DNA of 64,000 nt, taken from Acidobacteriota bacterium. GTDB lineage: Bacteria; Acidobacteriota; Terriglobia; Terriglobales; Acidobacteriaceae. Under the pieces are notes generated by a model. It worked only from the letters and a program-made list of their open reading frames with translations. It did no database searches and was not told where the DNA came from. How positions within the stretch are numbered: the first letter of the stretch is position 1; the number at the start of each line of letters is the position of its first letter. The DNA is taken from positions 1 to 64,000 of the forward strand of contig QIAM01000017.1 of the NCBI GenBank assembly GCA_003225555.1, given 5' to 3'. Of the stretch, positions 1-64,000 are shown piece after piece. The position numbers were made by a program, and so were the translations under genes.

Positions 1-2
1 CG

Positions 3-1007
3 GAAGCTTCGTTTGCCCCGGCACTGGAAGACATCAATGTCTACACGTTGGATGCGAAGCTTTTGAGAATCGCCGATCCTGCGTTATTGCCGCCGCCTCG
101 GCATTCATTTCAAAGTCTCGCCTTGTCGCACTTTCGCTTACACCTGGGTAACCTGCCGGTCATCTCGGGATTCGCAGGTGAGAGCATGACTCGCGGCCGC
201 CTCCTGTTTCCCAGCACAAGTGTTATTCAAAGCCGGAACACCTATGACACGATGTTCAATATCGGGATCAGCCCGGTGGTCCATTTCGGATCGAACACCA
301 TCGCTCTGAACGGCGGGATTCAGTACACCATCCGGCGAGACACGCTTTCGCCATTCTTCATGAATCAAAATTTGTTCCGCCAGTTTTTATACTTTTCGAC
401 AACTTCGTTCTTTAATTGGGTTGCGGTGAATGGACAAGGCGTCCATGAGGCCGGACCGTATACGGATCAGCATCTAAGTTCGCGCGACGTTTCGGGCAAG
501 GTGGAATTCACGGTGGGACGGCCCTGGGGCCGGACTGCTCTGCTCGCGGGATACTCGATTCGCGACCTGCTCTTTAACCCCCTGGTGAATGAGTATTTCA
601 ATACCGCGAGCTACGTGGGGCTGCAACACAAGTTCGGCAATCGATTCACCGCGGCTGTTTTGGCGGAGGATTTGCGGTCCTGGAGAGTGCAAGGTGTTCG
701 CTACTCGACAGCGCAGGCGTTTCTGCCGGGAGGACGGTTCGAGTTCCGGGCTACTCCGCGCTGGAGCGTGCAGGGTTCGTTCTTGCTTTCGCAGGGAAAA
801 GGGTATCACCAGTACGACAACGCGCAGAGTGAGTTTCTCATCTCTTATATGCGGCCAATGCGGGGAAATTTGAAGGATGGTACTGGGGATGTGCCTGTGG
901 CTTATCCATTCCGGTTTTCGATCGGCGTGCAGCAGCAGACCTTTTACAACTTTGCGGGCTCATCCAAGACGACCCTTCTTCCCGTTGTCCATTTCACTCT
1001 GTTCTAA
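3..1007 (+). CDS. Outer-membrane beta-barrel-like protein, C-terminal part (5' end outside window)
   Basis: The frame is open from the first bases of the window, so the gene begins upstream; a TTG at 48 is only the first in-window start-like codon. The visible 334 residues are rich in alternating polar and aromatic residues (short amphipathic strands such as TALLAGYSI and RFSIGVQQQTFYNF) and end in HFTLF. A terminal phenylalanine after alternating hydrophobics is the usual BAM recognition signature of outer-membrane barrels. No specific family was recognised. The stop lies 13 bases before the flippase start, so the two are probably co-transcribed, which suggests a role in polysaccharide export or envelope assembly (inference). 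Confidence 0.6.
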   Translation, partial: EASFAPALEDINVYTLDAKLLRIADPALLPPPRHSFQSLALSHFRLHLGNLPVISGFAGESMTRGRLLFPSTSVIQSRNTYDTMFNIGISPVVHFGSNTIALNGGIQYTIRRDTLSPFFMNQNLFRQFLYFSTTSFFNWVAVNGQGVHEAGPYTDQHLSSRDVSGKVEFTVGRPWGRTALLAGYSIRDLLFNPLVNEYFNTASYVGLQHKFGNRFTAAVLAEDLRSWRVQGVRYSTAQAFLPGGRFEFRATPRWSVQGSFLLSQGKGYHQYDNAQSEFLISYMRPMRGNLKDGTGDVPVAYPFRFSIGVQQQTFYNFAGSSKTTLLPVVHFTLF

Positions 1008-1020
1008 GGCGCGGTAAACC

Positions 1021-3051
1021 TTGTCCACAGCTAGCACCACGAAGATCAATACGGGAGACCCATCGGTTGCAGCGAGCGCCTCGTTGGCGCAGAAAGCCTC
1101 GGCGCAGAAGCTGAAATCCAAACTTCTCGGCGGCAGCCTCACGCTGCTTGCCGGTTCAGGACTGGTGGGGGTCACGAACCTGATCTACAACGTCGCGACG
1201 GCGCGTCTGCTGGGGCCGACGGGGTTTGCGCATGCGACCGCCGTCTACACCATGCTGATGTTGATGTCGGCGATCACGCTCTCCTTCCAGGTCGTTTGTG
1301 CGAAGTACGTGGCCAGAAAGACGTCGCTGGAGGAAAGGGTAGCGGTATTCGCTAGCCTGCATCAGCGCGCCTGGATCGCGGGCATCGGCATCGGGCTGTT
1401 GCTCTTTCTGTCTCGCCACGCGCTCAGCGCGTATTTGAATCTGCCAGACCCCATCCTGATCTCGCTGCTGGCGTTGGGAACGGCTTTCTATATTCCGCTC
1501 GGAGTGCGGCGCGGCTACATCCAAGGAACCCATGCCTTCGGCCCTCTGGCGATCAACTTCATGCTGGAGGGTCTCGTCCGCCTGGTCGGCGTATTTGTGT
1601 TGGTCCCGGTCGGCATGGGAGTCAAGGGAGCGGTGTTGGCGAGTGTGCTGGCAGTAATCGTTTCTTACTTCGTCGCCATCCCGAGTCCCGCAATCGGTTC
1701 ACACAGCCTTGCGGGAATCTCAATCTCGTTTCGCGAAGGGCTGCAGGCGGTGGTCTTCTTTTGCGGACAGACGGTCATCAACAATTTCGACATCGTCCTG
1801 GTAAAACATTTCTTTCCTCCGGATGAAGCCGGGCTCTACGCCGCGGTTGCGCTGGTGGGACGGCTGGTCAACATGTGTGCGTGGTCGGTCGTGAATACGA
1901 TGTTTCCAGTCTCTGCCGGCGCCGGGTCTGACGAGAACGAAGGCAGTCATGTGCTGTTCACCTCCCTCTCGCTGGTCTTTCTGATTCTGACCGTTCTGAT
2001 TGTCGGCTTGTGGATGGTTCCCAGCTTCCTTTGGAGAACATTGTTCGGCGCTCATTTCGAGCTCGGCACGTATGGAAGTCTGGCGGCACTCTTGATCTTG
2101 TATGCGGTCACGACCGGCATTTACTCGCTGAGTTCGGTAATCATCACCTATGAAATGTCGCGCAAGATCGCAAATACCAGCTGGCTGCAAATGGTTTTCA
2201 GCGGGGCTCTCGCGCTCGGCATTTATATGTTCCATCAAACGCTGCGGCAAGTGATTCTGGTGCAGTTGCTGCTGATGGTGGTGCTGCTCGCCGTCCTTAC
2301 GATTCCCCTGATCCGGCAGCACATGAGTCCGGAAGTGCTGCGCACTTATCCGAGCTTGCGCCTGCGACGACCTCTAACTGAAGAAGACGTGATTGCCTAC
2401 TTTCTGAAAAGCGAGTTCCACCATCCCGAGTTTACCGAGTATCGTGCGGAGTTCGAACATCTGGTAAACGAACCTGACGTGAAGAATTCCAGAGAAAATG
2501 CCTTGCGCAGAGCATTGTTATTCCTGCGCAGAGGAGCCATGTGGAGGGAGTTGCCGGCCGATACGAGATGGTTTGAAGTTCAACTGACGGCGGAAGACTT
2601 GAACCGCGTGCGATTTTTCCCACGCGCACAGTGGCGTCGCGTCGCGCAGGGCAGCTTCTTTCTTACCGACGTGGTCGAGCGTATTCGGTTGAAGCTGGAG
2701 GAGTCGGAGGAGGATGATCGCTTCTTCCGCAAGCTGCGCCTGCTGAGCGACTCAGTGCAGGAAACGCTGGTGAATCCCACCGTTTTGCTGATTGGAGTCG
2801 ATGAAAAAGGACCGCTCACCATTCTGGACGGCAATCACCGCGTGGCTGCGGCGATGCTCACGGAGTCTCCGGAAGTTCTGGCCCGCTTCCGCTTTATTTG
2901 CGGGTTCTCACCCGAAATGACTCGTTGCTGCTGGTACGACACGAACATGAATACGCTCTGGAGATATTTGAAGAATATGATCCGGTATGTTTCGTACGAT
3001 CCGGAGACGGATATTGGGAGGTTCCAGGAGAGCGACGTCAGCGATTTCTAG
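1021..3051 (+). CDS. Polysaccharide flippase (MOP/Wzx type) fused to a C-terminal ParB/sulfiredoxin-like domain
   Basis: A 676-residue protein. Residues about 35-430 carry 12-14 hydrophobic segments in the arrangement of Wzx/MurJ-type flippases, including an early LLAGSGLVGVTNLIYN segment typical of the oligosaccharide-flippase family, which moves lipid-linked sugars across the inner membrane. Residues about 440-676 are soluble. They contain LTAEDLNRVRF and then ILDGNHRVAAAM with DGNHR at 603-607, which resembles the phosphate-binding GxxR/DGxHR box of ParB-like and sulfiredoxin folds. Ordinary Wzx proteins end near residue 430-480, so the tail is an extra domain. The start is TTG with no clear Shine-Dalgarno; upstream starts are blocked by the previous stop. 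The flippase call is firm; the tail's function is unknown. Confidence 0.8.
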   Translation: MSTASTTKINTGDPSVAASASLAQKASAQKLKSKLLGGSLTLLAGSGLVGVTNLIYNVATARLLGPTGFAHATAVYTMLMLMSAITLSFQVVCAKYVARKTSLEERVAVFASLHQRAWIAGIGIGLLLFLSRHALSAYLNLPDPILISLLALGTAFYIPLGVRRGYIQGTHAFGPLAINFMLEGLVRLVGVFVLVPVGMGVKGAVLASVLAVIVSYFVAIPSPAIGSHSLAGISISFREGLQAVVFFCGQTVINNFDIVLVKHFFPPDEAGLYAAVALVGRLVNMCAWSVVNTMFPVSAGAGSDENEGSHVLFTSLSLVFLILTVLIVGLWMVPSFLWRTLFGAHFELGTYGSLAALLILYAVTTGIYSLSSVIITYEMSRKIANTSWLQMVFSGALALGIYMFHQTLRQVILVQLLLMVVLLAVLTIPLIRQHMSPEVLRTYPSLRLRRPLTEEDVIAYFLKSEFHHPEFTEYRAEFEHLVNEPDVKNSRENALRRALLFLRRGAMWRELPADTRWFEVQLTAEDLNRVRFFPRAQWRRVAQGSFFLTDVVERIRLKLEESEEDDRFFRKLRLLSDSVQETLVNPTVLLIGVDEKGPLTILDGNHRVAAAMLTESPEVLARFRFICGFSPEMTRCCWYDTNMNTLWRYLKNMIRYVSYDPETDIGRFQESDVSDF

Positions 3052-3058
3052 GAGACTT

Positions 3059-3110
3059 TCCGGCTAAAGCCTCGGCTCATTTTGCGGCACTTACGGCACG
3101 GCTGGAAGTG
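3059..3110 (+). repeat. Dispersed GGCTAAAGCC-type repeat, copy B1
   Basis: Contains GGCTAAAGCC followed by a cttacggcacggctgg segment. The same architecture (a GGCTAAAGCC hairpin, a spacer, then acGGC-CGGCT) appears in reverse orientation at 47509-47575 and partly at 57015-57060. It lies directly after the flippase stop and before repeat A1, and has no coding potential that fits the neighbours. Confidence 0.5.
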
Positions 3111-3124
3111 TGTGTGTGTGTGTG
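3108..3124. repeat. (GT)8 microsatellite
   Basis: An uninterrupted GT dinucleotide run of about eight units between repeats B1 and A1. It is not inside a gene, so phase variation of a protein is not expected. Confidence 0.85.
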
Positions 3125-3128
3125 AACT

Positions 3129-3217
3129 CGTGCCGTCCCTCCGGGACTCGCTCCGTCTTTCCACTTCACCCAGGACTTACGTCCTGGGCTAACGAATTCC
3201 GCCCCTTTGGGGCTGTG
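3129..3217 (+). repeat. Three-hairpin dispersed repeat, copy A1
   Basis: Three small inverted repeats in a row: GTCCC-tcc-GGGAC, CCCAGGAC-ttac-GTCCTGGG (3169-3188) and GCCCC-ttt-GGGGC (3201-3213), with CTAACGAA between the last two. The same three-hairpin order with changed but still paired stem bases occurs in reverse orientation at 47873-47964. It sits between two convergent genes, as REP-like elements often do. Whether it is REP/RAYT-derived cannot be judged here, since no RAYT transposase is visible in the window. Confidence 0.7.
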
Positions 3218-3344
3218 AATTGCGTTGGCATTCCACTGGTTCGCGCGAGAGTTAGGCTCTCACGCACACACATAGAAGCCGCGCCCTTTCAAATCAGAAC
3301 AGGCTGTAAGTTCTTCACAACAACTACTAACGGGCGAGTGATTC

Positions 3345-4499
3345 TTATTGCGGCTGTGAACTTTGCTGCGAAGCCGGGTTCTGCGCACTTGGTGAGGCCG
3401 GTTCCTCGACCACGCTGTTGTCGCGGCGACGAAGCAGGATTGGCTCATGCTGGCGGTGGCGCGCTTCGCGCTCCTGCGCGACCCTGGCATTCACCTTCGA
3501 AGAATTATCCTGCGCCACCTGGAAGAGCTTCTGACCTTCGAACGCGCGGCGGGTTGCCAGACCGACTTTGGCGTTCGCGCCAAGGGCTTGTTGAGCGCTG
3601 TCGTAGAAGAACTGTGCGGTCTCGCGGTCGCCTTCGATCTCCGACACGTATCCGATATTGTTCCGGGCAAATGCGTTGTTCGGGTTCAGAGCATAGGCTT
3701 TTCTGAAATCCTGATCAGCGGTTCGCAGGTCGTTGCGGTTAATGGCCGAGACTCCGCGAAGATTGAACTCCGCTACGCGCGCTTCGAGGGTGTTGTGGGA
3801 TTCCATCCGGTTTCGCAGGGCCTTCGCGTTTTGCGCTGCCATTTCGGCCACGGGCTTTCCTCTCCAGGTTCGGTCGAGAGTGACCACCGCGACGACATCG
3901 GAACGAGAGGCAGAAGCTGCATCGTAGTATTTCAAGGCCTCTTGCGATTCGCCTTCCATCTCCTTCGCGACTCCAAGATTGTTCAGCGTAAAAATGTTCT
4001 GCGGATCGCTTTTCAGATCATTTTGTAGTAGCAGATCCGCCTCGGGAGCGCGTCCCTGGGACAGCAACCGCACCGCCTCGACGTTGTCGTGGTTGATTTG
4101 CAGGGGAAGATCGGAGACCGCGAGCACTTCTTTGATCGGACGGCCTTCGACGCGCTGCGAGCTGGCTCGCTCGATCACAGCATCACTCGCCTGTTGACCC
4201 GCCAGCTGATAGAAACGCTGTGCGCGGTCCACCTGCCCCTGCAATTCCGCAATATAGCCAAGATTGTTCAGCGTGAAAGGGTCATCGGGGTCGAGGAGGT
4301 ATGCCTTGTAGAACAGGGTCTCGGCCTTCTCGTAGGCATGCTTCCGAATCGCCTCGACTCCTTCCCGGTTCAGACGCTGCACTGGGGTAAAGTGGCTGCC
4401 TTTGGGAAGATTGATTTTTAGATCGCCGGCGTAGACCCGCGTTCCCGACGCCACGACCGCCCCTATCACCGCTACCATCAACCATCGTCTCCACGACAT
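3345..4499 (-). CDS. Secreted or membrane-anchored TPR protein
   Basis: I chose ATG 4499 (MSWRRWLM) because AGAGAGGG lies 7-8 bases upstream; a GTG at 4523 would add only eight residues. An N-terminal hydrophobic stretch (residues 4-22) is followed by VYAG, a signal peptide or anchor. The rest is three super-modules of about 110 residues, each with a pair of TPRs (NNLGYIAELQG, NNLGVAKEMEG, NNIGYVSEIEG) followed by a similar linker (RVEGRPIKEV, TWRGKPVAEM, AFEGQKLFQV). The C-terminus is Gln/Ser/Pro-rich. TPRs mediate protein contacts, so I infer a periplasmic scaffold. The partner is unknown. The gene is convergent with the flippase. Confidence 0.75.
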   Translation of the reverse strand: MSWRRWLMVAVIGAVVASGTRVYAGDLKINLPKGSHFTPVQRLNREGVEAIRKHAYEKAETLFYKAYLLDPDDPFTLNNLGYIAELQGQVDRAQRFYQLAGQQASDAVIERASSQRVEGRPIKEVLAVSDLPLQINHDNVEAVRLLSQGRAPEADLLLQNDLKSDPQNIFTLNNLGVAKEMEGESQEALKYYDAASASRSDVVAVVTLDRTWRGKPVAEMAAQNAKALRNRMESHNTLEARVAEFNLRGVSAINRNDLRTADQDFRKAYALNPNNAFARNNIGYVSEIEGDRETAQFFYDSAQQALGANAKVGLATRRAFEGQKLFQVAQDNSSKVNARVAQEREARHRQHEPILLRRRDNSVVEEPASPSAQNPASQQSSQPQ

Positions 4500-4671
4500 T
4501 CGTATGCCCTCTCTAATCAGCACAACGCCCCAAGTTGCAGTTTTCGCAATGATGTGATGCCTTCCAAGGCGATTTGTTTGCTATCAATGAATAGGCTTTT
4601 GAAGATGACAACCAGCCCCTGGCGCAGGTTTTGCATCCAAATGCGGCGCCGGAAAATACTGAGGGAGTGCC

Positions 4672-5592
4672 ATGATCCGTCTTCTGCTGAATCTGGTTAC
4701 CTGTGGCGCCGTTCTGGGAGGACTCGCGTTTGGGCAAGTCACGCCGGCGGAATCGGTAGTGTCGGAACCGGCGGCCACACCGGCCGCGTCCCCCGACGAA
4801 ACCGCCAAGTCTTCTGCGGGCGATGCTGACATCACGCTTGACGCCGCCAGCTTGCTGCCGGACTTGCCGCCCGTTCCCGCGGGAAAGGCGACGTTGGTTG
4901 GAGGCACGATCGAACGGCTGGACCGTGTGCAGGACAGGCTCACCGTGCACGTCTTCGGTGGGGAAAAGATGAAGATCCTGTTCGATACGCGCACCGGGAT
5001 CTATCGCGATGGCATCCGGATCTCGGCCGCGGAATTGCGTCAGGGCGACCGCGTGTACGTCGATACGATGCTGGATGGCAGCGAGATCTTCGCTCGTAAT
5101 ATCCGGCTGAAGGGTTCAGGACCGGTGGGCGAAAGTCAGGGAGTGATTCTGTCTTACCGCGCGAACGACGGAGAGTTGCAGGTGCGGGATGCGATCTCGC
5201 CTCACCCGTTGAAGGTGCGAGTGACGTCCTCAACCCGCGTTACTCAGGGAAATCGCACTGTCTCCGCGTCCGCGTTGACTCCGGGAACTCTGGTCGCGGT
5301 GACGTTTGGGCCCCAGCAGAAAGGCGCCGACGTAGCCCGCGAAATTTCTATTCTTGCTGAGCGCGGAGCCAATTTTACCTTTGCCGGACAGGTCACGTTT
5401 CTGGACCTCCACAGTGGCCTGCTCGTGCTGAAGTCCGCGACCGACCAAAAGACGTACGAGATTCACTTGGATCCCTCCGAAGTCAAGGTCGACGACTCTC
5501 TGCGCCAGGGTGCAGATGTCACGGTGCAGACACGCTTTGATGGAAGCGCATACGTCGCGCGCAGTGTGACGATCAATTCGCGGAGTCAGTGA
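4672..5592 (+). CDS. Exported DUF5666-type beta-barrel-domain protein
   Basis: 306 residues. It has a signal peptide (MIRLLLNLVTCGAVLGGLAFG) and then a Pro/Ala-rich linker up to about residue 60. Three OB-like segments follow, each with a GxxxxLD/GxVxxx pattern and phrases such as LRQGDRVYVDT, LTPGTLVAVTF and LRQGADVTVQT. This is the pattern of DUF5666 domains, which are small beta-barrels of unknown function found in exported proteins. The cysteine in the hydrophobic core does not fit a good lipobox, so signal peptidase I cleavage after AFG is more likely. The gene is convergent with the TPR part of the kinase locus (37 bases apart). Function unknown. Confidence 0.65.
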   Translation: MIRLLLNLVTCGAVLGGLAFGQVTPAESVVSEPAATPAASPDETAKSSAGDADITLDAASLLPDLPPVPAGKATLVGGTIERLDRVQDRLTVHVFGGEKMKILFDTRTGIYRDGIRISAAELRQGDRVYVDTMLDGSEIFARNIRLKGSGPVGESQGVILSYRANDGELQVRDAISPHPLKVRVTSSTRVTQGNRTVSASALTPGTLVAVTFGPQQKGADVAREISILAERGANFTFAGQVTFLDLHSGLLVLKSATDQKTYEIHLDPSEVKVDDSLRQGADVTVQTRFDGSAYVARSVTINSRSQ

Positions 5593-5629
5593 ATCAAGAG
5601 GCTTCCAGCCGAGTATGCGGCCGCAAGGC

Positions 5630-6934
5630 TTACTGAGGCAGGCCGATGCGTCGCTGAATATCGATGAAGCGCATGTCGGAGCGGATGGGATCGAATCTGG
5701 GATCCATCTTGGTGTAGGCCAGCAAGGTGGATCGTTCCTGGAATGCTCTTTCCAGGGCTGCAAGCGCCTTCTCCTTCTCACCCAGACCAACGTAGATTAA
5801 GGCAAACTGATAACCAGAGATGCTTTCCTTTTTTGCCTGACCCTCGAGTTCTCCAAGGATCTTCCGCGCTTTCTCTTTCTGGCCTGAGACACCATACGTA
5901 TGCGCCAAGGAAGCCATGGTGTTGGGATCGGGAGAAAGGGCGGCCGCTTTTTCCATCTGCGCGAGGGCCTCTGCCGGCATGCCTTTTTGCTCATAAATCA
6001 GTCCCAATCCCCAGTAAGCAGTGTCAAATGTTGGGTCTTCCTTCAAAACGTCGTTCAAAGGCTTTATCGCCGAATCGTATTGGCGAGCAAAGTAATAAAT
6101 CACTCCCACATTCGCCTTGGCAACCTGAGAGAGCGGATCCACTTCTTGCGCCCGCCTGATTTCGCGGAGGGCCTCATCGATTCGTCCCACGCTCGAAAGA
6201 AAACGGCTATAACGGTGCAGCACCCCCGCGTCATTTGGATTGAGTTGCAGAGAGCGGTGGAATTCCTCTTCGGCGGCGGCCCAATCCCATTCGTAGTAAG
6301 TGTGGATATACGCCAGCGAAGCATGTGCCTCGGCGAGAGAGTCATCAAGCTCCAGTGCTCTGGCCACAGCAGCTTTGGCTTTCGGAAAAACGTCATCGGG
6401 TTTTGCATTGGTGTAGAACGGTAGCACGCTGTAGTAGTCTGCGAGCGCGGCATAGGCTGGAGCATAGAGTGGATCGCGGTCCAGCGCTTGCTCAAAATAT
6501 TGCCGGGCTTTCTCGAGATTCTCAAGAGCGCCCTTTCGCCTGTAATAGCGGCCACGTAAATAGGCATCATGCGCATCCGGATTCACCGAGCGGGATTTCT
6601 GCAAGCGCGATTCTTCCTGGACCGTCAGCTTGACGCGGATCTCCCCCGCCACCGACCGCGCCACCTGGCTCTGAATCGCCATCACGTCGCGCAGATCACT
6701 GTCGTAGCTCTTGGCCCAGAGGTGCCGTTCGGGTACTGCCTGGATCAGCTGCGCCATGATCCTCACTTTTTCTCCAGAGCGCAGCACGGAGCCTTCAATA
6801 ACGCTATCCACATGCAGCTCACGGGCAATTTCCGGCAGCGATTTTTTGCCACCCTTGTATTGCATCACCGAAGTGCGCGAGATCACGCGCAGAGCGCTGA
6901 TCTCGGCGAGCTCTGTAATCATGGCTTCCGTCAT
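5630..6934 (-). CDS. TolB-like/TPR half of a Ser/Thr kinase-TPR protein, separated by an in-frame amber codon
   Basis: This is the downstream half of what looks like one gene. It starts MTEAMITELAE, and the six codons before its ATG read DYFADG in the same frame, right after the TAG that ends the kinase half. In homologous kinase-TPR proteins SGDPxQxYFADGMTE is continuous. Residues 1-130 resemble the TolB-like/CadC-type N-domain (LRVISRTSVMQYK, VIEGSVLRSG, LWAKSYDSDLRDV). The remainder is about eight TPRs (for example AYLRGRYYRRKG, AYWGLGLIYEQKG). I saw no strong ribosome binding site for independent translation of this half. It would act as a protein-interaction module, probably periplasmic, since the kinase half ends after a membrane span. 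Confidence 0.75.
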   Translation of the reverse strand: MTEAMITELAEISALRVISRTSVMQYKGGKKSLPEIARELHVDSVIEGSVLRSGEKVRIMAQLIQAVPERHLWAKSYDSDLRDVMAIQSQVARSVAGEIRVKLTVQEESRLQKSRSVNPDAHDAYLRGRYYRRKGALENLEKARQYFEQALDRDPLYAPAYAALADYYSVLPFYTNAKPDDVFPKAKAAVARALELDDSLAEAHASLAYIHTYYEWDWAAAEEEFHRSLQLNPNDAGVLHRYSRFLSSVGRIDEALREIRRAQEVDPLSQVAKANVGVIYYFARQYDSAIKPLNDVLKEDPTFDTAYWGLGLIYEQKGMPAEALAQMEKAAALSPDPNTMASLAHTYGVSGQKEKARKILGELEGQAKKESISGYQFALIYVGLGEKEKALAALERAFQERSTLLAYTKMDPRFDPIRSDMRFIDIQRRIGLPQ

Positions 6935-6952
6935 GCCGTCCGCGAAGTAATC

Positions 6953-8218
6953 CTACGCTGGATCACCGGAGAGATTTGCCAAAGGAAGCACTGCCAGGGA
7001 CTGAATGTGGCCTGCTCCCCCGAAGCGGTCTCGTAAGCCTCCCAGGTTGGCGGCGAAGACCAGCGCGAATACTGCTAGAAGCGCTAGTCCCGTAAGTGAC
7101 AGGGTCTGCTTGGTAATCAATTGCCGGGGAAGAGGAACGCCTGGGGCTTTGGGGAAATCGGCACGCAATGCAACTGGCGCATCCGAAAGCGCCTTCAGCG
7201 CAAAACCTACTTCCTTCGCAGATTGAAACCGTTCGTTGGCATCTTTTTCCAGACAACGACGGATGATTCGGTCCAGTGGAGGGGTTATGTTCGGGCTTGT
7301 TCCTGTGAGGGAAGGGGGATCGTGCATCAGGATTGCAGTTAATGTATCCGCCGGCGTAGTGCCCTTAAAGGCGCGCTTAGCCGATAGCATTTCGTAAAAG
7401 ATCGCGCCCAGAGCAAAAATGTCGGTCCGGTGATCAACCTGCTGTCCACGCACCTGCTCGGGCGACATGTAGCCTACAGTTCCCATGACGACTCCTGGCA
7501 ATGTGCTGCTGCCCTGAGTCATGGCGTCGGGTGTCCCCAACTCTGAACGATGCAGTTTCGCAAGCCCAAAGTCGAGGATCTTGAGTAGACCATTGTTCGT
7601 GAGAAAGAGATTATCCGGCTTAAGATCGCGGTGGACGATTCCTTTTGCGTGAGCCGCAGCCAAACCGTTAACCAGCTGAAGCATGTAGTCCAGGGCCGAG
7701 CTAACAGGAACGGGCCCTTTCTCCAGACGGTCGCGCAGCGTTTCGCCCTCCAAAAACTCCGAGACCAGGTAAGGCGCCCCGTCATGGCTGCCGAGTTGAT
7801 GGATGGCAAGAATGTTCGGGTGATTGAGAGCGGCCGCGGAGCACGCTTCCTGTTCAAAGCGGCGCAAGCGATCCGCGTCACGGGAAAAAATCGGTGGCAG
7901 AACTTTGATGGCGACTTCGCGCCCGAGAACCGTGTCGCGAGCCCGGTACACTTCTCCCATACCACCCGCTCCCACCATTTCTACAATTTCGTAGGCTCCC
8001 AATCTTGCGCCGGGACCGAGCGTCACGGACGGCAGTGCAGGATTCTCCAGGAAACTGTCGCTGGCGTGATCGTGAGCGGCGAGAAAAGATTGGACCTCGC
8101 GATGAAGGTCGGGGTCTGTGGCGCACATTCTGGCAACATAGGCCGCCCGTGCCTCGGGCGGGAGCTCGAGCGCAGCGTCAAGGATCTTACGAACCTGTGC
8201 CCAGCGTTCCGGCTTCAC
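6953..8218 (-). CDS. Membrane Ser/Thr protein kinase (PknB-type), truncated by amber codon
   Basis: I chose GTG 8218 (MKPERWAQV): it lies 11 bases after the sigma-factor stop, with GAGG about nine bases upstream, and matches where this family usually starts. The kinase domain is complete: a glycine-rich loop GAGGMGEVY near residue 84-91, the VAIK lysine at 105, HRDLKPDN at 196-203 and DFGLAK at 217-222. A single membrane span ([16 protein letters not shown]) lies near the end. The frame then reads [14 protein letters not shown] and stops at TAG (6955-6953), where relatives have a glutamine. The gene is coupled to the upstream ECF sigma factor, a common pairing in Acidobacteria. The kinase itself is probably still active; its sensory tail is cut off unless the amber is read through. 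Confidence 0.85.
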
Positions 8219-8229
8219 CTTCAGCAACC

Positions 8230-8793
8230 TCAACGTCGCATTTGATGATAGAGGTACGCCTTTGCTGTTGCCCACTGCCGCTTCAACGTAGCAGGGGAAA
8301 CTCCGAGGACATCCGACGCTTCGTCGATCGACAGGCCACCGAAGAATCTCAGTTCCACCAGACGGCTTTGTTGTGCGTCCACCTCTTGCAAACTTTTCAG
8401 GGCATCGTCCAGCGCCAGCAGATCCAGTTGCTTCTCCGGCAACGCGAGGCGATCGTCCAGCTCCAGCTTCAATGCGCCTGCACCGCGCTTCACGGCACCG
8501 TGATTTCTGGCATAGTCCACCAGGATGTAACGCATTAACTGAGCAGCCAGGGCGATGAAGTGATTCCGATCTTCAAAATGTCTCGGACGCTGATTCACGA
8601 GGCGCAAGTAGGCTTCATGCACCAGCGCCGTGCTTTGGATGGTGTGATTTGCCCGCTCGCGCTGCAGACAACGGTGGGCGATCCGGCGGAGCTCATCGTA
8701 CACGAACGGCAACAGTTCATTGAGGGCGTCCTTGTTCCCTTTTTCCCAATCAACGAGTAGTTCGCTGAAAGGTTTAGGAAAAGTCTCTAGCAC
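8230..8793 (-). CDS. RNA polymerase ECF-type sigma factor (TIGR02999-like)
   Basis: 187 residues. Region 2 is [18 protein letters not shown] followed by [13 protein letters not shown], the hallmark of the TIGR02999 group of sigma-70-like factors abundant in Acidobacteria and Planctomycetes. Region 4 is [27 protein letters not shown]. The start is GTG 8793. No anti-sigma factor is adjacent; instead a Ser/Thr kinase follows within 11 bases, and kinase control of such sigma factors has been suggested for this family. A secreted protein gene is divergent at 8966, so the 172 bases between are the likely shared promoter region. Confidence 0.88.
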
Positions 8794-8965
8794 TGGAGAA
8801 CCCCATGCCCAAAGAGTTTCAGTCTGGCCCCGCTACCTTACATCGGAAACCCATCTAAATCAATGTATTAGGCCCTATGGCCAGCATCCTCTGCGAAAAT
8901 CTCTTACGATTGATGAGCCGATCTAGCCCTGTTTTCCGCTTCCCTTCGTATAGGAGGCTACATCC

Positions 8966-9439
8966 ATGAAAAACCGCACAACGATTGCTTTTGCGCTTGT
9001 CGTTTCCGCAATTGCCCTGGTAGCGCCACTTGGACACGCGGGGCAACCGCCCGCAAACGGTGAACTGATAGCGGAAAGTTCAATTTTGGCTGGTTTGGCG
9101 CCAAATGCTCTGTTTCCATTTGTTGACTCCACGCCACATCACATTGGAAGGGCACACATTGCCATTACGGACGCCACCGCAACTTGTGAAGCCGGAGCGG
9201 CTGCGCCGTCCAAGGTCCAGATTCTTGCGGGAGAGGCAGGAGTGGAGCTGGTGAACGTAATGACAGCTGCAACCAACACCGGCATCGGATCCACCGCCCA
9301 GTGTGTCTTCCACGTAACCATCAAGCCAGGGCAAGACGTTGTACCAGAGGAGGTGACAGACATCGTCGTGGTAAACGCAAATCCCAACTCTCCATTAACC
9401 GGTGTCAACACCATCACAGTTTCGGCCCTAGTCAAGTGA
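8966..9439 (+). CDS. Small secreted protein of unknown function
   Basis: 157 residues with a clear signal peptide (MKNRTTIAFALVVSAIALVAPLGHAG). It is preceded by AGGAGG about ten bases before the ATG, one of the best ribosome sites in the window. The mature part is beta-rich, with two cysteines about 44 residues apart (TCEAGAA and QCVFHV) that could form a disulfide. No family was recognised. It is divergent from the ECF sigma/kinase operon and may be one of its targets (inference from position only). Confidence 0.7.
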   Translation: MKNRTTIAFALVVSAIALVAPLGHAGQPPANGELIAESSILAGLAPNALFPFVDSTPHHIGRAHIAITDATATCEAGAAAPSKVQILAGEAGVELVNVMTAATNTGIGSTAQCVFHVTIKPGQDVVPEEVTDIVVVNANPNSPLTGVNTITVSALVK

Positions 9440-9579
9440 ATGCGAAATTCTCAACTTTGGGCCAAGGATTGGCTCCCGGGGGTAGTGGGCTACTGTCTAA
9501 AGTAGCCTACTAACTCCCGGCAAATTTCCTGGACTTAGCGTATCGGCCATCACGATCAGGATCGTTGTCTATTATTTGT

Positions 9580-10938
9580 CTACTGCAACTTGGTCGCGTC
9601 GCAGACGCCGCCCCTGGCTTGCACCGGCGGGGTAGGGGGCGTGGCCCAGGGTACATTTTGAAAGTCGAAGAACTCAGTCATATCCATTTGCGCGGCGTCG
9701 CGCTGGGTCAGGGCTGACAGCTTGAAGCGGGCCTCAATGAATTTCAAAATTGCGGTGTAGTCCGCGACCGCATGTGAGACGTAGTTCTGCTTGGTGAAGG
9801 GCGAGACCACGAGCAAGGGTACACGGAAGCCGGTGTAGTTAAAGTTGCAATTGCTTCCGCCTGGCGTGGTGCAAATGTCTCCCGGATTCAAATCTACGGG
9901 CGCAATCCCGTCTGGATTGATTGCCGGCTGGGGAGCTACGTGGTCATACAGCCCGCCCGCTTCATCGTAAGTCAGGATGAAAACCGAATCCTTCCACGAG
10001 GGACTGTTCATGAACCCATCGATCAGGCTTTGGACGTAAGCAGCCCCTACCTGGATGTTATTGCCCGAGCTTGGATGTTCGTCCAGTCCGGAGTCGTATC
10101 CGCCCTCGATCATGGAAACCTGCGGCAAAGTTCCGGCCAGCGCGTCTTTCAGGAAATCCGTCCCCGGCACAACATTGGCGGGGGCCTGATTTGCGTAAGG
10201 GGCGAACTGAGAGAGGTAGGTCGAACCTGCAGCACATGGCGTGGCGGTGCACTCCGTTACATAAATCTTCCAAGTCACATTGGCCTTTTGCAGCGAGTCA
10301 AAGATGGTCGGAGCAGTCAACGGACTCATGTCGTTGGCGTTCGTCCCCGGTGGGTACACATAGCCTTGCGAGGTTGCAGCCAAAAGATACATGCGGTTGA
10401 CCTGGGTCCGGTCCATCGCGGGGGAGAACCATCGATCCGAGGTGGCGAAGTTCGAGGCCATGAAATAGTAGTAATTCAGGTCACTGCCGTCGTAGTAGCC
10501 CATCGCGCGGGCGCCAGCAACGTCCGTGAAGCCGTTATTGATTGCGTACTTCGCGCCGTTGTAGACATACCCATCGAGAGTGGCGGTGGGGGAAGTGGGA
10601 TCGGTCCGGTTCCAGTCAACGTGGCTTTCGTTCCACGACGGACTGAGGTTCTCAATGCACTCCGTTGCCAGGTGGTAGGTTGGCACCGTTGTGGTTCGAG
10701 GTGCGATACCGTTCGCCTGCCAGTAAGCGGGCAACTGACCAAAGTAGGTGTCGAAAGAACGATTCTCCTGGGCCATGAAGACGATGTGATTAATGGACTG
10801 GATTCCAAGGTTGGGAGTGTTAGAGATGGGCCCGTTCTTGAGACCCTGGCAGCCGCAGAGCGCGAGCAGCAAACCCGCTGTACAAAGAATGGAAGACTTC
10901 TGCACCCTTCCGGCAAAAACCATACCGATGCCCCCCAT
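9580..10938 (-). CDS. Secreted phosphoesterase (phospholipase C / acid phosphatase family)
   Basis: 452 residues. An N-terminal hydrophobic segment ends in LLALCGCQG, a plausible lipoprotein signal. The family signature is present: IVFMAQENRSFDTYFGQLP near the N-terminus, where Asn/Glu serve as metal ligands and Thr as nucleophile in the PF04185 phosphoesterases. FILTYDEAGGLYDHVAPQ follows later, with the Asp and His metal ligands. Members hydrolyse phosphatidylcholine or other phosphomonoesters and diesters outside the cytoplasm. ATG 10938 and an in-frame ATG at 10923 are both possible; the second has a G-run at Shine-Dalgarno distance. The substrate cannot be told from sequence. Confidence 0.87.
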   Translation of the reverse strand: MGGIGMVFAGRVQKSSILCTAGLLLALCGCQGLKNGPISNTPNLGIQSINHIVFMAQENRSFDTYFGQLPAYWQANGIAPRTTTVPTYHLATECIENLSPSWNESHVDWNRTDPTSPTATLDGYVYNGAKYAINNGFTDVAGARAMGYYDGSDLNYYYFMASNFATSDRWFSPAMDRTQVNRMYLLAATSQGYVYPPGTNANDMSPLTAPTIFDSLQKANVTWKIYVTECTATPCAAGSTYLSQFAPYANQAPANVVPGTDFLKDALAGTLPQVSMIEGGYDSGLDEHPSSGNNIQVGAAYVQSLIDGFMNSPSWKDSVFILTYDEAGGLYDHVAPQPAINPDGIAPVDLNPGDICTTPGGSNCNFNYTGFRVPLLVVSPFTKQNYVSHAVADYTAILKFIEARFKLSALTQRDAAQMDMTEFFDFQNVPWATPPTPPVQARGGVCDATKLQ

Positions 10939-11367
10939 CGACGCATAGTCAAATTGGTGTGCTTAAGATGAGGCTTGGGAGCCGAATGTTGGCTTGAGGT
11001 TGTCCCTAGGTTGTCAATTTCGACTATCTAAGCTCTTCAATTTAGAGGACTTCGTCGACGCGTGCACCGGGCGGCCGAAGTGCCGTTTACACCTCACACG
11101 AAAAGCGCAAACCCCCAGCCGGGGATAGAGACATCACGCAAGTTTCCGCAACGCCCACCGCCCCCTCGTGGTCAATGGCACACAGGTTCGTAGCACAAAA
11201 GTTCCGGACCCTGCGTTATCTAGGCTAAACACCTTAAACGCAGCTAAAGTCATCGCGTTCCCAGACAGACCGGGCCAGTGAAAGGAAATCCCAGGCGGGC
11301 GTCGCCTTCCTCGAATTGGCCAAAGATCGAAGCAAGATCCTCGGTACCACTCCGCTCCTGAGGACCG
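10939..11367. other. Divergent intergenic region (429 bases), no gene seen
   Basis: It lies between the phosphoesterase (leftward) and the glycosidase (rightward), so it must hold both promoters. It is locally richer in A and T around 11020-11050. I see no convincing small gene, tRNA or terminator. A GCAAACC...ACGCAA pattern near 11105-11145 was considered as a c-di-GMP riboswitch and rejected. Confidence 0.5.
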
Positions 11368-13179
11368 ATGCGTCGGACACAATTTGCTGCAGTTCTGCTA
11401 CTGGCCTTGCCGGTGGTGTGTTGGGCGGGCAATTATGTCGTCCCAACCACCACGCTTACGGCTCAAACCGCCAATAACACGAGCGCGGCCAATAGTTTCT
11501 GGACCCAGCCGAATGGCAATCTTGGGGCTGGGAACGTTAGCAAGGCCAACGTTCACTCGCTGCTTTATCCCGGGGCTACCACCAAGGTCTACGCCCATTT
11601 GCTGCTTTGGTTTGGACAGTCGAATCACATGAACGTGGGATACAGCTCCACCGATCCCGTGCAGGCCACGCGGCAAGTCAACGACATGATCAGCCGGGGC
11701 ATTGATGGAGTGATCATCGATTGGTACGGCCCTGACAGTTTGGTCGACCAAGCTACGAAACTGGTCATGGCAGAGGCCGAAAAGCATCCTGGCTTTACCT
11801 TCGCAATCATGATCGATCAGGGCGCCATCAAGTGGGACTCGTGTACCGGTTGCACGCCGCAAGAAGCCCTGATCAGCGACCTGCAATATATCGAGCAACA
11901 GTATTTCCCGTCCCCGGCGTACATGAAATGGCAGGGCGCGCCGGTGGTGACCAACTTCGACATCGACTCCGCGTATTCCGTCGATTGGACTGCGGCGAAC
12001 GCCGCTCTCTCTACTCATCCTGCCTTTCTATTTCAGAACAACAGCGGCTTCACTCATGTGCTCAGCGACGGCAGTTATTCCTGGGTCATGCCCAGCACGA
12101 CCGACTATGGAATGAGCTATCTGACCAGCTTCTACAACACAGGCATGCCGCTCTCTTCAAAAGAGACTCTCGGAGCAGCGTACACGGGCTTCAACGACAC
12201 GTTGGCGGCGTGGGGGAGTGGGCGCATCATGAAGCAACGATGCGGACAGACCTGGCTGCAGACTTTCTCGAAGGCAAACGGTCTCTACAACTCGGGGAAG
12301 CAGCTGCCCTACCTGCAGCTCGTGACCTGGAATGACTATGAAGAAGGCAGCGAGATCGAATCGGGCATCGACAGCTGCTTTTCGCTCTCGGGCTCCGTTT
12401 CGGGGCAAACTTTGCAATGGAACATCAGCGGCGACGAGAGCACGGTGGATCACTACAGGGTCTACATCAGTACGGATGGGCAGAACCTGATGACGCTGAC
12501 GGACACAGCGCCGGGACTTCGCTCGATCAATCTGTGCAGTTTCTCGATACCGGCAGGGAATTACAAGCTCTTCGTGCAGGCGGTCGGCAAACCATCCTTG
12601 GCAAATCGGATGCCAGGACCCGTGAGCTACACGCCGGGATGCAGCAGCCCGTCCGGCGGGGGATCGGGGACCTTGTCCTTCACGGCTACTCCCGCGGTGC
12701 TAAGCATTCCAGCTGGGAAATCAGGAACGATCACCATCTCGGCGAAGCCGCAGTCCGGATCTTACGACAGCAGTATCTCTCTCTCGTGCGCTTCTCTTCC
12801 CTCCAATCTAGGCTGCGCCTTCTCGCCCGAATCCATTACTCCCGGCTCCGGGACGGCTGCCTCCGCCCTCACGATTACTGCCGTTTCCGCTACTGGGAAG
12901 AATCTGCCCCAGAGCGGCGGCGGGCTCGTCTATGCCTCCTGGTTCTTGTCGTTCGGAGTGGCTGGCTTCGCGTTCCTCGGTAACCTGCAGCACAGGCGCA
13001 GGCTTCAGGTTGCGCTGTTCGTTTGTGCCTTGATCGGTGGGAGCATGCTCACCATCTCCTGTGGAGGCGGAGCCTCCGCCGCCCCAAGCACCGGTGGGCC
13101 GAAGACCTACACCATTGCCGTTCACGGGAACTCCGGCTCCAGTCAGGTCTCCGCTGACGTCGTGGTTACCGTTCAATAG
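11368..13179 (+). CDS. Secreted GH71/GH99-like glycoside hydrolase with Ig-like and C-terminal anchor region
   Basis: 603 residues; ATG 11368 is preceded by GAGGA. A signal peptide (residues 1-20) precedes a TIM-barrel-like catalytic region to about residue 340, with GIDGVIIDWYGPDS and LVTWNDYEEGSEIE. The WNDYxE box and the acidic IDWYG strand resemble GH71 alpha-1,3-glucanases and GH99 endomannosidases. A fibronectin-like segment follows (about 345-420), and then an Ig-like segment typical of Acidobacteria (TPAVLSIPAGKSGTITI). A hydrophobic stretch, WFLSFGVAGFAFLG, and a second one with SCGGG lie near the end, followed by TYTIAVHG. Its last 372 bases are also open on the opposite strand as the tail of the glycosyltransferase. 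Substrate uncertain. Confidence 0.7.
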   Translation: MRRTQFAAVLLLALPVVCWAGNYVVPTTTLTAQTANNTSAANSFWTQPNGNLGAGNVSKANVHSLLYPGATTKVYAHLLLWFGQSNHMNVGYSSTDPVQATRQVNDMISRGIDGVIIDWYGPDSLVDQATKLVMAEAEKHPGFTFAIMIDQGAIKWDSCTGCTPQEALISDLQYIEQQYFPSPAYMKWQGAPVVTNFDIDSAYSVDWTAANAALSTHPAFLFQNNSGFTHVLSDGSYSWVMPSTTDYGMSYLTSFYNTGMPLSSKETLGAAYTGFNDTLAAWGSGRIMKQRCGQTWLQTFSKANGLYNSGKQLPYLQLVTWNDYEEGSEIESGIDSCFSLSGSVSGQTLQWNISGDESTVDHYRVYISTDGQNLMTLTDTAPGLRSINLCSFSIPAGNYKLFVQAVGKPSLANRMPGPVSYTPGCSSPSGGGSGTLSFTATPAVLSIPAGKSGTITISAKPQSGSYDSSISLSCASLPSNLGCAFSPESITPGSGTAASALTITAVSATGKNLPQSGGGLVYASWFLSFGVAGFAFLGNLQHRRRLQVALFVCALIGGSMLTISCGGGASAAPSTGGPKTYTIAVHGNSGSSQVSADVVVTVQ

Positions 13180-14475
13180 TCGATCCCGGCTGGAGTGGTT
13201 CAGGGGCGGGCGCGGGACCGCGGAGCGGTGAATCCAGCCCAACGAGTTCCGCGTCATGATTCGCAGCAAGAATGATTTTCTCGGTACCCAGCTGGGCAGC
13301 CGGCGGAGTCTCGTGACGTAGCGCAATGCCTCGGTCCGCTGCTGCAGCTCAAAGTGGCGCAGATACTTTTGCACGATATTGGGCATGGTCATGCGCAGAG
13401 CGGCCGAAAAATTTCGCTCGGCCATCGCCTCCTGTTTTTCAGGATTTTCCAGAAATCGAATCAGGCAATCGGCTAAGTCTCTTGCATCGCCGGGGCGATA
13501 GAATTCAACGGCGAGCTCTTCGCCATCTGCCATTTCGCGAAAATCGGGTAGGTCGGCGCATACGATCGGCACTCCGTATCCGCACGCCAAATGGGCGACA
13601 CCACTGCATCCCGTCGACGACGAATATGGCATTACGGCAACCGAAGAGCTCTGGAACAACTCCTCGAGTTCGTCTTCGTGGACGTAGCCAGTGAACTCGA
13701 TTCGCGGATTTCCGGCACACTCCTTCCTCACCGATTCAACATAGCCCGCGGCCTGGGGATGATCGCCGCCGGCAATCACAAGCCGGGCCTCGGGAAGAAC
13801 CCGCGAAAGGGTGTCAAAAGCCTTGATCATGAGTTCCAGCCGCTTGTACGTTCCCCACTTGCCAAAGGCAAGGATGCGGTGAGGATTACCGCGGCCGGAG
13901 AAATCCGGAAATTCCGGGCGGCGCGACAGAATACCGTGCGAACGCACGTGTACGTTGTCTCCACCATATTTCTCGTGCAGTATCCTCCGATAGCCCGGCA
14001 TCAGGACGGACACCGAGTTTGCAAGCAACAACATCCGGGTTGCAAGTTTTCCTGCCAGCCGGTAGGTGGAAGTAAAGCGGACGCCCGCGTCGTTCAGATC
14101 TACAGTGTCCATCAAGTGGTGCAGCGTCACGTGGGTGTAGCGTCCACTGAGGCGCGAAAGGAGAGGAGTGGTTAAGCCCGAGAAGGCGATCAGAGGATTT
14201 CGGCCAAAGGTGCTGAACAGCAGATTGAACCACACCACATCGGGCTTAAGCCGGTGGATGGCACGCATGAGTCTTAAGACCGTGGCCGGATGGTTGAACG
14301 ACCAGCAACGCTCCACGCAGTAACCTTCCAACTCCGGTTGGGGGTGCGAGAGTTCGTCGGCAAGAATGGTCATGCTAAGAAAGGGGGTGCGCTGCAATTC
14401 CTGCGCGATGTGGAGCCCATATTCGCTCAATCCTCCCTGGCTGGGGGGAAAAGTGGTTACCAGACAAATTTTCAT
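12808..14475 (-). CDS. GT4-type glycosyltransferase (group 1) with unusual antisense tail
   Basis: I chose ATG 14475 (MKICLVTTFPPSQGG), with GGAG five bases upstream; the longer frame to 14574 adds non-homologous residues. The GT-B/GT4 fold is evident: the GGLSEY donor-loop region near the N-terminus, ILAFGKWGTYKRLELMIKAF in mid-protein, and the nucleotide-sugar site SSSTGCSGVAHLACGYGVPIV with an upstream acidic residue. It transfers a sugar from an activated donor, probably in exopolysaccharide synthesis given the flippase and kinase neighbours. Residues after about 432 are Gly/Ser/Asn-rich and lie entirely opposite the 3' end of the glycosidase gene. They do not resemble the family, so the frame probably lost an earlier stop. 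Confidence 0.82.
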   Translation of the reverse strand: MKICLVTTFPPSQGGLSEYGLHIAQELQRTPFLSMTILADELSHPQPELEGYCVERCWSFNHPATVLRLMRAIHRLKPDVVWFNLLFSTFGRNPLIAFSGLTTPLLSRLSGRYTHVTLHHLMDTVDLNDAGVRFTSTYRLAGKLATRMLLLANSVSVLMPGYRRILHEKYGGDNVHVRSHGILSRRPEFPDFSGRGNPHRILAFGKWGTYKRLELMIKAFDTLSRVLPEARLVIAGGDHPQAAGYVESVRKECAGNPRIEFTGYVHEDELEELFQSSSVAVMPYSSSTGCSGVAHLACGYGVPIVCADLPDFREMADGEELAVEFYRPGDARDLADCLIRFLENPEKQEAMAERNFSAALRMTMPNIVQKYLRHFELQQRTEALRYVTRLRRLPSWVPRKSFLLRIMTRNSLGWIHRSAVPRPPLNHSSRDRLLNGNHDVSGDLTGAGVPVNGNGVGLRPTGAWGGGGSASTGDGEHAPTDQGTNEQRNLKPAPVLQVTEEREASHSERQEPGGIDEPAAALGQILPSSGNGSNREGGGSRPGAGSNGFGREGAA

Positions 14476-14575
14476 TGCACTCCGGTCTCGGGGTCCGTTG
14501 AGGTTCGATGAGTTTGCGGGGGTAGATGTTGGCTTGTTATTCGCCGGAAGGGCAGGCGGAATGCCCGTTTGCAAC

Positions 14576-15262
14576 TCATTTCATGGCTGGCACCGCAGTG
14601 AAGTTCGATTGGAGCTGAGAAATCTTTGCCAGGACGGCCTGTCTGATCCTAGCTTGGGACTCTTCGACCGACGATGGGGCGACGACGGTCAGATGTCCAG
14701 TAATTCGGGACAATGCCAAGTAAGCCTCGCGGTTCGCATGCAGGAACTCCAAAGGATACTCGGGTTTGCGGGCCCGGGCAGCGGCAGGCTCAGCGTCGAT
14801 CAGAAACGCCAAATCAGGCGCTGGAACGATTTGAAGCAGCGCGCGGATGAAAGCGCGGGTGAACGTCCAGTGCAATGGAAGGTTCGCCAGTTCGTCGTAA
14901 ATGTAGCGATCGAAAATCATCACGTCCGCGTCCGTTTTGTCGGCCCTTGTTGCAAGAAGGCGCAGGCTCACGCTGTCGGCCGCGTACATGAGAAAACGCA
15001 TGAGCGTGATGGGCCACGATTTCACGTTCTTGTCACGCCGGTTTACCGGCTTATCCGGAGTGCCAATGCCCAGCTCTCCTCCGAAGGCCTTGTGACCAGC
15101 GTATTCCCGGTGGCGTGAAAAGACGACCGCATCATCCCAGAAGGTCAGCAGTTTCGTGCGGAGCCCTGCGCTTTGCAGAAATGATGTCAGCGCGGTGATC
15201 TGTGTGCTTTTGCCGGCGCCATCGATGCCGGAGAAACTGATCATCAGGGGCTTGACAGACAT
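14576..15262 (-). CDS. Thymidylate-kinase-like P-loop kinase
   Basis: Counted from ATG 15262 (MSVKPLMISFSGIDG) the protein has 228 residues; a TTG start at 15361 would overlap the preceding gene by 65 bases. Features: P-loop GIDGAGKST at about 12-20, a DRYIYDELANLPLHW segment in the place of the DRY box of dTMP kinases, and LAFLIDAEPAAARARKPEYP matching the LDVxPExAxxR strand. Such proteins occur in polysaccharide loci of Acidobacteria and Verrucomicrobia next to glycosyltransferases, where their substrate is not established. The gene lies about 100 bases upstream of the GT4 gene in the same direction, so co-transcription is likely. No good ribosome site is seen. Confidence 0.75.
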   Translation of the reverse strand: MSVKPLMISFSGIDGAGKSTQITALTSFLQSAGLRTKLLTFWDDAVVFSRHREYAGHKAFGGELGIGTPDKPVNRRDKNVKSWPITLMRFLMYAADSVSLRLLATRADKTDADVMIFDRYIYDELANLPLHWTFTRAFIRALLQIVPAPDLAFLIDAEPAAARARKPEYPLEFLHANREAYLALSRITGHLTVVAPSSVEESQARIRQAVLAKISQLQSNFTAVPAMK

Positions 15263-15296
15263 GGTGGTTGAAACGCTGCGAGCGACGATGGCGGTT

Positions 15297-15785
15297 TCAA
15301 TGAGCTCCCGGCGGCTTACTGGAAGTCGCCCGAGTAAGCGCCACAACCGTTCCGACCGCAACTCCAGCTCCGACCAGAGCTCCTACTTTGAGCACGATCG
15401 TCCGAACCCGGCGCTGTTTCGCAGGCGCGATCGCGACCCCAGCGGGTTGAGAGGCGGCGATTCCGCTGGCATTCGGAGTTTCAGCAGCGGCCGTCCCAAC
15501 TGGCTTTTGCGGTGTGTTCAGTGGCTGAGGCTCCGGCGCCTGGGGCAGTGAGTCGTTCGATGAAGACGGAGCCGCAGGCGGCGCGGCTTGCTGCTGCGTC
15601 GCGCTCTGCGGGTCTGCCGAAGACTGCTGCGGGTTCGAACTTGAAGGCTGCTGGTCTGGCGTCTGTTGGTCAACGGCAGACGGAGCCGTTTGTTGCGCAC
15701 TTGCAGGCAACACAGCGGCTTGAAAACAGGACAACGCTAACGCGCCCGCCGCAATGTGGGCGAGCATCTTCGTCCATATCGTCAT
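15297..15785 (-). CDS. Exported Gln/Pro/Ser-rich protein with C-terminal membrane segment
   Basis: 162 residues; ATG 15785 with GGAG upstream. It has a signal peptide (residues 1-30, ending ASAQQ) and a low-complexity stretch of Gln, Pro, Ser and Ala (31-115). A basic patch, KQRRVRTIVLK, precedes a hydrophobic GALVGAGVAVGTVVAL span near the C-terminus. This layout is common in acidobacterial surface proteins. No enzymatic domain is seen. It is upstream of and same-strand with the kinase and glycosyltransferase genes. Confidence 0.65.
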   Translation of the reverse strand: MTIWTKMLAHIAAGALALSCFQAAVLPASAQQTAPSAVDQQTPDQQPSSSNPQQSSADPQSATQQQAAPPAAPSSSNDSLPQAPEPQPLNTPQKPVGTAAAETPNASGIAASQPAGVAIAPAKQRRVRTIVLKVGALVGAGVAVGTVVALTRATSSKPPGAH

Positions 15786-15812
15786 GGCGTCTCCAGTTCG
15801 TTTGGTAAAAAA

Positions 15813-16220
15813 TCAGCTGGCGGTCTTGAGCTTACCCAGCGCACCGTACGCTGGACCATACCAGGGTTCGTCTTGCGACACCGCCAGGGAGGGGAACGCG
15901 TGGAAGCTCTGCACCGCCGACTCGTTTGAGTCAAACACTTCAAATAGACGATCCACTCGCATCAGTTCGAGGATGACTGCCAGTTCTGGCGAGACCGCCG
16001 CCAGTTTCAGGTCTCCGTTGCGTTTCATGGCCTGTTCCATGCAGGAGAGAAGCATTTCAATTCCGGCGCTATCCATGTACCGAACCTGGGAGCAGTCGAG
16101 CACGATGCGCGGACGGTCGCCCTCGAGCAGCGGTTGCAATTCCTCAAGGAACGATTTCACCTCGGCATGATTTAACTGCACCGGTACCTGCATGACGATC
16201 ACGGGCCCACTGGTATGCAT
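15813..16220 (-). CDS. STAS-domain protein (anti-sigma factor antagonist type)
   Basis: 135 residues. The STAS fold is recognisable: a strand VIVMQVPVQLNHAEV, then RIVLDCSQVRYMDSAGIEMLL with the conserved Ser51 in MDSAG, then DLKLAAVSPELAVILELMRVDRLFEVF. In SpoIIAA-like proteins that serine is phosphorylated by an anti-sigma kinase and controls partner switching. A C-terminal extension of about 30 residues is unusual. No RsbW-like kinase is adjacent, so the partner is elsewhere. It probably regulates the adjacent polysaccharide genes (inference). Confidence 0.85.
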   Translation of the reverse strand: MHTSGPVIVMQVPVQLNHAEVKSFLEELQPLLEGDRPRIVLDCSQVRYMDSAGIEMLLSCMEQAMKRNGDLKLAAVSPELAVILELMRVDRLFEVFDSNESAVQSFHAFPSLAVSQDEPWYGPAYGALGKLKTAS

Positions 16221-16330
16221 GTCACTCTCACCCCTAACTTGGAATTGGCATCAGTCGAAACTCTCGACGCCGATGCTCTGCTAAACCCCACTGCTAACAA
16301 TTTCTCCCGCAAAAATCAAAAAAATCATCT

Positions 16331-17347
16331 TCAGTCAAGGACGAGTGGACTGCTGACGGGCGCTAGACTGGTTTCTCCCTTCGTTCTTTGAGCTGGTATT
16401 ACATTCGGGCCCAGGACGCTGCAATCGGGAATTTCCAGCGCGACATCGCGATGGAGATCAAACAATCGGTTACCGCTTACGACGGAATGCGATACGTCAA
16501 GCCAAATACCCACATAACTTCTGGACAGGACCGAGCTGTCTTCAACCACGGTTCCGAAGTCGATGTGACAAAGACTCTCAATCGTGCTGCAACGAGTGAT
16601 CACCGTGTCTTCGCAAGTCTTCGAGCTTCGACCTATATACGCCGGTGCCACGATGCGGGCCCGCTTGTGAATGTCCGCTTTCTCGTCCACCCATACTCCG
16701 GGCCTGACCTCAGTCCCAGCCGGGCGAACCGCGCAGCGGCCGTTGAAAGCGTCCACAGCAAGCTGGCGAACATCAGCCAGGCTGGCGAGAGGATTTACGT
16801 ATTCACTGACCATATAAGATGCGGAACCATGGTCTTTCGCAGCGAAAACTGCCGAAACTAAGTCGCTGGGCTGAACTTTGGCACAATCGACAATCCACAG
16901 GTCTACGTGCGATTTATGGTTGACGACGCGCGTTATGGGCTGCCGTGAGCCGCGGTGGAACCAAAGCAGATCAATGAAATCGCACTCTGTATAGGCGCCG
17001 GCCGTCGAAACCAGGGCGTAGTCGATTCCATTTTCACAATAGCTTTTCAGGGTCTGCCCAATGGCAAGGGCAAGGTCGCCCGCGACTACTAGGTCCACCT
17101 TGGAGTACGACTGCCGAAATTCAGGAAGCAGGTGCAGTGTTCGGGAGTCCACCAGCAAGGAGACACACTCTGCGTCGGAGGCGAGAAACAGCTGAACCAT
17201 TCGCTCCAAGACGGAGCAACCGAGAATCTCAACGAATGCAAGCGGAGCTAATCGGTCGTTAGCAGGGTTGAGCGGGACCGCGACCGGGCCGTCGCCAACG
17301 CCTGCTTGCAATTGTGTCCCAACCACCAAAATGGCCCCTAATACCAC
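16331..17347 (-). CDS. Sugar nucleotidyltransferase-like protein with left-handed beta-helix
   Basis: 338 residues; GTG 17347 with GAGG seven bases upstream. The layout follows GDP-mannose/glucose-1-phosphate nucleotidyltransferases. The N-terminal Rossmann part has PLAFVEILGCSVLERMVQLF, similar to the LxnxPlL-x-HxI helix of that family. The C-terminal part has hexapeptide-like turns (VDEKADIHKRARIVAPAYIGRSSK, VIEDSSVLSRS-like). The canonical GxGTRLxPLT nucleotide loop at the N-terminus is absent, the protein beginning MVLGAILVVGTQLQAG. It may therefore be a non-catalytic or regulatory homologue. The position in the polysaccharide cluster fits either role. Confidence 0.6.
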   Translation of the reverse strand: MVLGAILVVGTQLQAGVGDGPVAVPLNPANDRLAPLAFVEILGCSVLERMVQLFLASDAECVSLLVDSRTLHLLPEFRQSYSKVDLVVAGDLALAIGQTLKSYCENGIDYALVSTAGAYTECDFIDLLWFHRGSRQPITRVVNHKSHVDLWIVDCAKVQPSDLVSAVFAAKDHGSASYMVSEYVNPLASLADVRQLAVDAFNGRCAVRPAGTEVRPGVWVDEKADIHKRARIVAPAYIGRSSKTCEDTVITRCSTIESLCHIDFGTVVEDSSVLSRSYVGIWLDVSHSVVSGNRLFDLHRDVALEIPDCSVLGPNVIPAQRTKGETSLAPVSSPLVLD

Positions 17348-17408
17348 CGGAATCCTCTCTCCTGGTTCGTGATTTCTGGTTCTGTCTGGTTACAGCAGTC
17401 CTCCCACG

Positions 17409-18110
17409 TTAGGCAACTCGCGTGTGTTTCTGGCGCGAATTGCGAGTCAAGTCGTCCGAAGAGGATTCAACCGGTCTCCGACGAGTCGCTCTCCTTTTGG
17501 GAAACAGGAGGTCGCGCATCTTCAGCTTTGCCTTGTGAAGTTGCGATTTGGAGTTTCCGATGGAGCAATGCAACAGCTGCGCGATTTCGTGATGCTGGTA
17601 TCCCTCGACTTCGTGCAGCGCGAAGATCTTGCGGCAGCCTTCCGGCAGTTCCTGAATCGCACGCCGCAGCGCAATGCGGTCGATCGCCCCGGAAAGCCGG
17701 GGATCGCTCTTGCCGAAGTCACGGCGCAGTGAAGGTGATTCCGCCGATACCGGCTCGTCAAAGGACAACAGCGGGGGAGCCTTTCGGCGCCGTAGCTTCA
17801 TCAGCACGGTATTCACTGCCACGCGATAGAGCCAGGTCGAGAACGCCGCGTCGCCTCGGAAGGTGCTCACACTGCGGAAGACCTGGAGGAAGGCTTCCTG
17901 CGTGAGGTCCTCGGCTTCCGCCACGTCCTTCGTCATCAACAGGCAGACGGAATAAACCCGTTTCTTGTGCAACTGGAAGAGCGTGGCAAATGCCTGTTCG
18001 TCTCCCTGTTGAGCGCGCTGAACAAGACTGAGTTCGGATTCATCGCGGCTGTTTTCTTTCTCGCTGGGAATTACATTTGTCGCTGTCGCGGAAATTACGC
18101 AAGTCGCCAC
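17409..18110 (-). CDS. RNA polymerase sigma factor, ECF (RpoE-like)
   Basis: I chose GTG 18110 because AAGGAG lies six bases upstream; a GTG at 18125 lacks this. Region 2: LFQLHKKRVYSVCLLMTKDVAEAEDLTQEAFLQVF, with FSTWLYRVAVNTVLMKLRR at 2.4. Region 4: LPEGCRKIFALHEVEGYQHHEIAQLLHCSIGNSKSQLHKAKLKMRDLL. The C-terminus is basic (KRRATRRRP). No transmembrane anti-sigma gene follows directly. It directs transcription of an unknown stress or envelope regulon; the nearby tonB and stress genes are candidate targets. Confidence 0.92.
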   Translation of the reverse strand: MATCVISATATNVIPSEKENSRDESELSLVQRAQQGDEQAFATLFQLHKKRVYSVCLLMTKDVAEAEDLTQEAFLQVFRSVSTFRGDAAFSTWLYRVAVNTVLMKLRRRKAPPLLSFDEPVSAESPSLRRDFGKSDPRLSGAIDRIALRRAIQELPEGCRKIFALHEVEGYQHHEIAQLLHCSIGNSKSQLHKAKLKMRDLLFPKRRATRRRPVESSSDDLTRNSRQKHTRVA

Positions 18111-18125
18111 TGTAGTCTCCTTCAC

Positions 18126-18478
18126 TGAATGTCATCGATCGTTTGTGTGTCGCTACAACTGCCAACGCAGTGCTCAGCCTTCGAAGCCGAGATTAGAGAA
18201 AGTGCCAGCGCTGGCGTATCGGGTTCCGCCTGTAATTGGGGGTATGCCTTGCTGTACCGCAAAGGACTGAGAGTAGGGGACTTTTGACTACAGGAATCCG
18301 GTCGGGTAGAACATGCGTTCAGAAAGCTGTCGTTGAGGCGCGGGTATTCGTAGAAACAAACGCATCGCTCAAAAAGGGGGCGATGCGTTCCCGAAAGCTA
18401 AATGTGGTGTATTAACGCAGCAATACAGGAAATCCCGGAGCAACTCTCCCGACAAGACCTAGAAAAAGGTTTTAGATC
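18126..18478. other. Intergenic region (353 bases) between sigma factor and tonB
   Basis: No gene recognised. It carries the tonB terminator hairpin at 18359-18389 and must contain the sigma-factor promoter in its left part. Confidence 0.6.
18359..18389 (-). terminator. Hairpin downstream of tonB
   Basis: Perfect 10-bp inverted repeat AACGCATCGC / GCGATGCGTT with an 11-base loop, about 90 bases after the tonB stop. On the minus strand it is followed by GTTTGTTTC, a weak U-tract. A moderate-strength factor-independent terminator is the likely role. Confidence 0.6.
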
Positions 18479-19462
18479 TCAGTAGAGGCGGAAGCCGACC
18501 TCAACGCTGATCTGGACATTCACCGGTTTGCCATCCTTCAGAGCCGGTTCGAAGCGCCATTGCTTCACGGCCTCAATCGCCTTTGTATCCAGCCCAAAAC
18601 CTAACCCGCGCACAATCTTAATGTCACGGGGATGCCCTTCTGCGTCGACGATCAACCACAGAATGCAGGTTCCCTGGGTCTTAGCCCTGCGGGCTTCCTC
18701 GGTATATTCCGGGTCTGGGGTGGAAATCGCTTGGGGAGCGGAAATCCCACCGCCTACCCTAAATACTCCGCCACCAATTCCACCGCCGCTGCCAGGGCCG
18801 ACGCCGGGTCCATGTCCGACGCCAACTCCGCCTCCCGAGCCTGAACCAATGCCGCCGCCAGAACCCGTTCCGTTCGAAGGCGGTGCTGCGGGCATCGGGG
18901 CCGCAGTCATGGTTCCAAGGTTGGGCATGTGATTCTCGGCAAGGTGGACTTGCGGAGGCACCACCACCGTCGGCTGGGCGGTCAGCTTAGGTTTTTCATT
19001 CCGCATCACGATCTGCGGAGGGGTGATCTGCTGCATCGCCGGCTTGGGCAGATTACCCTTGGGCGCAGGTATCGGATCATGATCTCCACCGCCGCCGCCG
19101 CCGCTCACTACTTTCTTCGCTACTTGCAGTGTGGGGATATCCGGCGATGGCGCGATGAGCATCACCGTTTCACGCGGCTTGACCTTTTCTACGACCTGAT
19201 GTCCGAAGGTCGCGATACTGAGAAGAAGACCCAAAAGAATAATGTGCACAACCGCCGATCCAACCAATCCATTTGAGCGGTAGTTGTTGTACTGTCCCCA
19301 GATTTGTATAGGTGCGAACACTTCCGGTTCTCGAGTCATGCGAAGAGGTGGATGGACCGGTGCGGCATTCCCGTGCCGCGGATAGGGGCCGTCGAGCAGT
19401 GCCGAGTTTGACGAGTGGAATGACGTAGGGGCCTGGTAGCGAGAGCTTAACTGGTTCGACAT
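18479..19462 (-). CDS. TonB-family energy transducer
   Basis: I chose ATG 19462 (MSNQLSSRY), with AGGAG six bases upstream; longer frames add Cys-rich non-homologous residues. It has one membrane span (SAVVHIILLGLLLSIATFG) after a short cytoplasmic part, then a Pro- and Gly-rich periplasmic spacer with long glycine-serine runs. The C-terminal TonB domain begins YTEEARRAKTQGTCILWLIV and ends WRFEPALKDGKPVNVQISVEVGF, carrying the usual WRFxPAxxxGxPV signature. It couples proton-motive force to outer-membrane TonB-dependent transporters. No exbB/exbD is adjacent. The Gly-rich linker is longer than usual. Confidence 0.88.
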   Translation of the reverse strand: MSNQLSSRYQAPTSFHSSNSALLDGPYPRHGNAAPVHPPLRMTREPEVFAPIQIWGQYNNYRSNGLVGSAVVHIILLGLLLSIATFGHQVVEKVKPRETVMLIAPSPDIPTLQVAKKVVSGGGGGGDHDPIPAPKGNLPKPAMQQITPPQIVMRNEKPKLTAQPTVVVPPQVHLAENHMPNLGTMTAAPMPAAPPSNGTGSGGGIGSGSGGGVGVGHGPGVGPGSGGGIGGGVFRVGGGISAPQAISTPDPEYTEEARRAKTQGTCILWLIVDAEGHPRDIKIVRGLGFGLDTKAIEAVKQWRFEPALKDGKPVNVQISVEVGFRLY

Positions 19463-19681
19463 TGCGACTCCTGTTCTCGCAGACATATCGGTCTTCCTTA
19501 TAGATGCGTTGCATCCGCACGCGGTTTCCCACTTGCATGCAAGCAGAGGAAAACAGGAAGTACCTTCTAAGCAAAAGGAGCAAGGTTCGTACAGTAACTT
19601 CCCGATAGTGCGCTCGTGCGTCAACAAAAGTGATTCACGTCGAAGTGCGTTGCCATTTTCTGGTTAATCGGTGAGAGAGAG

Positions 19682-19712
19682 AAGGCCACGAAACAGCGTG
19701 CCTCGTGGCCTT
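19682..19712 (-). terminator. Hairpin terminator downstream of the DUF3309 gene
   Basis: AAGGCCACGA and TCGTGGCCTT form a 10-bp stem around an 11-base loop. It lies about 40 bases after the DUF3309 stop on the minus strand. The symmetric T/A flanks mean it could work in both directions. Confidence 0.6.
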
Positions 19713-19751
19713 TCAATCTTCGCATCCCATGTTGCCGTTAGTTGGATCCGG

Positions 19752-19904
19752 TCAGAGCCGACCAGCCAGGACCAGAACCAACAGAATCACAACCACAAGC
19801 CCCAGTCCTCCGCTCGGGTAGTAGCCCCAAGAGCGGCTGTATGGCCAAGTGGGGAGTGCCCCAAGCAACAGCAAAACCAGAACAATAAGGAGAATCGTTG
19901 ACAT
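19752..19904 (-). CDS. DUF3309-type small hydrophobic protein (50 aa)
   Basis: Reads MSTILLIVLVLLLLGALPTW, then PYSRSWGYYPSGGLG, then VVVILLVLVLAGRL. It has two hydrophobic helices around a Tyr/Gly-rich loop ending YYPSGG, which is the DUF3309 signature. ATG 19904 is preceded by GGAGGG at ideal spacing. These tiny membrane proteins are widespread in soil bacteria and often sit with stress genes. Their function is not established. Here it is followed by its own hairpin terminator and lies just downstream of the SYLF gene. Confidence 0.85.
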   Translation of the reverse strand: MSTILLIVLVLLLLGALPTWPYSRSWGYYPSGGLGLVVVILLVLVLAGRL

Positions 19905-19964
19905 GAAACCCTCCGATCACGTTCAGTTTTATCCGCAGATGAAACCCGCCTCTTCGTTCTCCTG

Positions 19965-20723
19965 TTAACGGCTTGCCGGTTGGTGGTTCGCCGGCGCTGT
20001 CTCTAGTTGCCCATGCTGCTTGGCCTCACCCGCATATTTTTTCACCGCCGCCAGGAAAGACTCGGTCATGCTCGGCGGCTCGACCTTCCCGCTGAGAATC
20101 TCCTCAAAGGGGACGAACTTCCCATAGAGAACCCGGGTCTCATCCTTGTCTTGAGTGATGGCAGATCCGTTGAGATCGATTCCGGCGAAAAGCCCGCGCG
20201 CACGGGAATAAGTCAGAACTTCAGCCTTCATCTTCCAGTCCGTGTCAGCCGCCGCGTCACGGCCTACCGGTCCAGCTGCTGCCGAAGCGTCGGCACCCAG
20301 CTTGAACTTGCTGGACAGCAGATGCTGCATTCCCTGGTCATTGGTGACGATCATCACCAAGTCCACAGCTTGACCGCCAAGCTGAAGTCCCCAGCTTCCG
20401 CCCGTGATGGTAATCGGCGCCGGAGCGCTCCATTTACCGTTTTCAGTTCGGCAAGTGGCTACACCCTTTCCGTGATTGCCGCCAAAGCCGATGGCGACTT
20501 TCACCATGGATGGGATCACTGCGACACACTTCGCTTCATTCATCACTTTGTCCGGGATCGCTTTGTCCGGGGTGGCCATGATTTCTTCAAGAACCTTGGC
20601 CGCATTGTCGATCCGCTTCTCAATTTCCGATTTGTCCGCGCTCCACGCCAGACTGGTCGTGAGCAGTAGCCCAGCGCCGAGCACTGCGAGACATCTCGGC
20701 AACAAACAGTTATTTCTCGTCAT
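19965..20723 (-). CDS. SYLF (Ysc84-type) lipid-binding domain protein, secreted
   Basis: 252 residues; ATG 20723 with GAGG six bases upstream. A signal peptide (residues 1-29, ending AWSAD) is followed by a helical part and then the SYLF core: KCVAVIPSMVKVAIGFGGNHGKGV, NGKWSAPAPITITGGSWGLQLG, QAVDLVMIVTN, and RGLFAGIDLNGSAITQD near the end. SYLF domains bind phosphoinositides in eukaryotes; the bacterial members are exported and of unsettled role. It is divergent from the DUF1328 gene and upstream of DUF3309, in a group of envelope-stress-like small genes. Confidence 0.85.
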   Translation of the reverse strand: MTRNNCLLPRCLAVLGAGLLLTTSLAWSADKSEIEKRIDNAAKVLEEIMATPDKAIPDKVMNEAKCVAVIPSMVKVAIGFGGNHGKGVATCRTENGKWSAPAPITITGGSWGLQLGGQAVDLVMIVTNDQGMQHLLSSKFKLGADASAAAGPVGRDAAADTDWKMKAEVLTYSRARGLFAGIDLNGSAITQDKDETRVLYGKFVPFEEILSGKVEPPSMTESFLAAVKKYAGEAKQHGQLETAPANHQPASR

Positions 20724-21157
20724 TTCGGACCTCTTTTGTGCTCGAGTGAGCAGTTGAATGTTTCCCGCGAAACTAAACCTAAGCCTTGTGATTCTGCTTG
20801 TTCCATCCGGTCCAGTCTGTAAAGGGAACTAAGAACGTGCCTGAGAATGGTGACAGAACGGGGTAACTCTCCCGGATAACTATCAATTCGCGGGCGCATT
20901 AAGGGGCGCGGTGGCGGGCGGATACAGTGTCGAATGTATTGTGGCTCGTAACTAAGCAGGTTACGTTAGAAGCCTACTCGACACGACGCCCCCATCAGCA
21001 GGTGCCGGTCCACTGGGAGGAATCGGCACCTGCTCCCTTCAAAACTGGCCTTTCGGATTACAGCAAGCCGGACCGCGGAATACAGGTCAGAGTGGATCGT
21101 GGGGACATGGCAGGGATTCTAGCCTGTTAGGGAACCGACCTGGTTCGGAGGTAACGT
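20724..21157. other. Divergent promoter region (434 bases)
   Basis: It separates the leftward SYLF gene from the rightward DUF1328 gene. No coding sequence was recognised. It contains a perfect 10-bp inverted repeat (20998-21033), listed separately. Confidence 0.55.
20998..21033. promoter_or_regulatory. Perfect inverted repeat GCAGGTGCCG...CGGCACCTGC
   Basis: Two 10-base arms with a 16-base loop, upstream of the DUF1328 gene. There is no T-run after it, so a simple terminator is unlikely. It may be a leader hairpin, an operator or part of a small RNA. No family match is known to me. Confidence 0.4.
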
Positions 21158-21331
21158 ATGCTTTACTGGGCATTGGTTTTCTTGGTGGTAGCTCTGATCG
21201 CGGCAGTCCTGGGTTTCACGGGTATCGCGGTTGCGGCGGCGGGGATTGCCAAGCTGTTGTTCTTCGTCTTCCTGGTCCTGTTCGTGGTTAGTCTTGTCTC
21301 TCACCTGACGCGTCGCGGGAGCAGCCTTTAG
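21158..21331 (+). CDS. DUF1328-type small membrane protein (57 aa)
   Basis: [20 protein letters not shown], then [20 protein letters not shown], then [17 protein letters not shown]: two transmembrane helices with the G(F/Y)xGIA box and a basic tail, the usual 55-60 residue DUF1328 (YtjA-like) layout. ATG 21158 has GGAGGT just upstream. It is followed by a strong terminator at 21367, so it is a single-gene transcript. Family members are associated with stress responses, but their molecular role is not known. Confidence 0.9.
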
Positions 21332-21366
21332 GGAACTGCCGTAAGCATTTGGAAGTAGACTGATGA

Positions 21367-21401
21367 ATCCAAGGCCGCGCCAGGCAGCCTTGGATTTTTT
21401 T
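21367..21401 (+). terminator. Factor-independent terminator after the DUF1328 gene
   Basis: ATCCAAGGC / GCCTTGGAT 9-bp stem with an 11-base loop, followed by a run of seven T. It starts 35 bases after the stop codon. Confidence 0.88.
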
Positions 21402-21433
21402 GTGCCGACCCAAGCCAGAGTGGGTCCGACTGC

Positions 21434-21985
21434 TCACGCAGCCTTGCCAGTCCGGCCTGCCAGTTTCTCAGCAGAGACTGTGATATCGGCAGCGCCAGGG
21501 GCTTCCATGGTGGCCTTCGCCTTCTGGACCTGCTTCGCTGTGTCGCACTGCACCGCGACTAAAATCCCGCCCTTCTGCATACGGGCTTCGTAGAGCTTGG
21601 CCTCCTCTTCTGGAATCCCGAGCCCAATCAGCGCTCCCGCAAAACCTCCGATGGCGCCCCCGACTCCAGCCCCGATCAGGGTCGTAACCAGAGGACCGGC
21701 GGCAAGGAAAGGTCCGAGCCCTGGAATGATGAGCGCTCCCATTCCCGCGAGCCATCCCAGGGCACCACCTACAACCGCACCTGATCCTGCCCCTGCCTTT
21801 GCCCCTTGAGGAGCTTTCGTGCTGTGCTCGCCGGCGATTCTTTCCTCGCCGTTCGAACTCGCGTCCTGTGGCAGAAGGACCGAAATGTCCTCGCTTGAGA
21901 AGCCTGCGCTCCGGAGGGCATCCACTGCGGACTCTGCGCCATCGCGCGTCGAGTAGATGCCAAGCACTGGTCTTGTCTTCACCAT
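21434..21985 (-). CDS. Glycine-zipper protein with general-stress-type N-domain
   Basis: I chose ATG 21985 (MVKTRPVLGIY) with GAGGAG seven bases upstream. Residues 1-45 form a beta-alpha-beta unit (VLGIYSTRDGAESAVDALRSAGFSSEDISVLLP), like the YflT/GsiB-17M general stress domain that senses neighbouring residues in many Acidobacteria. Residues 60-125 are a long glycine-zipper membrane-insertable region (GALGWLAGMGALIIPGLGPF, GAGVGGAIGGFAGALIGLG). IPEEEAKLYEARMQKGGILVAV follows and is the typical closing domain. Probably a membrane-associated stress protein. It sits next to the BON lipoprotein in the same direction, with about 20 bases between them. Confidence 0.75.
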   Translation of the reverse strand: MVKTRPVLGIYSTRDGAESAVDALRSAGFSSEDISVLLPQDASSNGEERIAGEHSTKAPQGAKAGAGSGAVVGGALGWLAGMGALIIPGLGPFLAAGPLVTTLIGAGVGGAIGGFAGALIGLGIPEEEAKLYEARMQKGGILVAVQCDTAKQVQKAKATMEAPGAADITVSAEKLAGRTGKAA

Positions 21986-22007
21986 CGCCAGACTCCTCAA
22001 CGAAGCC

Positions 22008-22562
22008 CTACCGGTTGCGCACAGTCGAGGTAGCCTTTTGGTTCTTCACTTCCAGTTCGTTTATGACTTCCCTGACGTTTGGTACCCGGCTTACCAGTTT
22101 TTCAACCGACGCGCGCTGTGCTTCAGAGGCGACCGTCCCCGTCAGCTTCACTGTTCCGTTGTTCACGTCATAGCTTACGTCGTGGTTCAGCTTGTGCTGG
22201 ACCAGCACCGCGTCGACATTCTTGTCGATAGCCTTGTCGAGATCAGACTCCACTTTCTTCGCGGTGCTCTCTTCTCCACGGGGCCGTACGCCAATCTCGT
22301 TGGCCACAACCTGCGTGCCTGCTGCCGAGCGGGCAATGGACTCTGCCTGTGTCTTATCGTGGTCGGAGGAAACCGTTCCTGAAAGCGTGACCACTCCCTT
22401 GTCGCGGTCTTGACTTACCTTCACGTCCTTCAGGCCAGCCTGATCGAGCGCCTGTCGGACGCTGTCAGAAACGTCAGGAGCCTTCGACTGCTGAGTGCAG
22501 GCCAGCAATATGGAGACGGCGAGGATCAGCCCAGCGATAGAAACGAGTCTTGATGATTTCAT
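22008..22562 (-). CDS. BON-domain lipoprotein
   Basis: I chose ATG 22562 (MKSSRLVSIAGL) with GGAG upstream. The lipobox is ILLAC, so the mature protein starts at Cys with CTQQSK. Two BON domains follow: VRQALDQAGLKDVKVSQDRDKG with VTLSGTV, and LDKAIDKNVDAVLVQHKLNHDV with VKLTGTVASEAQRASVEKLV. BON domains bind phospholipid and maintain envelope integrity, as in OsmY and DolP. It is likely in the periplasmic leaflet of the outer membrane and co-transcribed with the glycine-zipper gene downstream. Confidence 0.88.
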   Translation of the reverse strand: MKSSRLVSIAGLILAVSILLACTQQSKAPDVSDSVRQALDQAGLKDVKVSQDRDKGVVTLSGTVSSDHDKTQAESIARSAAGTQVVANEIGVRPRGEESTAKKVESDLDKAIDKNVDAVLVQHKLNHDVSYDVNNGTVKLTGTVASEAQRASVEKLVSRVPNVREVINELEVKNQKATSTVRNR

Positions 22563-22601
22563 AGTTCTCCTTGTTGGCAATGCTTCGTCATGCAGACTCA
22601 A

Positions 22602-22910
22602 TTTGCGCGCCAGCGGCGCCCCATTCCATCAGATAGAAGCCTTAGAACCGCAATCGGAGGAATTGAGGAGAGAACCGAGTTCCGGAGGATTTAGCCTGTA
22701 TGCGCTGGCGGCCAAGGATGGCTTCCGAACGGTCAAACTGCAAAGGCCCGCAGGGGCCACCGTGTGCAGTCACTCCCCGCAGGGGACACGGCCGCCAGCC
22801 GCCTCTGCCGTTTTGCAATCTACCGCGCAGGTGGCCCGGCAGGAATACCGCAGAGTCCTTAGCAGGGACGCATCAGGCGCTTAAGAGACCGGCCTCCCCG
22901 GGAATTAGTC
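22602..22910. other. Intergenic region (309 bases), two short GC hairpins only
   Basis: It lies between the BON gene and the end of the GH13 gene. No gene seen. It holds GGCCC-gcag-GGGCC at 22745-22758 and TCCCC-gca-GGGGA at 22774-22786, two small hairpins that may belong to a dispersed repeat or aid termination of the GH13 transcript. Confidence 0.45.
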
Positions 22911-24602
22911 TTACTTTGCGAGTTGAGCGATAAACACTCCGTAGGGCTCGAGTGTGACGACATCGCCCTTTGCAGAAGATTTTGGCGTCGAAAGCAGATT
23001 CTTCACAGAAGAGAACCCGTGATGGCTCAACTCAAAGTTCACCTTCTGCGGCGACCCGGACATATTCAGCGCCACCAGCACCACCTGGTCTTTGTAGATC
23101 CGCAAGTAGGACAGAACATTCTGGTCGCTATCATTCAGGGGCGTGTAAGTTCCGTCAAGCAGAGCCTGATTCCTGTGGCGGAGGTTCAAAAGCTTTTTGT
23201 AGAAGGAGAGTACAGAGTTCGGATCCTTTGCCTCGTCAGCTACGTTGTATGTTTTGTAGGTCGGGGGCACGGGCAACCACGGAGAAGTCTTCGAGAAGCC
23301 GGCGTTCTGGCTTTCATCCCACTGCATGGGCGTGCGCTCGCCGTCGCGGCCCTTTTCTTTCGGCCATCCGGTCCGGCCAATCGGATCCTTCACATCTTCC
23401 TTCTGGGTCGGAGGTGTCGTCTTCATGCCAATTTCTTCGCCGTAGTACATGATCGGCGTGCCACGCAGTGTCAGATACAGCGCGGCCATTACTCTCGCGA
23501 TCTGGTCGTTGTGTTGACCGTCTCCGTAGCGGTCATACGAGCGAACGATGTCGTGGTTGCTGACGACGTAAACCGGCCAGCCTCCCGCGCCATCGACGGC
23601 GGCAATGTGCTCGCGAAAGACAGGCGCGGAGAATTTCAGTTTGGTGAACATCAGATCCATGGGCATCTGCAGCTCATCGCTGTGGTCGCCATAGTATTGC
23701 TTCAATTCTGAGATATCCTTGGTCCAGGTCTCACCGATCAGCACCGCGCCGGTTTCGTCGGCGACGTGGCGCAGTCCGCGCAGGGCATCGTGGACCTCCG
23801 GCAGCTTGGTGTTGTAGATACGCTCCTGAAGCGGGTCACCGTAAGCGTTCTTCCCCGAGACTGTGGGATTGTCGCGGAGCTTCGGATCTTCAAAGAGCGT
23901 ATCCACGGCATCGAGTCGAAATCCGGCGACGCCGCGCTTGTACCACCAGCGGGTCACATCGAACATGGCGTCCTTGACGGCCGGGTTGCGCCAGTTCAAA
24001 TCCGGCTGCTCCGCATAGAAGAAGTGGTAGTAATACTGGCCGGTTTTGGGGTCAAGCTTCCAGGCGGACCCACCGAATTCCGAAACCCAATTGTTAGGAG
24101 GCTGTCCCTTGGCCTTACCGTCGCGCCAGACGTACCAGTCGCGATACTTCGCGGTTTTCGACGACTTCGAATCGATGAACCATTTGTGCTGATCGGAACT
24201 GTGATTCACTACGAAATCGAGGATGATGCGGATGTTTCTTTTTCTCGCCTCACTCGCCATAGTGTCGAAGTCGGCCAGCGTTCCATACATGGGATCGATG
24301 TTCTCGTAGTCGGAGACGTCGTATCCGAAGTCCACCTGCGGAGAAGGAAAGCAGGGCGTAATCCAGATGGCATCAACCCCCAGATCCTTCAGATAGTCGA
24401 GTTTCGAGGTAATGCCCTTCAGATCACCCAGACCGTCGTTGTTGCTATCTTCAAAGCTGCGCGGATAGATCTCGTAGAACACTGCGTGTTGCCACCATTG
24501 ATGACCTTCGGCGTCCACTGCCTTGTTTGACGTCTGAGCATTAGCGAGCGACCAGAACAACAGCCCCGAGATTAGTACCAGAAGGGTGGTTCTGTTTCTC
24601 AT
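22911..24602 (-). CDS. Secreted GH13 alpha-glucosidase / oligo-1,6-glucosidase type
   Basis: 563 residues from ATG 24602 (MRNRTTLLVLI), with GGAG eight bases upstream. The signal peptide ends near ANAQ. GH13 regions in order: WWQHAVFYEIYPRSFEDSNNDGLGDLKGI (region with the calcium-type loop), DFVVNHSSDQHKWF (region I), GFRLDAVDTLFED (nucleophile Asp), VLIGETW (acid/base Glu) and VSNHDIVRSYDR (transition-state Asp). The order and spacing fit the oligo-1,6-glucosidase/alpha-glucosidase subfamilies, which cleave alpha-1,4 or alpha-1,6 bonds in small maltooligosaccharides or trehalulose-like sugars. The (alpha/alpha)6-barrel gene lies directly upstream in the same direction, which suggests a shared alpha-glucan pathway in the periplasm. 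Confidence 0.93.
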   Translation of the reverse strand: MRNRTTLLVLISGLLFWSLANAQTSNKAVDAEGHQWWQHAVFYEIYPRSFEDSNNDGLGDLKGITSKLDYLKDLGVDAIWITPCFPSPQVDFGYDVSDYENIDPMYGTLADFDTMASEARKRNIRIILDFVVNHSSDQHKWFIDSKSSKTAKYRDWYVWRDGKAKGQPPNNWVSEFGGSAWKLDPKTGQYYYHFFYAEQPDLNWRNPAVKDAMFDVTRWWYKRGVAGFRLDAVDTLFEDPKLRDNPTVSGKNAYGDPLQERIYNTKLPEVHDALRGLRHVADETGAVLIGETWTKDISELKQYYGDHSDELQMPMDLMFTKLKFSAPVFREHIAAVDGAGGWPVYVVSNHDIVRSYDRYGDGQHNDQIARVMAALYLTLRGTPIMYYGEEIGMKTTPPTQKEDVKDPIGRTGWPKEKGRDGERTPMQWDESQNAGFSKTSPWLPVPPTYKTYNVADEAKDPNSVLSFYKKLLNLRHRNQALLDGTYTPLNDSDQNVLSYLRIYKDQVVLVALNMSGSPQKVNFELSHHGFSSVKNLLSTPKSSAKGDVVTLEPYGVFIAQLAK

Positions 24603-24716
24603 GATGAATGACTCCATGGTAAAAGCTGGCTCTGGCAGACTGAATCGGATGATTTTCCAAGCTTTTCAGTGTAGTCCTTTTTGGCTCGCGGGACGCGAAC
24701 CGCGAATAAAGACGAC

Positions 24717-27245
24717 TCAGGGCTTCCTGAAGTGAATCACTACGTTCTGGTGCAGGTAAGCATCGCCCTGGTTTCCGGGAAACTGAATCTGCAGCCTGGC
24801 CTGCTTGGTGAGAATCGCGCCATCCATCGACCCGACCTGTTGCGGATTCCACACTGAAATCTCATACCTCACACCGGAGGCGCCAGAAACATTGAGGGTC
24901 AGCTGGTTTCGAGCCGAGTTCCACGATTCAGAGAGGACTCGTAAAGCCCGGCTCGCGCTGCCCAGAGGCGGAAGTTCATTGAAGATTGTCCGCCCGAAAT
25001 CATTTTTTACTCGAATCACCAGAGTGTTCGGGCCCTCGTGGACTGGAAAGCGCACGAGTACATGTTGGTCGTTGTCGTTCGGCCGGATCTTGAAGGGAAA
25101 TGGCTCCCCATTCAGCGTCGCGCCGACAATGGTCGTGCGCCAACTGAAGGATGGAGAAAATTCGACCCAGCAATCACCGGTTCCGGTTCGGGTGGTCTCC
25201 AGCGCAATGCTGCCGAGCGTCCTGTGATATTGAAAATCGGCGCTCGCCGCTCCCACGCGAACGTTATGAATCCCGAATGACTGCCAGTCCGCGGGAACGT
25301 GGGGCGCGAGCGTGATCTGGTGGGCTTGCGCGTCCGTCTGTAATCCGAAGAGCCCGCGCAGAATCGGGCTGACGACCATCGCTGCGGACCAAATTTGGTG
25401 GGGTGAACTTGTAGAGAATGACTGGTAGTAGTCGCCCGAAAGAACCTCCGTGAAGTGGCCGAGCGAGCCGTCCAGAGCCAGAAGTGCATTGGCGCGCAGG
25501 TTGGAATAGGCGGGCAGGTCGCGGTGATACCGGTACTCTCCCACGGAGGACCATCCTGTAAATAGCGGCCACACTGCACCGTAGTGATATCCCGAACCAT
25601 CGTAGTTCTTGGATTGTGAGGAGATGATGCGCATGCCCCAGTCGGTCTGGTGGTCCGCTTCGGAGAGCTGCGTGATCATCTGGTCGGCATGGCTCGCGTC
25701 TGGAAGCCCGAACCACATGGGGACCGTGGCCAACACGCTGGCTTCCTCGGCTCGCTGGTTGTCCTGCTTCACGGCGAATGCGTAGATCTTCTTTTCCGGT
25801 GACCAGAACGCCTGATCGAGAGCCGGCTTTTGGCGGTCGAACTCCGCCGCAAGCTGTTTGCTGAGGTCGTCCTTACCCAGAAGCCCGGCGAGATTGGAAA
25901 GCGCGTGTAAGGCCTCCACCCCGAGGCCGGCCTGATAGTACTCATTCTTTACCGGCAGCAGCGGGCCACCTTCCACCCAACCGTGGCCGACGCCCGCGTT
26001 CTGTGCGAAGCCCTGTGCATCGTACGTAGAACGCAGGAACTGGTACGCCCTCCAGAGGTTGTCCCATTTCTCTTGGGCGAAAGCTGTGTCGCCACTCTGG
26101 ACGACGTAGTCGTTCATGGCAATGATGAAGAGCGGCGTTGCATCGGCCGAAACGTACGGGTAAGGGTAGTCTTTGAACCATGGCACCAGGCTCGCGCTCT
26201 GCGAGATTTCATGGGGTACTTTGCCGTCTTTCCTCTGATATTTGCTGATGAAATCAAGCGCAGTGCGGGTGGTTGCGTAGTCGCCTTCCGCGTTCAGAGC
26301 AAATGAGGTCCACTCGGAGTCCCGTCCGAAGAACCACGCGAAACCGGGACGCTGGCTGGTGCCCGAAGTTCGGTATCCAGCCACCAAGCCGGTGCCAAGG
26401 TACGGATTGCTCACCAGACCTTGAATCGTGCTGATGCGTGCCCAGTCGTATGCCTGCTGCAGAGCATCGTCGGGCAGTTCGAGGCTTACCGTGCGTGCGA
26501 GGTACTCTCGGTAGAAGTCCGCGGCGGTGAGTTGCAGGTCTTTATAGGACGACAATAAATGCTGATAGGTCTTTTGCGCGTCGGCAGCGCCGGTGATGGA
26601 GGCCGATAGCAGGACCACCTTGGTCTCTTTGCCTCTCTGCGTTACGCCCAGCCGCAATGAGTTCTCATCTGCGGAAGAATAGTTCGTCTGGTAAGCGAGG
26701 TGAGCATCCTGCGCCGTGGGAGAGCCCACGAGTGCGGCGAATTTTCTGGTCTCTTCTCCAAAGACGACCGCCTGCAGTTTGGTGTCCCACTGAATGTACG
26801 TGCCCCCCAGCGCGGCCGGCCATTCCAGTTGGAAGTCGCCCACAAAGGCGGCCTCAATTTCGAGAGGCTGCTCCGTTTCCACGTCGAGCAGCACCACGGC
26901 GCCCGGCTCGTTTACGGGGACAAAGATTGTCTCCCGCACTCGAAATGAATCTCCTGCGTAAAGGATCGTGGCCGACTCGGGACGGACGGTCAGCGTACGG
27001 GAGAGGCTCTCCGCGGGCAGGGCACGGTCTCCTACATGGAACGTCAGGTGGAAGTCGCGGAAAATCTTCAGGGGATAGACCCAGGCTTCGAATCGCCCGG
27101 TCTCGTTGCCAAACAAACCTGCGCGGGTGCCGACGATCGGAAGAAATTCCCATGTGCGGACTGTCCGCGAAAGTTCCAACGGCTTCGGCGATTGCTGCGC
27201 GCTTAGAACAGGTGCTATGGTCAGCGCGATCAGGATCGTCTGCAA
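24717..27245 (-). CDS. Secreted (alpha/alpha)6-barrel glycosidase, glycogen-debranching/GH63-like
   Basis: The frame is open to a GTG at 27389, but the first 48 residues include a translated dispersed repeat (VIPSEARNL). I therefore favour TTG 27245, after which QTILIALTIAPVLSAQQS reads as a signal peptide; this start is uncertain. An N-terminal beta-sandwich (to about residue 280) is followed by the six-hairpin barrel with FAWFFGRDSEWTSFAL, GKVPHEISQS, DATPLFIIAMNDYV, VGHGWVEGGPLLPV and GYHYGAVWPLFTGW. The general-acid/base pair of such enzymes is usually Asp/Glu in GRD and in WVEGG. The C-terminal part is a beta-domain. It probably trims alpha-glucans together with the adjacent GH13 enzyme. 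Confidence 0.72.
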   Translation of the reverse strand: MQTILIALTIAPVLSAQQSPKPLELSRTVRTWEFLPIVGTRAGLFGNETGRFEAWVYPLKIFRDFHLTFHVGDRALPAESLSRTLTVRPESATILYAGDSFRVRETIFVPVNEPGAVVLLDVETEQPLEIEAAFVGDFQLEWPAALGGTYIQWDTKLQAVVFGEETRKFAALVGSPTAQDAHLAYQTNYSSADENSLRLGVTQRGKETKVVLLSASITGAADAQKTYQHLLSSYKDLQLTAADFYREYLARTVSLELPDDALQQAYDWARISTIQGLVSNPYLGTGLVAGYRTSGTSQRPGFAWFFGRDSEWTSFALNAEGDYATTRTALDFISKYQRKDGKVPHEISQSASLVPWFKDYPYPYVSADATPLFIIAMNDYVVQSGDTAFAQEKWDNLWRAYQFLRSTYDAQGFAQNAGVGHGWVEGGPLLPVKNEYYQAGLGVEALHALSNLAGLLGKDDLSKQLAAEFDRQKPALDQAFWSPEKKIYAFAVKQDNQRAEEASVLATVPMWFGLPDASHADQMITQLSEADHQTDWGMRIISSQSKNYDGSGYHYGAVWPLFTGWSSVGEYRYHRDLPAYSNLRANALLALDGSLGHFTEVLSGDYYQSFSTSSPHQIWSAAMVVSPILRGLFGLQTDAQAHQITLAPHVPADWQSFGIHNVRVGAASADFQYHRTLGSIALETTRTGTGDCWVEFSPSFSWRTTIVGATLNGEPFPFKIRPNDNDQHVLVRFPVHEGPNTLVIRVKNDFGRTIFNELPPLGSASRALRVLSESWNSARNQLTLNVSGASGVRYEISVWNPQQVGSMDGAILTKQARLQIQFPGNQGDAYLHQNVVIHFRKP

Positions 27246-27285
27246 GACACGCGTGACTAAGGTTCGGCGCGGGTGTCGAGCAAAA

Positions 27286-27314
27286 CCGAGATTCCTCGCT
27301 TCGCTCGGAATGAC
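27286..27314. repeat. Dispersed repeat GTCATTCCGAGCGAAGCGAGG, copy D1
   Basis: Read on the minus strand: GTCATTCCGAGCGAAGCGAG followed by GAATCTCGG, about 40 bases before the likely start of the glycosidase. The related GTCATCCTGAGCGAAGCGAA occurs at 39346. This sequence class is common between genes in Acidobacteria. Confidence 0.7.
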
Positions 27315-27450
27315 AACCCTTTGTAATGGATGGCAAACGGGAGCAATCGGAACCCCTGCCACGCCGGAACTTGCAAAGTCGCGGTTCACTGAATATAAGA
27401 AAGGCAGGGGCGAATTTTAGCACGACCCGAGCGGGCCAGGTAGCAACCTC

Positions 27451-29286
27451 TTGTTCCCTTCACGCCGCGTCTTTCTGAAATCTCTGAGCCGGTCGGCCCT
27501 CGTGCTTTCACTTGAGAGCCTGCTGAGCCTGGCTTGGCCGCGCTGGTCGCGAGCCGATACCCAAGCGAACCAGAAAAATGATCCCAAGAAAGAAGAGCCG
27601 AATCCTCCGGGCAACGATGTCGGCGTAACCTTCGTCAATGTTGCTCGCGAGTCGGGGCTGAACGCGAAAACCATCTTCGGCGGCGAGCACAAGAACAAGT
27701 ATCTGCTGGAGACCACGGGCTGCGGCGTTGCTTTCTACGACTACGACAATGACGGATGGCTGGATATTTTTCTGGTCAACGGTTCGCGGCTTGAAGGCTT
27801 TCCTGCCGGCAGCGAGCCGACCTCGCATCTTTTCCGCAACAATCGTGACGGCACCTTTGCTGACGTGACGGCGAAGTCCGGACTGGCGCATTCCGGCTGG
27901 GGGCAAGGCGTGTGCGTCGGCGATTACGACAACGACGGATGGGACGATCTGTTCGTCACCTACTTCGGCAAGAACGTTCTTTACCACAACAACGGTGACG
28001 GCACTTTCACCGATGTGAGCCAGAAGGCAGGCGTAGCGGGCAAGGGCACGCGCTGGAACACGGGTTGCGCATTTGTCGACTATGACCGCGATGGACGCCT
28101 CGATCTGTTCGTGGCGAACTACATTGACCTCGACCTGGCGACGGCGCCGGTACCTGAGTCTGGTCCCTGCCTCTACAAAAGCGTGATGGTGGCATGCGGG
28201 CCGCCAGGATTGCAGGGCGGCAAGAACATCCTGTATCACAACAATGGCGATGGCACGTTCACTGATGTTTCTGAAGCCGCAGGCATCTTTCGCGCCAACG
28301 GAACCTACGGACTCGGCGTACTCACGGCGGATCTCGACAACGACGGCTGGCCTGACATTTATGTGGCCAACGACTCCACCGCCAGCGCGCTCTATCACAA
28401 CAAGAAGAATGGAACATTCGAGGACATCGCGATCGAAGCCGGCTGCGCGCTTAGTCCGGATGGGAAGCCACAAGCGGGCATGGGAATATCGGCCGCCGAC
28501 TATGATCTCGACGGCAACCTGGATCTGGTAAAGACAAATTTCGCGGGCGACACTCCTTCTCTCTATCACAACCAGGGCGGGGGCAGTTTCGAAGACACAA
28601 CCTTCACCGCCGGGTTAGGCGCTCACACCCAATATTTAGGCTGGGGCTGCGGCTTCTTCGATTTCGATAACGATGGCTGGCCCGACATCCTGATCTGCAA
28701 TGGGCATGTGTATCCCGAAGTTGAGCAACTGAAGACCGAGGCTGGATACCCACAACGTAAGTTGCTCTATCGAAACCTGCGCAACGGCCATTTTGCAGAC
28801 ATTTCTTTGCAAGTGGGGCCCGGGATCTCCGATCCAGTTGCAGCCAGAGGCTGTGCCTTCGGCGACTTCGACAACGATGGCGACATCGACGTGGTCGTCA
28901 ACACGGTCAACGACTATCCCCAACTCCTGCGTTGCGATTCGAAGCTGGATAACAACTGGATCAAGGTGCGCACCATTGGCACGAAATCGAATCGTAGCGG
29001 GATCGGCGCGCGCCTGACATGTGTTACGCAGGTCCCGGGGGAGTCGAAGCGGCATCGTCAGATCGACGAAGTCCGCAGCGGCGGTGGCTATATTTCGCAG
29101 AATGATTTGCGCGTTCACTTTGGAGTGGGGAAAGCGGAGAAGGTTGATTTGCTTGAAATCCTCTGGCCCAGCGGACAGGTCGACACGCTTAAAGACATCA
29201 AGGTAAACCAGCTCGTCTTCGTGAAGGAAGGCGAGGGAATCACGCGCATTATGCAGTTCACGCGAGGCGCCAAATCGAGCAAGTAG
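27451..29286 (+). CDS. CRTAC1-type protein (VCBS repeats plus ASPIC/UnbV), exported
   Basis: 611 residues from TTG 27451. The N-terminus SRRVFLKSLSR fits a Tat signal peptide, and a hydrophobic stretch follows. After TFVNVARESGLNAKTIFGG come repeated VCBS/FG-GAP units, each with a DYDNDGWxDIF or similar calcium-loop motif (YDYDNDGWLDIF, GDYDNDGWDDLF, VDYDRDGRLDLF, ADLDNDGWPDIY, FDFDNDGWPDIL, GDFDNDGDIDVV) and HNNGDGTFTDV blades. The C-terminal ASPIC/UnbV domain has GIGARLTC, VRSGGGYISQNDLRVHFG and ILWPSGQVD. The layout is of a secreted beta-propeller of unknown function, common in Acidobacteria and Planctomycetes. A convergent paralogue lies at 29759-31510. Confidence 0.87.
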   Translation: MFPSRRVFLKSLSRSALVLSLESLLSLAWPRWSRADTQANQKNDPKKEEPNPPGNDVGVTFVNVARESGLNAKTIFGGEHKNKYLLETTGCGVAFYDYDNDGWLDIFLVNGSRLEGFPAGSEPTSHLFRNNRDGTFADVTAKSGLAHSGWGQGVCVGDYDNDGWDDLFVTYFGKNVLYHNNGDGTFTDVSQKAGVAGKGTRWNTGCAFVDYDRDGRLDLFVANYIDLDLATAPVPESGPCLYKSVMVACGPPGLQGGKNILYHNNGDGTFTDVSEAAGIFRANGTYGLGVLTADLDNDGWPDIYVANDSTASALYHNKKNGTFEDIAIEAGCALSPDGKPQAGMGISAADYDLDGNLDLVKTNFAGDTPSLYHNQGGGSFEDTTFTAGLGAHTQYLGWGCGFFDFDNDGWPDILICNGHVYPEVEQLKTEAGYPQRKLLYRNLRNGHFADISLQVGPGISDPVAARGCAFGDFDNDGDIDVVVNTVNDYPQLLRCDSKLDNNWIKVRTIGTKSNRSGIGARLTCVTQVPGESKRHRQIDEVRSGGGYISQNDLRVHFGVGKAEKVDLLEILWPSGQVDTLKDIKVNQLVFVKEGEGITRIMQFTRGAKSSK

Positions 29287-29363
29287 TTCCAGCCGCCGTA
29301 CTGGGTTATCTCCCCTCTAAAAAGCTGAATTATGTTTTTGACAAATCCACAAGCACTGCACCA

Positions 29364-29651
29364 ATGGCGTTTGATGTAACATTTGCCGAGGAATTTGCGG
29401 ATGCTATGCTACACGTTCTAGGTTGGTTCGTGATTGCCGTTGTCGTCGCCGTTACGGTCGTCAACGCCGCATTAATGCTTGCCTCGCCCCGGGCTTGGTT
29501 TCGATTACCGGAGTGGTTTCCGGGCAGGGGTTCAATGACCGAACATACGTACGGAAGCGGTTTGGGTGCCATTGAAACCCGGATTGCAGGTGGGATGATG
29601 GTAGCGGCTATCCTTTGGGTTTTATATGACTCGCTCTTGAGATCACGATAA
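29364..29651 (+). CDS. Small membrane protein of unknown function
   Basis: 95 residues from ATG 29364; an ATG at 29403 (MLHVLGW) is also possible and has GAGGA upstream. Two transmembrane helices (VLGWFVIAVVVAVTVVNAALML and GMMVAAILWVLYDSLL) flank a loop with WFRLPEWFPG. It sits alone between the two convergent CRTAC1 genes. No family recognised. Confidence 0.6.
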   Translation: MAFDVTFAEEFADAMLHVLGWFVIAVVVAVTVVNAALMLASPRAWFRLPEWFPGRGSMTEHTYGSGLGAIETRIAGGMMVAAILWVLYDSLLRSR

Positions 29652-29758
29652 TCTCGGTCGACGCCTAGCGCTCGTCAGGTTCTTGTGTTCTCCGCTTTCC
29701 TGTCCTCTTCTGCGGCGGCTTGACCTTGAGCACGTCCGCTATCATAGTCGTTTCGCCC

Positions 29759-31510
<1,752 letters not shown>

Positions 31511-31578
31511 GACCCAGGTTGCAATGGTAGGGGTGTTGTCGGCGATGGGTCAAGCCCTGAAGCTTCTGAGGCGAACAA

Positions 31579-31631
31579 GAGACAGCGCAGTCGAGCTTCG
31601 CTCGACCAGACAGCCGAGAGCGGCTGTCTCC
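31579..31631. repeat. Dispersed GACAGCC hairpin repeat, copy C1
   Basis: Two inverted repeats: GTCGAG-cttcg-CTCGAC and AGACAGCCG-agag-CGGCTGTCT (31608-31629), in the 180 bases between the GH130-like gene and the CRTAC1 gene. It shares the GACAGCC/GGCTGTC core with copies at 35773, 46403 and 52482. Confidence 0.6.
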
Positions 31632-31690
31632 ACATGGTCTGTGCCGGTGACGGCAGCAATGTTGCGACCTTGAGACGGACACAACCTCAG

Positions 31691-32674
31691 TCATCTGCTC
31701 ACTAGCGCTTCCGCGACGCCGACGTAGGTGTCGGCGCTTCCATAGTAGAACAAGTACTTGTCGCCCTTCTGCACCATGCCTTCGACGAACACCACGTTCG
31801 GAACCTGGCCGACTTTTTCCCACTCCTTTTCAGGAGCAAAGATCGGTTTCTCGCTGCGCGAGATCAGGCGGCGCAGATCATGGCGATCATACACGGCTAC
31901 CCCGGTCCGGTATACCAACTTGTCATCGGCACCGCTATAGATCAGGACGATTCCATTGGGTGTGAGGATGGGTGCTGGTCCGGGCTCCGCCACGCGCGAG
32001 TCGAACTGGCCCGGCCGCACAGGCAGAACTGGCATCTCCGTCGCTTCTGTCCAGTGAAGAAGATCTGTCGACGATGCCAAACCCCCCTGGTCCTTGTTAT
32101 CGGCGCTCGTGCCCAGGAAGTACATCCAGTATTTGCCGTCAATCTCTTCGGGAACGATGGCGCCGGACTTGGTCCACTTCACATTCCAGTTTCCCTTGTT
32201 GGCGGGGATGATCACTCCCTTGCGCTCCCAGTGAATCAGATCCTTTGAGGTCGCCAGACAGAGCTGCGCGTCCTTATTGTTGTACCCGGTATAGGTCAAA
32301 TAATACGTATCGCCGAACTGAACGAGGCGAGGGTCTTCTACTCCTCCCTCTTTCTCATAGTCCGTGGACGGCGACAATACCGGTTCGTCGCGGCGCGTGA
32401 AGTGGACTCCGTCCGTGCTATCGGCATAGCCGAGTCGCGAGATCCCTCCCTTGTCCTGGGCCCGGTAGAGCATGACGATCTTGCCGTCACGCATGACCAC
32501 GGCGGGGTTGAATGTCCCTGCCGACTCCCATCCGTCTCCGCGGGGAGCAATCACGGGAGTCTCGGACACCCGGCGCCAGGCTCCGAAGGGCAGACTCCCG
32601 CTACCCGGGAACTTCAGCGCCAGCAGGAAGACAACGGACTGGAGTAGGACTCTTTTGTGGATTGCAGCGATCAT
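31691..32674 (-). CDS. Secreted GH130-like beta-propeller glycosidase/phosphorylase
   Basis: 327 residues from ATG 32674 (MIAAIHKRVLLQ); the longer frame to 32731 adds no recognisable residues. An N-terminal hydrophobic segment (LQSVVFLLALKF) suggests export. The five-bladed propeller carries FNPAVVMRDGKIVMLYRAQDKGGIS, GVEDPRLVQFGDTYYLTYTGY and AEPGPAPILTPNGIVLIYSG. The EDPR box and the repeated DGKxxxxY strands match GH130 mannooligosaccharide phosphorylases and hydrolases. The lack of a cytoplasmic layout favours a hydrolytic member. Substrate unknown. Confidence 0.78.
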   Translation of the reverse strand: MIAAIHKRVLLQSVVFLLALKFPGSGSLPFGAWRRVSETPVIAPRGDGWESAGTFNPAVVMRDGKIVMLYRAQDKGGISRLGYADSTDGVHFTRRDEPVLSPSTDYEKEGGVEDPRLVQFGDTYYLTYTGYNNKDAQLCLATSKDLIHWERKGVIIPANKGNWNVKWTKSGAIVPEEIDGKYWMYFLGTSADNKDQGGLASSTDLLHWTEATEMPVLPVRPGQFDSRVAEPGPAPILTPNGIVLIYSGADDKLVYRTGVAVYDRHDLRRLISRSEKPIFAPEKEWEKVGQVPNVVFVEGMVQKGDKYLFYYGSADTYVGVAEALVSR

Positions 32675-32740
32675 CTTGAAGCGATCATTGCGAAGCTCGC
32701 GATCTTTTTCGTATCCGGTCGTATCCGGCAAGCAGTCCGG

Positions 32741-32776
32741 AAAAGAGAAAACGGCAGGGCCGACCCCCTGCCGTTT
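32741..32776 (-). terminator. Terminator of the HU gene
   Basis: AAACGGCAGGG / CCCTGCCGTTT 11-bp stem, followed on the minus strand by TTTTCTCTTTTCC. It begins about 20 bases after the HU stop. Confidence 0.85.
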
Positions 32777-32797
32777 CGTACGAATCCAGATCCTGCA

Positions 32798-33076
32798 CTA
32801 CTTCTTGTTGACTGCCTTCTTGAGTTCAGCCCCAGGGGTAAACTTCGCGACTCTGCGGGCAGCGATCTTGATAGTGGCGCCCGTCTGCGGGTTGCGCCCG
32901 TTCCGCGCCTTTCTCTGCGAAACTGAGAAAGTGCCGAAACCTATCAAAGCCACCCGATCTCCTTTGCGGAGGGAAGCGGTGATGCTGTCCACGGCGGTAT
33001 CAATCGCAGTTGTAGCCGCTGCCTTGCTGATTTCGCAAGCGCCTGCGATCTTGTCAACGAGATCGGCCTTGTTCAT
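32798..33076 (-). CDS. hup: HU-family DNA-binding protein
   Basis: 92 residues from ATG 33076 (MNKADLVDKIA), which has AGGAGAG upstream; the longer frame is not HU-like. The HU/IHF signature is complete: VDSITASLRKGDRVALIGFGTFSVSQRKARNGRNPQTG, with the KKAVNKK end. The beta-arm RNPQTG intercalates with Pro. It bends and compacts DNA as a homodimer. It ends in its own terminator, so it is monocistronic. Confidence 0.95.
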   Translation of the reverse strand: MNKADLVDKIAGACEISKAAATTAIDTAVDSITASLRKGDRVALIGFGTFSVSQRKARNGRNPQTGATIKIAARRVAKFTPGAELKKAVNKK

Positions 33077-33387
33077 GAGTCTCTCCTCGCAGGTCTCTTT
33101 GGGCCCAGCCCGCACCCGAGCCAGCAAGCTGTGGCGATGTTGGGAAACCTGACGGCTCGTATTCTCCTCCCTCTTTGGCGAATGTCAACTGTGAAAATCC
33201 GCACAGGAAGCCTGTTTTGCACTCACTAGGCCCGAATTGGAGCTTTGGAAGCAGGTTTTGCCGGGCCGCCGATCATGTTTGGCGCTCCTTGGCACAAACC
33301 GGCTCGATGAAGCGTTTTCCTACGCTCTCCACAACGACGGAGGCTGGTTCACAGGATGTACACAGGCAGACTGGTTTTCAGACTTGC

Positions 33388-34251
33388 ATGGAGTTGACCC
33401 TCCGGTGCAAAGTCAAACAGGGAAACATTCCTTTGGATTTGGAGAAAACGATTCGGGTGATTAAGGCTCCTGCAGAAATTTGCCCGGTATGCGCCGGCAC
33501 AGGCTGGAAAACGGTTCCGGACGACCCGAATACGCCCGGTCACAAGAAAGACCGCAGGGTGACGCGCTGCGACTGCCAGCTGCGCGCCCGAGGACAATCG
33601 TTGCTGGTAGCGGCTCACATCCCGCGACGGTATGAGCATTGCGAACTCGCCAGCTACACACCAGATTTTCCCGGAGCCCATCCGTCGCTGGGCCTTGGCC
33701 ATCTTACTGCTTCCAAGTTTGTCGAGGAATACGACCCAAGCGACGGCACCGGGCTTCTGATCATCGGCAAGATCGGCACGGGCAAGACTCATCTCGCCGT
33801 TGGCATCATCAAGGAGCTGATCCTGAGTAAGGGAATCTCATGCCTGTTTTACGACTATCGTGAGCTGCTCAAAGAGATTCAGAACTCGTACAACGCTGCG
33901 GTTCAAACCACGGAGCTGGATGTGCTCCGTCCCGTCTTTGAAACCGACGTGCTCGTGCTCGACGAGTTAGGCGCCGTCAAGCCCACCGAATGGGTGTGGG
34001 ACACCGTCAGCCTCATTCTCAACTCGCGCTACAACGACAATCGCACCACCATTATTACGACAAACTTCGAGGATCAGCCTGCAGCCGGCGTTGCGATCTC
34101 GCTTTCTGCCGCACGGGCCGCCACTCGCGGCGAAACCCTGGGCGATCGCATCGGCGAGCGTATGCGCTCCCGCTTGCACGAGATGTGTCGCATCGTAACC
34201 CTTGACGGCACCGACTTCCGGCAAAAACTCCGCAGCGCCAGCTACCGCTGA
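33388..34251 (+). CDS. DnaC/IstB-like AAA+ ATPase with N-terminal zinc-binding segment
   Basis: The frame is open from 33175, but the first 71 residues resemble nothing; ATG 33388 (MELTLRCKV) or GTG 33457 (MIKAPAEICPVC) are better starts, neither with a strong ribosome site. CPVCAGTGW...TRCDCQ gives four cysteines in a zinc-finger-like cluster. Walker A is IIGKIGTGKTHLA, Walker B VLVLDELGAVKPTEW, sensor 1 IITTNFED, and an arginine-finger region is GDRIGERMRSRLHEM. This is the layout of DnaC/IstB helicase loaders. No dnaB or transposase is adjacent, so the gene is isolated. A role in replication restart or as a phage-derived loader is inference. Confidence 0.78.
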   Translation: MELTLRCKVKQGNIPLDLEKTIRVIKAPAEICPVCAGTGWKTVPDDPNTPGHKKDRRVTRCDCQLRARGQSLLVAAHIPRRYEHCELASYTPDFPGAHPSLGLGHLTASKFVEEYDPSDGTGLLIIGKIGTGKTHLAVGIIKELILSKGISCLFYDYRELLKEIQNSYNAAVQTTELDVLRPVFETDVLVLDELGAVKPTEWVWDTVSLILNSRYNDNRTTIITTNFEDQPAAGVAISLSAARAATRGETLGDRIGERMRSRLHEMCRIVTLDGTDFRQKLRSASYR

Positions 34252-34296
34252 GAAAGGTTCGCTCAGTTGTCGCGCAACTCCATCAGTGGGAGCCTG

Positions 34297-34520
34297 ATGA
34301 GCAGCACGGTGAAAAGTCTAGCCGTATATGGCGCGCTATGCTTCGGCGTCGGAATTGCCGCTCTTGGCTCACATTCGACTCTGGCTTTGGTCCGTGCGGT
34401 CCAGGTACTACATTCGGCACATTTCTGATGTGGCTCGGATTTGCAAGTATTCTCGGTGGGGCATGCATGATGATTGGCGCGATTCTTGAAGCCGCGTTCG
34501 GTCGCAGTAAGAAGGGTTAG
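34297..34520 (+). pseudogene. Possible frameshifted small membrane protein
   Basis: One frame (ATG 34297) reads MSSTVKSLAVYGALCFGVGI and then AALGSHSTLAL, giving one transmembrane helix, and stops at 34428. A second frame, ending at 34520, reads GPGTTFGTFLMWLGFASILG and then GACMMIGAILEAAF, a second helix, and GRSKKG. Joined across a shift near 34385-34400 they would make a plausible two-helix protein of about 75 residues. The shift point cannot be placed exactly, and either half may be chance. Confidence 0.35.
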
Positions 34521-34592
34521 GGTCAATCCGCATCCGTTATAGGGCTACATCCTGATCTGCCCCGCCGACGCGTTTCACACTACAATCACCTC

Positions 34593-35774
34593 GTGCTGAC
34601 TGAGCGCCTGGAATTCGTTCCCGAACGCGATTCCGCGACCTTTGCCGGCGTTCCGGCCGCGTCCGCCGTCTTTCTGCTTCGTGGCAAGGACGCTCAATCC
34701 GAACCTTACGTCAGCAAGACTGCCAACCTGCGTCGGCGCCTCCAGCGCCTGCTTGGTCCGGTCGAGGAGCGCACCCGGAAGCTGAACCTGCGCGATCGCG
34801 TTCGCACGATTGAGTACACACTGACTGGCTCTGAGTTCGAATCTGGTTTCGTTCTCTACCAAGTCCTGCGCGAAGCCTTTCCCAAGACCTATCAGAATCG
34901 CCTGCGCTTTCGCTTCGCTCCCTTGGTAAAGCTGCATCTTGAGAACGAATATCCGCGCGCCTCGATCACGACCCGGCTCGGCCGGTTGAACAGGCGCTCG
35001 TTTTACTATGGGCCCTTTCCTTCACGCCCCCTGGCGGAGAAATTCATGAACGACTCCCTCGACTTCTTCAAGATGCGCCGCTGCGTCGACGATCTGCATC
35101 CTGATCCGAGGTTTCCCGGCTGCATCTACTCCGAAATGAAAATGTGCCTGGCTCCGTGCTTCAAAGGCTGCACCGATCAGGCCTACTCCGTCGAGGTTGG
35201 ACGCGTGCAAGCCTACTTTGACTCCGGCGGTGGGTCCCTGGTCCGCGAGCTCTCGGTCGAGCGCGAGGCCGCGTCCTCGAACCTGGCCTTCGAAGATGCC
35301 GCTGCGATCCACGCGCGGATGGAGAAGCTCAAGCCGCTAATCAGCCAACTCCCGGAAGTCGTTCATCGTCTCGACAGGCTCTCGGCGCTCGTCATTCAGC
35401 CCAGCCATCTCGGGGAATCGGTGGCCTTCTTCCGTGTCGAGAGGGGCTTCATTTCACGTCCGGCTCAGTTTTGCATTCAGCCCGCGGAACATGCGAAATC
35501 GCAATCAATGGAGTCGCGCGTGCAATCAACCTTGGACTCGTTCCCGCTGCTGCAGCCAAAGTCGGCGATGGAAACGATGGAACACCTCGCCATCCTGAAG
35601 CGCTGGTACTATCGCGGCAGCCGGCTGGGCGAGATTTTCTTCGCCGACGACAAGGGGATTCTGCCTATGCGCCGCGTCGTGCGCGGCATTTCGCGAGTGT
35701 ATCGTGGCGAGAAGGCAGAGGAACATTCCACCACGCAGTCACAACCCCCAGGAGAGAATTCTCCAGGATCATAG
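34593..35774 (+). CDS. UvrC-like protein without the C-terminal nuclease domain
   Basis: 393 residues from GTG 34593; full UvrC proteins have about 600. The N-terminus follows the UvrC GIY-YIG plan (AASAVFLLRGK, then EPYVSKTANLRRRLQRLL), but GIY is VFLL and YIG is YVS, and the EALLLE glutamate appears replaced. The cysteine cluster (CVDD, FPGCIYSEMKMCLAPCFKGC) and a UVR-like helix (NLAFEDAAAIHARMEKLKPL), the UvrB contact, are present. The RNase-H-like nuclease and HhH parts are absent; the end is KRWYYRGSRLGEIFFADDKGI. A UvrC/Cho-related protein, possibly only regulatory. Repeat C2 follows its stop directly. Confidence 0.75.
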   Translation: MLTERLEFVPERDSATFAGVPAASAVFLLRGKDAQSEPYVSKTANLRRRLQRLLGPVEERTRKLNLRDRVRTIEYTLTGSEFESGFVLYQVLREAFPKTYQNRLRFRFAPLVKLHLENEYPRASITTRLGRLNRRSFYYGPFPSRPLAEKFMNDSLDFFKMRRCVDDLHPDPRFPGCIYSEMKMCLAPCFKGCTDQAYSVEVGRVQAYFDSGGGSLVRELSVEREAASSNLAFEDAAAIHARMEKLKPLISQLPEVVHRLDRLSALVIQPSHLGESVAFFRVERGFISRPAQFCIQPAEHAKSQSMESRVQSTLDSFPLLQPKSAMETMEHLAILKRWYYRGSRLGEIFFADDKGILPMRRVVRGISRVYRGEKAEEHSTTQSQPPGENSPGS

Positions 35775-35886
35775 GGCTGCCGTCTCGGCGGCTGTCCGGC
35801 GAGCGTCCTCGCTCTCCGCTTCGAGGGCGGGACGCCCTCGGGACAGCCGGCAAAGCCTGCCCTGAGCGAAATCGAAGGGATGCCGG
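35773..35886 (+). repeat. Dispersed GACAGCC repeat, copy C2
   Basis: Nested inverted repeats, including CGAGCGTCCTCGCTC-like and GAGGGCGGGACGCCCTC segments, and a CCTGCCCTGAGCGAAATCGAAGGG end segment. This end recurs as CCTGCCCTGAGCTAGTCGAAGGGG in copy C3 (46403). It directly follows the UvrC-like stop and precedes dinB. Confidence 0.65.
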
Positions 35887-35971
35887 CGCTACTATTGATG
35901 CTGTTTGTGACTGAAAATTGCGGCGTCGGTGAACCCTTCGGCATCGGATACGCTTCGGAGGAAAAATACTT

Positions 35972-36457
35972 GTGACGGATGCACGCGACAAGTCTCTACG
36001 CGAACACCTCGTCTACCTTCTTGCGGGCGGAGGTGCTCACGCGAAGTTCGGCGACGTTCTGAAGGACCTGCCGCCAGATTTGCGCGGGAAGAAGCCCGCC
36101 AAATTCCCGCATTCCCTATGGATGCTGCTCGAACACATGCGGCTCGCTCAATGGGACATCCTCGAGTTCAGCCGCAATTCCAAATATGTTCCTCCTGATT
36201 GGCCTGAGGGCTACTGGCCGACAACGCAGACTCCCTCCGGCACCACGGCGTGGACGAAAAGCATCCGAGATTTCCAACGAGATTTGAAAGCAATGCAGGA
36301 TCTGGTAGCGGACCCTGCGACCGACTTGTATGCTCCAATCCCTTGGGGCGATGGCCAGACGATCTTGCGCGAAGCCCTGCTCATCGCCGATCACAACGCG
36401 TACCACTTGGGACAGTTCGTCGATGTGCGACGCCTGCTGGGGGCATGGAAAGAATAA
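35972..36457 (+). CDS. DinB-family four-helix-bundle protein
   Basis: 161 residues from GTG 35972, with GGAGG ten bases upstream. It is all-helical with the DinB/YfiT metal site pattern: LLEHMRLAQWDI (first His, in the second helix) and LLIADHNAYHLGQFVDVRRLLG (the HxxxH pair near the end). Members bind zinc or nickel and some act as thiol S-transferases (BstA-type); most are uncharacterised. No partner gene is obvious. Confidence 0.85.
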   Translation: MTDARDKSLREHLVYLLAGGGAHAKFGDVLKDLPPDLRGKKPAKFPHSLWMLLEHMRLAQWDILEFSRNSKYVPPDWPEGYWPTTQTPSGTTAWTKSIRDFQRDLKAMQDLVADPATDLYAPIPWGDGQTILREALLIADHNAYHLGQFVDVRRLLGAWKE

Positions 36458-36462
36458 AACCG

Positions 36463-37708
36463 TCAACTAGCGATTGGCAATCGAAACTTGGAACCTTCAG
36501 TCCCTGGGTGTGTTTGGCGATTTTGAGCTTCCGGGCGCTTGCGAAAAACCACGCGCACTCCTTCACGCCAACGCTCGTCAATCCCCACGAACACCCAGTT
36601 GATCTCGGGCGAAATGTAACGCAGCAGTACTTCTGTAGCGGGATGCACATGCAATGCCGGCGCCACTAGAAACAGCAGCGGCTTCTCGGTCGACAATTGC
36701 TGACCACCAAAATATCCAAAGCGGGGAAACTCGCCGCGCGCATGGTGCCACTCGACCCGTGACCAGTAGTCGAGCCCTTGCATCGGCAGGTGAATATCCT
36801 CATCTGCCTTGAGCTCTACCACGGCCAGGCGGCCGTCGCGGGTCGTAGTGAGTACGTCGATCATCGCGCGGTCCAAAGCCGAAAATGCCGGCACCTGCGA
36901 GTACAGCCGGGACGAAACCAGACGCTCGTCGAGCACGCTCACGTCACCTACTGCGAGTGACTCCAGCCAGCGCTCGGGATGCATGCGCCACAGCGGATGC
37001 TGCCGCGGTCCGTACGGGTGGCGAGCGTCGCGCAGGGCTGCGAGCAATCCCTGAAATGTGGATTCACTCCGCGAGTCCAGCACGCGCTCCTCGGCGCCAA
37101 CGCCGAATACGATTTCCTGGATGCTGCGAAAGGATCCCGGCTCCGCACTGAGACGGGTGCGGGCGAACTCCAATCCGCGCCAGCGGAACGCGATCTCTGC
37201 CGCGGACAATATGGCAACTTCGCAGTTCGGCAGAATTGTGGCGACCGTGGCGATCGACTGGCCTTTCCTCAGTAACCCCCTCACGTAGATCGGCCCAAAT
37301 GACTTCTCGAGATCGACTCCTGTAGTCAATCGGGAAATTGTGAGATTGGGGAAATGTCGCTCCAAGGCTCGTCTGAGTTTGTGCTCATAGGCCGCCCGGC
37401 ACACTTTCCTGGCCGATGGAGAGCGCCGATCCCGTTCCCGGCAGATTTCGAGCTTCGTGGGACGCGACTGGCCCAGCCGTTGTACCGCCAGTCGCAGCGT
37501 CCCATTTTTCACCTCCGCGTCGAGCACGCCCCGCACGGTATTTCGCTTCAGCAGACCACAAGTGCAGAAGGCACTTGTTGTATTCCCCGGAAATCGAATA
37601 CTTCGCTCTGCCCAGATCGAAAGCAACAGCGCCATCTTCGAGGACAACGGCCCCGGCAGCTTCGCTCAGAAAGTCCTGGACAGTGCGCGTAAGCGCGTCA
37701 GGCGTCAT
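36463..37708 (-). pseudogene. Predicted PD-(D/E)XK-like nuclease gene with a single-base frameshift
   Basis: Two frames join into one protein. From ATG 37708 the first frame reads MTPDALTRTVQDFLSEAAGA and continues to KCLLHLWSAE; the second picks up RNTVRGVLDAEVKNGTLRLA and runs to the stop at 36463. The break is one extra base near 37546: gct gaa (g) cga aat. I recall proteins in which LHLWSAERNTV is continuous. The C-terminal half has MIDVLTTTRDGRLAVVELKADED, the D...E-x-K core of a PD-(D/E)XK nuclease. The whole would be about 414 residues. Its original role is unknown. The break could be real decay or a sequencing indel. Confidence 0.6.
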
Positions 37709-37860
37709 GCCAGCATTGTCTGCTATGGGAAAATTCCTGTCTGTGACGGATGAACGTTACCCATCTTTCGACACTGAATCGTTCCCAGCCCGACGCTTAT
37801 GGGATAATTGGAACCAGGCCGCTTCCGAGTCCTACTTGAACGCGCGGGCATCTAAATCAC

Positions 37861-39312
37861 GTGGATAAACAACGGTTTTTCTTCGAGCATTACGGCCTGG
37901 CCGAGCGTGACCTTGAACGCTACCTGGCGGCCGCGCTTTCCGCCGGCGGCGACTACGCCGACCTGTATTTTGAGTATCTCTCCTCCACCGCGCTCATGGT
38001 GGACGAGTCCATGGTCAAGTCGGCCTCGCAGGGCATTTCCGCCGGCTGCGGAGTGCGCGTCGTCTCCGGCGAACGCACCGGATATGCCTACACGGACGAT
38101 CTTTCTGCCGACCGCATCCTGCACGCTGCTCGCACCGCTGCTCTGATTGCCAGCGCTCCGGCGAAAACTTCGGTTGCCGGCTTTCAAAAAACGGCGGCTC
38201 GCAGCCTGTATCCCGTGACGTTGCCTTCGGTCGACGCCGAGATTACGGCCAAGGTGGAACTGGTCATGCGCGCGGACAAAGCCGCTCGGGCCTACGATCC
38301 ACGCATTAAGGAAGTTCGCGCCAGCTACTCCGACGAACTGCGGAACATTCTTGTGGTCGGTTCCGACGGGACTTTTGCCGAAGATTCCCAACCTCTGGCT
38401 CGGATGAACGTTTCGTGCATCGCCAAGACCGAAGGAAACTCGGCGCGTGGCACCTCCGGCGGCGGCGGACGCGTGGCTCTAGATTTCTTTTTCGGGGACA
38501 AGAATCCTGAGTTTTTTGCCAAAGAGTCTGCCCGTCAGGCGATTCTGCAGCTCGATGCCCGTGAGGCCCCGGCAGGCGAGATGGAAGTCGTCCTCGGACC
38601 GGGATGGCCCGGAGTGCTGCTGCATGAAGCCGTCGGCCACGGTCTGGAGGCTGATTTCAACCGCAAGAAAACGTCGGCCTTCGCAGGACTGGTCGGCAAG
38701 CGAGTGGCCAGCGAAAAGTGCACCGTCGTCGACAATGGCACCATGCCCTGGCGCCGCGGATCGCTGAATGTCGATGACGAAGGCGAACCCACGCAGGAAA
38801 CCGTGCTCATCGAAAAAGGGATCCTCAAGGGCTATCTGAGCGACAAGCTCTCGGCACGGCTGATGGGCATCTCCGACACCGGCAATGGACGCCGCGAGAG
38901 CTACGAGCACATCCCCATGCCGCGTATGACCAACACCTACATGCTGGCGGGCCAAGACAATCCCGAAGACATTATTCGTTCCGTGAAACGCGGTGTGTAT
39001 GCCGTGAACTTCGGAGGCGGCCAGGTCGATATCACGAATGGCAAGTTCGTCTTCTCGGCGTCCGAAGCCTACATGATCGAAGACGGACAGATCACCGCCC
39101 CCATCAAAGGCGCAACCTTGATCGGCAATGGTCCTGACGTGCTGACCCGCGTCTCCATGGTCGGCAACGACCTGAGGCTGGATGAAGGTGTCGGCACTTG
39201 TGGCAAGGATGGCCAGGCCGTTCCCGTCGGCGTCGGCATTCCTACAATCAAGGTGGACCGGCTCACCGTGGGCGGCACGGCCAAGAAGGATGTCGGCGGC
39301 TTCATGCAATAA
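37861..39312 (+). CDS. tldD: TldD metalloprotease subunit
   Basis: 483 residues from GTG 37861. Signature: GWPGVLLHEAVGHGLEADF with the HExxxH zinc site, EVVLGPGW, an N-terminal ADLYFEYLSS segment, the GTSGGGGRVALD loop and the C-terminal GTCGKDGQAVPVGVGIPTIKVDRLTVGG. TldD and TldE form the heterodimer that degrades unfolded or leader peptides; in E. coli they process microcin B17 and CcdA. The partner gene follows about 100 bases downstream in the same direction. Confidence 0.95.
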   Translation: MDKQRFFFEHYGLAERDLERYLAAALSAGGDYADLYFEYLSSTALMVDESMVKSASQGISAGCGVRVVSGERTGYAYTDDLSADRILHAARTAALIASAPAKTSVAGFQKTAARSLYPVTLPSVDAEITAKVELVMRADKAARAYDPRIKEVRASYSDELRNILVVGSDGTFAEDSQPLARMNVSCIAKTEGNSARGTSGGGGRVALDFFFGDKNPEFFAKESARQAILQLDAREAPAGEMEVVLGPGWPGVLLHEAVGHGLEADFNRKKTSAFAGLVGKRVASEKCTVVDNGTMPWRRGSLNVDDEGEPTQETVLIEKGILKGYLSDKLSARLMGISDTGNGRRESYEHIPMPRMTNTYMLAGQDNPEDIIRSVKRGVYAVNFGGGQVDITNGKFVFSASEAYMIEDGQITAPIKGATLIGNGPDVLTRVSMVGNDLRLDEGVGTCGKDGQAVPVGVGIPTIKVDRLTVGGTAKKDVGGFMQ

Positions 39313-39345
39313 TCTGTTTTAACGAGAACGATACAAAGCGGCCTT

Positions 39346-39375
39346 GTCATCCTGAGCGAAGCGAAGGACCTGTGC
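39346..39375 (+). repeat. Dispersed repeat GTCATCCTGAGCGAAGCGAAGG, copy D2
   Basis: Between tldD and tldE. Same class as D1 at 27286 (GTCATTCCGAGCGAAGCGAGG). A degenerate version, GTCATCCTAAGG, lies at 54350-54375. Confidence 0.65.
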
Positions 39376-39410
39376 ATTTCCTCTGCGTACTCTGCGTTTA
39401 AAGATTTTCT

Positions 39411-40796
39411 ATGTCCTCTACTCAGCTGCAAACAAACCCGAAACTGGAAACCGACCTCCGCGAGATTGCCCAGGACATCGTCCGCCGCGCTATGACCGGG
39501 GGTGCAAGCGCGGCTGAATGCGTAGTCCGTGAAGGCGATGAATTCTCCACTCTTGTCCGTCTGGGTCAGGTCGAAACTCTAAAAGAGTCCGGTTCGAAAT
39601 CTATCGGCGTGCGCGTCTTCTTCGGCCAGCGCGCCGCCAGCACCTACTCCAGCGACTTCTCCCGCGAAGGCCTCGACCGCATGGTGAGTTCCGCGTTAGC
39701 GCTGGCGAAGATCACGTCGGAAGATCCGTTTGGCGGCATTCCCGAAGCTTCCCAGCTCGGTTCACTTTCCGCTGATCTGGCTCTCTACCACGAAGATGTC
39801 TACTCGCTTCCCGGCCCCGATCGTATCGACTACGCGCGCCGCGCCGAGAAAGCCGCTCTCGACTTCGACCCGCGCATCAAGAACTCCGAGGGCGGTTCGT
39901 TTGACGCCGCTACCGGTCACAAAGTGCTCGCCAATTCCCACGGATTCGTCGGCGAGTACCGCCGGTCGTATTGTTCTGTGGCCGCCGTTCCCATCGCACA
40001 GACTGACGACGGTGCCATGCAACGCGACTACTGGTACTCGGTTGCGCGTACCTTGAAGAAACTTGACCCTCCGGAGCAAGTCGGCAAAGTTGCGGCCGAA
40101 CGTACGTTGCGCCGTCTGTGCGCGCGCAAGGCGAAGACAGCGCAAGTCCCAATCGTCTTCGATCCCATGGTCTCAACTTCGATTCTGGAGCATATTTTTG
40201 AAGGTGTGAATGGCGACTCGGTTTACCGTGGCGCGTCATTTCTGGCCGGAAAGCTAGGACAGAACATCGCCGGCGACAACGTCACCATCATCGACGACGG
40301 CACCATGCCCGGTGGCTTCGGTACGAGCCCGTTCGACGGCGAGGGAATTCCCACTCGCCGCACTGTGGTGGTTGAGAATGGTGTGCTGAAGTCCTATCTG
40401 CTCAACACCTATACCGCAAAGAAGCTGGGGCTTCAGACCACCGGCAATGCTTCGCGCGGCCTCGCCGGTACGCCCGGCATTGGTCCCGGGAACTATTTTC
40501 TGCAGCCCGGCACGAAGACGCCGAAGGAATTGATCTCCGGCATTAAAGAGGGCCTGTACGTCACCGAATTCCTAGGTCACGGTGCTAATCTGGTCACTGG
40601 AGACTACTCTCGTGGCGCTTCCGGCCTCTGGATCTCTGGCGGGGAATTCGCTTACCCGGTGGAGGAAATCACCGTCGCTGGAAATCTGAAGGAGTTGTTC
40701 TTTAATATTTCCGATATCGCCAATGATCTGGAGTTCCGCGGCTCTGTCGCTGCACCCACCATTCGAATTGAAGGATTGACGGTCGGCGGCGAGTAG
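39411..40796 (+). CDS. tldE: TldE/PmbA protease subunit
   Basis: 461 residues. It shows the PmbA/TldE architecture: ECVVREGDEFSTLVRLGQVE at the N-terminus, GVRVFFGQRAASTYSSDF, PIVFDPMVSTSILEHIFEGVNGDSV, IIDDGTMPGGFGTSPFDGEG and PTRRTVVVENGVLKSYLLN. The C-terminal NLVTGDYSRGASGLWI is the usual TldE closing motif. It lacks the HExxxH of TldD, as is normal for the non-catalytic subunit. Acts with the upstream TldD. Confidence 0.95.
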   Translation: MSSTQLQTNPKLETDLREIAQDIVRRAMTGGASAAECVVREGDEFSTLVRLGQVETLKESGSKSIGVRVFFGQRAASTYSSDFSREGLDRMVSSALALAKITSEDPFGGIPEASQLGSLSADLALYHEDVYSLPGPDRIDYARRAEKAALDFDPRIKNSEGGSFDAATGHKVLANSHGFVGEYRRSYCSVAAVPIAQTDDGAMQRDYWYSVARTLKKLDPPEQVGKVAAERTLRRLCARKAKTAQVPIVFDPMVSTSILEHIFEGVNGDSVYRGASFLAGKLGQNIAGDNVTIIDDGTMPGGFGTSPFDGEGIPTRRTVVVENGVLKSYLLNTYTAKKLGLQTTGNASRGLAGTPGIGPGNYFLQPGTKTPKELISGIKEGLYVTEFLGHGANLVTGDYSRGASGLWISGGEFAYPVEEITVAGNLKELFFNISDIANDLEFRGSVAAPTIRIEGLTVGGE

Positions 40797-40811
40797 GCCT
40801 GCATCGCAGCC

Positions 40812-41195
40812 ATGAAATTCGCAAAGGTCGTCTTCCGGATTGCCGGTATATGGGGCGTGCTGGTTCTAACGCCCTTGTACTTCATCTTCAATATGATCGG
40901 CCGCCAGCATCCTCCGCCGATCACGCATCCCGGTTTTTACTATGGCTTCGTTGCTGTGGCGCTGGCGTGGCAGGCGGCATTCGTCGTAATCGCGCACGAT
41001 CCAGTCCGCTTCCGGCCGATGATTATTCCCTCGATCCTGGAAAAGTTCGGATATGGAGTTACGCTCATCGTTCTGTACGTGCAACATCGGTTGCACTCCA
41101 GTGATCTGACATTCGCCGGTGCGGATTTGCTGCTCGGAGTTCTCTTCGTGATCGCCTTCTTGGCGACTAAGCCGAGTCAGCTGTTGCAATCCTAA
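40812..41195 (+). CDS. Four-helix membrane protein of unknown function
   Basis: 127 residues, ATG 40812, 15 bases after the tldE stop. Hydrophobic segments: IAGIWGVLVLTPLYFIFNMIG, FYYGFVAVALAWQAAFVVI, FGYGVTLIVLYVQ and ADLLLGVLFVIAFLA. The HDPVRF loop lies between the second and third. Similar small proteins occur near tldE in Acidobacteria, but no function is known to me. Confidence 0.7.
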   Translation: MKFAKVVFRIAGIWGVLVLTPLYFIFNMIGRQHPPPITHPGFYYGFVAVALAWQAAFVVIAHDPVRFRPMIIPSILEKFGYGVTLIVLYVQHRLHSSDLTFAGADLLLGVLFVIAFLATKPSQLLQS

Positions 41196-41236
41196 CGCCC
41201 TCCCGCTGACAATACAGGCGCTCAATTGGAGACACC

Positions 41237-42370
41237 ATGAATCGCAGATCGTTTCTGAACGCAACCGCAGCGGTCAGCATTGCGGCGGCACTGCCGTCTC
41301 GATCGACACTTGCCGATGGTGCACAGCTTGCCACACAGAAACCAGGCAATGAAAGATCGCCGGAGACGATTCTTCTGAAAGACTACCGCCCGAAATCGCT
41401 CCACAGAGTTCCCGTCACAGAAGTCGCGAAGGCCAAATTTCCCATCATTGATATGCACTCTCATCCCTACGCCGAGACGCCTGCTCAAGTTGACGAGTGG
41501 GTTCGGAACATGGACGAAGTAGGCGTCCAGAAGACCATCATCCTGACCATGACGACGGGGACGGAGTTCGACGCTATCTACCGCAAGTATGCAAAGTATC
41601 CCGACCGCTTCGAACTGTGGTGCGGACTCGACCTCACCGGATACGACCAACCCGGATTCGGCGCCGCTACCATCAAGGAACTGGAACGATGCCATCAAAC
41701 CGGCGCGCGCGGTGTGGGAGAGTTGCACGACAAAGGCAAGGGCCTGTCCTCTGGTGGGTCGAAGACGGTGGGCATGCATCCCGATGACGGGCGCGTGACT
41801 CCGTTGTTTGAAAAGTGCGCCGAGTTGAGAATGCCTGTCAGCCTGCACGTGGCCGACCCGATCTGGATGTATCAGCCGATGGACGAGACCAACGACGGTC
41901 TGATGAATGCTTACGAATGGCGTCTGGACAATCAACCCGACATCGTGAAGCTGCCGGCATTGATCGACATTCTCGAACACACCGTGCGCAAACATCCGCG
42001 GACGACGTTCGTCGCATGTCACTTTGCCAACCTCGACTACGACCTGGCGCGTCTCGGTGGATTGTTCGAGCGCAACCCCAACCTCTACGCCGACATTTCG
42101 GCCCGCTACGCGGAAACCGCGCCCATCCCGCGATTCACCGCGCAATTCTATGCAAAGCATGCCGACCGTCTCGTCTACGGAACCGACATGGGATTCGACA
42201 AGCCCATGTATCGCATTACCTTTCGAATTCTCGAAACGCTCGACGAGCACTTTTACGAAATTGAGCAGTTCGGCTATCACTGGAGCCTGAGCGGGTTCGG
42301 ACTGCCAGACTCAGTTCTTAAACGGGTGTATCACGACAACGCCGCCAAACTGCTCGCACGGCGAACATAG
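41237..42370 (+). CDS. Tat-exported amidohydrolase-family metal-dependent hydrolase
   Basis: 377 residues; ATG 41237 with GGAG upstream. NRRSFLNATAAVSIAAALP is a twin-arginine signal. The TIM-barrel metal residues of the Amidohydro_2 type: IIDMHSHPY (HxH), VSLHVADP, TFVACHFAN and VYGTDMGFD. The family includes decarboxylases and lactonases as well as hydrolases. The substrate cannot be inferred. The exported location is unusual for decarboxylases of this family. Confidence 0.85.
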   Translation: MNRRSFLNATAAVSIAAALPSRSTLADGAQLATQKPGNERSPETILLKDYRPKSLHRVPVTEVAKAKFPIIDMHSHPYAETPAQVDEWVRNMDEVGVQKTIILTMTTGTEFDAIYRKYAKYPDRFELWCGLDLTGYDQPGFGAATIKELERCHQTGARGVGELHDKGKGLSSGGSKTVGMHPDDGRVTPLFEKCAELRMPVSLHVADPIWMYQPMDETNDGLMNAYEWRLDNQPDIVKLPALIDILEHTVRKHPRTTFVACHFANLDYDLARLGGLFERNPNLYADISARYAETAPIPRFTAQFYAKHADRLVYGTDMGFDKPMYRITFRILETLDEHFYEIEQFGYHWSLSGFGLPDSVLKRVYHDNAAKLLARRT

Positions 42371-42433
42371 TGCGTGCCCGTGAGCACGTGTACACCGCCC
42401 CGGAGGTCTGCTGCTGATAGTACAATTCGTCTT

Positions 42434-42940
42434 ATGGGCGGGTTGATCCGGCCAACGGCTACCACCGAGGAGCGCGATTCCAGCCGCCGGATCATCGCCA
42501 TCGCGGTCGCGATCGTCATGGCCGTGGCCGTGATTGTGGCCCTGCTGCTCCGCACCGAACCCAAGGCTTCCTCTGGAGCACCACCCCCTTACGCCGCCAA
42601 ACTGCAGATTTCCGATCTCAAGATGAGCGCCGCGGAGAATTTCGTAGGTGCAACCGTGAGCTACGTAGACGGCACGGTGACCAACACCGGCGACAAGACC
42701 GTGATTCATGCTGTTGTCGAGGTTGTGTTCAAGGACGACATGGGGCAGGTAGTTCAGCGCGAGACCGTGCCGTTGCGCGCCCTGAAGACCGGGGGACCGT
42801 ACCCAGAAGCTGTCGACCTCAGCGTCTCTGCTCTGGCTTCCGGCCAGAGCCAGGCATTCCGCTTGACCTTCGAAAGCATCTCCGCACAGTGGAACAGGCA
42901 GTATCCAGAAACCAAAGTGATCAATGTCTCCCTGAAATAA
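42434..42940 (+). CDS. DUF2393-like membrane-anchored protein
   Basis: 168 residues from ATG 42434 (MGGLIRPTATTEE). One N-terminal span, RIIAIAVAIVMAVAVIVALLL, is followed by a periplasmic Ig-like domain (LKMSAAENFVGATVSYVDGT, TNTGDKTVIHAVVEVVF, PYPEAVDLSVSALASGQSQAFRLTFE). This fits DUF2393/FxLYD-type proteins found in many Acidobacteria. Role unknown, probably envelope-associated. Confidence 0.7.
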   Translation: MGGLIRPTATTEERDSSRRIIAIAVAIVMAVAVIVALLLRTEPKASSGAPPPYAAKLQISDLKMSAAENFVGATVSYVDGTVTNTGDKTVIHAVVEVVFKDDMGQVVQRETVPLRALKTGGPYPEAVDLSVSALASGQSQAFRLTFESISAQWNRQYPETKVINVSLK

Positions 42941-43000
42941 GCGATCCAGTTCACGCAAACTGGAGCCACATCAGACAGACCAAATGGTGTGCCTCGCGAC

Positions 43001-43901
43001 CTACTCGGGAGTCGCGGTAATCAAGGCAACCCTATTATCGTCCGTCGTTTCAAGAAAGGTGAAGCGCTCCGGATTCTGCGTGTAACACGCGAAACCAAGG
43101 CCAAGGGGTTGTTCTCCATCCTTCGCTGCCGGTTCATAATGCGTCGCGACAGTGCGACCGTTCAAATCGACAACCTTAATAATCTGTTCGTAGGTCTGGG
43201 GTTGCCAAAACATCACGGCGATTCTGTTTCCCGAGATATGCATGGATTCAGGCATGAAGTCGTCCCGGCCCGGATCCACTTCGAATCGGCGGACCGAACC
43301 GCCGGTGGAGATCGCATAAAAGATGGCGTGAGCAAGTCTACGCATAAGATATACGTTGCCATCGGGTCCGGTTTCCGCTTCCCCTCTTCCGACCGCATAG
43401 TTAATCGAAGGGGCTTCGGGCGATGTCACTTTGGGATCGCCGGAAGCAGCCATGTCGTGGATTTCCTGATCGTCCTTCAGCGTAAGTTCTCTCCTCAGTG
43501 TCCCGTCAGAGGAAAAAATGCCGGTGAATGGCCACATGGTTTTGTTGTTTCGGTCCTTGTCGTATTCGAGCCCTGTTACCAACAAGTCGCCATTTTGGAA
43601 AACTGCAATCTTGGAGGGGGAGAAGGGAAATCCAGGTTGCATTTTAGCTCGGACTTGACGCTTCCGTCTCTGTTGTAAGTGAATCGTATCGCGTGATCTC
43701 CAGTGCGAAGATCAATTGATATAAATCTCCGTTCGGCGCGAGCGCAAAGGCACCGGCGGCGTTAACCTTAACATCGGCTGAGTTCGCCCGGAAGATTGCT
43801 ACCCTCTCTCCCTTACTGCTCAGTTTGTGAAGCGCCTGGATGCAGTCCGGGGCAGTTCTGACATATAGATTTGCGTCGGCATCGGTGTCTAACCTTAACA
43901 T
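43001..43901 (-). pseudogene. Truncated and frameshifted beta-propeller-like protein
   Basis: The right part (43644-43901) reads MLRLDTDADANLYVRTAPDC and then GAFALAPNGDLYQLIFALEI, ending at a stop. The left part (43001-43642) continues the theme: KIAVFQNGDLLVTGLEY, TGIFSSDGTLRRELTL, ETGPDGNVYLMRRL. Between them a third frame reads IRFTYNRDGSVKSELK, the expected linking strand. Thus two shifts are needed near 43655 and 43690. One may be a five-base duplication (cgatacgattc), the other a lost A in ctaaaatg. The N-terminus also begins inside a propeller strand, without a signal peptide, so the 5' part is lost next to the blaI operator. Original role unknown. Confidence 0.6.
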
Positions 43902-43910
43902 TTCGTTTAT

Positions 43911-43950
43911 CTACGAAGATTTTCGTTGACACTACGAATACCTTCGTAGT
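43911..43950 (+). promoter_or_regulatory. Two BlaI/MecI-type dyad operators upstream of the repressor gene
   Basis: Operator 1: CTACGAA-gatt-TTCGTTG (43911-43928), imperfect in one base. Operator 2: ACTACGAA-tacc-TTCGTAGT (43931-43950), a perfect dyad that ends one base before the first ATG of the repressor frame. The centres are 21 bp apart, two helical turns, so both repressor dimers would lie on one face. BlaI/MecI repressors bind TACxxxxGTA-like dyads in this arrangement and control their own operon. Function is inferred from position and symmetry. Confidence 0.75.
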
Positions 43951-43962
43951 ATGGTCTTCTTC

Positions 43963-44349
43963 ATGAAGCAGGTACCGCAGAAACCCACCGCTTCCGAACT
44001 CGAAATCCTGCGCATCCTCTGGACACGCGGCCCTTCGACAGTTCGCAAAGTTTACGACGCTCTCCGCGAGAAGAAGACCCTCGGCTACACCAGCGTCCTG
44101 AAGCTTCTGCAGATCATGACCACAAAAGGAACGGTTCGCCGAAACGAAACCCAGCGCGCGCACATCTATGAAGCGTGCCTGCCCGCCGAACAGACCAAGC
44201 GCCAACTTGCCGGAGACATGTTGCAAAGGGTATTCGAAGGCTCCGCCAGCCAGCTCATGATGCATGCGCTCGCCGGACGCCGGGCCTCACGCGAAGAGGT
44301 TGAAGAACTCCGCCGCTTGCTGGACGAATATGAAAGGAGCCGGCGATGA
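43963..44349 (+). CDS. blaI: BlaI/MecI/CopY-family transcriptional repressor
   Basis: The frame opens at ATG 43951, but that codon abuts the operator; ATG 43963 (MKQVPQKPTASEL) matches the family. The winged helix carries ASELEILRILWTRGPSTVRKVYDAL and GYTSVLKLLQIMTTKGTVRRNE, and the dimerisation tail has GDMLQRVFEGSASQLMMHAL followed by LRRLLDEYE. BlaI proteins repress until an M56 protease cleaves them after sensing a ligand. The stop overlaps the start of the M56 gene by four bases (tgATGA type), so the two are translationally coupled. Confidence 0.92.
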   Translation: MKQVPQKPTASELEILRILWTRGPSTVRKVYDALREKKTLGYTSVLKLLQIMTTKGTVRRNETQRAHIYEACLPAEQTKRQLAGDMLQRVFEGSASQLMMHALAGRRASREEVEELRRLLDEYERSRR

Positions 44350-46385
44350 CGAACTGGCTTTCACCGACCACCATGCACTCCCTAGGATGGACTCTCGTAC
44401 ATTTTCTCTGGCAAGGTACAGCCGCTGCGGCCCTGGCTGCGGCCACGATGGCGCTCTGCCGCCGCGCCTCCGTTCGCTACGTGATCGGAGTGAGCGCGTT
44501 GCTATTGATGCTCGCCGCTCCTGTGGCCACGTTGTTGCTCCTGACCCAGTCGGGCTCAAGCTCCGCCGAGAAACCGTCCGCACGGGTTGCGCGATTGCAA
44601 GCACTTCCGTCTGTCACCGGAGCACGCTTTTCTGCGCAAGTCGCGGCCAGTACCTCGTCGCCTGATGCGCTCCCCTGGCTAGTTGAAGCCTGGTTGGTCG
44701 GCGTCGCTTTCTTCAGCCTGCGCACCGCCGGCGGATTCCTTCTGCTCGAACGTCAGCAGCGCAAACGGTCCATTGCAGTAACTGGCAGGCGGCTTGAGAT
44801 CTGCCGAACGCTGCAAAGCCGCCTCGGACTGAGCCGCGCCATCCGTTTCTGCGAGTGCGCATGGCTGCAAGCGCCCGCGGTCATTGGCTGGTTCCGTCCC
44901 GTCGTGCTTCTCCCGATTGTGGCGCTCACCGGGTTATCGGAGGACCAACTCCAATCCGTCATCGCCCACGAGTTAGCCCACATCAAGCGCCTCGACGCCT
45001 TCGTCAACGTTTTCCAAGTCTGCGTAGAAACGTTGCTCTTCTATCACCCAGCCGTGTGGTGGCTGAACAAACGCATTCGCGCTGAACGCGAGCACTGCTG
45101 CGACGACATGGCCGTCTCCCTTTGCGGAAACGCGGTCGAGTACGCCCGCGCGCTAACGATCATGGAAGGATGGCACACCGCTCCAGCTCTCGCCATGGCC
45201 GCAAACCGAGGTCCGCTCGCTGAACGAGTCGTGCGCCTGCTGGGCATGAAATCCGTTCGCAACACTACGCTCAAAGTTGGACTCGCAGGCAGTGTGGTCT
45301 GCCTGGGCGCTGCCCTGATCGCCGGTAACACTCTCGTAGCAATGGCCTTTCCGAAACCAGCCGCGGGCGCAAGGGACGCTTCGCTTCTCCAGCTCGGTTT
45401 TAGGCCAAAGTCAGCCCCGGCACAGGCTCCGTCAGCAACTCCGGTGGTTACTCCTACGCCCGCTGGCAAGCCTTCTCTTGCCCAGTCTTCGCGGCCTGTC
45501 GAGCAACCAGTCGCCGCCCAGTCCTACGTCGATGCGATGAAATCCGTGGGCCTCACCGACCTGAGCGCCGACGACCTGGTCGCTCTCAAGATTCAGGGCG
45601 TCACACCTGAATACGTTCGCGGAATGCTTGACCTGGGCCTGCATGCCGATGCGGACGGCTTCGTCGCCATGCGTGTGCAAGGCGTAACCCCGGAATATAT
45701 CCGCGACCTTCGCGCCCTCGGCTTCACCCCCGACCAGGATCGGATCATTGCCTTCAAGGTCCAGGGCGTGAACGCCGATTACGTGCGAGGCCTGAAAGAA
45801 GTGGGAATCCAAGGAGACGCAGACCAGATCATCGCGCTAAGAGTGCAAGGCGTAAGCCCGGCCTACGTTCGTGAATTGAAAGACATCGGCATCCAGGGCG
45901 ACGGCGATCAGATCGTCGCACTGAAAGTCCAGGGAGTCACTCCTGCCTACGTTCGCGACATGCGCGCTGCCGGCCTGATCGTGGACTCCGATGACGTAGT
46001 TGCCCTTAAGGTGCAAGGAGTTACAGCAGAGTATGTGAATGGCCTCAAAGCGCTAGGCCTGAAGCCCAGCACAGACGACGTAGTCGGGATGCGCGTCCAA
46101 GGCGTAACTCCAGAGTACATCCGCGACATTCGGGCCCTCGGCCTCAATCCCAGTGTCGACGAAATCATCGGCATGCGAGTGCAAGGCGTCACGCCCGAAT
46201 TCATCAAGACCCTGCAATCCGCCGGATTCAAACCCGATGTCGACGACGTAATCGACGCCAAGGTACAAGGCGTCACGCCCGAATTCATCGAACAAGCCCG
46301 CAAACACGGCTTCCAAAACCTGACGATCGAGAAACTAATCGAGCTCAAACACATAGGCGTCCTAGACGCAAAGGGTGATATTTAG
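44346..46385 (+). CDS. BlaR1-like M56 membrane protease with ten periplasmic 28-residue repeats
   Basis: 679 residues. Transmembrane helices lie at about 12-35, 44-66 and 112-134, and a fourth (TTLKVGLAGSVVCLGAALIAG) follows the protease. Zinc site: HELAH at 208-212 and the glutamate cluster AEREHCCDD at 246-254. The cytoplasmic zinc domain of M56 cuts its BlaI partner. A Pro/Ala linker leads to residues 394-679, ten tandem units with consensus YVRxhxxhGhxxDxDxhhALKVQGVTPE. BlaR1 and MecR1 carry a penicillin-binding sensor here; none is present. I infer the repeats are the sensor, with ligand unknown. The repressor gene is four-base-overlapped upstream and a secreted protein with the same repeats follows. 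Confidence 0.9.
   Translation: MTNWLSPTTMHSLGWTLVHFLWQGTAAAALAAATMALCRRASVRYVIGVSALLLMLAAPVATLLLLTQSGSSSAEKPSARVARLQALPSVTGARFSAQVAASTSSPDALPWLVEAWLVGVAFFSLRTAGGFLLLERQQRKRSIAVTGRRLEICRTLQSRLGLSRAIRFCECAWLQAPAVIGWFRPVVLLPIVALTGLSEDQLQSVIAHELAHIKRLDAFVNVFQVCVETLLFYHPAVWWLNKRIRAEREHCCDDMAVSLCGNAVEYARALTIMEGWHTAPALAMAANRGPLAERVVRLLGMKSVRNTTLKVGLAGSVVCLGAALIAGNTLVAMAFPKPAAGARDASLLQLGFRPKSAPAQAPSATPVVTPTPAGKPSLAQSSRPVEQPVAAQSYVDAMKSVGLTDLSADDLVALKIQGVTPEYVRGMLDLGLHADADGFVAMRVQGVTPEYIRDLRALGFTPDQDRIIAFKVQGVNADYVRGLKEVGIQGDADQIIALRVQGVSPAYVRELKDIGIQGDGDQIVALKVQGVTPAYVRDMRAAGLIVDSDDVVALKVQGVTAEYVNGLKALGLKPSTDDVVGMRVQGVTPEYIRDIRALGLNPSVDEIIGMRVQGVTPEFIKTLQSAGFKPDVDDVIDAKVQGVTPEFIEQARKHGFQNLTIEKLIELKHIGVLDAKGDI
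45525..46382 (+). repeat. Tandem 28-residue (84-bp) coding repeats in the M56 protein
   Basis: Ten units, the first 29 residues long, most of the others 28; about 84 bp each. Each predicts two short helices: YVRGLKxxG and DxVVALKVQ. GVTPE lies at the joint. The last unit, FIEQARKHGFQNLTIEKLIEL, has a different second half (QNLTI). Phrases vary at synonymous and conservative sites, so the array is not a recent expansion. Confidence 0.85.
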
Positions 46386-46402
46386 GCAGCATTACGAACC
46401 AC

Positions 46403-46473
46403 GTAGAGACAGCCGCCTCGGCTGTCCCGCCCGTGCCTGCCCTGAGCTAGTCGAAGGGGCGAAGCCCAGGCGG
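46403..46473 (+). repeat. Dispersed GACAGCC repeat, copy C3
   Basis: GTAGAGACAGCCGCCTCGGC start, CCTGCCCTGAGC...TCGAAGGGGCGAAGCCCAGG end. It fills the gap between the M56 gene and the secreted repeat protein and shares its start with copy C4 (52482) and its end with copy C2 (35773). Confidence 0.7.
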
Positions 46474-46485
46474 AAAGGAAATAAA

Positions 46486-47427
46486 ATGCGATTCCGGCAA
46501 ACCGCAGCCTTCCTGATCTTTGCCTCGTGTCTGCTCTTCGGCGTCTTGAAGAACCAAGCCGCCGAAGTCCGCAGCGGCAACTGGACCCTGGGCAAGTCCG
46601 ACGAACCGGGCAAAGTCGAATTCTCCCTGATCGAGCATCACCACGGCGGCACCTCGACTCACGAGTCCGACTGGTCCACCAGCCTGTTCGCAGGCGTCGA
46701 CTTCTCCAAGCCTGGACGCCAGGACGTGCACTTCACCATCTCGCGCGATGCCGGCAAAATCGACTGCGAGGGCTTTCTCAACGACGGGGAGGGTGCCGGC
46801 ATCTTTCACTTTCAGCCTGACCCGAACTACGCGCGCGAAATGCAGGCGATCGGCTTCCCGGTCGACGACGAGAAGCAATACAGCATGGCGGTTCAGGATG
46901 TCAGTCTCGAGTTCGCTCGCCAGATGAAGAACGAGCACCTCGACGACCTCGACACCGATAAGCTGATCGCATTCCGCATCTTCAACGTCAATGCCGCATT
47001 CATCGAGGAACTGCGCGCCGCGGGCCTGAAGATTTCCGACAGCGACAAGCTGGTCGCATTCCGCATCCACGGCGTAACCCCGCAGATGATCCGCACCCTG
47101 CACCAGGCCGGCTATTCACCCGACGAAGACACCTTGATCGCAATGAGAATCCACGGCGCCACACCGGAATGGATCGCGGAACTGAAGAAGCGCGGCTACG
47201 ACCACGTCGACCTGGAACAGCTGATCGCCTTCCGTATTCACGGCGTCTCGCCCGAGTTCATCGAAAAGCTGCAAGGCCTGGGCTACAAGCATCCCGACCC
47301 AGATCAACTTGTGACCATGCGAATCCACAACGTCACGCCCGAGTACATCAGCAACATGCGCACCCACGGCATGCAAAACCTGACCATCGATCAACTGGTG
47401 AACATGCGAATCCACGGCATCGATTAA
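46486..47427 (+). CDS. Secreted protein with seven 28-residue repeats, partner of the M56 protein
   Basis: I chose ATG 46486 (MRFRQTAAFLIFASCLLFG) because AAGGAA lies upstream and it gives a signal peptide; the longer frame contains the translated C3 repeat. The mature part first has a beta-rich domain (RSGNWTLGKS, KVEFSLIEHHHGGTSTHE, FDVHFTISRDAGKIDCEGF-like), residues about 27-110. Residues 115-313 are seven repeats with consensus FIxxLxxxGYxxxDxDxLIAFRIHGVTPE. The final unit, QNLTIDQLVNM, matches the final M56 unit (QNLTIEKLIEL). No enzyme motif is visible. I infer it lies in the periplasm and contacts, copies or competes with the M56 sensor tail. Confidence 0.75.
   Translation: MRFRQTAAFLIFASCLLFGVLKNQAAEVRSGNWTLGKSDEPGKVEFSLIEHHHGGTSTHESDWSTSLFAGVDFSKPGRQDVHFTISRDAGKIDCEGFLNDGEGAGIFHFQPDPNYAREMQAIGFPVDDEKQYSMAVQDVSLEFARQMKNEHLDDLDTDKLIAFRIFNVNAAFIEELRAAGLKISDSDKLVAFRIHGVTPQMIRTLHQAGYSPDEDTLIAMRIHGATPEWIAELKKRGYDHVDLEQLIAFRIHGVSPEFIEKLQGLGYKHPDPDQLVTMRIHNVTPEYISNMRTHGMQNLTIDQLVNMRIHGID
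46828..47424 (+). repeat. Tandem 28-29 residue coding repeats in the secreted partner
   Basis: Seven units of 27-29 residues, the first degenerate (YAREMQAIGFPVDDEKQYSM). The consensus has IHGVTPE where the M56 protein has VQGVTPE. Last unit QNLTI, as in the M56 array. Confidence 0.8.
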
Positions 47428-47508
47428 GCCAATCCGCACACCACGAAAAGCCACCTCATAAGTTGGTCTTGAAAGGCGATGGTCTTTGAAGGGAACGGTT
47501 TTGAAAGG

Positions 47509-47575
47509 GTGCGGCTCAAGCCGCGCCGTGAGAGCCATTAAAGACGCGGGCTTTAGCCCCTGAGGGAAGCGCATT
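47509..47575 (-). repeat. Dispersed GGCTAAAGCC repeat, copy B2
   Basis: On the minus strand: CCTCAGGGGCTAAAGCCCGC, a spacer, then GGCGCGGCTTGAGCCGC. Same plan as B1; relative to B3 (CCTCAGCGGCTAAAGCCGC) the stem bases are changed in a paired way. Confidence 0.6.
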
Positions 47576-47638
47576 CCCCGCCCATGGCACAGTGGTACTA
47601 GCCGAAAGGGACTACCCACAGCCCCCTATGGCGCCGCG

Positions 47639-47848
47639 TTGCCGGCTGTAGCACTCTGTCAGGTGCCCTTCCCACGACTCGACGAACGCATCCGCGAACT
47701 CTGCGCCAAGGCCGTCACGGTGCCAGAAGCCGAATTGGAAGCAATCCTTAGAGAACTCAACTCTGCGCTCCGCGAACACACCATGCAGCTCAGAAAACTG
47801 GCTGCCACGAAACTTGCCGGCAGAGACAAACCACCAGAAAGCTCCTAA
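47639..47848 (+). CDS. Small helical protein of unknown function
   Basis: 69 residues at most (TTG 47639), or 61 from GTG 47663 (MPFPRLDERIRELCA). It is amphipathic-helical: ERIRELCAKAVTVPEAELEA and AILRELNSALREHTMQLRKL. Small proteins of this pattern are frequent in Acidobacteria. No clear ribosome site. It lies between repeats B2 and A2. Confidence 0.5.
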   Translation: MPAVALCQVPFPRLDERIRELCAKAVTVPEAELEAILRELNSALREHTMQLRKLAATKLAGRDKPPESS

Positions 47849-47872
47849 CCGCGCCGCTGCGCTGAGACAGTG

Positions 47873-47964
47873 CGCAGCCCCGCAAAGGGGCGACCTTCGT
47901 TAGCCCACCGCGTAAGCGGTGGGTAACATGGAAGCAGAACGAGAGTCCCGAGAGGGACAGCACG
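47873..47964 (-). repeat. Three-hairpin dispersed repeat, copy A2
   Basis: Read on the minus strand it has the A1 order: GTCCC-tctc-GGGAC, CCCACCGC-ttac-GCGGTGGG, CTAACGAA, GCCCC-tttgc-GGGGC. The middle stem differs from A1 at three adjacent base pairs, all still complementary, while the ttac loop and CTAACGAA are unchanged. Confidence 0.75.
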
Positions 47965-47970
47965 GAACTC

Positions 47971-49068
47971 CTACCGCGTGAAAGAAATGTTCAGGCCGGT
48001 AGTGAAGATCACGTCATTCTTCTTCTTTCCCGGCGGCGGATTGCTAACGTAGACATCCCCAAACTGATTCTGCCACCCCAGCCACTTGTTGAGCTTGGTC
48101 ACGGTCCCTAGGTCAAAGGTCCCCCGATACTGCCCGGTATCCGTCAAGTCAGGAAAGAAGTCCAGCTTTTGCGTCAGAACGGTGCTCTCCCCCAGCTTGT
48201 GCATCAGTTCCTCCCCCAGGGTAAGGCCGGCAAAATTGTGTATCAGTTTCCTGGTCGAGGGAGGCGGTGTCGGATTCGTTTCTGTGTAGTTCTCATCCGT
48301 AAAGTTGCCGCCAGCCAGGAAATCCAGCACGGTGCGGTCATTCTTGATCGCATGGAATCCCAATCCTGCACTGCCCACCGACCGCAAATTCAATCCTTGC
48401 AACGCATCCGCCATGAAGTCCGCCCCAGCGAACCCAAACAGTCGCCGATTCAAGTCGTGGTCGTAGCGGATTCCTCCCTGCGCCACATTCGCCACTGTGC
48501 TCGGACTCGCCAGATCATTCTTGGTATAGATCGAGCTGGCGTACATCGTGATCTTGTCGTGCAGCGTCGGATGCGTCGCATTGAATGCAACCGCCAGATT
48601 TTCCGTCTGACTGTTCCCCCGCGCCAGCGCGAAGCCCACATTGATGCCGCCATTCCAGCCATGCAGCAAGCCCGGATGCAGCGACTTGTCGTAAGCTGCC
48701 TGCTCCGCGTCGTTGCGGATCACCGCCACATCCTCCTTCGGCGCTTCCACGGTGCCGCCTGACTTGCTCGCAATCTCCAGTTTTCCGTCGCTGGTTGTGA
48801 CCGGGCCTACCACAGTCTTTCCACCCTTCAGTCCGACGTGCAGATCCTGATCGGTCGAGATCTGATCAATGCCGTCAAACTTGATGGTGATGTTCCCAGC
48901 CGCATCGGTATGCAGTACCAGCGTCTTCCCGTCCGACTTCATAACCTTCCCAGACAAGCGGTCGCCATTCTTAAGCGTGATCTGGTCCGCAAACAGCGAA
49001 CCAGACAGAAAGAAAACGAGAAGAGACACGTGGGCAAACAACGACGTATGACGAGCGAGGCGCAGCAT
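47971..49068 (-). CDS. DUF481 (YdiY-like) outer-membrane protein
   Basis: 365 residues from ATG 49068 (MLRLARHTSL), with AGGAGG eight bases upstream. The signal peptide ends SLFAD. Then QITLKNGDRLSGKVMKSDGKTLVLHTDAAGNITIKF, the usual N-terminal SH3-like part of acidobacterial DUF481 proteins, repeated once (KGGKTVVGPVTTSDGKLEI). The C-terminal barrel shows WNGGINVGFALARGNSQTENLAV, HDKITMYASSIY, IRYDHDLNRRLFGFAGADF and LGLGFHAIKN-like strands. DUF481 is a predicted outer-membrane barrel of unknown substrate. Ends in FTR rather than a terminal Phe. Confidence 0.82.
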   Translation of the reverse strand: MLRLARHTSLFAHVSLLVFFLSGSLFADQITLKNGDRLSGKVMKSDGKTLVLHTDAAGNITIKFDGIDQISTDQDLHVGLKGGKTVVGPVTTSDGKLEIASKSGGTVEAPKEDVAVIRNDAEQAAYDKSLHPGLLHGWNGGINVGFALARGNSQTENLAVAFNATHPTLHDKITMYASSIYTKNDLASPSTVANVAQGGIRYDHDLNRRLFGFAGADFMADALQGLNLRSVGSAGLGFHAIKNDRTVLDFLAGGNFTDENYTETNPTPPPSTRKLIHNFAGLTLGEELMHKLGESTVLTQKLDFFPDLTDTGQYRGTFDLGTVTKLNKWLGWQNQFGDVYVSNPPPGKKKNDVIFTTGLNISFTR

Positions 49069-49190
49069 GGAAACGATCCTCCTGCACAAGCGATCAAAGC
49101 CCGGGTGGCTTCAGGACGGTGAGCAGAGGAAAGTTAGAAGACAGAATGACAGCAGAGGTTGCGAAGCAGAGGAAGCAGCCGACGCGAAGG

Positions 49191-49388
49191 TTAGGCCTTG
49201 GTCTCGGGCTTCTTCGTCTGATCGGTTGAAGCCTGTTCCGGAGGATGATCCTTCATGCCATCTTTCAGCGCACGGATCCCCTCCCCCAGGCCCTTGCCGA
49301 GTTCAGGCAATTTCCGGGGACCGAACACCAGCAAAGCAATAAAAAAGATGACCAGCAGGTGCATCGGTTGAAATAGACCTTCCAACAT
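49191..49388 (-). CDS. tatA: TatA/E-type twin-arginine translocase component
   Basis: 65 residues from ATG 49388 (MLEGLFQPMHLLVIFFIALL), with GGAGG five bases upstream. One helix, then the FGPRKLPELGKGLGEGIRALKDGM amphipathic helix, typical of TatA/TatE. tatB and tatC are not adjacent. Several Tat substrates are predicted nearby (27451 and 41237 genes). Confidence 0.93.
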   Translation of the reverse strand: MLEGLFQPMHLLVIFFIALLVFGPRKLPELGKGLGEGIRALKDGMKDHPPEQASTDQTKKPETKA

Positions 49389-49645
49389 CGGAGCCTCCAA
49401 GGCGTGGATAGCGCCAGTACCTAGTTAACTGACACCAACCCATAGGTTACGGTAGCCCCCAAGGGAAGTCAAACCAAGGTCGACCCCAAGGACAGGAAGT
49501 CTCACGAAGGCTTTGGTTTCCTTCGTGTCCTACGTGCTTCATCGCTCTTCCTGGAATTGGCCCCTCCACCCCCCCACGCCACAACCACGGCCCGATGTTA
49601 TTCTTAGTTAGGACCGCGCCGAGCGAGGCGTTTCCCCAACCAGTC

Positions 49646-51325
49646 ATGCCCAATCCAGTCATTCCAGAATCCCAGTCCGCCACCGAATCAGAATCCTTCA
49701 AGGACATGCTTTCGCAGTTCGAGAAGAGCCATTCCCCAAAGCGCGCCGAAGGAGGCCAGGGCCGCGAAGGCACCGTCATCACTGTCAACACCGAGACCGT
49801 AGTCCTCGATATCGGTTTCAAGACCGAGGGCATCCTGCCGCTCACCGAGTTCAAAACCGGCGAGACGGTAAAGCCCGGCGACAAGCTGCGAGTCACGGTC
49901 AAGGGCCGCGATCCCGAAGGCTACTACGAACTGACTCGCGGCAAGGTAGCCCGGCCAACCGACTGGGCAGCCCTGGAGAAGGCCTTTGCCGACAAGACCA
50001 CGATCATTGGCACGGTGACCGCAGTCGTAAAGGGCGGCCTGAACGTGGACGTTGGCGTGCGCGCCTTCATGCCCGCCTCCCGCAGCGGAGCCCGCAACGC
50101 CGCCGAGATGGAGAAATTGGTCGAGCAGGAAATCCGCTGCCGCATCATCAAGCTCGACGCCGCCGACGAAGACGTCGTAGTCGACCGCCGCGCCGTCGCC
50201 GAAGAAGATGAGCGCGCCATCAAAGACCGCCGCTACTCCGAGGTCAAAGAGGGTGCCACGGTGACCGGCACCGTCCGCCGCCTCACCGACTACGGAGCCT
50301 TCGTCGACATTGGCGGCGTCGACGCCCTGCTGCACGTGGCCGACATTTCCTGGAGCCGCGTCGGCAAGCCTGCCGACGTGCTCGCGCCCGGGCAGGAGAT
50401 CGAAGTCCGAGTGCTCAAAATCGATTCCGCCCAGCGTCGCATTTCCGTCGGCCTGAAGCAGTTGCAGCAGCAACCGTGGGACACAGTGCCGGAAAAGTAC
50501 AAGGCTGGAGACCGCATTCGCGGCACCATCACGCGGGTCGTCGAGTTCGGCGCCTTCGTCGAACTGGAGCCCGGAATCGAAGGCTTGATTCACGTTTCCG
50601 AAATGTCGTGGGCCAAGAAAATACGCAGAGCCGATGATATCGTGAAGCAGGGCGAAACAGTCGAAGCCATCATTCTGGGCGTGAGCGCCGCCGAGCACCG
50701 CATCTCCTTGGGCCTCAAGCAAACCCTGGGCGATCCGTGGGCCGACGTGCCACAGAAGTTTGCGGTCGGCTCGCAAATCGAAGGCCCCGTGGTCAGCATC
50801 ACTAAGTTCGGCGCCTTCGTGCAGCTCCTCGAAGGCGTCGAGGGCATGATTCACGTCAGCGACATGAGCGCCGAAAAGCGCGTCAACCATCCTCAAGACA
50901 TGCTGAAAGTTGGGCAATCGGTCAAAGCCCAGGTCCTCGAAGTCGATCTCGAAAAGCGACGCCTGCGGCTGGGCATGAAGCAACTTGTCCCAACCAGCAT
51001 CGAGGCATACATTGCCGACCACAAACCGGGCGACATGGTCACCGGCCGAGTGGTCGAGGTTTCCGGCGAAAACCTGCGCGTTGAACTGGGCGAAGGCCTC
51101 CAAGCCACCTGCCGTGTCGCTCCCGCGGCTCAGGCTGAGGAAGAGAGTCAATCTTCATCGAAGGCAGATCTGTCGTCCCTGAGTTCCATGTTGCAGGCTC
51201 ACTGGAAGGGCAGCACCGGCGCAGTCGCCGCAAAGCCGGAGCCCGCTCACGCCGGCCAGGTTCGCAGCTTCCGCATCACCAAGCTGGATCAGGCTGCTCG
51301 AAAGATCGAATTGGAACTAGCATGA
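49646..51325 (+). CDS. rpsA: Ribosomal protein S1 (multi-domain)
   Basis: 559 residues from ATG 49646 (MPNPVIPES); a longer frame opens at 49595. Several S1 OB-folds are visible: GREGTVITVNTETVVLDIGFKTEG, VTGTVRRLTDYGAFVDIGGVDALLHVADIS, GTITRVVEFGAFVELEPGIEGLIHVSEMS and GPVVSITKFGAFVQLLEGVEGMIHVSDMS, with ISVGLKQLQQ, ISLGLKQTLG and LRLGMKQLVP linkers. The last part is shorter and less like S1. The protein brings mRNA to the 30S subunit. No Shine-Dalgarno precedes the ATG, as is known for rpsA in many bacteria. Confidence 0.92.
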   Translation: MPNPVIPESQSATESESFKDMLSQFEKSHSPKRAEGGQGREGTVITVNTETVVLDIGFKTEGILPLTEFKTGETVKPGDKLRVTVKGRDPEGYYELTRGKVARPTDWAALEKAFADKTTIIGTVTAVVKGGLNVDVGVRAFMPASRSGARNAAEMEKLVEQEIRCRIIKLDAADEDVVVDRRAVAEEDERAIKDRRYSEVKEGATVTGTVRRLTDYGAFVDIGGVDALLHVADISWSRVGKPADVLAPGQEIEVRVLKIDSAQRRISVGLKQLQQQPWDTVPEKYKAGDRIRGTITRVVEFGAFVELEPGIEGLIHVSEMSWAKKIRRADDIVKQGETVEAIILGVSAAEHRISLGLKQTLGDPWADVPQKFAVGSQIEGPVVSITKFGAFVQLLEGVEGMIHVSDMSAEKRVNHPQDMLKVGQSVKAQVLEVDLEKRRLRLGMKQLVPTSIEAYIADHKPGDMVTGRVVEVSGENLRVELGEGLQATCRVAPAAQAEEESQSSSKADLSSLSSMLQAHWKGSTGAVAAKPEPAHAGQVRSFRITKLDQAARKIELELA

Positions 51326-51400
51326 TCGGGCGGCGTTTATCTTCACAGGAGTCCTCACTTGTGCAAACTGCAAACCGTCATTTACTGTGACAATCTCTTC

Positions 51401-52471
51401 ATGCGCTTCCTGCCGATCATCATCGTTACCACGGCCGCCCTAGCCCAGTCTCCGCAAATCCTCGCCACCCACACCGCCGAAAGCCTACGCGGCGCCAGCG
51501 CCGTCTCCAGGAAAATCGCCTGGGTCTCCGGCACGCACGGCACATACCTCCGCACTACCGACGGCCAAACCTGGGTTTCGGCACAAGTCCCGGGAGCCGA
51601 ATCTCTCGACTTCCGCGCCGTCGTCGCCTTCTCTGACGACGCCTTCCTGATGTCCGCAGGCCCCGGCGGCCAGTCCCGCATCTACCGCACCTCTGACGCC
51701 GGAGAGCACTGGCAACTCCAGTTAACCAGCACCAATCCCAAAGGCTTTTTCGACTCCATGGTCTTCTGGGACAAAACCCACGGCATTGTCCTCGGAGATC
51801 CCATCCCCGACGAGTCCGGCAGACTGAAATTCGAACTCCTCCTCACCGACGACGGCCAAACCTGGCATCAACTACCGCCTGCCAACCTGCCCCCCGCGCT
51901 CGAAGGGGAAGGCGCCTTCGCCGCCAGCAACACTTGCATCGCAATCCTGCCGGGGGTTTCGGTTGCTGCAGCCACACCCGACCCCAACATCTGGTTCGCC
52001 ACCGGAGGCAAAGTCGCCCGCGTCTTCCACTCCCCCGACCGCGGCCAAACCTGGCAGGTCATCAACACTCCCATCCTTCACGGCCCCGACTCCGCCGGAA
52101 TCTTCTCCATAGCTTTCCGCGACGCAACTCACGGCGTAATCGCCGGAGGCGACTACAAACATCCAGACAAGGACGGCCCCAACCTAGCCTTCACCGAGGA
52201 CGGCGGCAAAACCTGGTCCCTCTCCCAGATCCATCCCCAAGCCTACTTCTCCGCCGTAGCGTATGAGCGCAAGCCAGCTAACAAAGCCGATTCCAAAGAA
52301 CGCATCTTCCTCGTCGGCCAAAACTTCATCTTCGACTTCCGCCCACCAGCCAATCCCATCCGCCTAAATCCGAAAAAAAAGCTCGCCGTCAAATTCAACG
52401 CCGTAAGCCCGTATCCCGAAGGCGGAGCCCTGATCGTAGGCCCCAAAGGCACAATCGCCACGATCCCGTAA
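51401..52471 (+). CDS. Secreted BNR/YCF48-like beta-propeller protein
   Basis: 356 residues from ATG 51401 (MRFLPIIIVTTAALAQ), which gives a signal peptide; the longer frame to 51359 does not. Blades carry the Asp-box-like pattern SxDxGxTW: YLRTTDGQTWVSAQ, YRTSDAGEHWQLQL, LLTDDGQTWHQL, FHSPDRGQTWQVI and FTEDGGKTWSL. Such proteins are often annotated as photosystem II assembly-factor-like or oxidoreductase-like; the fold is clear, the function is not. Confidence 0.8.
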   Translation: MRFLPIIIVTTAALAQSPQILATHTAESLRGASAVSRKIAWVSGTHGTYLRTTDGQTWVSAQVPGAESLDFRAVVAFSDDAFLMSAGPGGQSRIYRTSDAGEHWQLQLTSTNPKGFFDSMVFWDKTHGIVLGDPIPDESGRLKFELLLTDDGQTWHQLPPANLPPALEGEGAFAASNTCIAILPGVSVAAATPDPNIWFATGGKVARVFHSPDRGQTWQVINTPILHGPDSAGIFSIAFRDATHGVIAGGDYKHPDKDGPNLAFTEDGGKTWSLSQIHPQAYFSAVAYERKPANKADSKERIFLVGQNFIFDFRPPANPIRLNPKKKLAVKFNAVSPYPEGGALIVGPKGTIATIP

Positions 52472-52481
52472 AACAGACCAG

Positions 52482-52527
52482 GTAGAGACAGCCGCCTCGC
52501 CTGTCCGGCGAGGGCGAAGCCCAGCCG
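52482..52527 (+). repeat. Dispersed GACAGCC repeat, copy C4
   Basis: GTAGAGACAGCCGCCTCGCC start, identical to C3 except for one G/C change in the stem, then a shortened end GGCGAAGCCCAGCC. Just after the BNR-protein stop. Confidence 0.65.
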
Positions 52528-52560
52528 CACCCACCACGGCCCCACCCTGGGGCGACACCA

Positions 52561-52592
52561 AGCCACGACTCCACGAAGCCACGACTCCACGA
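52561..52592 (+). repeat. Two perfect 16-bp tandem repeats
   Basis: AGCCACGACTCCACGA twice in direct succession, between copy C4 and the OmpA gene. No coding role seen. Confidence 0.8.
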
Positions 52593-52708
52593 AACCGCAG
52601 GTGACCAAAGTGCCATCCCCACCTAGTCCCTCCTGTTCCTTTTCATCCCCACCCTCTTCGACGAAAATTAAGAAGGAAATCTGGAACTCCCTCAGACTGA
52701 GACTTCTT

Positions 52709-54331
52709 GTGAAAAACCTGGCTCTGGCCATTCTTGTGTCCGCTGCGGCGCTAGCGTCCGCGCAAACCCAAACCCCTGTTCCCACGACGGCAACCACGGT
52801 CTCGCGCACCACGAAAGCCATCCACTACCGCCTGCAAGGCGGACAGACCAAAGTCGACTTTCAGGGAACTGACCTGCTCCAGCGCGCCACCGGCGAAGCC
52901 AAGGTCGAAGGCAAGAAGACTAATTTCCAGATCGAGGTCAAGTTCCAGGGCCTCGAAGACGCCACCAAGTTTGGCCTCGAATACCTGACCTACGTCCTGT
53001 GGGCCGTGAGCCCGCAAGGACGCCCCGTAAATCTGGGTGAGGTCACCCTCGATCACGGGAACGCCCACGTCAAAGCCTTCACCGACCTGCAGAGCTTCGG
53101 AATGATCGTCACCGCCGAGCCCTACTTCGCCGTGTCCCAACCCGGCAACATGGTGGTCATGGAAAGTGCTCCCACCCTCGCGACTGGAACTGAGAACATT
53201 GAAGCCCGATACGAATTAGTTACTCGCGGCACTTATTCCTCGACCAACACCCACATTCAAGATGCGATCTTCGGTATCGACAGTAAGACCCCGCTTGAGC
53301 TCTTCGAAGCCCGCAACGCTTTACGCATCGCACACATCGCCTCCGCTGAAAGGTACGCTGCCGCGATCATCGCGAAAGCCAGCCAGCAGTTGATGCATGC
53401 GGAGGAGGTATACCGCCAGAAGCAGAACCGGGCGGCCGTCGAAGCGGCCGCGAAAGAGGCGACCCAGACTGCTGAAGAAGCCCGCATCATGTCAGTAAAA
53501 CAAAAGGCGGAAGAAGAAGCGCAAGCTGAAGCCAGGGCTCGCGAGGCCAAAGCCCGCGCCGACGCCGAAGCCGAAGGCAGGCGCCGTGCCGAAGCTGAGC
53601 AGGCTCGCGCTCAGGCCGAGCAAGCTCGCGCCCAGGCCGAACAAGCCAAGGCCGAAGCTGAGCGCATGAAGCAGGAAGCGCAAGCCGCCGCACAGCAAGC
53701 CGCCGCCGCAGCACAAGAAGCTGCGCGCCAAAAGGAAGAAGCCGAAAAAGCCAAGGCTGAAGCCGTAGCCCAGCAGCAAGTCCTGGCCGCTGAAACCGAC
53801 AAAGCCCGCGCCGCCGCCGCGCAATCCGAAAACCTGCGCCAGCAGGCCGAAAAAGAGAAGCAGGAACTCCGCGCCCGCCTGTTGCAGCAGCTCAACTCGA
53901 TTCTTTCCACCCGCGACTCCGCCCGCGGCCTGATCGCGAACATGTCCGACGTACTATTCCGCAGCGGCAGCTTCGAACTGCTTCCCGGAGCCCGCGAGCG
54001 CCTCGCCAAAGTTTCCGGCATCGTACTCGCCTATCCCAGCCTGCATTTGCAAGTCGAGGGACACACCGACAGCGTGGGCACCGACGAATACAACCAGCAA
54101 CTCTCCGAGCACCGCGCCCAGTCCGTCCGCGACTACCTCGTACAGCAGGGCATCAACCAGTATTCCATCGAGTCCCGTGGCTTCGGCAAGACCGAGCCCA
54201 TCGCCTCGAACGACACGCCCGAGGGCCGCCAGCAAAACCGGCGGGTGGAACTCGTGCTGAGCGGCGACGCCATCGGAAGCGCGATCGACGGGCCGGCACC
54301 CCAAACCACCTCCGCGAACTCTCACCAGTAG
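52709..54331 (+). CDS. OmpA-family protein with long Ala/Glu coiled coil
   Basis: 540 residues from GTG 52709 (MKNLALAILVSAAALASAQ), the signal-peptide start; a longer frame opens at 52601. After a beta-rich domain (RLQGGQTKVDFQGTDLLQ, EVKFQGLEDATKFGLEYLTYVLW) a 180-residue helical region rich in Ala, Glu, Gln and Lys (AEEEAQAEARAREA pattern) should form a coiled coil. The C-terminal OmpA domain has MSDVLFRSGSFELLPGARERLAKV, LQVEGHTDSVGTDEYNQQLSEHRA and SRGFGKTEPIASNDTPEGRQQNRRVE, the peptidoglycan-binding site. Probably tethers outer membrane to cell wall. Confidence 0.86.
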   Translation: MKNLALAILVSAAALASAQTQTPVPTTATTVSRTTKAIHYRLQGGQTKVDFQGTDLLQRATGEAKVEGKKTNFQIEVKFQGLEDATKFGLEYLTYVLWAVSPQGRPVNLGEVTLDHGNAHVKAFTDLQSFGMIVTAEPYFAVSQPGNMVVMESAPTLATGTENIEARYELVTRGTYSSTNTHIQDAIFGIDSKTPLELFEARNALRIAHIASAERYAAAIIAKASQQLMHAEEVYRQKQNRAAVEAAAKEATQTAEEARIMSVKQKAEEEAQAEARAREAKARADAEAEGRRRAEAEQARAQAEQARAQAEQAKAEAERMKQEAQAAAQQAAAAAQEAARQKEEAEKAKAEAVAQQQVLAAETDKARAAAAQSENLRQQAEKEKQELRARLLQQLNSILSTRDSARGLIANMSDVLFRSGSFELLPGARERLAKVSGIVLAYPSLHLQVEGHTDSVGTDEYNQQLSEHRAQSVRDYLVQQGINQYSIESRGFGKTEPIASNDTPEGRQQNRRVELVLSGDAIGSAIDGPAPQTTSANSHQ

Positions 54332-54449
54332 CAGGTTCGTCGCATTTGTCATCCTAAGGTCTATGCTCTCTGTGGACCGAAGGACTTATGTGTGACGTAT
54401 CACAGGCTGTCGTGACCGGAACGGCCGACGTCTGATCTTCAACTCTCTC

Positions 54450-56942
54450 TTACACACGTAGTTCCACTACGGTCGCCCCGGCGCCGCCTTCGTTCTGCGG
54501 AGGCTCTGCCACGGACTCTACGTGCGGGTGCTGCTGCAGAGCCTGCCGGAGCGCCTTGCGCAGGATGCCCATGCCGCTGCCGTGCACCACACGCACGCGG
54601 GGCAAGCCTGCCAGGAATGCGCGATCCACAAACCTCTCTACTTCGCGGGTGGCGTCGTCCACGGTTCGGCCGATCACGTTGATCTCGCTGGGGACGCTCG
54701 CACCTTCGTTTCCGAGCGACACGGAAATTCCTCGGGCTCGCGCCACCTTCAACGGAGAATCGGCGGCCCTGGCCAGTACCTCAGCAATTTCTTCGCGGGC
54801 GATCTTCATCTTCATCGAACCGACTTCCACCTCGAAGTGATGATCGCCGATTCTGCGTGTGATCCGCGCCGGTCGCCCGGTGGATTTGAGCTTCACGCTG
54901 TCGCCTTCAGAGATGTGCTTTACCAGCTGGGGCCGCGCATCCGGATCGTCTCGGTCGGCTCCGCTGGCGTGTGCGACGACCGTTGAATCGAACTGTTCGC
55001 GGAATTCGCGGCGTAGTTTGGCAATGCGCCGCTCGGCATCTTTGGAAAGCTTTTGTGCGGCGGCACGCTCCTGGACCGCATTCACCGCTTCGCGGGCGTG
55101 GTACTCGAAGTCGCGGAACACGCTTTCCAGCTTCTTCTCCATCTCGCGTACTTTGGCTTGCTGCTCTTTCCGGCCCTCCGCCGCGAGATGTGCCTTCTCG
55201 CGCTCCAGTTGCTGCTCGCGTGATTTCAGCCGCAGACGCTCCGCTTCAGCCTCCCGTAACTCGGCATGTAGCTTCTCTAGAAACAGTCCCACATCCCGCG
55301 CCTGGGCACCTCGCTGTGCACGCGCGCTCTCGATGATGGTTGGATTCAGCCCCAGCCTTTGTGCGATGTTGATTCCGGCGGACGCTCCGGGGACGCCGAC
55401 TTTCAACTCGTAGGTGGGCTGCAGAGTTCGTTCGTCGAAGCCTACTGCTGCATTGACTACGCCCGGATTGTTTGCGGCGTAGACCTTCAATGACGTGTGG
55501 TGCGTCGAGATCACACTCATGCAGCCGATATTGCGGAAGTGTCCCGCAATCGCGACGGCGAGCGCCGCGCCTTCTTCGGGATCGGTGGCTGAACCCAGTT
55601 CGTCGAGCAGGACCAGGGAATGATCGGTCGCGGTTCGCGAGATGAAATCGATATTGGTAACGTGAGCTGAGAAAGTTGAGAGATTCTGTTCGATCGATTG
55701 ATAGTCGCCAATGTCGGCCAGGACCGCGTCGAATACTGGGAGATCGGCGCGATCGGCGGGGACTGGGATTCCGGACTGGGCCATCAGGGCGAGCAGGCCT
55801 GCCGTCTTCAGGGTGAGGGTTTTGCCGCCGGTGTTGGGGCCGGTGATTACTACCTGGGAGCGGTCGGTTTCGAGTTCCATTGTCACAGGAACTATCGCTG
55901 TGCCCTTCAGTTTTAGATTGCGTTCTAAGAGGGGATGGCGGGCGTTGTGAAGAACCAGACGAGCTTTGCTCACCCCGGACGGGCGAATACGCCCGTCCCT
56001 ACGCGAGTTCTGCTGGTCTTCCGCAACCGTGCTTAGCTTTACTGCGACGCAGGTGTAGTCTTCGGCGAAGCGGGCTTTGGCGAACTGCAGTTCCAGCTCT
56101 GCCAGGACTTCGACGGCGGCTACGATTGGGTCGGCTTGCTTGCCGATGCGTTGGGTCATTTCCAGCAGGATGCGGTGAACTTCGGCCTGCTCGTCATCCA
56201 ACAGGCGCACCAGTTCATTGTTCTGTTCGATGGTTTCGAGGGGCTCCACGAAGACGGTCTGGCCGCTGGAACTTGCTCCGTGGACCACGCCTTGGACGCG
56301 GCGTTTCTGCTCGATCTTGATGGGGATGACAAAGCGTTCGCCGCGGATCGTGATCAACTCATCCTGGACGGCGCCGCCTTCGGAGAGGCGGCGGAGGTAT
56401 CCACGCAACGATTCTTGTACCGCCCGTCTTTGCTTTTCGATTTCGCGGCGAACGCGGGCCAGTTCGGGCGAGGCGTGGTCTTCCAACGTTCCGTGGGGCT
56501 GGATCTTGTTGCGGAAAAATCGCAGGAACTCGGTGAAATCGACGATTCGGTCGGATAGAGAGCGTACTCTTCGCCACTCCGATTTCATGTTGGCGGGCGG
56601 ATGCAAAGCGATCTCGCGCCACTCCGCGGCGCGATCGACCACTAGGACGACGTCGCTGATTTCGGTGGTTTCGAGAGCTGCGCCGGCGATGCGGGATTTC
56701 TCGATCGGCTTGCTGATTTCGATGAGGCCGGAAAACTCGAAGCGACCGCCGACGCGCCGGAATTCGCGAATTTCGCTCGCCAGCTCCTGCTGGCCTTCGA
56801 TCCAAGCATGATCGATGGAGGGCGTGAGTCCGGCAATGCGAGCCCGTCCCAGCGGAGAAGAGGTGTATGCGCGCAGGAGTTCGCGGACAGCGTCGAACTC
56901 GAGGACGGGTGCAGAGCTGTGAAGGAGAGGCTGGGGAGCCAT
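54450..56942 (-). CDS. mutS2: MutS2 endonuclease/ATPase
   Basis: 830 residues. Order: N-terminal lever part (LLHSSAPVLEFDAVRELLRAYT), the MutS core with Walker A ITGPNTGGKTLT at 367-378, Walker B-type LVLLDELGSATDPEEG and VISTHHTSLKVYA, a long helical clamp, and the C-terminal Smr endonuclease domain (PSEINVIGRTVDDATREVERFVD, VRVVHGSGMGILRKALRQALQQHP). MutS2 suppresses recombination and, in Bacillus, rescues collided ribosomes. Residues 314-323 (RRDGRIRPSG) are encoded by a 22-bp palindromic repeat inserted in frame just before the core domain. Confidence 0.95.
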   Translation of the reverse strand: MAPQPLLHSSAPVLEFDAVRELLRAYTSSPLGRARIAGLTPSIDHAWIEGQQELASEIREFRRVGGRFEFSGLIEISKPIEKSRIAGAALETTEISDVVLVVDRAAEWREIALHPPANMKSEWRRVRSLSDRIVDFTEFLRFFRNKIQPHGTLEDHASPELARVRREIEKQRRAVQESLRGYLRRLSEGGAVQDELITIRGERFVIPIKIEQKRRVQGVVHGASSSGQTVFVEPLETIEQNNELVRLLDDEQAEVHRILLEMTQRIGKQADPIVAAVEVLAELELQFAKARFAEDYTCVAVKLSTVAEDQQNSRRDGRIRPSGVSKARLVLHNARHPLLERNLKLKGTAIVPVTMELETDRSQVVITGPNTGGKTLTLKTAGLLALMAQSGIPVPADRADLPVFDAVLADIGDYQSIEQNLSTFSAHVTNIDFISRTATDHSLVLLDELGSATDPEEGAALAVAIAGHFRNIGCMSVISTHHTSLKVYAANNPGVVNAAVGFDERTLQPTYELKVGVPGASAGINIAQRLGLNPTIIESARAQRGAQARDVGLFLEKLHAELREAEAERLRLKSREQQLEREKAHLAAEGRKEQQAKVREMEKKLESVFRDFEYHAREAVNAVQERAAAQKLSKDAERRIAKLRREFREQFDSTVVAHASGADRDDPDARPQLVKHISEGDSVKLKSTGRPARITRRIGDHHFEVEVGSMKMKIAREEIAEVLARAADSPLKVARARGISVSLGNEGASVPSEINVIGRTVDDATREVERFVDRAFLAGLPRVRVVHGSGMGILRKALRQALQQHPHVESVAEPPQNEGGAGATVVELRV
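55977..55998. repeat. Palindromic dispersed repeat E inside mutS2
   Basis: GGACGGGCG-aata-CGCCCGTCC, a perfect 9-bp stem with a tetraloop. On the minus strand the flank reads AGGGACGGGCGTATTCGCCC, a sequence class that I know from intergenic repeats in many bacteria. It keeps the mutS2 frame open. Confidence 0.65.
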
Positions 56943-57014
56943 CTCAGGTATGTTACAAGAGCCGACGAACTAAGATGGATGTTGGTCGCGAGGTGCTGTG
57001 GGGGTCTAAGGGGT

Positions 57015-57060
57015 CGCCTCAGCGGCTAAAGCCGCGTCATCACGCCAGCTCTTTCAAAGC
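57015..57060 (+). repeat. Dispersed GGCTAAAGCC repeat, copy B3 (partial)
   Basis: CCTCAGCGGCTAAAGCCGCG followed by TCATCACGCC, matching B2 with one stem base pair changed in both arms. It lies between the histidine kinase stop and the mutS2 start. Confidence 0.55.
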
Positions 57061-57073
57061 AGTATCGAAATCA

Positions 57074-58825
57074 TCAGGCATTGGCCGCACCTGCTGCCTG
57101 GGCCACGGATTCACCAGCCGCGGGGAAACGCAGAACAAACAGCGCGCCGCCTGCGGGCTTGTTCTGGCAATTAATCTGGCCACCGTGCTCCTGAATGACG
57201 CCATAGACGGCGCTCAGACCGAGGCCTGTCCCCTGGCCGATCGGCTTGGTGGTATAGAAGGGATCGAACACACGCTGCGGTTCGCGCAATCCCGGTCCCG
57301 TATCGGAGAATTGCAGCACTGCTTCGTTGCCTAGGCGCTGTGCGGTTATTTGCAGCGTGCCTCCGCCGACTTCTGCAAGGGCGTCCATGGCGTTCTGTAC
57401 GATCTCGACGATGACCTGGAACAACTGGTTGGCATTCCCGACGACGCGGGGAAATTCCGGCTCGACAAAAATTTCGACTCGAATTCGGCCGCCGGGATGC
57501 TGCGACTCCTGCATCTGGGCACCACGGTGCAACAACACGCCCAAGTCCACCAGAGCCTTGTCTCCCGGCGCCTGGCGCGAGAAGCTTAACAGGTCGGAGA
57601 TCAGGTCGCGGGTGCGGCGCGCCTGGTTCACGATCTTCCGAACCAGCGCATCCTGTTCGGAAGTTAGACGCTCGCCGGACCACAGCTGCTCGGAATTTTC
57701 CATGATAGCGGCCAATGGCTGGTTGATTTCATGGGCCGCTCCTGCCACCAGTTGCCCGAGCGAAGCCAACTTTTCCTTCTGCACTAGGTGGCTCTGCAGC
57801 CGCTGCTGGTTCTCGAATCCGGCACGCGATTCCCCGAGAAGGTGCATTAACGCCTGATCCTGAATGTATTGTCGCAAGAAGGCAAATGCACCCAGCACCA
57901 GCATCGCGGCCAGCACTGTGAACAGACGAAACATGCGTGAAGGCTCCGGCGACGTATCTTCGAGGTACGCCCACAATCCCAGGACTGGCAACGACAAGAT
58001 GGCCAGCATCGCCATCTGTGGAAGGATGGTTCTCCATCTTGGGTCGGTCCGCGGTGTTTCAGCCTTCAAGTCCCACCCGCGTGCGGCCAGAGTGGTTGCC
58101 AGCAGCCATACCACGGCCCCGGTCAGCGGTACGTCATAGAGGCTGCCGGTGTAATAAGTACCTTTGAAGACGGCTTTATCGAGAAGCTGCGATCCTGCGG
58201 TGTACACGGATCCGGCAGCAAGAAAGTTGAGGTAGAGACGCTTCCAGGCCCCTGTGCTCGTCCATCCCGCGTAGGCCAGCACCAGCAGCAGCAATAAGTT
58301 CTCGAATTCATACAGCAGATCGTAATACCCATTGTAGGCGGGCACATTCAGGACGACGTACTGGTGAGGAAAGACGATGAAGGCGTACAGGAACAACCAC
58401 CAGACCAGCAGCATGAGAAAGTGCAGAGTGCTCAGATGAAAACGTGATTCGGTCCGCACCTGGTCTGGCCTCCAGGCAACCGCGGCGATCATCGGCACCA
58501 CGTGAAAGAACAGAATGATGTCGACGAAGTAGGGATCCGGGAGGTCCCGGCGAACTACGACCTCGTTGTAGGCCCATCCCCACTGGTTGACGACCCAGAG
58601 GGAAAAGCCGAAGGCCATCAACCCCCAGAAACTCCGCTCCATCCCGGGTCTTGAGATCGCATTCGCCAGCATCACGGCGGCCGCGGCCAGCATGATGATC
58701 ACGCCAAAAACATCACCAAACGCGGTCAGGCCAAAACTCTTATGCCCCGTCAGAGACACGACGGAGTAGGCCAGAGTGATGGCGGCCGCTGAGATAAACC
58801 AACGGTGGCGTCGGAACGGACTCAT
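57074..58825 (-). CDS. Multi-span membrane sensor histidine kinase
   Basis: 583 residues; ATG 58825 with GGAG five bases upstream. About nine hydrophobic helices lie between residues 10 and 318, with no periplasmic sensor domain, so the membrane block itself may sense. A dimerisation helix then carries H365 (AGAAHEINQPLAAIMENSEQ), followed by the N box EIVQNAMDAL, G1 FSDTGPGL and G2 GTGLGLSAVYGVIQEHGG. The AAHEINQPL type of H-box is common in orphan kinases of Acidobacteria and Myxococcota. No response regulator is adjacent. Confidence 0.9.
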   Translation of the reverse strand: MSPFRRHRWFISAAAITLAYSVVSLTGHKSFGLTAFGDVFGVIIMLAAAAVMLANAISRPGMERSFWGLMAFGFSLWVVNQWGWAYNEVVVRRDLPDPYFVDIILFFHVVPMIAAVAWRPDQVRTESRFHLSTLHFLMLLVWWLFLYAFIVFPHQYVVLNVPAYNGYYDLLYEFENLLLLLVLAYAGWTSTGAWKRLYLNFLAAGSVYTAGSQLLDKAVFKGTYYTGSLYDVPLTGAVVWLLATTLAARGWDLKAETPRTDPRWRTILPQMAMLAILSLPVLGLWAYLEDTSPEPSRMFRLFTVLAAMLVLGAFAFLRQYIQDQALMHLLGESRAGFENQQRLQSHLVQKEKLASLGQLVAGAAHEINQPLAAIMENSEQLWSGERLTSEQDALVRKIVNQARRTRDLISDLLSFSRQAPGDKALVDLGVLLHRGAQMQESQHPGGRIRVEIFVEPEFPRVVGNANQLFQVIVEIVQNAMDALAEVGGGTLQITAQRLGNEAVLQFSDTGPGLREPQRVFDPFYTTKPIGQGTGLGLSAVYGVIQEHGGQINCQNKPAGGALFVLRFPAAGESVAQAAGAANA

Positions 58826-58914
58826 CCGGCTCCAATCTTATGAGAGTTAACTAAAGATTCCGAGTACCGATTGGGAGGAGTTGAGTTACTTTAGTCACCC
58901 GCCGACTGGCGAAG

Positions 58915-59613
58915 TTAACTTACTTTCTCGGGCTGTCGGGTTAGAGGCAAGGGCATTGAGGCTGCCATCTTGGTGCCGAAATACTTTGCCCGGGCAAGAA
59001 GCAGCTTTTCGACTTCGCGCTCCTGCAGCGGTTGCTGCCTTCCGAGCAGATGCGTGACCAGGGCGATCTGGGCGAAGTGCTCGACGGTTTCCATCTTCAT
59101 ATAGGCGTGTTCGAGAGTATCGGCGTACGCAACGACGCCATGGTTGGACATGAGAATCGCGTCATAGTTCGGAACAAAAGGTTCTAGTGTACTGGCCAAC
59201 TCGGAGGTTCCCGGCGTGCCATATCGAGCCAGGGGTATGCATCCCAGGCCGATGACGACCTCGCAGACCAGCGGCTCGGTCAGCGGAATGCCCGCTGCCG
59301 CAAAGCCTGTGGCCGTGGGAGGATGGGCGTGCACAATCGCCTGGATGTCGGGCCGCAGGCGATAGATCAACAGGTGCATGCCGATCTCGCTGGTAACGTT
59401 TCTGCGGCCGGCCAGGCGCTCGCCCTCCTGATTCACGATGACCAAGTCGGCCGGACGCATCGCACCCTTGCTCAGGCAGGTGGGGGTGACCAGGATTTCG
59501 CCATTCTTCAGGCGGACCGAGAGGTTGCCGTCCATTGCCGCCACGAATCCGCGCCCGTGCAACATGCCCCCGTAGCGGACCATTTCATCCCTGTGTTTGC
59601 GTTCGGTAGACAT
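58915..59613 (-). CDS. Class II aldolase/adducin-family protein
   Basis: 232 residues from ATG 59613 (MSTERKHRDEMVRYG), with GAAGGAA upstream; the frame to 59694 adds unlike residues. AMDGNLSVRL (phosphate loop), IVHAHPPTATGFAAAG (two zinc histidines), LMSNHGVVAYADTLEHAYMKMETVEHFAQI (further His and catalytic region). The family includes L-fuculose-1-phosphate and L-ribulose-5-phosphate 4-epimerase-type enzymes; the substrate is probably a sugar phosphate or methylthioribulose phosphate. Confidence 0.88.
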   Translation of the reverse strand: MSTERKHRDEMVRYGGMLHGRGFVAAMDGNLSVRLKNGEILVTPTCLSKGAMRPADLVIVNQEGERLAGRRNVTSEIGMHLLIYRLRPDIQAIVHAHPPTATGFAAAGIPLTEPLVCEVVIGLGCIPLARYGTPGTSELASTLEPFVPNYDAILMSNHGVVAYADTLEHAYMKMETVEHFAQIALVTHLLGRQQPLQEREVEKLLLARAKYFGTKMAASMPLPLTRQPEKVS

Positions 59614-59782
59614 TAGTTCCTTCGGGGGGAGTGGCGGCGGTACGCAATATGGCAACCGAATAGTACCAGCACTTTCAACGATAGAACAACGCAAAAGAAG
59701 ATGAAAGTAGAGAAAAAAACGGTGGCGAATTGTATCCCGGACCGCGATCTTTCAGGGTTTGCAGTCCCTATAATCAGAAGGC

Positions 59783-60874
59783 GTGCTGGCTTCGGAATTC
59801 CACTACGAACTTCCCCAGGCACTCATCGCCCAGGAACCGCTTGCCGACCGGGAAGCGTCCCGAATGCTGCACCTGGAGCGCTCAACCGGGCGCTGGTCCG
59901 ACCACCAGTTCCGCGATTTTCCCGAGTTACTCCGTGCCGAGGACTTGGTGGTCTTCAACAACACACGGGTCTTTCCTGCCCGTCTCTATGGCCACCGTGC
60001 CGGGCTTAAGTCCCAACCCCTAAGCCCGAACAATCCCGCTGCCCGCGAGTTCTTGCGAGGACGCGTGGAGGTGTTGCTGACGCGGCAATGCTCGGAAGAT
60101 CCAAATGAATGGGAGTGCCTGGTACGGCCGGGGCGCAAGATTGGAGTGGGCGAGCACCTTTTCTTTGGAAGGAGCGACGAACTCCAGGCTGAGGTCGTGG
60201 GCCGCGGAGCCTTTGGCGAACGCCGCATTCGTTTTCTCCCGGTGAACGATTTCTTTGCGTGGGTCGAAAAGATCGGGCACGTGCCACTGCCCCCATACAT
60301 CTCACGCGCTGATTCGTCTACCGACCGGGAACGATACCAGACGGTGTACGCGCGAGAACGTGGGTCGGTTGCCGCCCCTACGGCCGGTCTTCACTTCACG
60401 TCCGAGATTCTTTCTCGAATGGCGCAACGTGGTATAGAGACCGCGCAGGTCACTTTGCATGTCGGTCGGGGAACCTTTCAGCCGGTTCGCAGTGAACGGG
60501 TGGAAGAACACAAGCTGCACTCGGAGCGTTTCTCCATCTCGCCGGAGGCAGCCGCAAAGATCAACCATGCGCTGGAAGGTACGCGACGCGTTATCGCCGT
60601 GGGCACCACCAGCGTTCGGACGCTCGAATATGCAGCCCAGCAAGGCGGCGGGAAGATTTCGCCAATGTCGGGAGAAGCGGACATCTTCATTTATCCGGGA
60701 TTTGAATTCCGGGTGGTGCGGGGAATGCTCACGAATTTCCACTTGCCGCAATCGACACTACTCATGCTGGTGAGTGCGTTTGGTGGCAAGGAGAATGTCC
60801 TTCGCGCCTACCAGCACGCGGTCTCTGAGCGATATCGTTTCTATTCTTACGGAGACTGCATGTTTCTGGAATAG
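59783..60874 (+). CDS. queA: tRNA preQ1(34) S-adenosylmethionine ribosyltransferase-isomerase
   Basis: 363 residues from GTG 59783 ([19 protein letters not shown]). QueA hallmarks: [89 protein letters not shown] and [18 protein letters not shown]. It transfers the ribosyl part of SAM to preQ1 in tRNA during queuosine synthesis. It is complete. No other que genes are nearby. Confidence 0.96.
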
Positions 60875-60933
60875 ACGCATCTGACAGCGGCTGATCCTGC
60901 GCTATACTTCGTTCGGACTGAGAGGAAAGCATT

Positions 60934-61509
60934 ATGACCACCGTCGCGAAACAGGTGTCCATTCAGGACTTCGTTGCGGAGCTGCAGAAATTTCCCGAAG
61001 CCGCTTTCCGTGAGACTGAATCGATCCGCAGCTTCCTGCAGAACGTGCCGGTGAATGCCGACTCGCTGTCGCCCTATCTGACCTGGGACCGCCAGCACTA
61101 CACGCGAAACCTGATCGACAAGACTGCGCTCTACGAACTAGTCGCGATCTGCTGGGAAGTCGGGCAGGCCAGTTCCGTGCATAACCATCGCGATCAGAAC
61201 TGCTGGATGGCCGTCCCCATTGGACGCTTGCAAGTAGAAAACTTTCGCGTCTTGCACCAGGACCTGGAGGCAGGCCGCTGCCAGCTGGAGTCTGCCGACA
61301 CGGTGGAGATGAACGTCACTCATCCTTGCGCGGTCGATCCGCTGGAACCGGTGCACCGCGTACTGAACCCACGCCATTTCAACCAGCGTGCGGTCAGCCT
61401 GCACGTTTATTCGCGGCCCTTCGATACCTGCGTCGTCTACTCGCCGGAACAAGGTACCTGCGGAGAGATCCGGTTGCATTACACGACCGAATACGGAAAA
61501 CCGAAGTAA
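60934..61509 (+). CDS. Cysteine dioxygenase
   Basis: 191 residues; ATG 60934 with GAGAGGA upstream. The cupin iron ligands are H83 and H85 (SVHNHRDQNC) and H141 (EPVHRVLN). C90 and Y159 (LHVYSRPFDTC) correspond by spacing to the Cys-Tyr crosslink pair of mammalian cysteine dioxygenase. It oxidises L-cysteine to cysteine sulfinate with O2, a first step to taurine or sulfite. An isolated gene; same strand as queA and the downstream secreted protein. Confidence 0.93.
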   Translation: MTTVAKQVSIQDFVAELQKFPEAAFRETESIRSFLQNVPVNADSLSPYLTWDRQHYTRNLIDKTALYELVAICWEVGQASSVHNHRDQNCWMAVPIGRLQVENFRVLHQDLEAGRCQLESADTVEMNVTHPCAVDPLEPVHRVLNPRHFNQRAVSLHVYSRPFDTCVVYSPEQGTCGEIRLHYTTEYGKPK

Positions 61510-61584
61510 CTCCGAAAGTCCCCGGACAAGTGGTGATTAGCTCTCCTCTGAAGTAAGTTACAGAGTTCGGGGGGAGCAGGGAGC

Positions 61585-62235
61585 ATGAAGACAGCGATTG
61601 CATTGCTGCTGGCAGGTGCCGCGATAGCATCGGCCTATGCTTATTACCACAAAAGGTTTTCCCAACCGCAGGCGCAAACCACCGAGCAAAACGACGACGC
61701 AGAAGCGAAGCCTGAGGCTTCCAACGCGGACCAAGCCGGTACCGTCGACGGGCCGATAGTGCAGTGGATGAAGAAGGCGAACCCGCTGAAAAATTTGGGA
61801 GCCTCTGCACCTGCTCGAAAGCCACATCCCAGCGATCATGTTGCTCCATCCCCTGTGGGCACCAGCAGCGCCATTGTGCACAAGACGTTTGCCGTGGCCG
61901 CGACCACAAAGTTTTCCTTCGAGATTCCACCTCATGCCGCCAGCCCACAACTGCACGGAACGTATCGTTCGTTCCTGCAGCAGGGTGCAGCCCAATCCAG
62001 CGATGAGGACGCAAACGTCGACCTTCTGCTGATGAATGGCCGGCAATACGCGGACTTTCTCAAGCGACGTCCCGCCGACACGGTTTTCTCCGTCGACTCT
62101 TCCCATAATCAGGACGTTAATTTTGAACTTCCCGCCACCAGGGACCAACCGGTGCAGTATTACCTGGTCTTCCGCAACAGCTCCAGCAGCGCAGAAAAGA
62201 AGGTCGTCCAGGCAGATTTCCGGATCGATTTCTAG
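61585..62235 (+). CDS. Exported protein of unknown function
   Basis: 216 residues; ATG 61585 with a GGGAGC ribosome site. The signal peptide or anchor is MKTAIALLLAGAAIASAYAYY. A charged linker (TEQNDDAEAKPEA) precedes a C-terminal beta-domain (KFSFEIPPHAASPQLHGTY, VDLLLMNGRQYADFLK, PVQYYLVFRNSSSS) resembling the small beta-sandwich in acidobacterial extracytoplasmic proteins. Function unknown. It lies 28 bases before polA. Confidence 0.65.
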   Translation: MKTAIALLLAGAAIASAYAYYHKRFSQPQAQTTEQNDDAEAKPEASNADQAGTVDGPIVQWMKKANPLKNLGASAPARKPHPSDHVAPSPVGTSSAIVHKTFAVAATTKFSFEIPPHAASPQLHGTYRSFLQQGAAQSSDEDANVDLLLMNGRQYADFLKRRPADTVFSVDSSHNQDVNFELPATRDQPVQYYLVFRNSSSSAEKKVVQADFRIDF

Positions 62236-62263
62236 CTCTGCTCCTGCTGTTAAACTAGACAGG

Positions 62264-64000
62264 TTGTCTCCAAGAAAACAATCTCAGCAGACCGATCCCG
62301 GGACCCCTGCTTCGATCGCGACCGCTCCTGCCTCTGTCGCGAAAAAGGAGAAGGGCCGAGCCGCGGCGTACGGCCGCATCTTTCTCATCGATACCATGTC
62401 GTTCATCTTCCGCGCCTATCACGCCATGGCGCGGCAGCGGCCCATGTCGACGAAGTCCGGCCTGCCCACGGCTGCGATTCTTGTCTTCGTCAACATGCTG
62501 CGGAAGTTGCGTGACGATTTTTCTCCGGAGTATCTGGCTGCCGTTTTCGATGTAGCCGCGCCGACGTTCCGCGACCAGCAGGCCGAGGCAATCACCAAGG
62601 TCCGCAAATTCGACATCAAGACGCAAACTTTCACCGAGATTGAATACAAAGGCTACAAGGCCAACCGCGCCGCCATGCCGGAGGATCTGGCGCAGCAACT
62701 CCCTTACATTCGCCGCGCGCTCGAAGCCTACCGCATTCCGATTCTCGAGCTGGCAGGCTTCGAGGCTGATGACGTGATCGGCACCCTCGCCCGCAAAGCC
62801 GCCGAAGCGTCGCACACCGTCTATGTCGTTTCCAGCGATAAGGACATGATGCAACTGGTCAACGACAAAGTCTGCATTCTCAATCCGCCGAAGGACAATC
62901 TGATCTGCGACGCCGCCAAGGTGGAGGAGATTCTGGGCGTGCCGCCGGAGCGGGTGGTGGATGTGATGGCGCTGCGCGGCGACACCATCGACAACATTCC
63001 GGGCGCGCCTGGCATCGGCGATAAAGGGTCGGTTGAAATCATCAAGCGTTTCGGTAGCGTCGAACGGGCGCTCGAGCGCGCAGCCGAAGTTGAAAAGAAG
63101 ACCTACCGCGAGTCTTTGCAGAACAACCGCGACATAGTTCTCTTCAGCAAGAGCATGGCGACGATTGACACCAGCGTTCCTGTCGAGCTTGATGTTGAGG
63201 CCATGCGCGCCGGAGAGCCTGCATTAGAGGCTCTCCGCCAGCTCTTCACCGAACTGGAATTCACCACGCTTCTGAAGGAATTGCTGCCGGTTGTCGAGGT
63301 CAAAGATACAAACTACAGCGATGCGAAGTCTGCTGCTGACGTACAACGTGTGCTGAATTCGGTTGCGGCGGGAGAGACGCTGGCTATTGCCGTTGAGCAG
63401 GAGGTGCCGCCTTCGGAGCCGGAGGAGGAAGAAGTCGCAGAAGAAGAGCCCCAGGAGGCCATGCTTCCCCTGGGTGTTGCGCCGCCGACCGCACCTGAGG
63501 CTTCGACGTGCCGCGTTGCGATATCCGCCGCTGACGGGTCAGCTACCGTTGTGAAGCTCGACTCGGGCGAAGCCGCTGAAACACTGTGTACGACGTTGAC
63601 CGGTCCTGTGCTGCCCAAAGCCATTCATGACTACAAAGCCGCGATGCACGCGCTGGAGCCGCTGAATATTGCGATGCAAGGCGTGCGTCACGATTCGATG
63701 CTCTATTCCTACCTGCTTGATCCCACGTATTCGTCGCACCGTCTGTCTGATGTCGCGCTGCGACGCTTCAACCTGAAACTCTCGGGAGGCCTTGCAGAGG
63801 CTGCCGACATTACCGGAAGGTTGGCGAAGGCGCTGCGCCCGGAAGTGGAGCAGAGCGGCTTACTCAAGCTCTACGAAGAGATTGATCTTCCGCTGGTTCC
63901 GGTGCTGGCGCGCATGGAACACGCGGGAGTGAAGATAGACACCGCTGCGCTCTCCAAGATGTCGACGGAGCTGGAGCGAGAGATCGGGACCAAGGCTAAC
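62264..64000 (+). CDS. polA: DNA polymerase I, N-terminal part (3' end outside window)
   Basis: TTG 62264 has AGG directly upstream and gives a basic/Ala-rich leader; a later ATG at 62396 (MSFIFRAYHAMA) would cut into the nuclease. The 5'-3' exonuclease is complete: RIFLIDTMSFIFRAYH, YKANRAAMPEDLAQQL, ELAGFEADDVIGTLA, YVVSSDKDMMQLV, DNIPGAPGIGDKGSVEIIKRFGS. The 3'-5' exonuclease-like domain that follows starts with AAGETLAIAVE, without the DxE of active proofreaders, and has an acidic insert (SEPEEEEVAEEEPQEA). The polymerase domain has just begun at the window end (EIDLPLVPVLARMEHAGV). Confidence 0.93.
   Translation, partial: MSPRKQSQQTDPGTPASIATAPASVAKKEKGRAAAYGRIFLIDTMSFIFRAYHAMARQRPMSTKSGLPTAAILVFVNMLRKLRDDFSPEYLAAVFDVAAPTFRDQQAEAITKVRKFDIKTQTFTEIEYKGYKANRAAMPEDLAQQLPYIRRALEAYRIPILELAGFEADDVIGTLARKAAEASHTVYVVSSDKDMMQLVNDKVCILNPPKDNLICDAAKVEEILGVPPERVVDVMALRGDTIDNIPGAPGIGDKGSVEIIKRFGSVERALERAAEVEKKTYRESLQNNRDIVLFSKSMATIDTSVPVELDVEAMRAGEPALEALRQLFTELEFTTLLKELLPVVEVKDTNYSDAKSAADVQRVLNSVAAGETLAIAVEQEVPPSEPEEEEVAEEEPQEAMLPLGVAPPTAPEASTCRVAISAADGSATVVKLDSGEAAETLCTTLTGPVLPKAIHDYKAAMHALEPLNIAMQGVRHDSMLYSYLLDPTYSSHRLSDVALRRFNLKLSGGLAEAADITGRLAKALRPEVEQSGLLKLYEEIDLPLVPVLARMEHAGVKIDTAALSKMSTELEREIGTKAN

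What the first reader, a model, noticed from the sequence alone, without database searches (positions are those of the whole stretch)
43911..47427. BlaI / M56 protease operon with a novel repeat sensor and a secreted partner sharing the repeats
Seen: a BlaI repressor, four-base overlap with an M56 protease, whose tail after the last membrane helix is ten 28-residue repeats, then a signal-peptide protein with seven repeats of the same family. Known: in BlaR1/MecR1 this position holds a penicillin-binding sensor and the cytoplasmic HExxH cuts BlaI. Inference: here the repeats replace the sensor, and the secreted partner is a ligand, co-receptor or decoy. I know of no described function for this repeat.
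Basis: partly seen in the sequence, partly recalled or inferred. Interest (0 to 1): 0.88.

Follow-up and report, generated by a model that had tools for sequence, protein, structure and literature searches.

The report
Solenoid-sensor BlaI/M56 switch with secreted partner
A three-gene bacterial switch of the kind that senses penicillin has here swapped its penicillin sensor for a helical-repeat domain, and the gene it appears to turn on makes a secreted protein built from the same repeats, suggesting that receptor and product act on the same, still unknown, target outside the cell.

Summary
In detail: BlaI repressor, ATGA overlap, M56 protease with intact HExxH...E and ten 28-residue repeats after its last membrane helix, then a secreted protein with an unmatched beta domain and seven repeats of the same family. 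No credible family covers the repeats; AlphaFold makes them a two-helix solenoid. The trio recurs in Acidobacteriota, Myxococcota and Alphaproteobacteria: 57 of 80 loci in named records are complete trios, 13 more keep receptor plus partner.

New here: BlaI's promoter holds two operator dyads around the -35 box. In five myxobacteria where the partner gene lies away from blaI-M56, the partner has its own double operator, and the 10-12 Mb genome holds exactly two perfect operators, one per transcript. So the secreted protein looks like the regulated output, as beta-lactamase is in bla, rather than only a ligand or decoy. Four genomes keep the partner with no repeat-bearing receptor detected; five loci fuse the partner's domains onto M56. 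The promoter is not exclusive: in Terriglobia, sibling BlaI-M56 pairs with other tails use it too. The ligand is unknown. New variant of a known kind.

The parts
43910..43929 (+). operator 1 (TCTACGAAGATTTTCGTTGA), imperfect dyad that runs into the -35 box
43931..43950 (+). operator 2, perfect palindrome ACTACGAA-TACC-TTCGTAGT between -35 and -10, 21 bp from operator 1
   Evidence: in the own genome no other site within 2 mismatches of its 16 fixed bases
43926..43955 (+). promoter TTGACA-18-TATGGT
   Evidence: arrangement shared by 48 of 58 relatives
43963..44349 (+). BlaI/MecI-family repressor (ORF from 43951; probable start 43963, near-leaderless)
44346..46385 (+). M56 receptor-protease, 679 aa
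44967..44981 (+). HELAH zinc motif (residues 208-212); H208, E209, H212 and E249 invariant in 50 aligned receptors
45261..45347 (+). last membrane helix (residues 306-334)
45522..46382 (+). extracytoplasmic solenoid: ten 28-residue helical hairpins (residues 393-679)
46408..46426 (+). hairpin element GACAGCCGCCTCGGCTGTC in the M56-partner gap; probably not part of the system
46486..47427 (+). secreted partner, 313 aa: signal peptide, beta domain, seven repeats
46570..46818 (+). partner N-terminal beta domain (residues 29-111, six strands)
46825..47424 (+). partner solenoid, seven 27-29-residue units (residues 114-313)

Best explanation
It is a self-contained BlaI/M56 induction circuit whose sensor is a helical-repeat solenoid and whose main output is a secreted protein made of a beta domain plus the same kind of solenoid. 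BlaI binds two operators around the -35 box and shuts the operon. An extracytoplasmic event (ligand unknown) acts on the solenoid of the M56 protein; its cytoplasmic zinc protease inactivates BlaI; the operon is derepressed and the solenoid protein is exported, where it acts on the same target the receptor senses. This is the logic of bla, in which the BlaR1 sensor resembles the class D beta-lactamases, with both penicillin-binding parts replaced. Shown by sequence comparison: gene order, intact protease motif, shared repeats, conserved dyads, and dyads at unlinked partner genes. Inferred: topology, BlaI binding and cleavage, shared target, effector role.
For: Trio conserved: of 80 loci in named records, 57 complete trios, 13 more receptor+partner (11 cut by contig edges, 1 with a frame-split partner, 1 without detected BlaI), 2 fused, 6 standalone, 2 uninformative (the tool kept the best 80 of 106). 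Of 40 loci from 38 unnamed Terriglobia genomes: 32 trios, 2 receptor+partner at contig edges, 2 BlaI+M56 at contig ends, 3 fused, 1 standalone. Composite promoter upstream of 48 of 58 BlaI genes, 3 more loosely. Perfect TACGAANNNNTTCGTA occurs once in 14 of 17 and twice in 3 of 17 genomes, by coordinates always including the operon promoter; reversed-pattern control 0 in 14, 1 in 3. In 5 of 5 myxobacteria with an unlinked partner: exactly 2 sites per genome, one before blaI-M56, one before the partner, control 0. Composite promoter in 48 of 146 Myxococcota, control 0; by hand comparison these are 48 of the 49 genomes with the proteins and none of the 97 without. BlaR1 sensor related to class D beta-lactamases (PMC9834060, passages; PMC7593790, passages).
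Against: No ligand, cleavage or binding was measured. In Terriglobia the composite promoter is not exclusive: it occurs in 58 of 299 genomes, 41 with and 17 without a P0003 match; of 14 of those 17 that I inspected, 13 have it before a BlaI gene of a pair without the repeats. With one mismatch, sites exceed the control (163 against 95 in 17 genomes); the two dyads of each operon explain up to half of the excess, so weak further targets are not excluded. Some genomes have other target genes. In G387 and G393 the blaI-side operator 1 is degenerate. L156, L158 and L162 have the genes without these dyads. G324 and G383 have the receptor but no detected partner. The fused forms suggest that the partner's domains can also sit in the sensor.
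Confidence: 0.6

Rival explanations
1. The partner is mainly a co-receptor or feedback ligand: it docks through its solenoid on the receptor's solenoid, sets the protease's activity and is induced as part of a homeostatic loop.
For: Same repeat family in both proteins; fused M56-beta domain-repeat receptors without an adjacent partner (L085, L087, L152, L156, and L088 where I saw the beta domain by eye); strong co-occurrence.
Against: Partner in 4 genomes with no repeat-bearing M56 detected (G194, G446, G447, G450; G194 is 94% complete, the others' completeness is not told); receptor without detected partner in 2 (G324, G383); no complex was modelled.
Confidence: 0.25
2. Both solenoids are general envelope-stress parts: the receptor senses misfolded or displaced envelope protein or polymer, and the partner is one of several secreted stress proteins of a small regulon.
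For: Further genes behind operator-type sites mostly look extracytoplasmic: a DUF5916/CBM9_1 protein in G310, G330 and G417, a PF00144 serine hydrolase in G442, TPR plus S41-like proteins in G324 and G383, a TPR protein in G295 and a permease-like protein (named by eye) in G254.
Against: Each extra target was seen in one to three genomes; 14 of 17 genomes carry a single perfect site.
Confidence: 0.3
3. It is an ordinary beta-lactam-responsive BlaR1 system whose tail is a mere spacer.
For: BlaI, M56, operator logic; G442 also has a beta-lactamase-superfamily gene behind a composite promoter.
Against: No penicillin-binding domain in P0002 or P0003 by Pfam or NCBIfam; NCBIfam blaR1_generic scores 76.4 against a cut-off of 400; no beta-lactamase in the operon.
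Confidence: 0.05

Closest known systems
BlaR1/BlaI/BlaZ and MecR1/MecI (S. aureus)
   Same: BlaI-type repressor, M56 zinc protease with HExxH...E, C-terminal tail predicted outside, sensor resembling the regulated secreted product
   Different: No penicillin-binding sensor, no beta-lactamase output; solenoid of 28-residue hairpins instead; output is a solenoid protein with an unmatched beta domain and no recognised enzyme motif
Sibling BlaI-M56 pairs of Acidobacteriota with DUF3738 or GPPDEIESH-type tails (L335, L337-L345, L347, L348)
   Same: Same composite promoter, same BlaI and M56 core
   Different: Other tail on the protease; no repeats, and no repeat partner in the fetched stretches
TAL, PPR, mTERF and designed helical-repeat solenoids
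   Same: Stacked two-helix repeats; weak resemblance in fold (TAL 4ot0 E 8.9e-3; designed 8v2d E 7.3e-3) and in an HG-TPE motif (9ld1, a chain with TAL-like repeats, E 5.9e-7 summed over stretches none of which is significant; designed 8cws and 8cwy about 1e-4)
   Different: A profile of 60 partners finds no chain at E under 0.03; different repeat length; extracytoplasmic here; the resemblance is probably convergent

Membership tests
BlaI/MecI repressor family (PF03965) | Pfam match over the cut-off | tested here: met
   95.2 bits against 22.6
BlaI/MecI repressor family (PF03965) | dyad at its own promoter | tested here: met
   binding itself not tested
M56 (BlaR1) peptidase family (PF05569) | Pfam match over the cut-off | tested here: met
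   105.7 bits against 31
M56 (BlaR1) peptidase family (PF05569) | gluzincin HExxH...E motif | tested here: met
   H208, E209, H212, E249 invariant in 50 sequences
M56 (BlaR1) peptidase family (PF05569) | four membrane helices with protease inside and tail outside | tested here: inconclusive
   AF2 helices 7-37, 41-74, 109-141, 306-334; a hydropathy scan found three of the four plus a segment in the protease; charges fit N-out/C-out; no experiment
BlaR1/MecR1 beta-lactam receptor | penicillin-binding sensor domain with SxxK | tested here: not met
   no such domain by Pfam or NCBIfam
BlaR1/MecR1 beta-lactam receptor | cleavage of the cognate BlaI on induction | not testable with these tools
   needs an experiment
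LytB/IspH (PF02401) | match along the enzyme domain | tested here: not met
   P0003 scores 27.2 bits, just over the cut-off of 24.5, but over 42 of 267 positions of a repeated motif; 44 of 60 partners match at E up to 0.01

The most novel reading that the evidence does not exclude
A widespread, undescribed class of induced extracytoplasmic defence: the sensor and the secreted product share a solenoid that binds the same foreign or damage-derived molecule, so the receptor reports it and the product neutralises it, as BlaR1 and beta-lactamase do for penicillin. It is one of several sensor modules plugged into a common BlaI-M56-double-operator chassis.
Probability: 0.35. Interest if true: 0.88.

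Novelty: new variant of a known kind. Interest (0 to 1): 0.74.

Why it matters
BlaR1/MecR1 are the textbook case of transmembrane signalling by repressor cleavage and are thought of as antibiotic sensors. This system would show that the same chassis takes unrelated sensor modules, with the product matched to the sensor, in Acidobacteriota and myxobacteria. The unlinked partner genes give a testable regulon, and the shared solenoid gives a handle (pull-down with the secreted protein) for finding what M56 receptors outside the staphylococci sense.

Tried and rejected
Rejected: LytB/IspH (over the Pfam cut-off by 2.7 bits, but 42 of 267 positions), SAM_GIDA_C, Glycos_trans_3N, HHH_5 and similar Pfam hits to the repeats (short matches of a motif). 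Rejected: PDB fold matches of the partner (none at E up to 1e-3; TM-scores of the 50 rows shown are at most 0.35) and the sequence matches 9ld1, 8cws and 8cwy (no single stretch significant). Rejected for lack of evidence: a mobile or phage origin (no relative of P0003 in plasmids, phages or viral contigs) and an anti-phage label (no PADLOC match). Tried and dropped: a first repeat-unit regex that caught only 7 and 20 units, replaced. A position that looked role-specific (H in partner, Q in receptor repeats) holds in the Acidobacteriota sets but not in the alphaproteobacterial receptors; no myxobacterial receptor passed the script's filter. Claim withdrawn during the work: that the composite promoter marks only the repeat system; true in the Myxococcota sample, not in Terriglobia. 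Literature: nine searches of the held open-access library listed nothing whose title or abstract start concerns M56 proteins with such repeats; this is not proof of absence from print. PMC8265638 was looked at in passages and not used.

Full report
What is there. The window lies in a genome of 4.42 Mb in 114 contigs, 86% complete; the closest named relatives are Terriglobia and Acidobacteriaceae MAGs. Pfam gives Penicillinase_R and Peptidase_M56 over their cut-offs. The M56 tail holds ten units of 28 residues and the partner seven of 27-29. The own genome has two more M56 genes, and the repeats were found only at this locus. On the repeats, Pfam LYTB passes its cut-off (27.2 against 24.5 bits) over 42 of 267 positions; I take it as a chance match of a repeated motif. 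In the PDB by sequence, 9ld1 (TAL-like repeats) and two designed proteins match P0003 at E 6e-7 to 1e-4, but only as sums of stretches that are not significant alone, and a profile of 60 partners finds nothing under E 0.03.

Structure. The partner model has mean pLDDT 93.5, pTM 0.83: a signal helix, six strands at 29-111, then paired short helices. The receptor model has pLDDT 85.2, pTM 0.52: four long helices, a zinc-protease core, a low-confidence linker at about 336-389 and a confident two-helix solenoid to the end. Foldseek matches the receptor core to S. aureus BlaR1 (8exq E 5.4e-5; 8exr target TM 0.59) and the tail to nothing significant, the best being a TAL effector at E 8.9e-3; the partner has no match at E up to 1e-3. 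Charges fit the BlaR1 topology, though a simple hydropathy scan recovered only three of the four helices. The N-out/C-out topology, the HEXXH...E motif and the relation of the BlaR1 sensor to class D beta-lactamases come from passages of PMC9834060.

Distribution. P0003 matched 61 of 299 genomes of the class at E up to 1e-5, a count that includes receptor repeats. In 40 loci fetched from 38 of these genomes: 32 have BlaI, M56 and partner; 2 have receptor and partner at contig edges; 2 have BlaI and M56 at contig ends; 3 have beta domain and repeats fused to M56; 1 is a standalone partner. In 7 of the 32 (L067, L068, L079-L083) the partner was recognised by its repeats and position, the beta domain being missed by phmmer; the beta domain of the fused L088 was likewise seen by eye only. 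A scan of named genomes found 106 relatives, of which the tool kept 80: 57 complete trios, 1 trio with a frame-split partner (L137), 1 receptor plus partner without detected BlaI (L099), 11 receptor plus partner at contig edges, 2 fused (L152, L156), 6 standalone partners, 2 uninformative. Trios occur in records titled Acidobacteria, Hyalangium, Pyxidicoccus, Myxococcus, Parvularcula and Aquisalinus; a Gemmatimonadota MAG and a Betaproteobacteria record have standalone partners. In Myxococcota 49 of 146 genomes matched the partner profile; by reading its list, 41 have receptor and partner adjacent, 5 unlinked, 2 receptor only, 1 a partner at a contig edge. No relative was found in viral contigs, plasmids or phages.

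Promoter. The only promoter-like site in 43700-47700 is TTGACA-18-TATGGT; shuffles give 0.9 such sites, so its weight comes from conservation. A perfect palindrome fills the gap between the boxes and a second dyad ends in the -35 box, 21 bp upstream. Upstream of 58 BlaI genes of the named loci, 48 have the exact composite TTCGTTGA-N2-5-TACGAANNNNTTCGTA, 3 a looser form, and 7 neither: four alphaproteobacteria, which have CTACATTTGTAG-type dyads instead by eye, and L156, L158 and L162. The perfect 12-base palindrome TACGAANNNNTTCGTA occurs once in 14 and twice in 3 of 17 genomes, by coordinates every time including the operon promoter. With one mismatch allowed the totals are 163 against 95 in the control (sums by hand), so weaker targets may exist.

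The natural experiment. In five myxobacterial genomes (G441, G445, G414, G387, G393; probably two lineages by sequence similarity) the partner lies far from blaI-M56. In all five its promoter has its own double operator, and each 10-12 Mb genome has exactly two perfect palindromes, one before each transcript; the control finds none. In G387 and G393 operator 1 on the blaI side is degenerate. G321 has a second, unlinked partner copy with the double operator; its only perfect palindrome is at that copy. Four genomes with a standalone partner gave no repeat-bearing M56 at E up to 1e-5 (G194, G446, G447, G450), and no such palindrome lies in their fetched loci (L148, L149, L150, L169); the other two standalone loci (L153, L164) lack it too, in genomes that do have M56 proteins with repeat matches. 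The composite promoter occurs in 48 of 146 Myxococcota genomes, control 0; comparing lists by hand these are all but one (G396) of the 49 protein-positive genomes and none of the 97 others.

Other targets and siblings. Of the 7 Myxococcota genomes with two composite sites, three (G441, G445, G414) have the second at the unlinked partner. In G310, G330 and G417 it precedes a roughly 880-codon open frame; the two that I scanned (G310, G417) have DUF5916 over its cut-off and a CBM9_1 match at the cut-off. In G442 it precedes an apparently secreted PF00144 serine hydrolase; a further perfect palindrome of G442 (L253) was not assigned to a gene. In G324 and G383, which gave no partner, a second palindrome lies just upstream of a TPR plus S41-like protein with an apparent signal peptide (Pfam on the G324 copy); it lacks the composite layout. 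In Terriglobia the composite promoter occurs in 58 of 299 genomes (59 sites), 41 with and 17 without a P0003 match, control 0. I fetched 15 of its sites, 11 of them from the 17: 13 head a BlaI gene (12 with a detected M56), none with the repeats; 2, both in P0003-positive genomes, head other genes, a TPR protein (L346, G295) and a permease-like protein (L349, G254). Three more of the 17 were seen: two head BlaI-M56 pairs, one (G048) no recognised gene; three were not looked at. The sibling tails include DUF3738 (L344 by Pfam, L348 by eye) and a GPPDEIESH-type tail with no Pfam match. So the operator belongs to a BlaI-M56 chassis that carries different tails.

How it most likely works. BlaI represses; the solenoid outside senses; the M56 protease inactivates BlaI; the secreted solenoid protein is made. 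That the partner is a controlled output is supported by its own operators when unlinked; that it can act without this receptor is supported by four genomes. That sensor and product share their target is inferred by analogy with BlaR1 and beta-lactamases. Fusion of the partner's domains to M56 in five loci shows that they can stand in the sensor position, which keeps a co-receptor or feedback role open.

Limits. Everything is comparative. Many genomes are MAGs, so absence is weak evidence. The locus choice selects for partner repeats. Structures are predictions and no complex was modelled.

Noticed in passing
43001-43901: Two minus-strand ORFs (43001-43642 and 43644-43901) look, by eye, like one gene broken by a frame change just upstream of the BlaI promoter; described only.
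   Followed up: no
46408-46426 and 52487-52505: Short hairpin element GACAGCCGCCTCGGCTGTC, two copies in the window at up to 2 mismatches (none in 100 shuffles); near-identical words appear upstream of BlaI in L094, L100 and L105, so it looks like a dispersed repeat.
   Followed up: partly
L087 and L088 (G058, G266): Fused M56-beta domain-repeat paralogues in genomes that also have a three-gene operon elsewhere.
   Followed up: partly
L335, L337-L345, L347, L348: BlaI-M56 pairs with the same composite promoter but other tails (DUF3738, GPPDEIESH-type), one followed by an HtrA-like protease gene (L347, named by eye): a family of sensor-swapped M56 receptors.
   Followed up: partly
L302, L303, L304: A DUF5916/CBM9_1-type gene behind a composite BlaI-type promoter in three myxobacterial genomes (Pfam run on two of the three).
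   Followed up: partly
P0003 and relatives: 44 of 60 partners hit Pfam LYTB at E up to 0.01 through the repeat motif, so such proteins risk being misnamed as LytB/IspH in automatic annotation.
   Followed up: partly
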